Virus record (IMG/VR): IMGVR_UViG_3300021375_000086
Span: 1 to 36,052 of that record
DNA from: a virus
Strand: one strand, 5' to 3'
DNA length: 36,052 nucleotides
Shown here: one piece after another, positions 1 to 36,052 of the stretch
Position numbering within the stretch: the stretch's first letter is position 1
Layout of the letters: each line of letters opens with the position of its first letter
Notes under the pieces: model-generated
The model's database searches: none
The model's input: only the letters and a program-made list of their open reading frames with translations
What the model was told of the DNA's origin: nothing
Translations under genes and position numbers: made by a program

Positions 1-153
1 CGCTGCACCTGCACCTACACCCGCCGCACCTGCGCCACCGGCTGCACCTGCACCCGCCGCACCTGCACCAACGCCGGCACCTACGCCAGCAGGAGGTGCC
101 GCAGTGCCAGCCGTCGTACCAGCGATGATCGCAGCTTCAAGCAATCCACCCAT
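1..153 (-). CDS. Ala/Gly-rich protein, N-terminal part (gene spans the window ends)
   Basis: This is the first 51 codons of a gene that runs off base 1 on the minus strand and resumes in frame at base 36052; the whole product would be 184 residues. It starts with ATG at 153-151, sharing one base with the TAA of the upstream GNAT-like gene (TAATG). The product opens with a short hydrophobic stretch and then becomes almost pure Gly/Ala with a few Val and Pro. It lies between the terminase side and the portal, where podoviruses often carry small virion or membrane-associated proteins. The composition suggests a flexible or membrane-interacting virion protein, but I recognise no family. The codon repeats make this stretch prone to assembly error. 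Confidence 0.75.
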   Translation of the reverse strand, partial: MGGLLEAAIIAGTTAGTAAPPAGVGAGVGAGAAGAGAAGGAGAAGVGAGAA

Positions 154-575
154 TAAAGCTCCCTTGCTAGACCGTAGTCCGTGTCAGCCCAGCCCAGGCG
201 ACGTAAATGTGATTCCGTAGCTTCAGCACCAGCGCACCGAGCAAAGCCGAGTTCTTTGGCACCTTGATCTTTGGCGTATGCGTAAACGAACCGCAACCAC
301 CGACGAGCTCCCATGTACAAACCTGCACGCTTGCGACCTTCAGGCGAGATTGCCAGATGAACAAACCAAGTAGTCACTGTCGCCAAATGCTCAAACCAAA
401 ACACAACGTCCTCGCCGTAACGAAACCAATCCGCTTGGTCGATCTCTACCTGCTGAACTGGACGAGGGTATCCCCATTCCGCCACGTCATTTGCGGCTTC
501 AAGGATCGAGGATTTGTCGCTCAGTTCACTGAAAAGTCTGGCACCCACGTAGCAAAGGTGGACGACCGGCTGCAC
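153..575 (-). CDS. GNAT-like phage protein (T7 gp13-like position)
   Basis: The product is 140 residues with a GTG start at 575, 20 bases after the terminase stop. The second half (roughly residues 70-135) has the look of a GNAT fold: a beta-strand ending in His-Leu-Ala-Ile-Ser-Pro, then a basic stretch where the acetyl-CoA pyrophosphate loop would be, an alpha helix, and a closing Leu-Gly-Trp segment. Acetyltransferase-like proteins occupy this position in many T7-type podoviruses as virion or assembly proteins. The usual Gln/Arg-x-x-Gly-x-Gly/Ala signature is degenerate, so enzymatic activity is doubtful. The stop is coupled to the next gene by TAATG. Confidence 0.6.
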   Translation of the reverse strand: MQPVVHLCYVGARLFSELSDKSSILEAANDVAEWGYPRPVQQVEIDQADWFRYGEDVVFWFEHLATVTTWFVHLAISPEGRKRAGLYMGARRWLRFVYAYAKDQGAKELGFARCAGAEATESHLRRLGWADTDYGLAREL

Positions 576-595
576 TAATCAAGGCAAACCTTTGC

Positions 596-2074
596 TCAGT
601 CCATAATTGCGAACTCTTGCAGCGGTTCGTCCTCGTCGTAGTCAGTGGGAAGTAAGGCAGAATCCCCCTCGCCTTCGCCCAGCATCACATACTCGAGCGC
701 CTCGACCGGATGCGAATACATATTTTTGTCAGGCTCGTCGGTGTAGCGCTCATCACCCGCCACCTTGAGCCGACGAAACTGGAACCCACCTGCTAGTCCC
801 TTGCGGATCAGCTTGGCCTTCGGCGAAATCAAGAACGCTGGACGACCATCACCGCAAAGTCGCCGGCAAGGATTAGCTACCGCAGCACGTCGCAGCACTG
901 GGATGTTCGAGGGAGCTGACTGCACATCAAAACCGCTGGCCTCTAGGATCTGCCGTGGCGTGTCCTCAGTCGCCTGCCCTTTGCCGTCACCAGCCGGGTC
1001 AGACCAGCCGCGCACCTTTGCGCCGTGGTAATTGGTCTGGATGTAGCGCTTGAGCTCGGGGCCAAAAACCGCCTGACTCATGTTGGTCGTCACGAACTCG
1101 TCGATGCACACGAACCGGCCCCACTGAGGAATAAACTGCACAATCGCCGCCGCTGGAGTGCGCCCAAAGTCCACCCCGAGCAGTAGCGGCAGAGTCGAAT
1201 CGTAGGGGATTTCATCGGTTGTCGTGTGTACCGAGTCGATAAACTCAGGATGGACAGGATTGCCGTCTGACACGAATCCGTATTCGTTTGCCAGATTGAT
1301 CGCAATCCACGCATCAGACTTGCCCGCTTGCCCTCGCTCGTAATAAGCGTCAGGCAGATTATCAATGTTTTCGGCTTCGTGGTTTACGTCCCATACTTCT
1401 CGACCGGCTGCGCTCTTGCGACCTGTGCGAAGTAGCCCCCCTGGTTGTCTAAAGAAGTTCCACCCCTCCGGTCGGTCTTCTTCGGCGAGCTTGTAGTACC
1501 AGTGATCCTCATCGGGCGCGTTGGTATCGCCAATAATCCCGTGCCAAGTCGGCTTCACCTGCCCTGCGGCTTTAGAGGGATAACGCCCGTGCCGCAAATC
1601 AGCCATGTCTAGGATCGGCTTCACGAGCTCTTTCGTCTCGTTGAGCCAGAAGCCAGTTGCCTGAGAACCGCGCAGTTTCTTCACCGCGTCTTCTCGATCC
1701 AACGCGAGAAATATCACTTCGCTGTGAACGTGGGTGCCGTCTTCGAGATCAATTCCAACCGTAAACGTCGGAGGCTCAAGACTGCCCATCTTCATCTTGC
1801 CCAAATCGTTGGTAAACACTTCTCGAAAGTCTCGAATAGTCGTAGACATCAGATCTGGATAGGTGTTGCGAATCGCGAACCAGCGAGTCGGCCTGATCCC
1901 CAGCGCGTTTGGCTCTTGCTCGACTGAGGTCTTCAAAATGCGCTGTATCGCGCCGTAGGTCTTGCCGGAACCGAGTGGCCCCATGATGAGATCTACGCGC
2001 CCACGCGCCGTCCTGAAGGCTTCCAGCACAGGGCTAGAAGGCGTCCCCATCTTGATCTCGACTGTGACCGACAA
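596..2074 (-). CDS. terL: terminase large subunit (TerL)
   Basis: This is the DNA-packaging motor: an N-terminal ATPase drives DNA into the prohead and a C-terminal RNase H-like nuclease cuts the concatemer. Of 492 residues, the Walker A loop GPLGSGKT is at 32-39, and the hydrophobic strand ending in Phe-Trp-Leu-Asn-Glu is probably Walker B plus the catalytic Glu. The nuclease half starts with Val-Asp-Phe-Gly (D302), and a second acidic residue sits in Ser-Asp-Pro-Ala-Gly-Asp (D359). Length fits the family. The listed start is TTG, directly after the TAA of the small-subunit gene. The first ATG is at 2050 and would remove eight residues; neither has a good Shine-Dalgarno sequence, so the start is uncertain. 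Confidence 0.95.
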   Translation of the reverse strand: MSVTVEIKMGTPSSPVLEAFRTARGRVDLIMGPLGSGKTYGAIQRILKTSVEQEPNALGIRPTRWFAIRNTYPDLMSTTIRDFREVFTNDLGKMKMGSLEPPTFTVGIDLEDGTHVHSEVIFLALDREDAVKKLRGSQATGFWLNETKELVKPILDMADLRHGRYPSKAAGQVKPTWHGIIGDTNAPDEDHWYYKLAEEDRPEGWNFFRQPGGLLRTGRKSAAGREVWDVNHEAENIDNLPDAYYERGQAGKSDAWIAINLANEYGFVSDGNPVHPEFIDSVHTTTDEIPYDSTLPLLLGVDFGRTPAAAIVQFIPQWGRFVCIDEFVTTNMSQAVFGPELKRYIQTNYHGAKVRGWSDPAGDGKGQATEDTPRQILEASGFDVQSAPSNIPVLRRAAVANPCRRLCGDGRPAFLISPKAKLIRKGLAGGFQFRRLKVAGDERYTDEPDKNMYSHPVEALEYVMLGEGEGDSALLPTDYDEDEPLQEFAIMD

Positions 2075-2329
2075 TTATTCGCTGAGGTCGATGATCTTGA
2101 GGACGTTCTTCACGCTGACTTCGCCCTCAACCGTGTTCGGGAGTAGCTTCGCCAGGATGGTGATAAACGCTTTGGGGTTCGCTTCGGATTGCGTGACAAG
2201 GTAATCGACACCTCCCGCCTTCTCGAATGCCTCGCGCACCATCTCCCGCATATCTCGTGTTACTTTATTAACAGAACCCTTGGGCCTCCCCGGGCCAGGC
2301 TTCCCCCCGCCGACCGTATTGTCTGCCAT
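2075..2329 (-). CDS. terS: probable terminase small subunit
   Basis: The product is 84 residues with ATG at 2329, preceded by AGGTT. It has a Gly/Pro/Arg/Lys-rich N-terminus (Gly-Arg-Pro-Lys-Gly-Ser) typical of small DNA-binding phage proteins. The Val-Thr-Arg-Asp-Met-Arg helix and the Pro-Lys-Ala-Phe segment recall small-terminase/DUF5681-like proteins. It lies directly upstream of terL, the usual place for TerS, which selects phage DNA and loads TerL. It is shorter than many TerS proteins, and I see no complete classic helix-turn-helix, so the assignment rests on position and general resemblance. Confidence 0.7.
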   Translation of the reverse strand: MADNTVGGGKPGPGRPKGSVNKVTRDMREMVREAFEKAGGVDYLVTQSEANPKAFITILAKLLPNTVEGEVSVKNVLKIIDLSE

Positions 2330-2337
2330 TTCGGAAC

Positions 2338-2670
2338 CTACCAGTTGCAGTGTTTTTCACCACGATGCTCATCCATCGCAGCTTTCAAAATTGCTTTGCA
2401 GGCATCTTCGACGTTCATTCCAATCGCTAGCAGCGCCTTAACCTGATCGTTCCGCCGTGGCCCGGTGAATCGGTCGTCCATGAGTTGCCGATCTAGCCGA
2501 GCCGGAACTCCGCCGTTGGCGTAAGCGTTCAAGATTCGTAGCCAGCCCTCCGGCCTCTGATCTTTGTCGGGAGAGAATATTCCGCTAACGGCTTCCGTAG
2601 CACGCTCAACGGCTTCAGAAACCTTTACCGGCTTTGGTGCAGCTCTGCGTGCTGATTTTCGTGCGGCCAT
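2338..2670 (-). CDS. hypothetical protein upstream of terminase
   Basis: A 110-residue protein with ATG at 2670 and a clear AAGGAA ribosome site five bases upstream. The first 15 residues are very basic (Arg/Lys/Ala), followed by an acidic and helical body. The segment around Arg-Pro-Glu-Gly-Trp is followed by an alternating helical region and a short C-terminus with His and Cys. A basic N-terminus next to TerS/TerL suggests DNA binding or help in packaging, but I do not recognise a family. It ends eight bases before the TerS start, so the two are probably co-translated. Confidence 0.7.
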   Translation of the reverse strand: MAARKSARRAAPKPVKVSEAVERATEAVSGIFSPDKDQRPEGWLRILNAYANGGVPARLDRQLMDDRFTGPRRNDQVKALLAIGMNVEDACKAILKAAMDEHRGEKHCNW

Positions 2671-2736
2671 TAAAATTCCTTCGAGATGTGGTTCCGGCGA
2701 TCATCACTCAAAAACCCCATTATTCAAGTCTAACCT

Positions 2737-2955
2737 TCAATGCCTTGGCCCCCGCTGCTCCTCTGCCCATTGCAGCGCCGCGCATGGCGCGCAAACAGTC
2801 GGTTCTGGCCTGGGTAATTTGATGTATCGGTAAAACTCGAGCGGCTCTGAGCACCGAGTGCAGATTTTTCTGACCCAATAGCGTTCGTTGTGAGGGCGTT
2901 CTCCTGTCCCTTTTTTGCTTCTGTCGGTCGCTTTGCCATTCCTAGCAGAGCTCAC
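2737..2955 (-). CDS. small zinc-ribbon protein (GTG start)
   Basis: A 72-residue protein. I chose GTG at 2955-2953 because it overlaps the TGA of the VRR-NUC gene as GTGA, the junction style used repeatedly in this genome. The frame extends further upstream only inside the nuclease gene, as a basic shadow. Two Cys-x-x-Cys knuckles (Cys-Thr-Arg-Cys and Cys-Ala-Pro-Cys) are separated by about 20 residues, as expected for a zinc ribbon that binds nucleic acid or protein. The N-terminus is Lys/Arg-rich. With the adjacent nuclease and packaging genes it may act in DNA processing; the exact role is unknown. A second frame over the same bases (2939-2730) lacks such motifs and was rejected. Confidence 0.6.
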   Translation of the reverse strand: MSSARNGKATDRSKKGTGERPHNERYWVRKICTRCSEPLEFYRYIKLPRPEPTVCAPCAALQWAEEQRGPRH

Positions 2956-3239
2956 TCTTTGACCTGCATCGTTGCCCCAATCACGGTAAGCGCCTCCTCG
3001 CAAGTCCTGACGACGTGCGCGTTTTCGTTCGGCCACTCGTCGAAAAACTTCACCTGGGCTGGAGTGATTCTGCCCTTTTTCGGCATTTTCACTTCGAGCA
3101 AATACGTCTGCCCTTGAAACCCAACAAGCAAATCTAGCGGTTCTCTCATCACATACACAAATGCCCCAGCCTTGCGTAATGCCGCGACGACTTCAGGCTC
3201 GTTTTGATCCCTTGACGCTGCCATTCTGTGAAGACTCAA
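2952..3239 (-). CDS. VRR-NUC domain nuclease
   Basis: A 95-residue single-domain PD-(D/E)xK nuclease of the VRR-NUC type, a family that includes stand-alone phage Holliday-junction or structure-specific nucleases. The catalytic pattern is visible: an early Glu (E14), Asp in Leu-Asp-Leu-Leu-Val-Gly (D36), and Glu-Val-Lys (E49, K51), followed by the conserved Pro-Lys-x-Gly-Arg and Thr-Pro-x-Gln helix. The start is TTG at 3239 because AAGGTGGG lies at the right distance before it. The next ATG (3224) has no comparable ribosome site. It probably resolves branched concatemers before packaging or assists Sak3-type recombination (inference). Confidence 0.85.
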   Translation of the reverse strand: MSLHRMAASRDQNEPEVVAALRKAGAFVYVMREPLDLLVGFQGQTYLLEVKMPKKGRITPAQVKFFDEWPNENAHVVRTCEEALTVIGATMQVKE

Positions 3240-3298
3240 ATGCGACCCACCTTAAAATTCGCCATTAGAATGCTAGACTCAACACAACCACGCTAGAA

Positions 3299-3340
3299 GG
3301 GGGATTAGCAGGTCTTTTCCCCCGTTTTGGGCTGTTTTTT
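3299..3340 (+). terminator. GC hairpin followed by a T tract in an intergenic gap
   Basis: The gap 3240-3342 contains the inverted repeat GGGGGA (3299-3304) / TCCCCC (3318-3323), then a T-rich run ending in six T (3335-3340). Read on the plus strand this resembles a weak intrinsic terminator, but the stem is short and no rightward gene precedes it. It might stop stray rightward transcription into the leftward operon. On the minus strand the A tract comes first, so it is not a terminator in the direction of the local genes. Confidence 0.3.
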
Positions 3341-3342
3341 GT

Positions 3343-3534
3343 CTACTCCTGCCCCTCAAAAGACAACTCTTTAGCTTCGGAAATAGCAATTTCGACGTGT
3401 TCCAACACTCGACTCAACACTTCGATTCGTCGCTTTACAGCGTTGGCAGAGTTTGGCTGGCCGATTGATGCGTCGATCCGAGCCATCATCCTATCGGCTA
3501 GGAGTTGGTATCGTTGCTCGTTGCTCTTGGTCAT
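3343..3534 (-). CDS. small helical hypothetical protein
   Basis: A 63-residue product from ATG at 3534, which has AGGCAG eight bases upstream. The frame is open further, to a GTG at 3690, but the extra 52 residues are Arg/Thr/Ser-rich and look like a shadow. The body is a charged, heptad-like helix (Met-Thr-Lys-Ser-Asn-Glu at the start, Leu-Ser-Arg-Val-Leu-Glu-His-Val in the second half), suggesting a small coiled coil. Family unknown. It precedes a non-coding gap and then the VRR-NUC gene. Confidence 0.55.
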   Translation of the reverse strand: MTKSNEQRYQLLADRMMARIDASIGQPNSANAVKRRIEVLSRVLEHVEIAISEAKELSFEGQE

Positions 3535-3822
3535 AAACTCATCTGCCTGTACCCGGATAGACCTCTCCTGTTCCCCGCAGAACGAGGTCAGAGAAGTCGG
3601 TCGCTGCCTATGCAGTGCCGTATGAGGAGTCGGGATCTCTCCGATGCATCCTCGAAACAGTCGCTTTAGCCATCTGGATCTGGCCGTCACTCGCCCTCTG
3701 CTTTTTCACTCTGGCGATACCGGTTGTGTGACGTTCCCACGGTGGCTTCGATTCTTACCGGCAGGACCGAAGCTATATGTCGAGCGCGCCCCGCCGTTAT
3801 CCGACAGCGCGCTCCAGTCGCC
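3535..3822 (-). other. ambiguous 290-base stretch with competing short frames
   Basis: Between the replication-like gene (stop at 3823) and the small helical gene (start 3534) no single frame dominates. One frame continues directly after the upstream TAG for 38 codons to a TGA at 3706, with balanced composition (Ser-Thr-Tyr-Ser-Phe-Gly, Asn-Val-Thr-Gln-Pro-Val) but no start codon better than CTG. A second frame (3947-3687) is Arg-rich and shadow-like. A third begins at GTG 3709. The options are stop-codon readthrough, a non-standard start, or decay of a former gene. Confidence 0.4.
3608..3709 (-). CDS. possible 33-residue ORF (GTG start)
   Basis: A GTG at 3709 overlaps the TGA that closes a preceding short frame (GTGA), and the product is basic (Met-Lys-Lys-Gln-Arg start, Arg-Met-His-Arg-Arg near the end). 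The composition is more natural than the competing frame on the same bases, and GTGA junctions are common in this genome. No family is recognised and there is no independent ribosome site, so this stays tentative. Confidence 0.25.
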   Translation of the reverse strand: MKKQRASDGQIQMAKATVSRMHRRDPDSSYGTA

Positions 3823-4221
3823 CTATACAGCGCGTAATTTCTGGCCCTCCCGAGCGGCCCGTGCCGCCGCAACCTTCTGTCTCGCGGCTTCCTGTCGCGC
3901 CTTGACCGCATCCTCGCGGGAAAGCGGCTTTTGGTAGGGTCCGTCAAAGCCGAGTTCTACCCGACTCTCAATCTTTTCCAATCGGAACACGCTCTCGGGC
4001 GTGAAATACTTGCGAGGATTGAAGTCCGATCCGTCCTCTTGATCGAGTCCTTCGTGAAATCTGACATAGCCATGCACGGCTGCAACCAGTTCTTCACCGT
4101 CGTACTCCGTCAGGATTCGCTCGATCAGCTTCCGGCGAGCCCCTCGCAGGCGAGGCGTCACCCGCTTGCCGTAAAACGAAAACGCTTCGGCGACTTGCCC
4201 CCAAACCTCATCAGCACCCAT
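3823..4221 (-). CDS. probable phage replication-initiation / helicase-loader-like protein
   Basis: A 132-residue protein whose ATG at 4221 overlaps the TGA of the winged-helix gene (TGATG). Residues 20-90 have an Arg-rich helix, Glu-Glu-Leu-Val-Ala-Ala-Val followed by a Gly-Tyr-Val-Arg-Phe helix, then Pro-Arg-Lys-Tyr-Phe-Thr-Pro-Glu-Ser-Val-Phe-Arg. This pattern recalls the C-terminal domain of many phage replication proteins, in which a helical bundle ends in a Pro-x-x-(L/V)-F-x-x-x-K-F/I-E segment. The last 35 residues are Ala/Arg/Lys-rich helix. With the preceding winged-helix gene it could form a two-piece initiator. The family call is from resemblance only. Confidence 0.5.
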   Translation of the reverse strand: MGADEVWGQVAEAFSFYGKRVTPRLRGARRKLIERILTEYDGEELVAAVHGYVRFHEGLDQEDGSDFNPRKYFTPESVFRLEKIESRVELGFDGPYQKPLSREDAVKARQEAARQKVAAARAAREGQKLRAV

Positions 4222-4520
4222 CAGTTGTCACCTCGCTGCATCGTCGCGAGAGCCCAGACGGAGCTGCGGTTACGCCTCTCGCCGCTGTCTACGACCAATC
4301 CCTGCGAGACAAGCTCGCCCCGCCGAGGTCGCTCAGTCGAGCCGCGCAATCCCAGGATCTCCTGAATCTCAGCGTCCGTCTTTCCGCCCGACAGCAAGAC
4401 GTTCAAAATCCTCTGCCGATCTCCCGTCACTCTCGTGGGCTTTGCACCCATTTCCCTTGCAGCTCGCAAACTCGTGTCTGAGTTTGCAACAAACGGCAAT
4501 TTGAGTTCTTTTTCAGTCAT
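4221..4520 (-). CDS. winged-helix DNA-binding protein
   Basis: A 99-residue product. ATG at 4520 was chosen because GGGGGAA lies just upstream; the frame opens five codons earlier without a ribosome site. Residues 30-95 fit a winged helix: Arg-Gln-Arg-Ile-Leu helix, Thr-Asp-Ala-Glu-Ile-Gln-Glu-Ile-Leu helix, a recognition helix starting at Ser-Thr-Glu-Arg-Pro-Arg-Arg-Gly-Glu-Leu, then the wing (Gly-Leu-Val-Val-Asp-Ser-Gly) and a final strand. Such stand-alone domains act as phage regulators or as the origin-binding half of an initiator. The TGATG junction with the next gene favours the latter (inference). Confidence 0.65.
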   Translation of the reverse strand: MTEKELKLPFVANSDTSLRAAREMGAKPTRVTGDRQRILNVLLSGGKTDAEIQEILGLRGSTERPRRGELVSQGLVVDSGERRNRSSVWALATMQRGDN

Positions 4521-4538
4521 ACTTCCCCCTCTCAAGAG

Positions 4539-4569
4539 TGCCGCCCTTTTTGAACCAGCCGGGGCGGCA
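4539..4569 (-). promoter_or_regulatory. hairpin in the leader of the winged-helix gene
   Basis: A perfect 8-bp inverted repeat, TGCCGCCC (4539-4546) and GGGCGGCA (4562-4569), encloses a 15-base loop just upstream of the GGGGGAA ribosome site at about 4522-4528. There is no U tract, so it is probably not a terminator. A stable stem here could modulate translation or mark an operator. It lies in the 106-base gap between the repressor-like gene and the winged-helix gene. Confidence 0.45.
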
Positions 4570-4626
4570 ACGACTGTAGAGGGCTTAACCAGTGTGATGG
4601 CTAAGCGTTCACCGTTAAACGTAGGG

Positions 4627-4851
4627 CTACCCTAGAATTAGCGCTAAAAGCTTGCGGTTCGCCGCAGTCAGCGGCACGTCCGTCCGCTTGACCACGCCCT
4701 TCGTCGCCTTCTCGATTGCGAGTGCGAGCTGCGGACTAGCTGTTCGCCGCTTCTTGCGTAGCCGGTTGATGGTCGGCTGACCTACGCCAACCGAGTCGGC
4801 CAGAGTTGTCTCTGTCCAGTCAGTGCTGCGAAGTAATTTATCTAATGTCAT
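4627..4851 (-). CDS. Cro/CI-like helix-turn-helix regulator
   Basis: A 74-residue protein that is the first leftward gene beside the divergent control region. The helix-turn-helix is clear at about residues 13-38: Thr-Glu-Thr-Thr-Leu-Ala-Asp-Ser-Val-Gly-Val, turn, then Gln-Pro-Thr-Ile-Asn-Arg-Leu-Arg-Lys. A further helix carries Pro-Gln-Leu-Ala-Leu-Ala-Ile-Glu-Lys-Ala-Thr. Size and layout fit Cro-type or YdaS-type regulators. Two palindromes just upstream (4863-4876 and 4897-4914) are candidate operators, so it may control both its own unit and the rightward unit. No integrase accompanies it, so a timing role is more likely than lysogeny maintenance. Confidence 0.8.
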   Translation of the reverse strand: MTLDKLLRSTDWTETTLADSVGVGQPTINRLRKKRRTASPQLALAIEKATKGVVKRTDVPLTAANRKLLALILG

Positions 4852-4862
4852 TAAATGAATCT

Positions 4863-4876
4863 ATGCCGCTCGGCAT
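4863..4876. promoter_or_regulatory. perfect palindromic site upstream of the Cro-like gene
   Basis: ATGCCG-CT-CGGCAT is a perfect inverted repeat with 6-bp arms and a 2-base centre, 12 bases upstream of the regulator start codon. It could be an operator for autoregulation or a hairpin near the ribosome-binding region. It is visible directly in the sequence; the function is inferred from position. Confidence 0.5.
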
Positions 4877-4896
4877 CTTTCGGCAACCCGGTTCTA

Positions 4897-4914
4897 TTCA
4901 AAAACGCGTTTGAA
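4897..4914. promoter_or_regulatory. candidate operator palindrome in the divergent control region
   Basis: TTCAAAAACGCGTTTGAA contains a perfect 10-bp core palindrome (AAACGCGTTT) and outer arms TTCAAA/TTTGAA. It lies midway between the leftward regulator gene and the first rightward gene, as expected for a dimeric repressor site. A weak sigma70-like pair, TTTTCA (4922-4927) and GATTAT (4945-4950) with 17-bp spacing, follows for rightward transcription. No convincing leftward promoter was found. Confidence 0.45.
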
Positions 4915-5016
4915 CAAACTTTTTTCATAACACCTGTTGCCAATGATTATGCCATCTGTCATAAAGTATCCGACGCGGCAAACCGAACAAGTTACCAACT
5001 GCCAAAGGAAGCCGAT

Positions 5017-5145
5017 ATGGCTATGGAATATTGCCACGCAGGTAACCATCACATTGACCTTGATTGGAATTGTGATGGTGAGTACGACAAAAACGACCAC
5101 TGGATTTGCGGCGACTGCCTTGCCGAAACGGAGGAAAACAAATGA
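5017..5145 (+). CDS. small Cys/His-rich early protein
   Basis: A 42-residue product. The frame opens at 4855, but ATG 5017 is preceded by AAAGGAA at the right distance and the upstream residues look non-coding, so this start is preferred. The sequence has an N-terminal Cys-His region, then Cys-Asp-Gly-Glu, and a Trp-Ile-Cys-Gly-Asp-Cys knuckle near the end, suggesting a tiny zinc-binding protein. It is the first gene of the rightward operon and overlaps the next gene as ATGA. Proteins of this kind are often host-takeover factors; no specific role can be read. Confidence 0.65.
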   Translation: MAMEYCHAGNHHIDLDWNCDGEYDKNDHWICGDCLAETEENK

Positions 5146-5579
5146 AAGATAAAATGCTTGATCGCACAACCGTCGAAATTTGTGAAAAACAACGCAGCGC
5201 TATCGACAGCCTTTTCGCCCAAAGCAAAGCGCGATTGCGCCTTTATCAATCCGAGCTCCGCGCAAACGACGCACTTCAAGATCGTTGCTCGGAACTGCAA
5301 GCGCGTTGCGATGCACTATTTTCAACGGCAGCTCAAGCAACTCACCGAGCGATTCGCCTTGAATCCGATCTCGAGTCTTCCCGCTCCGCCCACCGAGATT
5401 GCCGTGACGCTCTGAAGTCCGCACTCGAAGCCGCTAACGCTCCCGCCTGCAAAGAGTGCGACGGAACTGGCGACGGCGTTCGCTTTGGCGCGGGTGGGCC
5501 TAATGACGAGACTCCGCCCGAGCTTGTGGATCATGGCGGCTGCGAAGACTGTGACGGCCTCGGATTGGAGTGGCTCTAA
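5142..5579 (+). CDS. coiled-coil protein with two DnaJ-like CxxCxGxG knuckles
   Basis: A 145-residue protein with ATG at 5142 inside the previous stop (ATGA) and GGAGG ten bases upstream. Residues 10-100 are a long charged helix with Cys and Arg, probably a coiled coil. The C-terminus has two knuckles, Cys-Lys-Glu-Cys-Asp-Gly-Thr-Gly (103-110) and Cys-Glu-Asp-Cys-Asp-Gly-Leu-Gly (134-141), like the zinc centres of DnaJ-type cysteine-rich domains. With two of the four usual repeats it could bind one zinc. Role unknown. Confidence 0.7.
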   Translation: MKDKMLDRTTVEICEKQRSAIDSLFAQSKARLRLYQSELRANDALQDRCSELQARCDALFSTAAQATHRAIRLESDLESSRSAHRDCRDALKSALEAANAPACKECDGTGDGVRFGAGGPNDETPPELVDHGGCEDCDGLGLEWL

Positions 5580-5580
5580 T

Positions 5581-5685
5581 ATGTGCCGCCTACTGCACCG
5601 ATTTTACAAGCGCCGGCTGTACTGCCCGCACTGCCGAGAACTGAACCAGGTCTACCGACCTATGTCACACAGAGGTACAAAATGA
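5581..5685 (+). CDS. 34-residue basic Cys-x-x-Cys miniprotein
   Basis: ATG at 5581 lies one base after the TAA of the previous gene, and its TGA overlaps the next start as ATGA. The flush fit on both sides is the main support. The product is strongly basic and has Cys-Pro-His-Cys in the middle, a half zinc knuckle. A GGAG sits about 12 bases upstream. No known family; possibly a nucleic-acid-binding miniprotein. Confidence 0.5.
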   Translation: MCRLLHRFYKRRLYCPHCRELNQVYRPMSHRGTK

Positions 5686-6017
5686 GCGAACTGCACCGCG
5701 ACACAGACGAAGTAGCCGAAGACTCCCTTATCGAAAGCATCAAGAATGCTCGACAAGGTAGGTATGAAATTGCAACCAAGTGGAGTGAGGTTCACCAGCA
5801 CCTAGATCATCATTCTGAAAGCGCTGAAAAAATTGAACACCTTGAGTCCATCATTAAATGGCTCGTCAATCACCCGGCTAACAAAGTCGCAGGCGATTGC
5901 ATCGGAGGTGGCTGGAGCTGCGACTCCTACCCTGACGATGACGGAACACGTCGCGAATATTTTGGTGCTGATTTTCTTGAAGCAATCGAACTAGCGATGA
6001 ACGGGGAGACGGAATGA
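5682..6017 (+). CDS. hypothetical acidic early protein
   Basis: A 111-residue protein. ATG 5682 follows AGAGG and overlaps the preceding TGA; the longer frame from 5583 is a shadow of the miniprotein. It is acidic and mostly helical in the first two thirds (Glu-Lys-Ile-Glu-His-Leu-Glu-Ser-Ile-Ile). A short loop with Cys-Ile-Gly-Gly-Gly-Trp-Ser-Cys follows, then another helix. It overlaps the next gene by ATGA. I do not recognise it. Confidence 0.65.
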   Translation: MSELHRDTDEVAEDSLIESIKNARQGRYEIATKWSEVHQHLDHHSESAEKIEHLESIIKWLVNHPANKVAGDCIGGGWSCDSYPDDDGTRREYFGADFLEAIELAMNGETE

Positions 6018-6253
6018 ACCTCATCAAAAAAGACGATTACCCACTCGATTGGATTGTTGTTGATTACGACCGGCTGAACATTACCGACGCCGAGCGGCGG
6101 GACTGCATCGAGCTAGACGTAGCAATCGCCGAAGCGAACGAGCACGCAGACAGGTTGCACCACGAAGGTTCAATCATTATTGCAGCGGTTGTTGGAGCAT
6201 CGCTCGGCCTCGTGGCCGGGTACTTCCTCGCTGTTTACATTGGGGCTTTTTAA
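6014..6253 (+). CDS. small single-pass membrane protein
   Basis: A 79-residue protein starting inside the previous stop (ATGA). The first 50 residues are charged and soluble. Residues 53-76 form one hydrophobic segment rich in Ile, Ala, Val, Leu and Gly, followed by a short tail, so it is probably tail-anchored with the charged part in the cytoplasm. Candidates are superinfection exclusion or an anchor for early functions, but no family is recognised. The 81 bases to the SSB gene hold a good AGGAG site. Confidence 0.65.
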   Translation: MNLIKKDDYPLDWIVVDYDRLNITDAERRDCIELDVAIAEANEHADRLHHEGSIIIAAVVGASLGLVAGYFLAVYIGAF

Positions 6254-6334
6254 GCCGTTTTTATCGGTGGCTCCGCCATCACACCAACCGACTTCGCTGT
6301 CCGCGATGTCACTCACTTATCTAGGAGATTCAAA

Positions 6335-6724
6335 ATGGGCTTGGCTAGCGTATCAATTCAAGGAAACCTCGGACGAGATGCAGAACTAAAAGACCACAAC
6401 GGAGACGCCTTACTTACGTTCAGCGTTGCCGTTTCCAGCAAGCGAGCAGGCGAGGAAACGACCTCGTGGTTTTCCTGCACCGTGTGGGGAGCCCGCGCGA
6501 AGGGTCTTGCGCCCCACCTGACCAAAGGCACGTCGGTCGCTTTGACCGGCGGCTTGACTTGTCGAGAGTACACAGCGAAGACTGGCGAGACTCGCACATC
6601 ACTCGAAGTGCGTGTCGATCAATTCGCCTTTGCTGGCAGCAGCCAAGAGGCCAAGCAGCCTCGTGAGCAGCAGGCCGCGCCCGCGAGCTCCAGCAACGAT
6701 TCTTTTGACGATCTACCCTTCTAA
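6335..6724 (+). CDS. ssb: single-stranded DNA-binding protein
   Basis: A 129-residue OB-fold SSB. It begins Ala-Ser-Val-Ser-Ile-Gln-Gly-Asn-Leu-Gly-Arg-Asp-Ala-Glu, the usual first strand of bacterial/phage SSBs. Next come Phe-Ser-Val-Ala-Val-Ser, a Trp-Phe-Ser-Cys-Thr-Val-Trp-Gly strand and Gly-Thr-Ser-Val-Ala-Leu-Thr-Gly. After about residue 105 there is a Gln/Pro/Ala/Ser linker and the acidic Asp-Asp-Leu-Pro-Phe tip that recruits partner proteins. AGGAG precedes ATG 6335. It sits beside the annealing protein, so the two probably work together in replication by recombination. Confidence 0.95.
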   Translation: MGLASVSIQGNLGRDAELKDHNGDALLTFSVAVSSKRAGEETTSWFSCTVWGARAKGLAPHLTKGTSVALTGGLTCREYTAKTGETRTSLEVRVDQFAFAGSSQEAKQPREQQAAPASSSNDSFDDLPF

Positions 6725-6730
6725 GGATAA

Positions 6731-7354
6731 ATGATGACCACCACACACTCTGAGATTTGGAAAACACTGAGCACTGTCAACGTGTCACAGCACGTCGAGA
6801 AGAAAGGCAACCTCTCATATCTGTCATGGGCATGGGCCTGGGGCACTTTGATGGAGCACTACCCGCAAGCCGAGTTTGAGATGGACTCGCAGTCGAGTGT
6901 CGAAGCAGACGGATCTGTGACGGTTTGGTGCGAAGTCGCTATCGACGATTGCGTCCGCAAGATGTGGCTACCGGTGATGGACAACCGTAACAACGCAGTC
7001 TCTTCCCCTAACGCTAGGGAAATCTCCGACGCGCGGATGCGCTGCCTAGTCAAATGTCTCGCACTGTTTGGGTTGGGCTTTTCCCTTTACGCTGGCGAAG
7101 ATTTGCCAGCCAAGCCGAGCCGCGCTGCATCGCCGAAGAAACCGGCTTTGTCAGAGGGAAACAAAGAACGCCTGCGCGTTGCTGCTGAGCTGAAATCAGC
7201 AGAACTTGAAGATGATTCCCTGCTGCCGAAGCAAATTACAATCGAGTGTCTGAAGGCAATGAATTTGAAGTGGGGCCAGATCAATGACACCAACTTCTCT
7301 GATCTGTTCTCTCAGATTCAACAGTTTGAGCCCGGTCGGGAGGTCAGCTTCTAA
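6731..7354 (+). CDS. Sak3/DUF1071-type single-strand annealing protein
   Basis: A 207-residue protein with AAGGA before ATG 6731, six bases after the ssb stop. The N-terminal 130 residues carry the DUF1071/Sak3 pattern: Asn-Leu-Ser-Tyr-Leu-Ser-Trp-Ala-Trp-Ala-Trp, a beta region, Met-Trp-Leu-Pro-Val-Met-Asp-Asn, then Asp-Ala-Arg-Met-Arg-Cys-Leu-Val-Lys and Phe-Gly-Leu-Gly-Phe-Ser-Leu-Tyr-Ala-Gly-Glu-Asp-Leu-Pro. This family is a Rad52-like phage recombinase that anneals complementary single strands and works with SSB. With no phage DNA polymerase present, it may be central to late DNA synthesis and concatemer formation. Confidence 0.9.
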   Translation: MMTTTHSEIWKTLSTVNVSQHVEKKGNLSYLSWAWAWGTLMEHYPQAEFEMDSQSSVEADGSVTVWCEVAIDDCVRKMWLPVMDNRNNAVSSPNAREISDARMRCLVKCLALFGLGFSLYAGEDLPAKPSRAASPKKPALSEGNKERLRVAAELKSAELEDDSLLPKQITIECLKAMNLKWGQINDTNFSDLFSQIQQFEPGREVSF

Positions 7355-7569
7355 TGGCGAAGATATCTCACTACGAAGTGCTGAACTCTCTAGCCGCAGC
7401 CGAGAATGCGTTTGGAAAATCGGAAACCGCTCGAGACCTTTCTCGCCGATTGCTTGATGAGATCATTCAGCAGGAGCTCAGGTTTGCTAAGTCAGCCGAG
7501 CGCAAGGCGACCCAGGCAGAGGCAGAGCTGGCGTTGCTGCAGCCGCTGGACAGTGAGGAAACCGTATGA
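7354..7569 (+). CDS. small coiled-coil protein
   Basis: A 71-residue protein coupled by TAATG to the annealing gene and by ATGA to the HTH gene. It is almost entirely charged alpha helix with Leu/Ala heptads (Ala-Glu-Ala-Glu-Leu-Ala-Leu-Leu near the end), likely a small dimeric coiled coil. No family is known to me. It may be an accessory to the annealing protein, judging only by the operon. Confidence 0.65.
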   Translation: MAKISHYEVLNSLAAAENAFGKSETARDLSRRLLDEIIQQELRFAKSAERKATQAEAELALLQPLDSEETV

Positions 7570-8015
7570 GCGAACCAACCTACGGCGAAATCATCAAAGC
7601 AGCTCGCGAGGCGAAAGGCTGGAGCAATCAGAAGTTTGCCTCCGAAGCCGGCCTTAGCGATTCCACGACACACGCTGCAGAGAACGGCAAAACCAATCTG
7701 ACCAGAACGACACGCATCAAGATCGAGGGTGCGCTTGATCTGTCGATTACGCCGTGCACTTTTGATGAGAAAACTTTCTTCAGGACACAGAGTGCCGCGA
7801 CCAATACTCCTGACGGACCAGCCCTGTGGAGTTTGGAGTGGTCGCAAGAATTGAAGCGGTGCCGCTTGAACAGAAATTGGACGCCAACTGAACTAGCGCG
7901 CAAAGCCGACATCGGAGTTAGCCAGCTTTACGCGGTTGAGTCTGGGCAACGAATCCCACGCTTGGACGTAGCGATGGCGCTGAGCGATGCGCTGGGGATG
8001 GCTATCGAATGGTGA
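7566..8015 (+). CDS. tandem two-domain XRE-family HTH regulator
   Basis: A 149-residue protein made of two Xre-type helix-turn-helix domains, at about residues 5-60 and 90-147. The first has Gly-Glu-Ile-Ile-Lys-Ala-Ala-Arg-Glu-Ala-Lys-Gly-Trp, then Lys-Phe-Ala-Ser-Glu-Ala-Gly-Leu. The second has Leu-Lys-Arg-Cys-Arg-Leu-Asn-Arg-Asn-Trp, then Glu-Leu-Ala-Arg-Lys-Ala-Asp-Ile and Ala-Val-Glu-Ser-Gly. The C-terminus Ser-Asp-Ala-Leu-Gly-Met-Ala-Ile-Glu-Trp is identical to that of the next gene, encoded by a perfect DNA repeat. This suggests growth by domain duplication or recombination at the 3' end. It probably regulates the early region. Confidence 0.85.
   Translation: MSEPTYGEIIKAAREAKGWSNQKFASEAGLSDSTTHAAENGKTNLTRTTRIKIEGALDLSITPCTFDEKTFFRTQSAATNTPDGPALWSLEWSQELKRCRLNRNWTPTELARKADIGVSQLYAVESGQRIPRLDVAMALSDALGMAIEW
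7983..8013 (+). repeat. 31-bp direct repeat, copy 1
   Basis: This is the first of three perfect copies of a 31-bp sequence starting AGCGATGCGCTGGGG and ending TCGAATGGT. It encodes the last residues (Ser-Asp-Ala-Leu-Gly-Met-Ala-Ile-Glu-Trp) of the two-domain HTH protein and runs into its stop. Together with copy 3 the identity extends to 34 bases. Confidence 0.95.
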
Positions 8016-8233
8016 TGGCAACGGACGGAGATGACCCGAAAGGGTGGGTGCGCGAGTGGGCGCAGGACATGAAGCGGGAGCGTGTCAAACAAGGTATGAC
8101 GATGGCTGTACTCGCTCAACTGTCTGGGGTTCCGAAAGGCTCGATATCCCGTTACGAGACTCTGGAGAGAGAGCCTGTGCTCAGCAATGCAATGGCAATC
8201 AGCGATGCGCTGGGGATGGCTATCGAATGGTAG
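8015..8233 (+). CDS. XRE-family HTH regulator
   Basis: A 72-residue product with one HTH domain: Met-Lys-Arg-Glu-Arg-Val-Lys-Gln-Gly-Met-Thr, then Val-Leu-Ala-Gln-Leu-Ser-Gly-Val-Pro and Gly-Ser-Ile-Ser-Arg-Tyr-Glu. ATG 8015 overlaps the TGA of the previous gene (TGATG); an ATG at 8009 in the same frame would add two residues. The last 10 residues match the C-terminus of the two-domain neighbour exactly. It may be a competitor or partner of that protein. It ends before a GGGGGAG site serving the next gene. Confidence 0.8.
   Translation: MATDGDDPKGWVREWAQDMKRERVKQGMTMAVLAQLSGVPKGSISRYETLEREPVLSNAMAISDALGMAIEW
8201..8231 (+). repeat. 31-bp direct repeat, copy 2
   Basis: The second perfect copy, at the 3' end of the single-domain HTH gene in the same reading frame as copy 1. 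The bases upstream of copies 1 and 2 are only partly similar, so the exact conservation is limited to the gene tail. Confidence 0.95.
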
Positions 8234-8265
8234 GCCCGCGCGCGTACGAGGGAGAGGGGGAGTAG

Positions 8266-8961
8266 ATGAACTGCGAATTTAAGGAAAGTACGAGAAAGGT
8301 AAAACACGCGGAAAAGCTCGCACGGGATACAAACCGTGAGATTCAAGACGCATTAAGGAAATTCGGAGAATCAAAGAGGCTTACCCGAATCCGCAAGCGT
8401 TCGTGCGGCGACTGCACGGAATGCTGTACTTCGATGGCGGTAAATGAGATCGACAAGCCATCAGGGGAGTCCTGCGCGCACGCGCGGTGCGATGGGTGTG
8501 CCATCTACCCAAACCGACCGTATTCATGCGCCGCTTGGTCTTGCCTTTGGTTGTCAGGATACGGACCCGACTCTGCAAAGCCATCCGCATCCGGGTTTAT
8601 GGCTTACTTCAGCTATCAGACAGACAATGTGATTGTCGCTCACATTGTATCTGCCACGCCGTATGAATCAGAACCCGCGTTAGACATGATCGAAGAGATC
8701 GACATTGGACTACAGAAAAGATACGGCCAGAACACCAGAGTCTTCGTTATGGCGGAAGACAACAGCGCCGAGAAATATCCGTTCACTAGCGACCCTAGAT
8801 TGGTGGTGAGCATGATACGGAACCACGCTATCGAGGGGCGCGCGGACCAACTCATCGGCCAAACCAAGAGCAGTATCTGCCTGGCATCAAACATCAGCTA
8901 TAAGGAAGCGCGAAGGGGCGGTATATCGCAGCACTCACCTAGTCCAGCAGGAACTCGTTAG
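8266..8961 (+). CDS. YkgJ-like cysteine-cluster protein
   Basis: A 231-residue protein with GGGGGAG before ATG 8266. Residues 47-93 carry the YkgJ/CxxCxxCC-family pattern: Cys47-x2-Cys50-x2-Cys53-Cys54, then Cys70, Cys75, Cys78, and Tyr-Pro-Asn-Arg-Pro-Tyr-Ser-Cys88, Cys93. Family members are predicted to bind a metal or iron-sulphur cluster, and their function is poorly defined. The N-terminal 40 residues are a charged helix. The C-terminal domain (about 100-215) is alpha/beta with no familiar motif. The last few codons read through a fragment resembling the 3' end of the SprT gene on the other strand, so its C-terminus appears to have been reshaped by recombination. Confidence 0.8.
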   Translation: MNCEFKESTRKVKHAEKLARDTNREIQDALRKFGESKRLTRIRKRSCGDCTECCTSMAVNEIDKPSGESCAHARCDGCAIYPNRPYSCAAWSCLWLSGYGPDSAKPSASGFMAYFSYQTDNVIVAHIVSATPYESEPALDMIEEIDIGLQKRYGQNTRVFVMAEDNSAEKYPFTSDPRLVVSMIRNHAIEGRADQLIGQTKSSICLASNISYKEARRGGISQHSPSPAGTR

Positions 8962-8966
8962 CTTGT
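8939..8966. repeat. fragment of a SprT-gene 3' end (diverged copy)
   Basis: 28 bases starting CTAGTCCAGC match 24 of 28 bases of 10762-10789, the 3' end of the SprT-like gene, in the same orientation. Read on the minus strand it gives Gln-Ala-Asn-Glu-Phe-Leu-Leu-Asp-stop against Gln-Ala-Ser-Glu-Phe-Pro-Leu-Asp-stop. All four differences are transitions, as in a diverged homologue. It overlaps the end of the YkgJ-like gene. Confidence 0.7.
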
Positions 8967-8972
8967 GTTTGG

Positions 8973-9003
8973 AGCGATGCGCTGGGGATGGCTATCGAAT
9001 GGT
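8973..9003 (+). repeat. 31-bp direct repeat, copy 3 (orphan HTH-gene tail)
   Basis: The third perfect copy (34 bases, 8972-9005, shared with copy 1 including TGA) sits in the 68-base gap before the methyltransferase and is not part of an HTH gene. It is best read as the remnant 3' end of another HTH gene, or as a recombination junction. The GAGGGAGG site of the methyltransferase starts only seven bases beyond its stop. Confidence 0.9.
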
Positions 9004-9029
9004 GAACGATAAGAGGGAGGGCTCATCAG

Positions 9030-9623
9030 GTGTCACTTCGTGAGCTGGCATTATTCGCGGGCGCTGGTGGCGGAATACTCGGCGGCAAACTGCTCGGATG
9101 GCGCACAGTCTGCGCTGTCGAAAACGAGCCCTATGCCCGCGACGTTCTCATGGCTAGACAAAACGACGGATGTCTCGAAGCCTTCCCGATCTGGGATGAT
9201 GTCTGCACCTTTGACGGACGACCTTGGCGCGGACGTGTTGATGTCGTTTCAGGCGGCTTCCCGTGTCAAGACATCAGCGCCGCCGGCAAAGGCGCAGGCA
9301 TCAAAGGCGAGCGCTCCGGGCTTTGGAACGAGTTCGCTCGGATCATTGGCGAAGTACAACCTAGCTTCGTCTTTGTGGAAAATAGCCCAATGCTCGCTTC
9401 TCGCGGACTCGGAACCGTTCTCGGAGACTTGGCCGCGATGGGGTTCGATGCGGAATGGGGAGTGTTGGGAGCGCACCATTCCGGCGCACCTCACAAGCGT
9501 GACCGGATCTGGATATTGGCCTACGCCGACCGCGCACAACGCGAAGGAGTGCAACGCGCCGAGCGAATCGAATCGGAACACTCCGACGCTTGCAGCCCAA
9601 GTTGGCGGAAGTCTGAATCCTGA
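9030..9623 (+). CDS. cytosine-C5 DNA methyltransferase, N-terminal catalytic part
   Basis: GTG start at 9030 with GAGGGAGG upstream; 197 residues. It has the AdoMet-binding and catalytic motifs of C5 methyltransferases in order: Phe-Ala-Gly-Ala-Gly-Gly-Gly (9-15, motif I), Glu-Asn-Glu (31-33), Gly-Gly-Phe-Pro-Cys-Gln (76-80/81, catalytic Cys79, motif IV), Glu-Asn-Ser (117-119, motif VI) and Arg-Asp-Arg-Ile-Trp (157-161, motif VIII). It then stops without a target-recognition domain or motifs IX/X, which are found in another frame (9040-10224). It could protect phage DNA from restriction, if a complete enzyme is made by subunit assembly or frameshifting. Confidence 0.9.
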   Translation: MSLRELALFAGAGGGILGGKLLGWRTVCAVENEPYARDVLMARQNDGCLEAFPIWDDVCTFDGRPWRGRVDVVSGGFPCQDISAAGKGAGIKGERSGLWNEFARIIGEVQPSFVFVENSPMLASRGLGTVLGDLAAMGFDAEWGVLGAHHSGAPHKRDRIWILAYADRAQREGVQRAERIESEHSDACSPSWRKSES

Positions 9624-10224
9624 TTGGGTAGAGGTTCTGATGGGCTGGCCTTGCGGTTGGTCTAATGTTAAAGAATCTTGCTATGCTGAAAAGTATGAAT
9701 ACTTTGGTCAATTACGACAAGACATGCCCGCAATGCGGGGACACGTTCCGAAGGCGCTCGGGAGAGCAATTGACGAATTTTCACCGTCGGAAATTTTGCG
9801 GGATACCGTGCGCGAAACTAGGCGTGATAAAGAGCGATCCGACAGTTTCGGCCTTGCTCTGGAGAGCCCGAAAGTTCAGAAAGAAGGCGTGCGAGGCGTG
9901 CGGACAGAAGGAACGACTTCACGCGCACCACATCGACCAGGACAGAAGGAACAGCACGCAGGAGAATATCCAGACGCTATGCGTGCACTGCCACAAGTTC
10001 TGGCACGATACGGCCGAGAGGCATGGGGAAGTGGTTGCTGGGAAGATGCCATCCCTCGTGTCGCCCAGGGCGTAGCCGCTGGGGTGGACCGACTCAAGTG
10101 CATCGGCAACGGACAAGTTCCGGCAGTGGCGGCGCTCGCATGGGAAACGCTGATTGACCGAATCGCGAGCCACAGCACGCCGATCAGCAGCGCGAGCGTG
10201 AAGCCGGGTTCCGGCAGCGCGTGA
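9040..10224 (+). CDS. overlapping-frame protein fused to C5-methyltransferase C-terminal motifs
   Basis: This 394-residue frame starts with GTG only ten bases into the methyltransferase gene, in the +1 frame. Residues 1-208 contain the Ser-Trp-His-Tyr-Ser start, Trp-Lys-x-Ala-Gln, Glu-Pro-Phe-Ser-Glu-Thr-Trp-Pro, Trp-Pro-Thr-Pro-Thr, and Leu-Asn-Pro-Asp-Trp-Val-Glu-Val-Leu-Met-Gly-Trp-Pro. From memory these recur in phage proteins annotated next to or within C5 methyltransferases. Residues 209-325 overlap the HNH gene and are probably low-information. Residues 330-375 carry Arg-Leu-Lys-Cys-Ile-Gly-Asn-Gly-Gln-Val-Pro-Ala-Val-Ala-Ala-Leu-Ala-Trp, the C-terminal motif X region. The frame may give a separate subunit, as in two-subunit C5 enzymes such as M.AquI. 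Alternatively, the HNH insertion may have shifted the C-terminus out of frame. An internal start is possible. Confidence 0.65.
   Translation: MSWHYSRALVAEYSAANCSDGAQSALSKTSPMPATFSWLDKTTDVSKPSRSGMMSAPLTDDLGADVLMSFQAASRVKTSAPPAKAQASKASAPGFGTSSLGSLAKYNLASSLWKIAQCSLLADSEPFSETWPRWGSMRNGECWERTIPAHLTSVTGSGYWPTPTAHNAKECNAPSESNRNTPTLAAQVGGSLNPDWVEVLMGWPCGWSNVKESCYAEKYEYFGQLRQDMPAMRGHVPKALGRAIDEFSPSEILRDTVRETRRDKERSDSFGLALESPKVQKEGVRGVRTEGTTSRAPHRPGQKEQHAGEYPDAMRALPQVLARYGREAWGSGCWEDAIPRVAQGVAAGVDRLKCIGNGQVPAVAALAWETLIDRIASHSTPISSASVKPGSGSA
9665..10075 (+). CDS. HNH endonuclease nested in the methyltransferase locus
   Basis: A 136-residue protein in the third forward frame, lying wholly inside the 9040-10224 frame. 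It has two Cys-x-x-Cys pairs near the N-terminus (Cys-Pro-Gln-Cys, then a Cys-Gly-Ile-Pro-Cys element). The HNH core Cys-Glu-Ala-Cys-Gly, Ala-His-His-Ile-Asp, Asn-Ile-Gln-Thr-Leu-Cys-Val-His-Cys-His occupies about residues 77-115. Such genes are often mobile, homing-type nickases or endonucleases. Its first 60 bases are more AT-rich than the flanks, and it begins exactly where the methyltransferase-associated Met-Gly-Trp-Pro segment ends, consistent with insertion. Start: ATG 9665, with ATG 9698 as alternative; no strong ribosome site. Confidence 0.8.
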   Translation: MLKNLAMLKSMNTLVNYDKTCPQCGDTFRRRSGEQLTNFHRRKFCGIPCAKLGVIKSDPTVSALLWRARKFRKKACEACGQKERLHAHHIDQDRRNSTQENIQTLCVHCHKFWHDTAERHGEVVAGKMPSLVSPRA

Positions 10225-10460
10225 ACGGGAATTTCCCGCGACCACTCGCTAAATTCGTCTCCGCTAATAGAACGACTGCGGACAAGGAAAGCAAGGCGAG
10301 GCAACTCGACCTGAGCTTCAAAACAGTCAACGCAGCCAGCAGCGGAATCTTGAACTCGCTGAACAAATTCCCAGTCGCCGCCGACGCGCTGAAATTGGAA
10401 CTCCCATCCGTCTACCAACTCGGGCTCGACCTGATGCCAGTGTATTGTGAAGTCAGGCAT
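9876..10460 (-). CDS. FnIII-like protein with PEP-CTERM sorting signal, C-terminus extended antisense into methyltransferase
   Basis: ATG 10460 overlaps the TAA of the preceding gene (TAATG), as elsewhere in the late operon; 194 residues. Residues 10-80 have alternating strands ending in Phe-Leu-Val-Arg-Ser-Arg-Ser-Ile-Ser-Gly-Asp-Glu-Phe-Ser-Glu-Trp-Ser, the usual last strands of a fibronectin type III domain. Then come Pro-Glu-Pro (83-85), a 15-residue hydrophobic segment and Arg101, the arrangement of a PEP-CTERM exosortase signal. Such proteins normally end within a few residues. Here the frame runs about 90 more codons antisense to the methyltransferase, so the original stop appears to have been lost. 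No Sec signal is visible at the N-terminus, which is odd for an exosortase substrate. Confidence 0.6.
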   Translation of the reverse strand: MPDFTIHWHQVEPELVDGWEFQFQRVGGDWEFVQRVQDSAAGCVDCFEAQVELPRLAFLVRSRSISGDEFSEWSREIPVHALPEPGFTLALLIGVLWLAIRSISVSHASAATAGTCPLPMHLSRSTPAATPWATRGMASSQQPLPHASRPYRARTCGSARIASGYSPACCSFCPGRCGAREVVPSVRTPRTPSF

Positions 10461-10735
10461 TAACGTCGCCGCGCGACCGAATCTAGCCAAGCATACTTAG
10501 CTAGAGAGTCCGCTTCGATTTCGCTGCGTTCCAATTCAGAGACTCGACCTTCTTTTGCGAGTTGGTCTACATAGTTTGACAAATCCACCGCCTCTGCCGC
10601 TGCCTCGCGTGCTGCATCGCCGCGAAAGGGATCACCAGGCTTTCGTCCGTACTCCTTCAAACCGTCATCCCAAGCGGATCGCTTGCGTTGTTGGAACTCG
10701 TCGTACAGTTCTTCGATTCCTCGGCTTGCGTTCAT
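10460..10735 (-). CDS. hypothetical charged helical protein
   Basis: A 91-residue protein with AAGGAAA before ATG 10735. It is rich in Glu, Asp, Arg and Ala, with a Lys-Pro-Gly-Asp-Pro-Phe-Arg-Gly turn in the middle, and is otherwise helical. No motif is recognised. It sits between the SprT-like gene and the FnIII/PEP-CTERM gene and overlaps the latter as TAATG. Confidence 0.65.
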   Translation of the reverse strand: MNASRGIEELYDEFQQRKRSAWDDGLKEYGRKPGDPFRGDAAREAAAEAVDLSNYVDQLAKEGRVSELERSEIEADSLAKYAWLDSVARRR

Positions 10736-10761
10736 TTCGTTTCCTTGGCAATGGGTGGCAA

Positions 10762-10789
10762 CTAGTCCAGCGGAAACTCGCTAGCTTGC
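10762..10789. repeat. right-hand partner of the SprT 3'-end repeat
   Basis: These 28 bases are the stop codon and last codons of the SprT-like gene and match 8939-8966 at 24 of 28 positions in direct orientation. The pair brackets the methyltransferase, HNH, FnIII/PEP-CTERM and 91-residue genes, a 1.8-kb block. Confidence 0.7.
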
Positions 10790-11151
10790 TCGTACCCGTG
10801 GTCGTGGTCCCAGCGGTTTTGGATCTCTCCCATCAGCGTGTAGAACGTAGGAGGGTGGTGCTCGGTATGATGCTCTATCGACGCTAGACCCCACTGCACC
10901 GCGTGAACGTACTCGTGGATGAGGGTGGAGTTCATCTGCTCCCACGTCCGGCACTTACGCATCGACAGCTCGATCACGATGTGCCGGTCCTCGCGGTACG
11001 TCTGGCCGTGACAGTGGCACGAGGCGTCCTCGTCAATGATCTCGTCGACCCAGATCATCTCGACGCGTCGCCCTGCAGGCCATTCGGATTGCAGCCAACC
11101 GAGAACCTGCTTCGATCTCTCAAATCGGTTGCGCGCTTTTCTCACAGACAT
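10762..11151 (-). CDS. SprT-like zinc metallopeptidase
   Basis: A 129-residue product. The open frame extends to 11478, but that part is an Arg-rich shadow of the phosphoesterase, so ATG 11151 (10 bases inside the previous gene) is chosen. The zincin motif is His-Glu-Tyr-Val-His at 79-83, in a helix preceded by Met-Asn-Ser-Thr-Leu-Ile. Further His residues at 94-99 and a Pro-Pro-Thr-Phe helix could supply the third zinc ligand, as in SprT/WLM-type peptidases. In phages such small proteins are of uncertain role; host-protein cleavage or DNA-protein crosslink processing are family-based possibilities. Its 3' end has a diverged copy at 8939-8966. Confidence 0.75.
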   Translation of the reverse strand: MSVRKARNRFERSKQVLGWLQSEWPAGRRVEMIWVDEIIDEDASCHCHGQTYREDRHIVIELSMRKCRTWEQMNSTLIHEYVHAVQWGLASIEHHTEHHPPTFYTLMGEIQNRWDHDHGYEQASEFPLD

Positions 11152-12242
11152 CCCCACACGCGGTAAAAGTCGCTGATCTCTAGCCGTTCGAGATCTATCA
11201 CGAAAGCCATTTGTGCAGGTGGCTCCGACGGAAATCCGCCATCGGTCGAGTAGCCATTCATACCAACAAGCGAGCCGTTGCAAACGGCCTGACCCGCTCC
11301 AAAGATTTGACATTGATGGTAGTGCCCGATGCAAATTGTTCTGAAGTCGTAGTCGCGCGCAAGCACGCCGGCCTTCTTCATCAAGGGTATGGAGATCCCG
11401 CCGACGCCACCGCCATAGCGAATCCCGTGACCGTGGTGGAACAGGATCGGGTAGCCGTGTACGTCGACGAGATTCCATTCAGCGGTACTGATCTCAAACG
11501 TGATTGAGTTATCCGCAGCAAACCACGAAGCGAGATCCTCATACACAATTGAAGCGTGGCTGAAGTCTTTCGCGAGCCCAGGCACGATCTTCATTGACGA
11601 CCTGTCATGGTTGCCCCAAGAGGTCGGTATGTGGATGCGTTCGACATCCAAATCGGCGCGCAGAAACGTGATGATCTCGACAAGCAGGTTGCGAATTACG
11701 CGAGCCTCTTGCTCAGGCGTCATTGCAACATCCCACATGCCGCCGTAATGCATTCCTGAATTGACCAGGAAATCGCCACCCAACCACAGGACTAGGGTCT
11801 TAACATCTAGGCGCTCTTGCGAGAGCTTGACCATCGTGACCAGATTGCGAGCCCACTCAAAGGCGCGCTCTCGTCCGATGTCGGGGTTGTGCTCGTTCAT
11901 GCCGTTGGACTGATCGAGCGTCACGAGCTCGCAGGTGTGCCAGTCGGATGCGAGGGCCACCCAGGCGACAGGTAGCTTCCCGCCCTTTCGACCTCGGACC
12001 TTCGCCATCTTTCGACCGGGGCGCGGCTTCTCGCGCAAGGCTTCAAGTGCCTCAATCGTAACGGCTGACTCATCGAGCATTTTTGAGAGAGTTCGGACTT
12101 CGCCTTTCAGCGCAGTATTGCTACGCGACACTTTCCGCATTCGCTTGCGTTCGGAAATGCGCTCCCGCTCGTCCTGCTCCGCGTCTGCTATGGCACTCAG
12201 CCGCTTCTTGATCTCAGAGTCAGAGACGTTTGATCCGCTCAC
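11142..12242 (-). CDS. calcineurin-like metallophosphoesterase
   Basis: A 366-residue protein, GTG start at 12242 with GGGGG upstream, overlapping the previous gene by 23 bases. All the dimetal motifs are visible: Ser-Asp-Trp-His (99-102), Gly-Gly-Asp (155-157), Gly-Asn-His-Asp-Arg (210-214), His-Gly-His (270-272) and Gly-His-Tyr-His (306-309). The first 85 residues are a charged, probably coiled-coil helix and a Lys/Arg-rich linker. The substrate could be nucleic acid or a small phosphoester. Phages often carry such enzymes among late genes, with unclear purpose. Confidence 0.9.
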   Translation of the reverse strand: MSGSNVSDSEIKKRLSAIADAEQDERERISERKRMRKVSRSNTALKGEVRTLSKMLDESAVTIEALEALREKPRPGRKMAKVRGRKGGKLPVAWVALASDWHTCELVTLDQSNGMNEHNPDIGRERAFEWARNLVTMVKLSQERLDVKTLVLWLGGDFLVNSGMHYGGMWDVAMTPEQEARVIRNLLVEIITFLRADLDVERIHIPTSWGNHDRSSMKIVPGLAKDFSHASIVYEDLASWFAADNSITFEISTAEWNLVDVHGYPILFHHGHGIRYGGGVGGISIPLMKKAGVLARDYDFRTICIGHYHQCQIFGAGQAVCNGSLVGMNGYSTDGGFPSEPPAQMAFVIDLERLEISDFYRVWGCL

Positions 12243-12498
12243 TCAGCGCCCCCTTCAGTGCTTGGGGGGCAACGTCAAAGCTGGGGATATCTTCGCAGCA
12301 GAGCTCGGAGAATGCCTTCCATCCGATGTTGTGCCCGTCATCCCTAAGCAGTAGCCAATTGCGGACATACGCCTCAAACGTCGTCCGCTCTTTCTTCGGT
12401 GCGGTTTTTTCCCACACCTGAAGAGCGTTCGTCCTGCTCGCGTACTGACCGCGCTTAGCTAGCCTTTGCTTAATGTCTTCGTCAACGTCTCGAGTCAT
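12220..12498 (-). CDS. hypothetical protein after the spanins
   Basis: A 92-residue protein, ATG 12498, overlapping the Rz1-like gene by 17 bases and the phosphoesterase gene by 23 bases. It is basic and helical in the first half (Lys-Gln-Arg-Leu-Ala-Lys-Arg-Gly-Gln-Tyr). A Trp-Leu-Leu-Leu-Arg-Asp-Asp-Gly segment follows, then a short Cys-Cys-containing turn. No family recognised; DNA binding is possible from the charge. Confidence 0.65.
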   Translation of the reverse strand: MTRDVDEDIKQRLAKRGQYASRTNALQVWEKTAPKKERTTFEAYVRNWLLLRDDGHNIGWKAFSELCCEDIPSFDVAPQALKGALSERIKRL

Positions 12499-12709
12499 TA
12501 GATTCTTCCGGCCAGCAGAACGAAACTAAGCGCCCAATCCAACGCACTGCTGGTCGGTCAGGATTGGCGAAAACAACTGCTTCGTAGTCGTCAACTTCGA
12601 CCACGCTTGGTTGGGGGCAAAGACGCCTATGCGTCATCGGAGTCGAGCACCCGACGCAAAGCAGCAACGCTAGTAGGGCCATCGAGAGGAGCACGCGCCA
12701 TCTCAGCAT
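12482..12709 (-). CDS. Rz1: Rz1-like outer-membrane spanin lipoprotein
   Basis: A 75-residue product with a lipoprotein signal: Met-Leu-Arg-Trp-Arg, a Leu/Ala-rich core, then a lipobox ending Cys-Val-Gly-Cys, with Cys21 as the lipidated residue. The mature part is short and contains Pro-Gln-Pro. Its 5' end lies within the Rz-like gene in another frame (83-base overlap), the classic Rz/Rz1 arrangement. After endolysin action it would pair with the inner-membrane spanin to fuse the inner and outer membranes, which places the host among Gram-negative bacteria. Confidence 0.85.
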   Translation of the reverse strand: MLRWRVLLSMALLALLLCVGCSTPMTHRRLCPQPSVVEVDDYEAVVFANPDRPAVRWIGRLVSFCWPEESNDSRR

Positions 12710-12857
12710 TTTCGTTCTCCAGGCTTTTCACTTGCAATCTCAAATAGACCAACTCATTTTGCAGCTCGCCCACCAAAACAGCCAAGCGGCTGCGCTGCCA
12801 TCCGAACCAAACCGCAAGCAAAATTGCAGAAGACGTTACGGATAGCGCGAGCCACAT
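12627..12857 (-). CDS. Rz: Rz-like inner-membrane spanin
   Basis: A 76-residue protein, ATG 12857, sharing TGATG with the preceding small membrane gene. Residues 2-19 form one N-terminal transmembrane segment. Residues 25-55 are a coiled coil with heptads (Leu-Gln-Asn-Glu-Leu-Val-Tyr-Leu-Arg-Leu-Gln-Val), as in inner-membrane spanin subunits. It is shorter than lambda Rz. The overlap with the lipoprotein gene downstream makes the call secure. Confidence 0.85.
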   Translation of the reverse strand: MWLALSVTSSAILLAVWFGWQRSRLAVLVGELQNELVYLRLQVKSLENENAEMARAPLDGPTSVAALRRVLDSDDA

Positions 12858-13036
12858 CAGTTCACGGTTTCGTCGTTAGCGGCGTGACCCCAATTCATCG
12901 CAAGCCAGTTAAGGACCGTTGAGACGATTGCCGGCATTTTCGAGTCAGGCACCACAGCAGAAACCAAGCCTGCGATGGCAACCACGAGTGACATGATTTC
13001 AATTCCGTAGGGAATTTGCGAGACAAGAACTTCCAT
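12857..13036 (-). CDS. small membrane protein, holin candidate
   Basis: A 59-residue product. ATG 13036 is chosen because AGGAG lies seven bases upstream; the frame opens eight codons earlier without such a site. Residues 14-30 are clearly hydrophobic (Ile-Met-Ser-Leu-Val-Val-Ala-Ile-Ala-Gly-Leu-Val), and a weaker hydrophobic stretch follows near 37-50. It lies between the endolysin and Rz genes, the usual holin position. Hole-forming activity cannot be read from sequence. Confidence 0.6.
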   Translation of the reverse strand: MEVLVSQIPYGIEIMSLVVAIAGLVSAVVPDSKMPAIVSTVLNWLAMNWGHAANDETVN

Positions 13037-13046
13037 TTTGCTTCTC

Positions 13047-13412
13047 CTATCGCGGATCAATTTCCGCGTGAATGTGCATGTTTAACCCTTCGCCGTGAAC
13101 CACGAATTGGTACGAGCCAAGAGGATCGTCGAGCCGCTGTCGAACGCGACCAACCCACTCCCACATCGCGAGCTCTCGAGCATCGTCATCTGCCGCTTCT
13201 ACGTTTCTGGAACGGATGTCAAACGCGCTGCACCAAGTATGGGCATCGTCGGTGTGTCGGGCGGATCGGTGCCCTTCGGTAATTACCATGCGCCCATCGG
13301 TCGTATCTGGGGCAGTGACCAAAAGTGCCGTCAGCAAAGCGACCATTTCAGGACGGAAGTTTGATGGCTTGAACGAAGCGTTTTCTTTGAATGCGATTGC
13401 TTCGGTAATCAT
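13047..13412 (-). CDS. M15-family peptidase endolysin
   Basis: A 121-residue single-domain peptidase of the VanY/M15 type, which cleaves peptide crosslinks in peptidoglycan. Zinc-ligand pattern: His58-x6-Asp65 in Thr-Trp-Cys-Ser-Ala-Phe-Asp, and a C-terminal His-Ile-His (113-115) with Glu117 and Asp119. The Thr-Glu-Gly-His-Arg at 45-49 matches the family strand before the first ligand. There is no signal peptide, so release needs the holin. It is followed by the holin candidate and the spanins. Confidence 0.85.
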   Translation of the reverse strand: MITEAIAFKENASFKPSNFRPEMVALLTALLVTAPDTTDGRMVITEGHRSARHTDDAHTWCSAFDIRSRNVEAADDDARELAMWEWVGRVRQRLDDPLGSYQFVVHGEGLNMHIHAEIDPR

Positions 13413-13439
13413 TGCCTGCGCTTTCTGTGCTTGAAAAAA

Positions 13440-13739
13440 CTAAACGACATCTCGACCTGCTGCGTTATTTACAAGCACCTTAATGCCGTCCTTGATCTCG
13501 TCGATGTCTCCGCTTAGGTTTTCAATCGTTGTACCAGTTTTTGCAGACGACTCAGCTAGAGCCTTGATCGCTTCCGAGTGCCGAGCAAGCCGAGCCTCCG
13601 AAGCCTTGTGGCGTTGCTCGAACTCGGCCTCTCGCTGATTCTGCTTGTAGAAAATACGCGCGAGTGCGCCACTTCCCGTGACGCCCAGAGCTGCCATGAG
13701 TTCAGTCATCCATGAGGTTGTTCCGGGATCGGTGGGCAT
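13440..13739 (-). CDS. small membrane/coiled-coil protein of the lysis region
   Basis: A 99-residue protein with AGGATAA before ATG 13739. Residues 10-28 are moderately hydrophobic (Leu-Met-Ala-Ala-Leu-Gly-Val-Thr-Gly-Ser-Gly-Ala-Leu-Ala). The rest is a charged coiled coil (Lys-Ala-Ser-Glu-Ala-Arg-Leu) ending in an Ile/Leu-rich amphipathic helix. This plan resembles XhlA-type proteins that accompany holins, but the membrane segment is weak. It is the first gene of the lysis cassette. Confidence 0.6.
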   Translation of the reverse strand: MPTDPGTTSWMTELMAALGVTGSGALARIFYKQNQREAEFEQRHKASEARLARHSEAIKALAESSAKTGTTIENLSGDIDEIKDGIKVLVNNAAGRDVV

Positions 13740-13754
13740 CTTTTATCCTTTGAC

Positions 13755-15812
13755 CTAGCGAGCGCCGAAGTTTCCGCCTGGGCCACCAAGGGTCAAAACT
13801 GACTTAGCTGTGCCGGTCACAAACGCGGGAATGACTATTGGGAGAATCAAGCTGTATGTGTCGTCGTATCCACCGTCACATTCTTTGCCTGATAGGCAGA
13901 TACCTTGATTGAGCAATGCTCCGAATGAATCTCCGTCAACGCCAGCGCCGCCTGAATTGTAAGTTGTCGAGCAAGAGTCGAAGAAGTTGGTATAAACGGA
14001 AGCGTTCCCGGCCAAAGCATCGGCGCAAGTATCGTACCCCGCGCCTAGATTAAACTCTTCGTACAAAGCGTTTCCGCCTTCGTGGTCGTCGTAAATCGTT
14101 TTGCTTATATCAAAGTCAACTTGCTCGTGGTTGTTATTTATGTAGAGGTAGTACCTAGATGCGTTACCTACCGTTTCGATAGGCTCGTCAAACAAAGACC
14201 CGCGTATTTTGAAATTCACCTGGCTTGTAGCAGGGGTCCCGCTAATCCAAATAGCCTGCCCGATGTTTGCAAACGTCGTTTGATACAAACCGATATTCGC
14301 AACTGCGTTTGCAGAAGTAAATTGCAGGTCAAACCCTTTTGTATTTTCGGTAGAATCCGAGTCTGCATCAATCATTCCAATGACTGACCTAACAAAGTTT
14401 GCTGTAAGTTGATTGTCGCTATTAGCGTCAGACGTAACTTCAATAAGGCTAGCTGGCTTTGAACCAATTTCTCCTGAGTTCATTACTACAGAACCCATAA
14501 ACAGAGATTGCGTGGATGCGTGGAGGCGAAGAACATTCCCATTTTGAGTTAGGTAATTGGTGTCGGCCATGTCCCAAGACGAAAACATATCAATAAAAGA
14601 TGGAGAGGCGTAGGGTGAAGCTGTATCAGAAATTATAGCTAGAGGATCGTTAGCTACATCTGCGTCACCATCGTCTACGTTTGTGTATTTACCTCTAATT
14701 GAAATAGCCTTTGTGTCACCTTTCAAAACAATGCAATGACCGCTGTTGTCGTCTGTGTCAGCGCCCCCTGTGTCTGTATCATCTGAGCGATCAGCGGAAC
14801 AATCGGCACCGATAATAATAAACTTTCCCCCCAAAACTACTGAGTTGTAGTGATCCCATCCATGACAATTATCTGTCTGAATGTTTTCTACAACGATCCA
14901 ACCCTCGTCGCCAGTGCTGCTATTCGCGCCAAATATGTTGGTGGTCGCGTTAGTTGTTTCATGGACTGCACAGGAGATGCGGGCCTTTTTAATTCCGGTA
15001 GGGTCCGTTGATGATATCCGGATGCCTATTTTATCCGGGTCAGTATTCGCATTGAGTTCGTCAAACGCACCATCGAGAGTAAGCGCACCCGTGCGAGCGC
15101 CGCTGCCGGTGCAAGATGTCCACGGGGTATTGGCTCCAGAACAGTCAGCCGCCGCTCCCCACACGTCTTCGGAGTCCAACAAGATCCACACCCGCCCCGT
15201 TTGAACAGCGATGTCCCGCGCCTTGTCGAGCGAAGCGACAGGGAACGCCTTAGTGCCGGGGTAGGCGTCATCGCCTAAAGGGAGGTCACCTTCGTCCGCA
15301 TTGCTTACATAGATTTTCGCGAGGTCACTAGAAGCCGCAAGCAACTGCGTTAGGCCCTGCAACGTCGCGTAGTCAGACTCGCCAAGGACCGCGCCGCCGC
15401 CGCCCCCAGAAAGTTGCTGAGTCGAATGACTCCGAATCGTTAGATACGAAACATTCCCGGCAGTTTCAGCCGCCGTCACATCGACGATTAACCACATACG
15501 ACCTGTAGTGATTTCAATGTTTTGGTTTGTTGCAGACAGAGTGGCGACCGTTGTACACGTTCCCGCCGCATACGACTTCGTTTCGCAAGCGTAAACAGTG
15601 GCAGTGAACGCGCTACCTCGCGTAAACGCCAACCGCTGCACTCCGTTTGCAGGAGCGCGCAAGAAATCCGCAGTCGTTACGGTTTCGTAAATCTCCGACC
15701 GATAGCCACTTTGACCAGACATTTGCGCCATGTCGTAATAGACCTGAGCCGATGCGGCAGACGCGCCCACCATGAGCAACACCGCCAGTCCAATACTTCT
15801 CAAAAACTTCAT
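13755..15812 (-). CDS. exported beta-helix-like protein
   Basis: A 685-residue protein with AAGGAGG eight bases before ATG 15812. It begins with a clean Sec signal: Met-Lys-Phe-Leu-Arg, a Leu/Val/Ala core and Ala-Ser-Ala cleavage region at about residue 22. The mature part is Asp/Asn/Ser/Thr-rich with short beta-strands, Cys pairs, and a Phe-Pro-Val-Ala-Ser-Leu-Asp-Lys-Ala-Arg-Asp-Ile-Ala segment typical of the entry to right-handed beta-helix domains (about residue 190). Cys is frequent, suggesting disulphides outside the cytoplasm. A signal peptide is unusual for a tail-associated gene. It may be an exported depolymerase-like or surface protein rather than a virion spike. Confidence 0.7.
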   Translation of the reverse strand: MKFLRSIGLAVLLMVGASAASAQVYYDMAQMSGQSGYRSEIYETVTTADFLRAPANGVQRLAFTRGSAFTATVYACETKSYAAGTCTTVATLSATNQNIEITTGRMWLIVDVTAAETAGNVSYLTIRSHSTQQLSGGGGGAVLGESDYATLQGLTQLLAASSDLAKIYVSNADEGDLPLGDDAYPGTKAFPVASLDKARDIAVQTGRVWILLDSEDVWGAAADCSGANTPWTSCTGSGARTGALTLDGAFDELNANTDPDKIGIRISSTDPTGIKKARISCAVHETTNATTNIFGANSSTGDEGWIVVENIQTDNCHGWDHYNSVVLGGKFIIIGADCSADRSDDTDTGGADTDDNSGHCIVLKGDTKAISIRGKYTNVDDGDADVANDPLAIISDTASPYASPSFIDMFSSWDMADTNYLTQNGNVLRLHASTQSLFMGSVVMNSGEIGSKPASLIEVTSDANSDNQLTANFVRSVIGMIDADSDSTENTKGFDLQFTSANAVANIGLYQTTFANIGQAIWISGTPATSQVNFKIRGSLFDEPIETVGNASRYYLYINNNHEQVDFDISKTIYDDHEGGNALYEEFNLGAGYDTCADALAGNASVYTNFFDSCSTTYNSGGAGVDGDSFGALLNQGICLSGKECDGGYDDTYSLILPIVIPAFVTGTAKSVLTLGGPGGNFGAR

Positions 15813-15830
15813 TCCGTCTACCTCCTTCAG

Positions 15831-15995
15831 CTAGTTCGCTGATCGTGAAACTTCTGATGCAGAAGATTTTTCTTGATCCTCGGCTAGTTTTTTTTCTAGC
15901 TGCTCAATTTGAAACTTAAGATATTCGTTTTCAAATTTAAGAGAACCGAGTTCGTACTTTAGTTTCTCTTCAAAAGTGTCGATCAAAAATGGCAT
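15831..15995 (-). CDS. 54-residue coiled-coil protein
   Basis: Starts at ATG 15995, overlapping the tail-fibre TAA (TAATG), and ends at TAG just before the AAGGAGG of the exported protein. The product is a clear heptad coiled coil (Leu-Lys-Phe-Glu-Asn-Glu-Tyr-Leu-Lys-Phe-Gln-Ile-Glu-Gln-Leu) with a Ser/Ala/Glu tail. Its position after the fibre suggests a fibre chaperone or trimerisation aid, by analogy to small genes after fibre genes; there is no family match to confirm this. Confidence 0.65.
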   Translation of the reverse strand: MPFLIDTFEEKLKYELGSLKFENEYLKFQIEQLEKKLAEDQEKSSASEVSRSAN

Positions 15996-17815
15996 TAGTT
16001 CGGCACCCTCAAAACCTTAAAGCCTCCACCTCCTGAATCAGCAGCGCCTTCAGTGACCTGCTTTAAGCTACTATTGATTCTCAGGAATACTGGGTTTGCT
16101 GAACTGGCACCTGACAACTCCATTGCCGTGGTTTCTGTGCCAGCAGCCACCACGTTTAGCGAGAGCTTCCCCGTATGGGCTCCGGCAGTGTTGACCTGAA
16201 CAGTGTTAATCATGGCCGAGTAGTCAACTTTTGCTGCGGCAACATTGTTGCCGCTAAAAATTATGCGACTACTAGGGGCACCGGGAGTAGCTATCGTGGA
16301 ACCAAAGCGCACAACAGACGCGATGGCTGTACGGGTTTCGATAGCGGCTGTAGTGTAAGTACCCGTAAGATTAACGCCGACATTCCCGCCATCGACCGCC
16401 AAGCCTGTACCGACACTACCTAAACTGCCTTCCGTGACGTTGATGGCTACGTCGAGCTTCATGGGTTCGGCTGACAAAGTACCACCCTCGGAGGGTCGAA
16501 CATTGATGCCATGCGCGATGCTAGAGGCCCCATCGATAGAGTTGTCATAGCCTCGCCCAATTACGTCAAGGATAGTGCGTAGCCCGCTGTCGTCCGGGCC
16601 AGCAGCCGTTAGTCCAATCTCTGTGCCGATAAGACCACCCCGGCTTACCGAAGAAGCTCGTGTCGTTTGGTCGCGTGCTACAAAGTTGGCACCGAAGATC
16701 CCACACGTCGAAGGCTCGTGCTTGAACGAAATACCTTGAACGGACGTGAAGTTGGGAACGGACCCGCCAATAGTAGTGCGTTGGCAGTTAATACTACCGA
16801 TAATGGCGTTTTCGTAGTTGTCTATTGCGCCGGTAATTAAAACTTCAGAATTTAACGCCGAGTTGTTTGCAGAACCTCCTGCGGTTCCGCCGGTATGGCT
16901 TGCAGTGCGCTGAACTCTAACCGTTGGCCTATCCGAAGTTAAACCAGTAGTCGCGTTGTCGTGAAAACCGTGCTTACCAACAAACCACGGGCGCGTACTA
17001 TCCCCGTTGTACCGCGCATTAGTTCTGTTACCCAACGGTTGAGCTGTTGAATAAGTTGTGTTGCTGTGCTCTTGCCAGACTACTGTACGAGTACCAAAAG
17101 CCAACGTGCTCATATTGCCAACGTAAGCACCTGTCGGAACAAAGATTACAGCTATGCGACCATCGGTAGTCGAGTCAATAGCAGCCTGAAAAGCCGCTCT
17201 GTCATCAGTCGATCCGTTACCTAAAGCGCCAAAGTCCTTGACGTTTACAGCCTCGGCAAATCTCTCCTGAAGAGTACGCGCCGTGGTCGTGCCCGTGGCC
17301 GTCACTGTCGTGCCACTCGCCGTCGCCGGGTCGGTCATAATTACGTTGCCCGAACTGTCAAACGTCAGCACCTTAGACGCTCTTTGAGTAAGGCTTGGCA
17401 CGGTCAAAGATGGGGTTGAAGAATCACCGTCGCTGATATGTATCGAACGGTCTACGAGATCTCGCGTTCGCTTGTTAAGGTTGAGCTGCTTATCAAGCGC
17501 GTCTTCGTGAGACTGTGCAGGGAATGCGCCGCCAGTGCTGTAGTCGGTGAGCTGCGTGAGCTCAGGGTCTAAGATGATAGAAACCGTTTCGCCTAAAACC
17601 GGGGCAGTCACGAAAACTACAGCGCCACCTACAGACGAACCGACACCCGATACGGTGTAGTCAGTCGTAATCGTTTTGACGGAATCAACACCCGCCGCAC
17701 TTTGAACGACGACCTTCAGACTCGCTTGGTCGAGAATGCGAAAACTGTAAGCGAACGAAGTCGTAGACCCGTTACCAGAGTAGGATAGTCGCTTTAACTG
17801 GCTTGAAATAGTCAT
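15995..17815 (-). CDS. tail fibre / spike protein with T7 gp17-type N-terminus
   Basis: A 606-residue protein. Residues 1-140 match the virion-attachment domain seen in T7-like fibres: Tyr-Ser-Gly-Asn-Gly-Ser-Thr-Thr-Ser-Phe-Ala-Tyr-Ser-Phe, Thr-Asp-Tyr-Thr-Val-Ser-Gly-Val, and Ala-Leu-Asp-Lys-Gln-Leu-Asn-Leu. After a linker, Val-Lys-Asp-Phe-Gly-Ala-Leu-Gly-Asn-Gly-Ser-Thr-Asp-Asp (about 192-205) begins a pectate-lyase-like beta-helix, typical of spikes that bind or cut surface polysaccharide. The C-terminus is Ser/Thr/Gly-rich and ends in a Phe-Lys-Val-Leu-Arg-Val-Pro-Asn cap. It sets host range and is likely trimeric. Confidence 0.9.
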   Translation of the reverse strand: MTISSQLKRLSYSGNGSTTSFAYSFRILDQASLKVVVQSAAGVDSVKTITTDYTVSGVGSSVGGAVVFVTAPVLGETVSIILDPELTQLTDYSTGGAFPAQSHEDALDKQLNLNKRTRDLVDRSIHISDGDSSTPSLTVPSLTQRASKVLTFDSSGNVIMTDPATASGTTVTATGTTTARTLQERFAEAVNVKDFGALGNGSTDDRAAFQAAIDSTTDGRIAVIFVPTGAYVGNMSTLAFGTRTVVWQEHSNTTYSTAQPLGNRTNARYNGDSTRPWFVGKHGFHDNATTGLTSDRPTVRVQRTASHTGGTAGGSANNSALNSEVLITGAIDNYENAIIGSINCQRTTIGGSVPNFTSVQGISFKHEPSTCGIFGANFVARDQTTRASSVSRGGLIGTEIGLTAAGPDDSGLRTILDVIGRGYDNSIDGASSIAHGINVRPSEGGTLSAEPMKLDVAINVTEGSLGSVGTGLAVDGGNVGVNLTGTYTTAAIETRTAIASVVRFGSTIATPGAPSSRIIFSGNNVAAAKVDYSAMINTVQVNTAGAHTGKLSLNVVAAGTETTAMELSGASSANPVFLRINSSLKQVTEGAADSGGGGFKVLRVPN

Positions 17816-17816
17816 G

Positions 17817-20800
17817 TTATTCCCTTAGAAATTCTTCGATTTTATCGACTGGATAGGATGGAGGAAATCCGTACATAAATGATCTCAACACATCTAACGA
17901 TTCCCAAGCTGCATCTTCGATGTCTCCCTCTCGAACTGAACCCAAAAACGTCCCCATGTTTTTGACAGCTCTCGATAGAGACGGTTCAAACCCAAAGGCG
18001 TTTTGACCAGTGACGGCCCCCGCAAACTCTCTGACAACTGGGACTGTGCCCATCGCTTCTGAAACAACAATCTGAGCCAGCCACTTCAAGTAGCCAACAA
18101 CGTCTGCGTCGTCTTCTGGCCCACCACGCCCACCCATCGCGGCTTTCATCAAGTCGTATGTGATGCCAGGGATGATAAGAGCAAAAGTCAAGTCGGCTAA
18201 AATTGCAGCCTTTCCCCTGTCTTTGACAGTTCTCAATCCCAGCGTGACGGCTTGATTGTAAACAGCGCTCATGTACGAGTAGAAGACCGTGAAGATCTTT
18301 GAGAGTTCCGTGCCTCTCTGAATAGCGGCCAGATCCTTAGTATCGCCACCGCCCTGTGATATCCGAACAACCTTCTCGGCTAATCTCTGGGCATCCTTGG
18401 GCGACATATCGAGCTCTTGTATCGCGGCCTCTTGTACCGCTAAGTACACCGGAAGATCAACGGAATACACCTGCAATTTGCCAATCAGACGCATACCAAA
18501 GTCCGCGACTTCTTTGCTTTTCTGCTCAGTAGTTAAAGCGCCCTTGATTGCCTTCTTTGCCAATGTTGATGAGTCTTTGCTCGCCAAGCTCATCGAGCCA
18601 ACGTCTACAGATCGGCTGAGATCCCTTGCCTCTCTGCCGATGTATTTGATCCTCTGCCTAATCGTCGCAGACTCTTCAAATACACTTTCAGCTTCACGAG
18701 CAACAAAGGCAGGGTTTGACATAACCGTTGCGTGATACTTCGCATAGTTGGGGATCATCTTGCGCGCTACACCGTAGGCGTTTGAGTGGCCCAACGGCTG
18801 GCCCATGAGTGTGCTCAGCCTGAATGCAAGAGCGCCGGCTGTTTCACCTAGCCTGATACGCTTCATAAACGAATTGAGCCCAGCGATATTGGCGCTTTCG
18901 GTAACTCGGTCGTTGGCTATATCCATAAGCCACGGCTCAAAGAGTGAAAAATACTCTTCCCCCAGAGTCGTCTCTTGGAGAGCTCTTCGGATGTCTTCGT
19001 GCTTGAGTAGCTTGTGAACTTGCATCAGCGTGTCTCGAGTAGACACCTTGCTCACAATCTCGTCGATATGGTTAGGGATGACTGAAAGGTCAAAGAGGAT
19101 TGCGCGGTCTTTCACCTTTCGCATCCGCTCGTTTGCCGCTCCTGGCCTTCCAGAGATTGAGGCAAACGGATTAACGATCCCGTCGTTGATAGATTTCTTG
19201 TTTAGGTCTTCGGCCCGCATTGAATGGAACGGATCGTAAATGATTGGAAAGTAAGCGCCTTGGAAATCTCCAAATGGAGTTTTGATCGTGCGACCGATTA
19301 CCTTCTCAGGAACGATTCCAGCAATGCGCGCCTCGTCCGCCGCGATCTCCGGCCAAAGACTACCGATAATCTCGGAAGCCTCTTTGGCAAAATCGTAATC
19401 CTCTCGGCTCATCTTGCTGAATACGAACGCCTCAACGTCTTGAAGTTTCCAGCCGTTGCCGTCTTCAATCCTCTGCACGTTTCCGTTGTTACCGATATTC
19501 AAAAACAAAGAGAGAACTTCGAGCATGTTCATCTCTACGTTCTTGCCTGTTCGCTTGCTTTTGAACGGAGTTTCAAAAACTTTTGAGTATTCCTCAATTC
19601 GAGGTTTTAGATAGCTTTCCCATAGTGCGTTCAGTTCTTCAGTCTTTTCAGCAGATAGATCGTTTCGGCCCTCTACTGAATCACTAACTGGCTGATAGAC
19701 CTTTTGGGACCACGCCCCGTTAGGGTCCAACCCGTCAAGGAATAAAGCGATAGCTTCAACCTTTGCTAGAGAAGCCTCTGCTCCTACGAATTTGCTTTTG
19801 ATCTTGTCTAGGAGACGCGCATTGCCTTTGCGTAAATCCCGACCTGTCGCGTTCTTCTTGATCGCATCAACCAACGATGCCCGAACTTCCGCCTGCATTT
19901 CCTTTTGACCGGCAGCGTTAAACTCAAACTGCCTAACGGCGATCGTTTCGATATTCTTCAGCGCATCGGTGAGCTCTGAAAGCTCCTTGATGGTCAGCTC
20001 TTTCCAGCTCTTTGTGAAAGCCTCGTCCCTGATCTTGTCAGAGATATAGATCGGGTCGTATTCTGATTCTCTTTCGATAATGAACTCAGCAAGAGATTTC
20101 CTGTTCTCGATCTCTTTGATGGTTCTGCTTACGTTCAAATCAAAACGATTAAGCAAGCCGAGTATGACCTGCAAGTATTCTTGACCGGCCAAGCCTATTC
20201 GCGAAAGTCGTCTCTTCGTCTGAAGACGGTTCGCGAAATTAGCTGCCTTCAGCCCGTTCTCTTTGGCGCGCCTTGCGTCGGATTCAAGCAGAGCATTCAA
20301 AACCTGCCGCCGCTTGTGCATGGATGACTTCGCAAAGTCGTCTTGGATTGCTGCCTCAAGAGCAAGCCGACCTTCTCTGGCGGCTGCTAGCCGGTACTTG
20401 TGAGGCTTCAGGTGCCGCCACTGCGTGTTCTCTATGATCTCGCGAGCCTTGCCCCTGGCCTCACTCAAAGCCATTGCTGGGACGCCTGCGCGCTTTGATG
20501 CGTCCTTCTCCTCGACCAGCAGATCGCTCACTTCACGCTGAACCTGCTCGTCTTTCAGTTGCTCCTGAGTGGCAAACATCCGATCCATGATCTCGACGAT
20601 TTCAGGAGACAGCGGACCTTGGAATCCGGGGATGTTTTCCATAGCCCCGTAAAGCTTCGTGAGCCATGCGCCAAACTTCTTAAAGACCGCGCGGAGTGCT
20701 TTCGTAGGAGAGATTCCGCGCATAAAATAGTTTTCAGTCCACGAAGCCCATTGCTCTTGAAACTCAGACGAGAAGACATCATCCGTTCCGACTGCTTCGC

Positions 20801-23800
20801 GCATGTGCGCCTTGATCGTCTCGAGATCCGCAGCGAACTCGCCGCCGTCTACGCGAGCGTCCTTGTCAAGTTGGGCAAGCCAGAGATGCCCCGACTCGTG
20901 AAGGAACGTAGAACGATCAGCGGCTTCACCTAACCGGATAACGACGTTGCGGAGCTCGGGGTCTGATAGGTCGATGGAGCCGCGTTCGGGCTGAAAAAAC
21001 GTCTTTGCAATCTCAATCGCGTTCTCGTCGTAGATGACGTAATTGGTGGCTGTGCCGGGTCCGCCGCTAATCTGGTTGGCTTGGTACTTGTGACCTTTGA
21101 TGCCTGCGGCGCTCAAAGCCTTAGAAACTTCGGCATCCCCTCCGTAATATTCTGCCATAGTCCTATAAAAAGACTCGCCTGTAGCTTTATTAATGCGGCT
21201 TTTAGGATCAGCGAACGCAGCGCTAATTGTTCTATTCAAAGTTTGCCCGTCAACCTGCTCCATCCAGTTGTCACTGTGCATGGTGCGACGAAAGTCGAGC
21301 ATAATCTCCTGAACCTTTGGAATCTGCTCGCTCAGCGGCGCGTCCCAGTCCATCAGCTCGTTGTCTTCGGGGATCTCGACTTGGAAGAGTTGGCCTGGAC
21401 GACTAATTTTAATCCCTTGACCAATCATCTTTTCAAGCGCCGATATGTCGTTGTCAAGCGTCCGAATGCGCGACCGAATGCGAATATCGTCTCTAGGCCC
21501 TGATCGTTGTTCATTCCAATCGCGAGCAATGCCTCCCATTTCCTCTAGTTGTGATTGCTTTTCCGAAAGCAGCGATCGAGCAACAGACATCGCTAATTCA
21601 GAATCCGACAACTTTGACCCGAAATCATTATCACGATGGTTAGCCCACCGATCTGCAATTTTTCGCGTCATCGACGTTTCGGAATTACGGCTAGAGTTGT
21701 CTATGCTTATATCCCGAACCACACCTCCAACACTAATTTCCGGTAGTGCTCCAGATAAAGATTGTTGATAGAACTCCGCAATCCCGCGCGACGAGGAGAA
21801 GTACAGCCCCCACCCAAACGCCTGCGCGCCCTCGCCTGTGCCGATGGCGTCCGTCGTGAACTTGTCAAAGCGGTGCGGGCCACCGTGGAAGGCGGGTTGA
21901 AAGAAATACCGATCTTGTGTTTGCAGTTTGGCTATTCGATCTGCTTCGTCTGCGTAAGGAATAACATCAACGCCGTTTTCGCGAAGAATGTTTGCAGATT
22001 GCTCATCCCCTTCTGGAACAAGAGCGCTTTTGAACTCCGACAATTCAACTACGCGCTCTGGCTTTGCCTCAAAATACTCCGAAGGCATGGCCTTTATCTT
22101 TGCAACAAAAGCCATTGCGCGAGCGCGCACGTCGTCTGGGACATTCTCCAGCCAATCACCCCATGAACTATTGCCGCTTGCAATCATTGCAAGCTCATCA
22201 AGGGCTTGCTCTGTTCGGAAGAAAGGATTGTCGCTTTGGTTTTTAAGGTACTCGCTGAGTTCAGACGCGATATCTATTGCTGATGAAGTTGTGCTTTCAG
22301 AAAGCTCGTTCATTTCACTCTTGGAAACGAGCGTATCTCGCGCCGATTTGATGTCTTTAAGAGAACTGAACTTGGAAGCTACACGAGCGCGAAACTCTCC
22401 CGCTCCAGAGATTGTTTGTTCAGTTTGTGATCGGAGCTCACGCTTCATATAAGCGACGACGTTCTTAGCCGTCTCAGGCTGATAGCGCCGAGTGCCGCTG
22501 TCGGTGTATCCCAAGAATATTTTTCGCTGAGGAGTAACTCCAACTCTATCGAAAAAGCCAGTTGACCATTCCGCATATTCTTGTGGCAGGTTTGCTACTG
22601 CCAAAATGACGCTTCTTCTCCAATCGTCTGACAAGCCCTCAAGGTTTGGCAACTCACCTCTTTCGCTAAGAAATCTTGCTTGTACGGCAACCGCTCGGAA
22701 GAAAGCATTCTCGCCGCTAGTTTCTAGCTCTTGAGACGCTTCCCAGGACCGCAAATAAGACCGCTTGTCAGAGTCTCGCTTGTCACCGGACTCATTAAGA
22801 ACCTTTGAAATCTTTTTGTCGTCGCTAGATTTGAACTCTGTAACGATTGACGGGTAGGTCGGGCTGTATGCGTCAAACGGAAAAACCTTATTGCTGCGGG
22901 AAGGCTTGACCATTGACTCGTCAGCAATAAGCGTAATCTCTCCAAACCCAGTCATTGGATTTTCAGCAGAAGATATAGCCATTGACGGCATCGCAAGTCC
23001 GCCAATACTTGCAACTTTGGATAGATTTTTTGCTGACAGATTATGGTGGGCTACAAGAGGTGGGCCTGCTGGATCTTGACTAACACCGGGCTGGTCGAAG
23101 GTGCGGGTAGCGCTCTGCGAGTAGCCCTCTGGATCGTAATTTCGGTGCAGAGCCTCGGCTGCTTCCCGATTCGTAGACACATTCAGATCAATTTCAGCGT
23201 CATCAAGAGCCTTACTCAACATCCTTCTTTCAAGAGTCGCTGCAAGAATCGCTTCTGTCTGCTCTTCAGTCCTTCTCGGAGTACCGCCAATGTCGTCTAG
23301 GATTGCTTCCCACATCTGCTCCGGGTCAGGACGACCATAGGAATCTGCTCCCTCAATACTGACGTAAGGGCTGTCGCTAAAATTCTCAGCAACTTCATCA
23401 ATTTCAGTCATCCCAGGAGCATCTGGATTTCGGCCTACCGATGCCTTTTGAGCATTGCTAGGAGTACCGTCTCCCGCTGCCTCTTTAAGCGCCCGTTTCC
23501 GTTGGCGCTTAGAAAGTCTCTTGCTTCCCTTTTTGCGAGGGTCACGGAAAAGACCGGGTGCGCGTTTAGCCGTGAAATCTGCATTCAAAAACCGCTTGTA
23601 CAGCTCTGAATGGACCCACTTACCTTCACGATAAACATGGGTAGCCACTCCGCCCATGCTTTTGATGAGGCTCAGAACGGGAGTCTTTGGAAGGCCCTTT
23701 AGCTCAGGCTCTCTTCCTTCACGGATATCGTCAAAGAGCTTCTTGTAGGAAGCTTCAACCGCATCGATGTCTACCTCGCGTCCGGCGATAGCGGCTTCGG

Positions 23801-25916
23801 ATTCTAAAGCTTGCAGCCTTGGATCGGGCAACTCCTGACCCGGACCAATGATCTGCGGCATACCCTCTTGAGCAATCAACTGGCTAAGAGAAAGCCCCTT
23901 ACGATCTGCGCGCGCTTCCATTTGAGCGAGGGCGATCTCTGTAAACGCAGACGCTTCTGAGTTTTCATAGGTGCCGCGCAACTGACCCCAGATCATTGCC
24001 GATGCGTCTTCTCGAGCCTGGGATTCAGTCAATGACTCTTGATCTGCGTCTACCTTCGCATCAAGTTCAGCACGCTCGGATTCGGTGAGCTCCGCAAGCA
24101 TTGCTTCGCCGGACTCTTCCAACGCGCCCGAGATGCTTCCCTTAAAAGCGTCCGCCTGCACCGCTGTCATATCTTCGGGAGTGAACCGGACGTGCCTAGA
24201 AATCGCACTCGCTAGCGGAGTGTGGGCCACGTTGAGCATGTAATCTTCAATCGACAGAACGATGTCGTTGCCAGTCTCCGCCGAGTCTTCAATCTGTGCC
24301 TGAAAACCTTCAATGGACGCGATGATCTCTTGAATCGAACGAGGATCTTCAACATTGCCCATAAACCGCTGAACGGCTTCGCTTGAGATGTAGATCTCGC
24401 CCTGCGGATAGCTGCGCTTTACATGATCTGCGTATGCCTCTGGATTCGTCTCCCGCAAGGTAGACTCCGAGGCCGTCTTGTTCATCTTCATCACGCGGCT
24501 TAGGGTTGCCCCAGCCTTCTGGACGCCTGACAGATTGTTCAGATTCTTGACAGCACCACGGACACGATCAGCGTTAAGGCCAAGAGCGCCCGACGTTTCT
24601 GTCAGCGCTTGACCAGTTAAGCCCATGCCGCCGCCGCCCTGAGCGCCAGCAATCGCAGACTCAAAGACTCGCGCCCAAAATGCTTCGCTTCCGTTTAGCG
24701 TGACACTCTCGCCCGTCTCTGGATCTGCAACTTCATGCGTGAAGTTTTCAAAGCCTTCGCCAGAAGCTTTCATAAAGGCACCGATGGCTGTAACGAGAAC
24801 GCCTTCCTGCATTCCCTCCGTGACACCTTCTCTAGCGGCAGAACCCGCGAACGCCCCGCTTAGCCGCATCATCAAACCAAAGACGGTCGGGTTCTGTAGA
24901 GCCTGCTTCACTCCTCCTCGGCTAAATTGGCCGAGCAACTTATCACCGCCCGGAAATGTGCCAACGATTTTGCCGAGTGCGAAAGTCTCAAGAAGACCGT
25001 TCACAGTTCCTACCGCAAGGCTCAGCGCCTTCGCAGTGTCTTGTGGAATCAGTATTCCGTCGGGGCTCGTTAAGTCTTTCAACTCAATAAGCGCTAGACC
25101 GGCTTCAGCCTTTCCTGCTGCATAAACAGCGGACAAAGCCGTACCAGTCCCATACCCATAAGCGAACCCGGACAAGGCCCCTGGGCCAGCCCCAACACCA
25201 CCTGCCGCCGATCCAGCAAGAGCGCCGAGTCCAGCGGTAGCAGCGCCAGAAGCTAAGCCTGCTTCCTGCGCGGATAGAAGAGTGTGCAGAGACAACGGAG
25301 CCATCTCGGCAACTTGTCCGGGGATGTTGAAAACCCACCCGGCGTCTCTGTTTTCCCAACCGAAATCAGGAATCTCTTTCATCTCTCGCTTGACTCGTTC
25401 AATCTCCGCCATTGATACAGGGTCATACCCTTCGCCCTGCCACAAATTTGCGCCAAGCTCTGACAACTCAAGAACTTTTAAGCCTCTGTCTTTGCTGGTC
25501 GCAGTGTCCTTGAATAGCCGCTCGAACGTGCCCATGTTTTCGATGTCATCAAAAGAATCGACAACGTTCTTAGGGTTTGAAAAGGTTCTGGCGGTTTCTG
25601 GATTCTCGAACGCATACCGTCCTGGGTTTAGTTTGCGGATGCGCTCTTGAGATTCTTCAGTTGGGGGCAAGCCAATAGTGAGCGACTCACCAAGACCTGA
25701 AGGTGCGTTTGACGACCTAGCGCTACTAGACCACATGCCCAAGCCTGGAGGCATCCGAGGAACGAAAGGCTTCGGAGTGATTCTGGCCGGAGCAGGTGGC
25801 TCGACAACCTTGGCCTTCGCCACGTTCTGAACGTCTAAGTTCAAACCCGTTGCCGAAGATCCGTCTTGCGTATTTGCCGATGTGTCGAGCTCGCTTGCCA
25901 AGACTATCGACTCCAC
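17817..25916 (-). CDS. giant polyvalent protein (internal virion/ejection protein slot) with ART-like and zincin-like domains
   Basis: 2699 residues, GTG start at 25916, overlapping the previous gene by 13 bases; over a fifth of the genome. It occupies the place of T7 gp16. Visible parts: a Gly/Ala-rich helical region at about 215-275; a polyvalent-protein module with Leu-Val-Ala-His-His-Asn-Leu-Ser (H957) and Gly-Phe-Gly-Glu-Ile-Thr-Leu-Ile-Ala; and an ADP-ribosyltransferase-like module (about 1340-1640) with His-Gly-Gly-Pro-His (H1344) and Gly-Trp-Gly-Leu-Tyr-Phe. The zincin motif His-Glu-Ser-Gly-His is at 1673-1677. Long charged helices follow, and then a C-terminal domain with hydrophobic segments near Ile-Leu-Ala-Asp-Leu-Thr-Phe-Ala-Leu-Ile-Ile-Pro. 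Such proteins are thought to be injected with DNA; I see no transglycosylase. Confidence 0.85.
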   Translation of the reverse strand: MESIVLASELDTSANTQDGSSATGLNLDVQNVAKAKVVEPPAPARITPKPFVPRMPPGLGMWSSSARSSNAPSGLGESLTIGLPPTEESQERIRKLNPGRYAFENPETARTFSNPKNVVDSFDDIENMGTFERLFKDTATSKDRGLKVLELSELGANLWQGEGYDPVSMAEIERVKREMKEIPDFGWENRDAGWVFNIPGQVAEMAPLSLHTLLSAQEAGLASGAATAGLGALAGSAAGGVGAGPGALSGFAYGYGTGTALSAVYAAGKAEAGLALIELKDLTSPDGILIPQDTAKALSLAVGTVNGLLETFALGKIVGTFPGGDKLLGQFSRGGVKQALQNPTVFGLMMRLSGAFAGSAAREGVTEGMQEGVLVTAIGAFMKASGEGFENFTHEVADPETGESVTLNGSEAFWARVFESAIAGAQGGGGMGLTGQALTETSGALGLNADRVRGAVKNLNNLSGVQKAGATLSRVMKMNKTASESTLRETNPEAYADHVKRSYPQGEIYISSEAVQRFMGNVEDPRSIQEIIASIEGFQAQIEDSAETGNDIVLSIEDYMLNVAHTPLASAISRHVRFTPEDMTAVQADAFKGSISGALEESGEAMLAELTESERAELDAKVDADQESLTESQAREDASAMIWGQLRGTYENSEASAFTEIALAQMEARADRKGLSLSQLIAQEGMPQIIGPGQELPDPRLQALESEAAIAGREVDIDAVEASYKKLFDDIREGREPELKGLPKTPVLSLIKSMGGVATHVYREGKWVHSELYKRFLNADFTAKRAPGLFRDPRKKGSKRLSKRQRKRALKEAAGDGTPSNAQKASVGRNPDAPGMTEIDEVAENFSDSPYVSIEGADSYGRPDPEQMWEAILDDIGGTPRRTEEQTEAILAATLERRMLSKALDDAEIDLNVSTNREAAEALHRNYDPEGYSQSATRTFDQPGVSQDPAGPPLVAHHNLSAKNLSKVASIGGLAMPSMAISSAENPMTGFGEITLIADESMVKPSRSNKVFPFDAYSPTYPSIVTEFKSSDDKKISKVLNESGDKRDSDKRSYLRSWEASQELETSGENAFFRAVAVQARFLSERGELPNLEGLSDDWRRSVILAVANLPQEYAEWSTGFFDRVGVTPQRKIFLGYTDSGTRRYQPETAKNVVAYMKRELRSQTEQTISGAGEFRARVASKFSSLKDIKSARDTLVSKSEMNELSESTTSSAIDIASELSEYLKNQSDNPFFRTEQALDELAMIASGNSSWGDWLENVPDDVRARAMAFVAKIKAMPSEYFEAKPERVVELSEFKSALVPEGDEQSANILRENGVDVIPYADEADRIAKLQTQDRYFFQPAFHGGPHRFDKFTTDAIGTGEGAQAFGWGLYFSSSRGIAEFYQQSLSGALPEISVGGVVRDISIDNSSRNSETSMTRKIADRWANHRDNDFGSKLSDSELAMSVARSLLSEKQSQLEEMGGIARDWNEQRSGPRDDIRIRSRIRTLDNDISALEKMIGQGIKISRPGQLFQVEIPEDNELMDWDAPLSEQIPKVQEIMLDFRRTMHSDNWMEQVDGQTLNRTISAAFADPKSRINKATGESFYRTMAEYYGGDAEVSKALSAAGIKGHKYQANQISGGPGTATNYVIYDENAIEIAKTFFQPERGSIDLSDPELRNVVIRLGEAADRSTFLHESGHLWLAQLDKDARVDGGEFAADLETIKAHMREAVGTDDVFSSEFQEQWASWTENYFMRGISPTKALRAVFKKFGAWLTKLYGAMENIPGFQGPLSPEIVEIMDRMFATQEQLKDEQVQREVSDLLVEEKDASKRAGVPAMALSEARGKAREIIENTQWRHLKPHKYRLAAAREGRLALEAAIQDDFAKSSMHKRRQVLNALLESDARRAKENGLKAANFANRLQTKRRLSRIGLAGQEYLQVILGLLNRFDLNVSRTIKEIENRKSLAEFIIERESEYDPIYISDKIRDEAFTKSWKELTIKELSELTDALKNIETIAVRQFEFNAAGQKEMQAEVRASLVDAIKKNATGRDLRKGNARLLDKIKSKFVGAEASLAKVEAIALFLDGLDPNGAWSQKVYQPVSDSVEGRNDLSAEKTEELNALWESYLKPRIEEYSKVFETPFKSKRTGKNVEMNMLEVLSLFLNIGNNGNVQRIEDGNGWKLQDVEAFVFSKMSREDYDFAKEASEIIGSLWPEIAADEARIAGIVPEKVIGRTIKTPFGDFQGAYFPIIYDPFHSMRAEDLNKKSINDGIVNPFASISGRPGAANERMRKVKDRAILFDLSVIPNHIDEIVSKVSTRDTLMQVHKLLKHEDIRRALQETTLGEEYFSLFEPWLMDIANDRVTESANIAGLNSFMKRIRLGETAGALAFRLSTLMGQPLGHSNAYGVARKMIPNYAKYHATVMSNPAFVAREAESVFEESATIRQRIKYIGREARDLSRSVDVGSMSLASKDSSTLAKKAIKGALTTEQKSKEVADFGMRLIGKLQVYSVDLPVYLAVQEAAIQELDMSPKDAQRLAEKVVRISQGGGDTKDLAAIQRGTELSKIFTVFYSYMSAVYNQAVTLGLRTVKDRGKAAILADLTFALIIPGITYDLMKAAMGGRGGPEDDADVVGYLKWLAQIVVSEAMGTVPVVREFAGAVTGQNAFGFEPSLSRAVKNMGTFLGSVREGDIEDAAWESLDVLRSFMYGFPPSYPVDKIEEFLRE

Positions 25917-27508
25917 TTATCTCGGTAGTTAATTCGTGCCTGAATCACGTCGCCACCATAGAGATCGAAATACTCGATGGCTTCCAGCTCTATGTTCTGA
26001 ATAGTCGGAGACACACCTCGTTGCGTAAGAGATTGCAGAATCTCATCGTAGATCGGGGAGTCCTTGTCGCTTGCTTCTTTAACGAAAGTACTGATCTGAC
26101 CCTGATCCAGATCTATGATGTTCGTGATCGTGTTGAAGTATTCGAGGAATCCCTTTTCTTCATAGCTCTCGTTTAGGACCGACTGAAATAGCTGCAACTT
26201 TTCCGTGAAGTTTAACGGGCCGCCTTTATCATACTCCGCAGATAAGATTTGTTTGTACATAGCAACATGCACTCGCGCATTTCTACGGTCGAGATCGGCC
26301 TTGACCGCTGGCAGTAGTTCGCCGGGTGGGCGCATCGTTTGCAGTTGAGTGTCAACGTATTTACGAACAGATGCCGAGTAGCTTGCACCCTGATCCACGC
26401 CATCCACGCGAAGCTCGTCCTGCGCTTTCTTGAGGTCGCCGTGCATGTCTTTGGAGATTTTCCCCGTGGCGTAATCATTCCAAATATCAATTTCTGCAAA
26501 CGCTTTAGGGTTGTCTATCCGCATGTCGCTATATCGTCGCCAAACGACAGACTGGAAATCTTCGTTGACTTCTTCGAGTTTTCCGTCTCGCTTTTCCTCG
26601 ATGTATTTCTTCGCGGCCTTTCGCTCTTTGGGCGTTCCCAGACCACTGTCTACAACATCCATCGCCTGCTGGAATTGGTTATTATCGACTAGATCAAGGG
26701 TCGAGTTCCAAAGCGAATCGGTTTCTTGATTCATACGCTTTGTCTCGGATCTCTCGTTCTCTGTGATTCGGTTTTTTACCCTGGCAACTACATCATCTCG
26801 AAGGTCTGGGTCTTCGATAGCTCTCGCCAATTGAAGTTGCTCTGCATTCGATAAGCTCGCTCCAGTCTCTTCGTCAACCCTAGACATAATGTCGTCGGTC
26901 GTGCTCTGAGATACACGCTTTCGATACTTTTCAGCACCGCGCAGCATGTAATTCTGGCGTTGAGTTGCTGCCTCGCCTTCGTTAATAAACCCGTTGGCAA
27001 CCCCAGATTGTATTAACGATTCAACTTGAGCGTCGGCAATTCTTAAATCTTCTGCGGTAATGTCTGGACGATCCGCCATCGTTAGGTGGAAATTGATCGC
27101 AGCGTCTAGCGTTGAACGACCAGAGTCGATCTGCCGGAGACGGATGCGATGGTTCGACCTGTTTGTGATCTGATCGCCATAACGCTTAGATTGCCTGTCG
27201 AATACTCCAGCAGAGCCGCCTCGGTGCTTGCTTTTCAGCTTTCTCTGTAGAGCGTTTAACTGCTCAGGCGCTTTTTCCAGATCACCCGTTAATGCGATTT
27301 TGTCCGCTTCTTCTTGATACTCTGAGGAGAAGTCCGTTGCTCGACGAGTGCCCTCTTGCTCGAGCCAAGCGTCACCGATCAGCCCAAGACTAGAAACGGC
27401 TGCACCAAGATCACTCTGAGCTGCGCCGATTCCTGCGCCAAAATCAGAAGCCGAAGCTCTTGGCTGGGATACAGGGTTTGGAATAGTGTCTAGGGTCAGC
27501 TTAGGCAT
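25904..27508 (-). CDS. internal virion protein (T7 gp15-like position)
   Basis: A 534-residue protein. ATG 27508 (Met-Pro-Lys-Leu-Thr-Leu) is preferred to an upstream TTG at 27520; it overlaps the previous gene by eight bases. After a short Ala/Gly/Ser N-terminus it is nearly all charged alpha helix, with repeated Gln/Asp/Glu/Arg heptads and no hydrophobic segment. This matches the style of T7 gp15-like ejection proteins that form the trans-envelope channel. Specific homology is not visible by eye. Confidence 0.7.
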   Translation of the reverse strand: MPKLTLDTIPNPVSQPRASASDFGAGIGAAQSDLGAAVSSLGLIGDAWLEQEGTRRATDFSSEYQEEADKIALTGDLEKAPEQLNALQRKLKSKHRGGSAGVFDRQSKRYGDQITNRSNHRIRLRQIDSGRSTLDAAINFHLTMADRPDITAEDLRIADAQVESLIQSGVANGFINEGEAATQRQNYMLRGAEKYRKRVSQSTTDDIMSRVDEETGASLSNAEQLQLARAIEDPDLRDDVVARVKNRITENERSETKRMNQETDSLWNSTLDLVDNNQFQQAMDVVDSGLGTPKERKAAKKYIEEKRDGKLEEVNEDFQSVVWRRYSDMRIDNPKAFAEIDIWNDYATGKISKDMHGDLKKAQDELRVDGVDQGASYSASVRKYVDTQLQTMRPPGELLPAVKADLDRRNARVHVAMYKQILSAEYDKGGPLNFTEKLQLFQSVLNESYEEKGFLEYFNTITNIIDLDQGQISTFVKEASDKDSPIYDEILQSLTQRGVSPTIQNIELEAIEYFDLYGGDVIQARINYRDKWSR

Positions 27509-27929
27509 TTTTAACAGCAAGGCTCCCTAGTTGACCTGCCCCACGGAGCACGGACGAAGCGATACCCATGCGTGACGCAGCCCTCGCGGTATCACCGCGC
27601 ATTTTATAGATCTCAGCTTCTATCTCGCCAGCGTCTCGAATCATTCCGATTTGTCGAATGTTTTGAAACTGGCTTTCGGCAATTTCCACAAGCGGAGAAC
27701 CTGAAAGCCGTACTCCTGACTTTGCAACCTGTGTGATATTTGTCGATCTTTGAAGTCGCGACCTTCTGATCTGGGCTTCGATCGCCATGCTCGTCTCTCG
27801 CCGAGACATCTCTGCATTGAACTTGGCCGCTTTCTCCGCAGCCTTGCCAGCCTGAGCTTGGCCGAATGCGCTCGTTACCAACCCAGCCGTCATTAAGCCA
27901 TAAGTTGCGGGAAGAACGTAATCGGCCAT
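27501..27929 (-). CDS. internal virion protein (T7 gp14-like)
   Basis: A 142-residue protein joined by TGATG to tail tubular protein B. Residues 8-25 are a small-residue hydrophobic helix (Tyr-Gly-Leu-Met-Thr-Ala-Gly-Leu-Val). A long Ala-Glu-Lys-Ala-Ala-Lys-Phe-Asn-Ala-Glu helix follows, with Gln-Val-Ala-Lys-Ser-Gly-Val-Arg-Leu-Ser-Gly-Ser-Pro in the middle, and it ends Leu-Arg-Gly-Ala-Gly-Gln-Leu. Proteins of this plan follow gp12 in T7-type phages and reach the outer membrane during ejection. Confidence 0.8.
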   Translation of the reverse strand: MADYVLPATYGLMTAGLVTSAFGQAQAGKAAEKAAKFNAEMSRRETSMAIEAQIRRSRLQRSTNITQVAKSGVRLSGSPLVEIAESQFQNIRQIGMIRDAGEIEAEIYKMRGDTARAASRMGIASSVLRGAGQLGSLAVKNA

Positions 27930-30451
27930 CAGATCACTTCCGTATTCATATCAGGCATGATAGCAATTACCGTACACGGCAAGGGCTGATCGTGAGCGAT
28001 TGCAACTCGACCCTCACGCTCCCACCCGCTAGGCATTGAAAGCGCCGGGGTATCTCCCGAAAACAAAGGCACGAACGAATCCATCAAGTCGGCTGTATCG
28101 CGCAAATTATGCTCGTCCATTGTCGTGAAGTTTGCTCCGTACTTGATGCCCTCACCAGTATCTTTGAAACGCATTACCAACTTTGTAATCCGCTTCTTTT
28201 TGCCCTGAGCGGTGCCCTGGGGGTTGCCCCCTTCAAGGCGCATTGTCTGAAGCTGAGCGTCAGGCAGCGCTAGGCCCACTTGGGCCTTCGTTACTGCGGT
28301 GCTCAATGTGATTGAACCACCCGCAACCACTTCATCGGGGTACACGATGCCATCGCCTAAAACCTTCACAGTCTCGCCTTCGAGATGGTACAAGCCAGTA
28401 ATCGTAACGGTCGAAGCGCCCGAGTAAGTCAGCCCATCATCGACAAAGAACGCATCGGGGATAGACCCATTTTCCGCAAAAGGCTTCTCAAGGAACTCGA
28501 TGTGCCGCACTGTTGCGCCGTTTACCGTGCGAGACGTGATTGCCCAAAGCTGATCTTGGTCCCCGTCCGGGTGAGGAATCACTGCGATTGATTCAACCGT
28601 TGCATTCGTGCCGCCAATCGTATGCTTGGCCCACGCAATGACTTCCTCGTCACTGATATACGTCAGCGAAGCCAGCGAACCATCCGACAACACGCACCAC
28701 AAGAGACGCAAGGGTGACGACTGATAAGCCATTTGCACAACGCCAGGAGTCAGGATGTCGTAACTCATCTGCGTCAGATCTGGGGCAGTGTAATTACCGC
28801 TCTGTAAGCTAGGCACGAGCTCGTGAAGTCGGAACTTCGCACGCTGCACAAAAAGCAAAGCCGAGTCTATAAACACCGGCTGGACATTCTCAGCGGCACC
28901 GTAGTTTGATCGACGGCGCACTCGGATGTTTGATGGCGTAATGGCTTGCTCGGCATTGCCGGCATCCGCTGTAAACTCGCCGCCCTTGGTGCCAATGATA
29001 AGCACGTCTTGACCGCTTAACCATTCAATCGAGTTAATCTTGTCTGATGCCAGGGTAAAGACAAGAGAGGAATCATCTTCGCCAGCGACTACTTCAAAGT
29101 TTTCGTAATCGCCCGTTTTACTAGCCCACATAGTCTGCGGGTCTTTGCTTGTGCCACCAAACCAAAGCCGATCTTCGTAAAACGAAACAGATCGCGGATA
29201 GCCAAACTCTGCATTCCATGCGCCAATAGCCCATCGAGGAGAAGTCAGCGCGTCAAACTCTGTACCTCCATATTGGGTTTTTGCCGGGTTTGTAGTTGAC
29301 ACCCTAAACGGGAAATCCTCAACAACATCGACTGTGCAAGTCGCCCCACCAACCGCTGTAATTTTAGCGTAGCCCGCGCCGCGATTGTAAAACTCCCACG
29401 GAACTCGCTTGTCTTTTACCACTCCGTCCGACTTTTCGTGAGAAGGAGGCTCGTTGCCAGACGCCGTAGTGGGAATACCAGTTAGCGAGTACACCCGACC
29501 CTCGTAGTAAGCCTGAACTCCTACGTTGGCAGTGCCAACTCGAGGCTCAATGCCTCCGGCGACGTTGACGTTAGCCTTCCATTTAGGCAGATCGGCTTCT
29601 ACCAAATGGCTAATACGAACGTAGCTACCAACCATTCCACTAACGAATATCGAACCCGCACCCGTCGCTGTGATTGTGCGACTAGATCCAGTGTTTTCGC
29701 TAATAATCATCGTCTGATCGTCGTCGAGATTTTCTTCGCGGAACGGAGGCCAATCAAAATCAATCGCTTCCGAAGTCCATTCAATATCTGAAGTGCGAGA
29801 AATCTTGTGCGGCGGATGGTTCCCGTGCGCCAAGTAGACCACATCAGCCGACTGCACGAATGAGATCTCGTCTAGTTCAGCCTCAAGCCACGGCAGCGAG
29901 TTCGACGCCACGCCGTCAGTGATTTCGTAGACGCGCGCAGCAGTGCCACCAGCGCCCGTAGCTCGCCCTGTGCCGTCTTCGCCAGACAACTCATAAGTGT
30001 TGGTGGCTTGGTTAGCTACAGTAAAGTAGCGGTCATTGAGCTCCGTCATTGCGGAACCCGTGATAAAGACCTGATCGCCGTTTGCAAATGGGTGACTCGT
30101 GTCAGCGCAGACCACTGGGTTAGCCGCAGTGGGCGAACCCGTGAAACTCTGAGCGGCTTCGAGTACGGTTCCAGAGTCCTTGTAGACCCGAAGATACCCC
30201 TCGCCGATCTCCATGATGTAAGCCTGCTCGCGCGAAAATTCAAACGGAATGATCCGCGTCTTCTTGCTTGAGTCCTTCACCGGCTTCACATGCCGGAAAC
30301 CACTGCGCTTGATCGCTGGGCCTTGGTATGTCGGGATGAAGTTCTGGAGCTTGTTGCAGCCGGTCTGATACCGAGCAAGGTCGGAACGTCCCTGCAATCG
30401 AGGCCCGAGCTGCCCGCCGTTAAATGCGTATTGAATAAGCGAAGACTTCAC
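27929..30451 (-). CDS. tail tubular protein B (T7 gp12-like)
   Basis: 840 residues, forming the distal nozzle of the short tail. GTG 30451 is chosen because it shares a base with the TAG of the previous gene (TAGTG), and the product then begins Lys-Ser-Ser-Leu-Ile-Gln-Tyr-Ala-Phe-Asn-Gly-Gly-Gln-Leu, the family N-terminus. The open frame extends to a TTG at 30472. The N-terminal Gly-Arg-Ser-Asp-Leu-Ala-Arg-Tyr and Tyr-Gln-Gly-Pro-Ala-Ile-Lys-Arg-Ser-Gly-Phe segments are typical. The long central part is beta-rich, with Arg-Leu-Trp-Phe-Gly-Gly-Thr. Confidence 0.9.
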   Translation of the reverse strand: MKSSLIQYAFNGGQLGPRLQGRSDLARYQTGCNKLQNFIPTYQGPAIKRSGFRHVKPVKDSSKKTRIIPFEFSREQAYIMEIGEGYLRVYKDSGTVLEAAQSFTGSPTAANPVVCADTSHPFANGDQVFITGSAMTELNDRYFTVANQATNTYELSGEDGTGRATGAGGTAARVYEITDGVASNSLPWLEAELDEISFVQSADVVYLAHGNHPPHKISRTSDIEWTSEAIDFDWPPFREENLDDDQTMIISENTGSSRTITATGAGSIFVSGMVGSYVRISHLVEADLPKWKANVNVAGGIEPRVGTANVGVQAYYEGRVYSLTGIPTTASGNEPPSHEKSDGVVKDKRVPWEFYNRGAGYAKITAVGGATCTVDVVEDFPFRVSTTNPAKTQYGGTEFDALTSPRWAIGAWNAEFGYPRSVSFYEDRLWFGGTSKDPQTMWASKTGDYENFEVVAGEDDSSLVFTLASDKINSIEWLSGQDVLIIGTKGGEFTADAGNAEQAITPSNIRVRRRSNYGAAENVQPVFIDSALLFVQRAKFRLHELVPSLQSGNYTAPDLTQMSYDILTPGVVQMAYQSSPLRLLWCVLSDGSLASLTYISDEEVIAWAKHTIGGTNATVESIAVIPHPDGDQDQLWAITSRTVNGATVRHIEFLEKPFAENGSIPDAFFVDDGLTYSGASTVTITGLYHLEGETVKVLGDGIVYPDEVVAGGSITLSTAVTKAQVGLALPDAQLQTMRLEGGNPQGTAQGKKKRITKLVMRFKDTGEGIKYGANFTTMDEHNLRDTADLMDSFVPLFSGDTPALSMPSGWEREGRVAIAHDQPLPCTVIAIMPDMNTEVI

Positions 30452-31008
30452 TAGTGGCGCACCGTGACCCAAGCGTCTTCTTCAAACTCTGACGGAGATC
30501 CCTCTTCGCCGTCTGACCTTCTAGCTTCCTGGATCTTGTCCTCGTACTCAGCAAGTAAGAGCTCACGCTTCGATCTGGAGTTTGTCAGCCGCTCAGCAAT
30601 CTCAGCGGCAAGGCGTATCACCATGCACTCGGTGAGGATGCCGTCGTAAACCTCTGAATCAGTTTCGTCCTTTGTGTACCGAATCGAAAGCTCACCCGTC
30701 GCGTCTGTGCGGATCTCTCGACCCTCAACACGCCAGTCTTGAGCTGTGTCTACCTCGAGCACTTGCAGCGAGTCAGCGGGAATCTCGTAAGCCGTAGCGA
30801 AGCCCCAACTAGGAGCATCCGACAACGCGGCCAGTTTTGTTCGCACTACCGCGATATTCCAAGGATGAGCGCGCAGCACCTCTCGACGCACAAACGGCCA
30901 TGAAGCGTTCACCGCACGGCCTCGTTCGTTGGCATCACCTAGCGAGATAATCGGTTCATCACCGACGCGCAATAGCGCCTGGTTTGCGATCTCTACGACT
31001 GATGCCAT
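30451..31008 (-). CDS. tail tubular protein A (T7 gp11-like)
   Basis: A 185-residue protein, GGAGGA before ATG 31008. It has the gp11 pattern: Glu-Ile-Ala-Asn-Gln-Ala-Leu-Leu-Arg-Val-Gly-Asp-Glu, Arg-Arg-Glu-Val-Leu-Arg-Ala-His-Pro-Trp-Asn, Ala-Tyr-Glu-Ile-Pro-Ala-Asp-Ser-Leu, and Ile-Arg-Tyr-Thr-Lys-Asp. These form the ring that joins portal and nozzle. The C-terminal 30 residues are acidic. Confidence 0.95.
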   Translation of the reverse strand: MASVVEIANQALLRVGDEPIISLGDANERGRAVNASWPFVRREVLRAHPWNIAVVRTKLAALSDAPSWGFATAYEIPADSLQVLEVDTAQDWRVEGREIRTDATGELSIRYTKDETDSEVYDGILTECMVIRLAAEIAERLTNSRSKRELLLAEYEDKIQEARRSDGEEGSPSEFEEDAWVTVRH

Positions 31009-31102
31009 GTTTTCAATTTCCTCCGACTCAGCCGGGACACCATCGCTATGACAGTGCCCCGACCTTCGAGAGCCGAATCAGGGGAGATGCGGCAAACCGT
31101 AA

Positions 31103-31621
31103 TCAGTCACCAGCGTTGTAAAAGCACTCGAGAAGCACTTCTGCGCTCGTGCTGGTCGTCGCTTCGACTGCCGAGATCGTGAGGTCGTAAAACGTCCCCG
31201 GATCAGACGCAAGCCCAAGCAATTGCCAAATCATCTTGCCACGGTCGAAGTCATCGAGCGCCGCCTCAGTAAAAGCCTCGACACGCGAAAGCGCCGCAGC
31301 GTTCACATCAAGCGCATCACAGAACAGGTTGTCATCGACTACAACTCCATCATGTGCCGTCCCCGTAAGGTAAAGGCCGATATCAAAATCACCTGTTGTA
31401 CCCATGTCGGGGCAGGAGATCGTGAGTTCAAAGATGCGATCGCTCGACTTGAACGTCCCCATCCGAATCACTTCGTTGGTGTCAAAAATCTGATCGGTGT
31501 TGATGTACATGCGCTTATAACGCAGTCGTCCACCAGCTTCACCAACCGGGTTGATCTTGTTTGCAACGAGCGTGTTCTGGTCTGCTTCCGTCGCGAAAAG
31601 CGTCGAATAATGATTAGCCAT
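31103..31621 (-). CDS. head-associated protein downstream of capsid
   Basis: A 172-residue protein with AGGAG before ATG 31621. It is beta-rich, with Ala-Asn-His-Tyr-Ser-Thr-Leu-Phe at the start, a Met-Tyr-Ile-Asn-Thr-Asp strand and Phe-Glu-Leu-Thr-Ile-Ser-Cys-Pro-Asp-Met-Gly. No catalytic motif. It lies between the major capsid and tail tubular A genes, so a decoration or head-completion protein is the likely role. The 94-base gap after it holds no obvious gene. Confidence 0.65.
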   Translation of the reverse strand: MANHYSTLFATEADQNTLVANKINPVGEAGGRLRYKRMYINTDQIFDTNEVIRMGTFKSSDRIFELTISCPDMGTTGDFDIGLYLTGTAHDGVVVDDNLFCDALDVNAAALSRVEAFTEAALDDFDRGKMIWQLLGLASDPGTFYDLTISAVEATTSTSAEVLLECFYNAGD

Positions 31622-31669
31622 TTTTCATGTTCTCCTGCGATACGTCCCCGCATCGCTTGGTGTGCAACA

Positions 31670-31703
31670 GGGACGGCCTTAACGACTCCGATAAGACCGT
31701 CCC
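31670..31703 (-). promoter_or_regulatory. strong RNA hairpin between capsid and next gene
   Basis: A 12-bp stem (31692-31703 with 31670-31681) and 10-base loop. Transcribed on the minus strand it pairs fully with one G-U; on the plus strand the same position is a C-A mismatch, so it appears built for the leftward transcript. No U tract follows, so it is more likely an mRNA-stabilising or processing element that lets capsid message accumulate than a full terminator. Confidence 0.55.
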
Positions 31704-31722
31704 GTTACCAACTAGCTAGTGC

Positions 31723-32616
31723 CTACACGCACTCAATTTCGACGATCTTGTTCTCTTCGAGACGAGTCGCGCCGATCGTGGTGCAGGTATAAACCTGCTT
31801 GGCGTAAGACTTGTCGTTGCGCTCGGAGACTCGGCCCTTGATGTCGCTAAAGATTCCAAGGCCAACGCCAGACGGAACCCACATGGGCACGCGCCATGTC
31901 GAACCAGTCTTCGTAACGTCTTCGTAGTGGATGAAACGCACACCGAGGAACGGCTTGATCGTCCCAGCGGAGCCGTTAAGCGCTCGCTCGTCCGAGAAGT
32001 CGTAGTTGATGTACTGATCTTCAAGTTGAAGATCTTCAATCTGCTCAGAAGTAATCGCGCAGAAAACCGGCTCACTTGTCAAATCGACATTGTGAGAACG
32101 AAGCGCCTTCAGACCGGCCTTGATCTTTGCGGCATTCAGCCCCGCACCGGAAGCCGCAACCTTGTTTTGGGTCGTAGCTGCAACGAACGTCGCCCAGTCG
32201 GTCGTCGTGTCACCACCTTCGCCGGTCTTCGTCGTCTCCGAGAAAATCGCTGCCATGATCTCGTCATCAATAGCCCGGTTAGAAGCGGCAGCTCCAGCCT
32301 GCACATACGAGCTCTCGAACGAAACAATCGAGCGAACGCCGATGTCGTCCTGATAGTCGATGAGATCTGCCCACTCGTAGTCTGCTGGAATGACCCATCG
32401 AGCATCGTGCGGGACAGGAATCAGGGGAGTATCAGCGTTTCGACTCGTCCTCTTCTGAGCACGAACCGAGCCAACCTGATTCATCATTTGGGCACCCTTG
32501 CCCGTGACATTGTTTACCGTGACCGCACCGCGAAAGCGGGAGTCCATTTGCTGCGCGAGAAGGTTCACATTGGAGGAGTATTCCTCGCTATGACCAACTG
32601 TAATTTCATCACCCAT
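31723..32616 (-). CDS. major capsid protein
   Basis: A 297-residue protein, GAGGTG before ATG 32616. It follows the scaffold gene and precedes the tail tube genes. Features fit an HK97-like capsid of this podovirus group: an N-terminal helical arm with Leu-Ala-Gln-Gln-Met-Asp-Ser-Arg-Phe-Arg-Gly, a central Ala-Ala-Ser-Asn-Arg-Ala-Ile-Asp-Asp-Glu-Ile long (spine-like) helix, and late beta-strands including Val-Arg-Phe-Ile-His-Tyr-Glu-Asp. It is the most abundant virion protein, and its gene has a structured leader and a 3' hairpin. Confidence 0.85.
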   Translation of the reverse strand: MGDEITVGHSEEYSSNVNLLAQQMDSRFRGAVTVNNVTGKGAQMMNQVGSVRAQKRTSRNADTPLIPVPHDARWVIPADYEWADLIDYQDDIGVRSIVSFESSYVQAGAAASNRAIDDEIMAAIFSETTKTGEGGDTTTDWATFVAATTQNKVAASGAGLNAAKIKAGLKALRSHNVDLTSEPVFCAITSEQIEDLQLEDQYINYDFSDERALNGSAGTIKPFLGVRFIHYEDVTKTGSTWRVPMWVPSGVGLGIFSDIKGRVSERNDKSYAKQVYTCTTIGATRLEENKIVEIECV

Positions 32617-32836
32617 TTGGGTTCACCTCGTAGTAAAAGATTGATAAGCCGTTACTTGTTGGCTTGTCCGCCTACGAGGCGGGGCCGAATCATTCAAACT
32701 GATTCGCTGGCCCTTGGTGCTTTATCATCACGGGCTCGGCTTGCGAGTTATCCGCGAATCCACTGCACAAAGTGGGTTGTCAGCTATTCACCTGAAAATG
32801 TGAACCATTCTCAGGCTTGTTCAAGCCAAATCTTCT
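32617..32836 (-). promoter_or_regulatory. structured 220-base leader before the capsid gene
   Basis: This gap has no credible ORF but three adjacent stems. One is GGGCC plus GAATCA (32682-32692) pairing with TGATTC plus GGCCC (32700-32713). The second is CCGCCT (32668-32673) with AGGCGG (32677-32682). The third is AAGCC (32646-32650) with GGCTT (32661-32665). The first two share base 32682 and are almost mutually exclusive at their edge. No strong sigma70 promoter was seen. A late promoter, processing site or translational enhancer for capsid is inferred. Confidence 0.5.
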
Positions 32837-33742
32837 TCAGCTATGGTACGCGATTGTATTGAGTCGCTTGAGTTCTGCTGCTGCGGATTTGTCGCCCTTG
32901 TTTGCCGCAGCCATAAGTTCGCCACCCTTCAGCGCAATCTGTTGCTTTGCGGCATCAGGTGTAAGACCAAACGCAAGCGCGTTGCCGTTGTCACTCTTGT
33001 CGTCGCCTCGCTTGTGCTCTCCGCTCATTCGACCCACAAGCGCACCGAGCTTCATAGTTTCTTTGTATCCGATTGCATTCTCAAGCGCGTCAATTACTTC
33101 AGGCGCAAACTTAAGAGTCTCGAATCCCCTACGAGCGGCGAGCTGATTCTCTTCAAGCACCGGCCCCCACTCATTGTCGAGCTCAATCTTCTCGGCTGAG
33201 TTCTTCGCGTTTTTTGCGTCAAATTCTACCTTGATTGCATTCTCGAGCACCGCAGCATTAGCGCGCGAGACAGCCTCGTGCTGTGCCGGGGTAAGCCCTG
33301 CCTCGTGATGCCCTGCCGCAAACAGCGAAGAGTCAAAAGGCTGACCCTGCACTTCAAGCGAAGGAGACTCATACCCGTCAGGAGCCTCCGGCACGCCCAT
33401 GCGCGCACGAAACTCTGCTGCCTGCTCTTCATTCCCTAGTTCTGGAATGCGAACAAGTTGATCGGCTTTCACGCCACGAAGACGCTCGCCGTTCTGATAG
33501 CTTTTGAGCATTTCAGACACAGGGTTTTCGGACTTGTCCCAACCCTTGTTACTAATGAATCCGATTTCGTCTTCGCTCAGGCCAGTAGACCAGGAAGACG
33601 GCGCGTCTGCTGCCGGCGTTGCTGCCGTATCCATTCCACCCGAATCTGCCGCCGCTGGTTCCGCTGCAAGTACATCCGAAGCCGATGCTACTGCCGGTGC
33701 TGCCTCAATCGGTGCCGCTGGTGCGGCTACCTCTTCACTCAT
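32837..33742 (-). CDS. scaffolding protein
   Basis: A 301-residue protein. ATG 33742 is chosen over GTG 33745 because it overlaps the preceding TGA (TGATG) and follows AAGGGGGAGAG. It is very acidic and Ala-rich in the first 45 residues, then helical (Glu-Phe-Arg-Ala-Arg-Met-Gly-Val-Pro-Glu-Ala-Pro-Asp-Gly-Tyr). It ends in a Lys/Ala helix that could contact capsid. The segment Ala-Pro-Asp-Gly-Tyr-Glu and the position between portal and capsid are typical of T7-type scaffold proteins, which guide prohead assembly and leave before packaging. Confidence 0.85.
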   Translation of the reverse strand: MSEEVAAPAAPIEAAPAVASASDVLAAEPAAADSGGMDTAATPAADAPSSWSTGLSEDEIGFISNKGWDKSENPVSEMLKSYQNGERLRGVKADQLVRIPELGNEEQAAEFRARMGVPEAPDGYESPSLEVQGQPFDSSLFAAGHHEAGLTPAQHEAVSRANAAVLENAIKVEFDAKNAKNSAEKIELDNEWGPVLEENQLAARRGFETLKFAPEVIDALENAIGYKETMKLGALVGRMSGEHKRGDDKSDNGNALAFGLTPDAAKQQIALKGGELMAAANKGDKSAAAELKRLNTIAYHS

Positions 33743-34035
33743 CACTCTCCCCCTTCAGTTAGTGCTCTCTCTTGGATGGCAAAGACATCTTCACCTTCCA
33801 TCGTTCCTAGATCGTACATGGCAAAGAACGCCTCTCGACGCCCCTCAGCCCTTGCTAGCTCAAGCGAATCTGTCTCGTCGCTCACTTCAAACACTCCGCA
33901 GAAGTCAGCGAAGAAAGCCCACGCAGCAGCCGAGTTGGGTGTTCGTTTCCATTCCTGAACCCCACGCCATGCGTTGTAGGGTTTGCGCGACAAATAGCTT
34001 TTGACGCGCTCGATCAACGTCCCAGACTTTCTCAA
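33742..34035 (-). CDS. Bbp19-like small head protein
   Basis: A 97-residue protein with TTG start at 34035, overlapping the portal stop (TTGA). The core Phe-Phe-Ala-Asp-Phe-Cys-Gly-Val-Phe and Ala-Arg-Ala-Glu-Gly-Arg-Arg-Glu-Ala-Phe-Phe resembles the Bbp19 family of podoviral head proteins found beside the portal gene. The start is supported by the junction pattern, not by a ribosome site. Role in head assembly unknown. Confidence 0.65.
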   Translation of the reverse strand: MRKSGTLIERVKSYLSRKPYNAWRGVQEWKRTPNSAAAWAFFADFCGVFEVSDETDSLELARAEGRREAFFAMYDLGTMEGEDVFAIQERALTEGGE

Positions 34036-35654
34036 GCTGCGCCCACCGCCGATAGACCTTGCACAGTTTTAGCAATGCCTGGACCCTGCTTAGCTATCTG
34101 CTCAGCCTGCGCGGCTTGCTGCTGCTGCTCGTGGATTGCGTCCATCGCGTCCTCGCTGCGGAATAGCTTTTGCGGAACGCCTAGATCCTGTCCGTAGTGC
34201 TCCATTGCCTGCTCGGCGTCGATCTTCTGCAAAAGACTTGGATCAGTTTGGATAAACGCACCCATTACGTCCTGCAATTTCATAAAGGCCGAAATCTCGT
34301 CTGTGCGCTGCATTCGAGTCGCATCAGTTTCGTATTCGATCTCGTATTCACCGCTGGCCTCTGCGAGCTCGGGCGGCACAGGCGGAAGAAGTCCCTGCCG
34401 TTGAGCAATCGAAATTTCCCGTTCAATCATCGGACCCAAAAACTCAGACTGCTGTCGGCCAATGACAGGCGTAAGAAGCTGCCCCTTTTCCTTAGCTCGC
34501 TCGAGCGTCTCGGTTGCCGTCATCTGAACACGGTCGCGGACGAGTATGTCGAAATGGTTGACGAGAAACGCCTCGCGAATGTTGTCCCGTAACGTCTCCA
34601 TCATCCCCTCGGTCATGTCAATACGAGCGCCGGTCTGCAAAGGCATGATCGTTGGCCGACCGTTCTTATCAACTCCACCGATATTAATACCGCCAGGAGC
34701 AATGCGAATCTTGCGGGAACCACGTCCGAGTTTCTTGTCGTCAGCCACCAAAAGCGGCGGATCAGCCACCTTGTGACCAGCGCGAAGAAACGTTTTCTGC
34801 ATCTCCTGCAACGTCTGCACGTCGGGCAGCACCATCATGCCAGGGCCACGACCGTAGATCTCGCTCGGGCTCACCGTGTAGCGAGTCCACATATACGGCA
34901 TTTCGTGGTAGCCGCTGGGTTTGCCAATGATCTTGCGATCTGTTGCCGAGATGTCGAAAGCCTCGAACTCCATCGACTCGGGGCCTTTGCTTTCACGATC
35001 TTTGTTCGTGTTTGGCCGTACACAATGGACGTACTTGCTTAGCTGTAGAGGAGCCGCACTTGCATTTGTGCGTGCAGATTCGGGAGCGTCTTCGCCCCAT
35101 TTCTGAATTGCAGCCTTTGCCGTGAGCTCGTACTCGTAATAGATCGTATCAACGACGCCCTCAAAGCTCGTCTCGATCCACGTCTGGCCGACATGAGTCG
35201 CGCGGTAACGAATGCCACCTTTCGGAGCCTCATCGACGAACATGCAACCGTTGCCGGTCAATCCAAGCGACTTGTAGACCTCATAAGTCTGTCCGTAGAA
35301 GCGAGCTCGCGGATTGTTTCGCATCTTGTAGAGAAGAGACTCGGCTTCTTCAAACCATTCTCGAACGGCGTGGATCTTGTTCAGATCATCGTCCGATGCG
35401 CGTAAATGGCTCCAGCGTTGCGTGCGGGGCGTGTTGAACGCCTCCATCGCCGCCGTGAACTTCTCAAGCGACTGGACTGCTGTCTGGTCAAATACCTTGT
35501 CAGAACGCTTTTCGCCGGGACTACGCTTCGTGTTGAAGTCGCCGCCGTGCGGGTTCATAAGCTCAGCGACATCTTGCCAAGTCGAGTCGAAGTTGCTCCG
35601 ATTCGTCTTGCATACCGCAAACCGTTCAAGAATTGAGTCTGCCGTATCTGTCAA
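34032..35654 (-). CDS. portal / head-tail connector protein
   Basis: A 540-residue protein, TTG start at 35654, overlapping the stop of the Ala/Gly-rich gene. The N-terminus Phe-Asp-Ser-Thr-Trp-Gln-Asp-Val-Ala-Glu-Leu-Met-Asn-Pro matches T7 gp8-type connectors. A beta-rich clip region follows (Tyr-His-Glu-Met-Pro-Tyr-Met-Trp-Thr-Arg-Tyr and Tyr-Gly-Arg-Gly-Pro), then long helices and a Gln/Ala-rich C-terminal tail (Glu-Gln-Gln-Gln-Gln-Ala-Ala). As a dodecamer it forms the DNA entry vertex and the dock for terminase and tail tubular A. Confidence 0.9.
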   Translation of the reverse strand: MTDTADSILERFAVCKTNRSNFDSTWQDVAELMNPHGGDFNTKRSPGEKRSDKVFDQTAVQSLEKFTAAMEAFNTPRTQRWSHLRASDDDLNKIHAVREWFEEAESLLYKMRNNPRARFYGQTYEVYKSLGLTGNGCMFVDEAPKGGIRYRATHVGQTWIETSFEGVVDTIYYEYELTAKAAIQKWGEDAPESARTNASAAPLQLSKYVHCVRPNTNKDRESKGPESMEFEAFDISATDRKIIGKPSGYHEMPYMWTRYTVSPSEIYGRGPGMMVLPDVQTLQEMQKTFLRAGHKVADPPLLVADDKKLGRGSRKIRIAPGGINIGGVDKNGRPTIMPLQTGARIDMTEGMMETLRDNIREAFLVNHFDILVRDRVQMTATETLERAKEKGQLLTPVIGRQQSEFLGPMIEREISIAQRQGLLPPVPPELAEASGEYEIEYETDATRMQRTDEISAFMKLQDVMGAFIQTDPSLLQKIDAEQAMEHYGQDLGVPQKLFRSEDAMDAIHEQQQQAAQAEQIAKQGPGIAKTVQGLSAVGAA

Positions 35655-36052
35655 TATGCACCGCCCAGACTTCGCTTACCCACTCCGCCAGATTTTGAAC
35701 TGCCACCCGAAAGCATATTTGATGCAATTCCTCGTGGCGCTCGTTGTCGTTCTCTACGACGAGCTGCCGCTGCGTCAGCGTTTGTCTCTCCGGGCATCTG
35801 GGGAGACTTTACGCTTGGAGCCAGCCCTGCCGACAATCCACTCGATAACCCTGCTCCTATTACTGCTGGCGCTACTGCTTTTGCTAGACCCGCTAAACCT
35901 ATAGCTTTTGCTGGCGCAACTGAACTTGTAATCGCGCCCAGCGAACCAGGCGCAACAAGCGAAGTAGGGATTGCGCCTGCGCCACCGATTGCGCCTGCGC
36001 CACCGATTGCGCCTGCGCCACCGGCTGCACCTGCACCCGCCGCACCTGCGCC
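35651..36052 (-). CDS. Ala/Gly-rich protein, C-terminal part (continuation across the window ends)
   Basis: These are the remaining 133 codons plus TGA of the gene that starts at 153. Reading leftward from 36052 gives Gly/Ala repeats, then three copies of a Gly-Gly-Ala-Gly-Ala-Ile unit encoded by perfect 18-bp DNA repeats. A hydrophobic Ala/Val/Leu/Ile segment follows, then a basic Arg-rich patch and a Ser/Gly-rich tail. The stop overlaps the portal start as TTGA, so translation of the portal is probably coupled to this gene. In-frame continuity over the break is the main reason to treat the window as a circular map. Function unknown; a small virion component is plausible. Confidence 0.75.
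   Translation of the reverse strand, partial: GAGAAGAGAAGGAGAIGGAGAIGGAGAIPTSLVAPGSLGAITSSVAPAKAIGLAGLAKAVAPAVIGAGLSSGLSAGLAPSVKSPQMPGETNADAAAARRRERQRAPRGIASNMLSGGSSKSGGVGKRSLGGAY
35969..36022. repeat. three perfect 18-bp tandem repeats
   Basis: Three units of GATTGCGCCTGCGCCACC follow each other without gaps and encode Gly-Gly-Ala-Gly-Ala-Ile on the minus strand. A related, more degenerate Gly/Ala codon repeat continues to the end of the window and over bases 1-90. A 38-bp segment is shared between 36012-36049 and 29-66. Confidence 0.9.

Follow-up and report, generated by a model that had tools for sequence, protein, structure and literature searches.

The 36,052 bases analysed here (a single IMG/VR record, hereafter the window) carry the gene set of a T7-like podovirus, with a terminase, a connector, tail tubular and internal virion proteins, and a T7-type fibre/spike. 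The head-tail connector (Pfam Head-tail_con, 376 bits) was closest to that of Manatee Spring podovirus (40%), followed at greater distance by those of Stenotrophomonas, Vibrio and Pelagibacter phages, and a 2,699-aa protein was closest to one of Cobetia phage Carin1, with BPP-1-like phages matching too. Reading along the minus strand, the spike gene is succeeded by a gene for a 685-aa protein with a predicted export leader and then by XhlA-like, endolysin, holin and Rz/Rz1 genes, the last four assignments having been made mostly by eye (Table 1). The location beside the fibre gene given in the original prediction was thus correct, the fibre/spike gene ending at position 15995 with a 54-aa ORF in between. 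The XhlA-like protein was 93-100% identical in three other contigs (L003, L022 and L023). Among direct repeats of at least 24 nt, none resembling those of a diversity-generating retroelement was found near the spike, and a promoter scan performed no better than scans of shuffled sequence.

Table 1. Features of the spike-to-lysis region of the window (all on the minus strand)
Feature	Position	Strand	Basis or remark
Tail fibre/spike, T7-type N-terminus and pectate-lyase-type start, without leader	15995..17815	-	PHROGs, Pfam
54-aa coiled-coil ORF between spike and leader-bearing gene	15831..15995	-	Overlaps spike stop codon
448-bp island (Shine-Dalgarno, leader, N-terminal domain)	15398..15844	-	89% identical to L023
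79-bp island (Shine-Dalgarno and leader)	15751..15829	-	95% identical to L003; flanks without similarity
Shine-Dalgarno sequence AAGGAGG	15821..15827	-	8 bases 5' of start codon; within island common to L003 and L023
685-aa Sec-leader protein	13755..15812	-	ATG at 15812
Predicted Sec signal peptide, residues 1-22, cleavage between ASA and Q	15747..15812	-	Rule-based scorer and leader comparison
N-terminal domain, residues 24-136, probable beta-sandwich, Gly-rich linker at end	15405..15743	-	
C-terminal body, residues 137-685, beta-rich, without detectable relatives	13758..15404	-	
XhlA-like coiled-coil protein	13440..13739	-	Pfam XhlA 22.3 bits, below cut-off of 34.7
Probable M15-type peptidase endolysin	13047..13412	-	Motif by eye; without Pfam support
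Probable holin	12857..13060	-	One hydrophobic segment; PHROGs matches are function-unknown families
Probable Rz (inner-membrane spanin)	12627..12857	-	By eye
Probable Rz1 lipoprotein (lipobox), overlapping Rz	12482..12709	-	By eye

The leader of the 685-aa ORF reads MKFLRSIGLAVLLMVGASAASA and is followed by QVYY, the predicted mature N-terminus being QVYYDMAQ. It combines an n-region with K/R, an h-region of A, L, V and G, and a cleavage site between ASA and Q, and contains neither a twin arginine nor a lipobox cysteine. This arrangement of n-, h- and c-regions with an AXA site is that of Sec-exported proteins, as called by a rule-based heuristic scorer written for this analysis (not SignalP). 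Applied to the 32 window ORFs of at least 150 aa, the scorer assigned a Sec leader to the 685-aa ORF alone, and when 20,000 N-termini were generated at random from the composition of the mature protein, 4 scored equally high. The clean Sec signal claimed in the original prediction was thereby confirmed, and it is preceded by a strong Shine-Dalgarno sequence.

Only two other IMG/VR contigs, L003 and L023, shared the leader, and across the three the sole changes were V/A, A/S and A/G. L003 represents a close relative of the window phage (portal 100% identical, backbone DNA 94-97% identical), and the 79-bp island was as conserved as that backbone. Between the spike N-terminus and the XhlA gene of L003 only these 79 bp, from the Shine-Dalgarno sequence to the cleavage site, were kept, and the spike C-terminus and the payload behind the leader had both been exchanged. 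In L003 the leader is followed by a 297-aa Cys-rich protein and then by a second leader-bearing gene of 332 aa. An apparent homology of the 297-aa protein to the N-terminus of the window protein (E = 5e-7) was rejected, as the leader alone carried it and no match remained after leader removal; the L003 tail in the alignments was therefore spurious. In L022, the same XhlA-like gene is preceded by a different 430-aa Cys-containing frame whose 5' end is cut off. This frame (L022:3-1295) and the second L003 gene (L003:9011-10009), both Cys-rich and directly before the XhlA gene, look SGNH-hydrolase-like by eye, their motifs suggesting a putative SGNH/GDSL identity; neither had a match in Pfam or NCBIfam, and the second L003 gene gave only weak VP3 matches in the PDB (phmmer).

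L023 comes from an otherwise dissimilar phage (portal 45% identical at the amino acid level). In a comparison covering 9-11.6 kb, the only stretches of DNA similar to the window were the 448-bp island and the XhlA-like gene (305 bp, 87%), and the N-terminal domains of the two leader-bearing proteins were 91% identical in amino acid sequence. Beyond this domain and its Gly linker, the L023 protein continues as a pectate-lyase-type beta-helix (PF12708, 38.7 bits against a cut-off of 27) that matched AlgE6 in the PDB (E = 8e-9) and the tail spike family PHROG 2234 (E = 4e-12); the payload also has a domain present in the tail nozzle protein of the window. Apart from the contig it belongs to, a viral scan with this beta-helix gave only a single short match of 40%, and no sequence similarity was detectable between it and the window body. 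The window and L023 proteins are thus laid out like a spike, with an exchanged body behind a constant front, but here the front is an export signal.

The original prediction described the window protein as beta-rich and beta-helix-like. A first AlphaFold (AF2) model, the input alignment of which held the spurious L003 tail, reached a mean pLDDT of 37.8 and was therefore unusable for naming a fold, while the strands assigned to it by DSSP were consistent with a beta-rich protein. A beta-helix is a candidate fold at most for the window body: PF12708 had no match in the window protein (Pfam), being found only in the dissimilar body of the L023 relative. Searches of PHROGs, Pfam, PDB and NCBIfam revealed neither a glycosidase nor a lyase motif in this body, and no spike N-terminal domain of known type was recognised by Pfam or PHROGs, the only match being to a head-tail joining protein (E = 0.076). 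The model of the N-terminal domain (8 strands) was likewise weak (pLDDT 55); it matched YomS (Z 8.1) and XepA (Z 8.0), whose type is a pentameric C2-like beta-sandwich, at values tied with many unrelated beta-sandwiches and at background level, as was the best VIA Z of 8.4, and a BFVD search with it gave nothing at E <=0.001. Relatives of the window protein were absent from 50,697 phage records (tblastn, E 0.01; E 1 for the N-terminal part alone) and a single-protein pattern search found none in IMG/VR or the genome collection. With the N-terminal domain only, the L023 contig was the sole viral match and there was none in genomes.

Leaders on proteins of this kind were as unusual as had been predicted: out of 80 loci with a common fibre motif, 74 were 5'-complete and one of these had a leader. 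Likewise, one of 10 annotated phage records had a leader at the post-fibre locus, leaving out a membrane-bound glucosyltransferase of Enterobacter phage BUCT554, in which this locus holds a glucosyltransferase cluster; pelagiphages carry leaderless accessory fibre-type proteins there. In L028 (MW202898.1, 35766-38486), a 906-aa Sec-leader protein directly follows the fibre gene and combines a tail-fibre motif with a BclA/C1q-like part (below the Pfam cut-off), its annotation being only 'caprin-2 domain protein'. In a 72.9-kb virus contig, a head-tail adaptor gene is closely preceded by three consecutive Sec-leader genes (L020:8511-12765). The first encodes a fibre-motif protein (12 Cys), the second a protein whose beta-helix starter scored slightly under the Pfam cut-off (28 Cys), and the third a ConA-like protein (12 Cys). 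Two further cases were a virus contig in which a fibre-motif protein of 334 aa has a clear Sec leader (L078:2929-3933) and a 149-aa leader-bearing gene directly after a T7-type fibre (L010). The heuristic leader scan produced 10 matches in 1.15 Mb of loci (13 repeat or same-contig loci left out, the remainder partly overlapping), including a spanin-like lipoprotein (L029) and a glucosyltransferase (L121), and it missed the first two L020 genes, which are without a standard Shine-Dalgarno sequence by its rule. No report of Sec-leader spike- or fibre-like proteins as a class was found in those portions of the literature that were searched.

All 12 cysteines of the window protein lie in its mature part (12 in 662 residues, 1.8%), compared with 17 in the 6,328 residues of ten virion-type genes of the same genome (0.27%; Fisher p = 5e-6). 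In a hand-picked, post hoc and non-independent set, ten leader-bearing fibre/spike-region proteins had a median Cys content of 2.3%, compared with 0.34% for 30 proteins without a leader, which comprised fibres, spikes, accessory proteins and other virion proteins (Mann-Whitney p = 0.002). The count was even in all seven leader-bearing proteins with at least 10 Cys and odd in all three leaderless proteins with at least nine. Exceptions occurred on both sides, with 5, 1 and 0 Cys in the leader-bearing proteins of L028, L078 and L010, respectively, 13 in the leaderless L003 spike, and up to 3% in leaderless neighbours of the L020 genes.

The nearest documented precedent is XepA of the Bacillus subtilis prophage PBSX, an exported non-virion late protein with beta-sandwich domains. 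XepA is reported to be made as the phage develops, to pass beyond the membrane and to be missing from mature particles, and xepA is encoded between the tail genes and xhlA-xhlB-xlyA (PMC6834076). The window gene similarly lies between tail and xhlA-type lysis genes, with the reservation that its XhlA match is below the Pfam cut-off. However, XepA is a 279-residue PDB chain listed as non-classically secreted, whereas the window protein has 685 aa, a Sec leader and 12 Cys and belongs to a phage with Rz/Rz1-like genes; a phmmer search of PDB sequences, including 6i56 and 6i5o, gave no match of the window protein to XepA or YomS at E up to 10. Podoviral tail spikes and T7-type fibres (for example, Dpo31 of Cobetia phage Carin1) share with it a conserved N-terminal domain, a linker, a swapped beta-rich body and the place beside the spike gene, but differ in lacking the Sec leader and Cys richness and in the type of N-terminal domain, and a T7-type spike is encoded by the window phage in any case. 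Lambda Lom is likewise encoded in the tail region and exported, as predicted for the window protein, but is an outer-membrane beta-barrel, a fold for which the window protein gave no evidence. Among secreted beta-helix enzymes of the pectate-lyase/alginate-epimerase type (PF12708; AlgE4/AlgE6), likeness was limited to the leader-bearing L023 payload, which scored above the Pfam cut-off, the window body giving no match.

Export from the cytoplasm, as suggested originally, is well supported, although indirectly, because the leader was retained over a swapped mature part, Cys counts are even and high, and the exported XepA is encoded at the same genomic place. We propose, with about an even chance of being right, that the window protein is a late-exported, disulfide-stabilised, spike-like free payload acting on glycans of the host surface or matrix. 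Expressed late, it would enter the periplasm through the host Sec pathway, lose its leader between ASA and Q, fold there with disulfides, and be released by lysis as a free, spike-like adhesin or enzyme that could clear debris or matrix, or keep progeny away from it. We infer each of these elements (export, cleavage, disulfides, late expression, absence from the virion and a glycan target). A free glycan-directed activity at release would be the likeliest role, because one payload is a carbohydrate-type beta-helix and because L003 differs in its payload as well as in the C-terminus of its spike. The polysaccharide-active part of the original prediction is accordingly plausible from the L023 payload and from the two genes that look SGNH-like by eye, although the window body itself yielded no lyase or glycosidase motif.

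Leaderless accessory fibre-type genes at the same locus in relatives make a virion origin of the protein likely and a virion role possible. It might be an accessory spike that is exported for disulfide formation and joins particles when lysis mixes the compartments, as its conserved N-terminal domain, Gly linker and swapped body, the match of the L023 payload to a tail-spike family and its domain shared with the tail nozzle protein, and the leaders on fibre-motif proteins of L028, L078 and L020 would allow. We consider such a periplasm-matured virion part unlikely: tail assembly is cytoplasmic in known podoviruses, the N-terminal domain is unlike known spike anchor domains (PHROGs, Pfam), a T7-type spike is already present, and no precedent was found in the parts of the literature searched. 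If the leader were instead non-functional, by chance or as a vestige, the protein could be an ordinary virion part assembled in the cytoplasm, in keeping with the leaderless genes at this locus and with a leader that is a prediction only. This was judged the least probable explanation, given that three contigs keep the leader in front of different payloads and that all its substitutions are compatible with a signal, that Cys is enriched, and that so few random N-termini score equally high.

A lysis helper of the XepA type, acting on the envelope together with the XhlA-like protein, would account for the PBSX-like gene order and for the fact that the otherwise dissimilar L023 has the XhlA-like gene as well as the leader cassette in common with the window. 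The Z-scores to YomS and XepA from the low-confidence domain model point the same way but do not exceed background, the XhlA match is below cut-off, and the swapping of payloads for unrelated proteins would be unexpected with a fixed lysis function, so that we hold this to be quite unlikely. More improbable still is a protein that binds a host receptor or glycan and thereby masks it or excludes superinfection. The concerted difference in spike C-terminus and payload between the window and L003 would be expected if both tracked one receptor, and Lom is an exported outer-membrane protein from the lambda tail region (PMC12309495), but no outer-membrane anchor was recognised in the window protein, and its position adjoining the lysis genes suggests expression too late for exclusion. 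Nothing was found that favours specifically the decoy or superinfection-blocking role put forward in the original prediction.

The usual assumption for tailed phages is that their receptor-binding and depolymerase proteins acquire their fold in the cytoplasm and are carried on the virion. More tentatively than for the free payload itself, and with considerable doubt, we suggest that Sec-leader spike- and fibre-like proteins, many of which are rich in Cys and have an even number of them, represent an overlooked second adhesin route, in which they would fold with disulfides in the periplasm and then be set free or loaded onto particles at lysis; in the clade of the window phage, the Shine-Dalgarno sequence and leader would form a fixed cassette over exchanged payloads. 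If true, a fixed leader cassette over Cys-rich spike-like payloads would mean that some phages deploy exported tools before or at lysis. The combination of a Sec leader, an even Cys count and a post-fibre position would give a simple search rule, and such a cassette would allow the possibility of periplasmic maturation of virion parts to be tested directly.

Three minor observations concern other parts of these contigs. In L023, a SET-domain gene (Pfam SET, 40 bits; L023:8312-8650) directly follows the XhlA-like gene. The two ends of the window (1-102 and 35973-36052) belong to the same GC-rich tract of short repeats, matching at 95% over 44 nt; the contig may therefore represent a whole genome, circular or permuted, with the break at a repeat. 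A 31-43-nt repeat is present in three window copies (7971-8013, 8189-8231 and 8961-9003), and since small HTH-like proteins of L003 share an identical ...ALGMAIEW end that is encoded by copies of this repeat, duplicated regulators are suggested.
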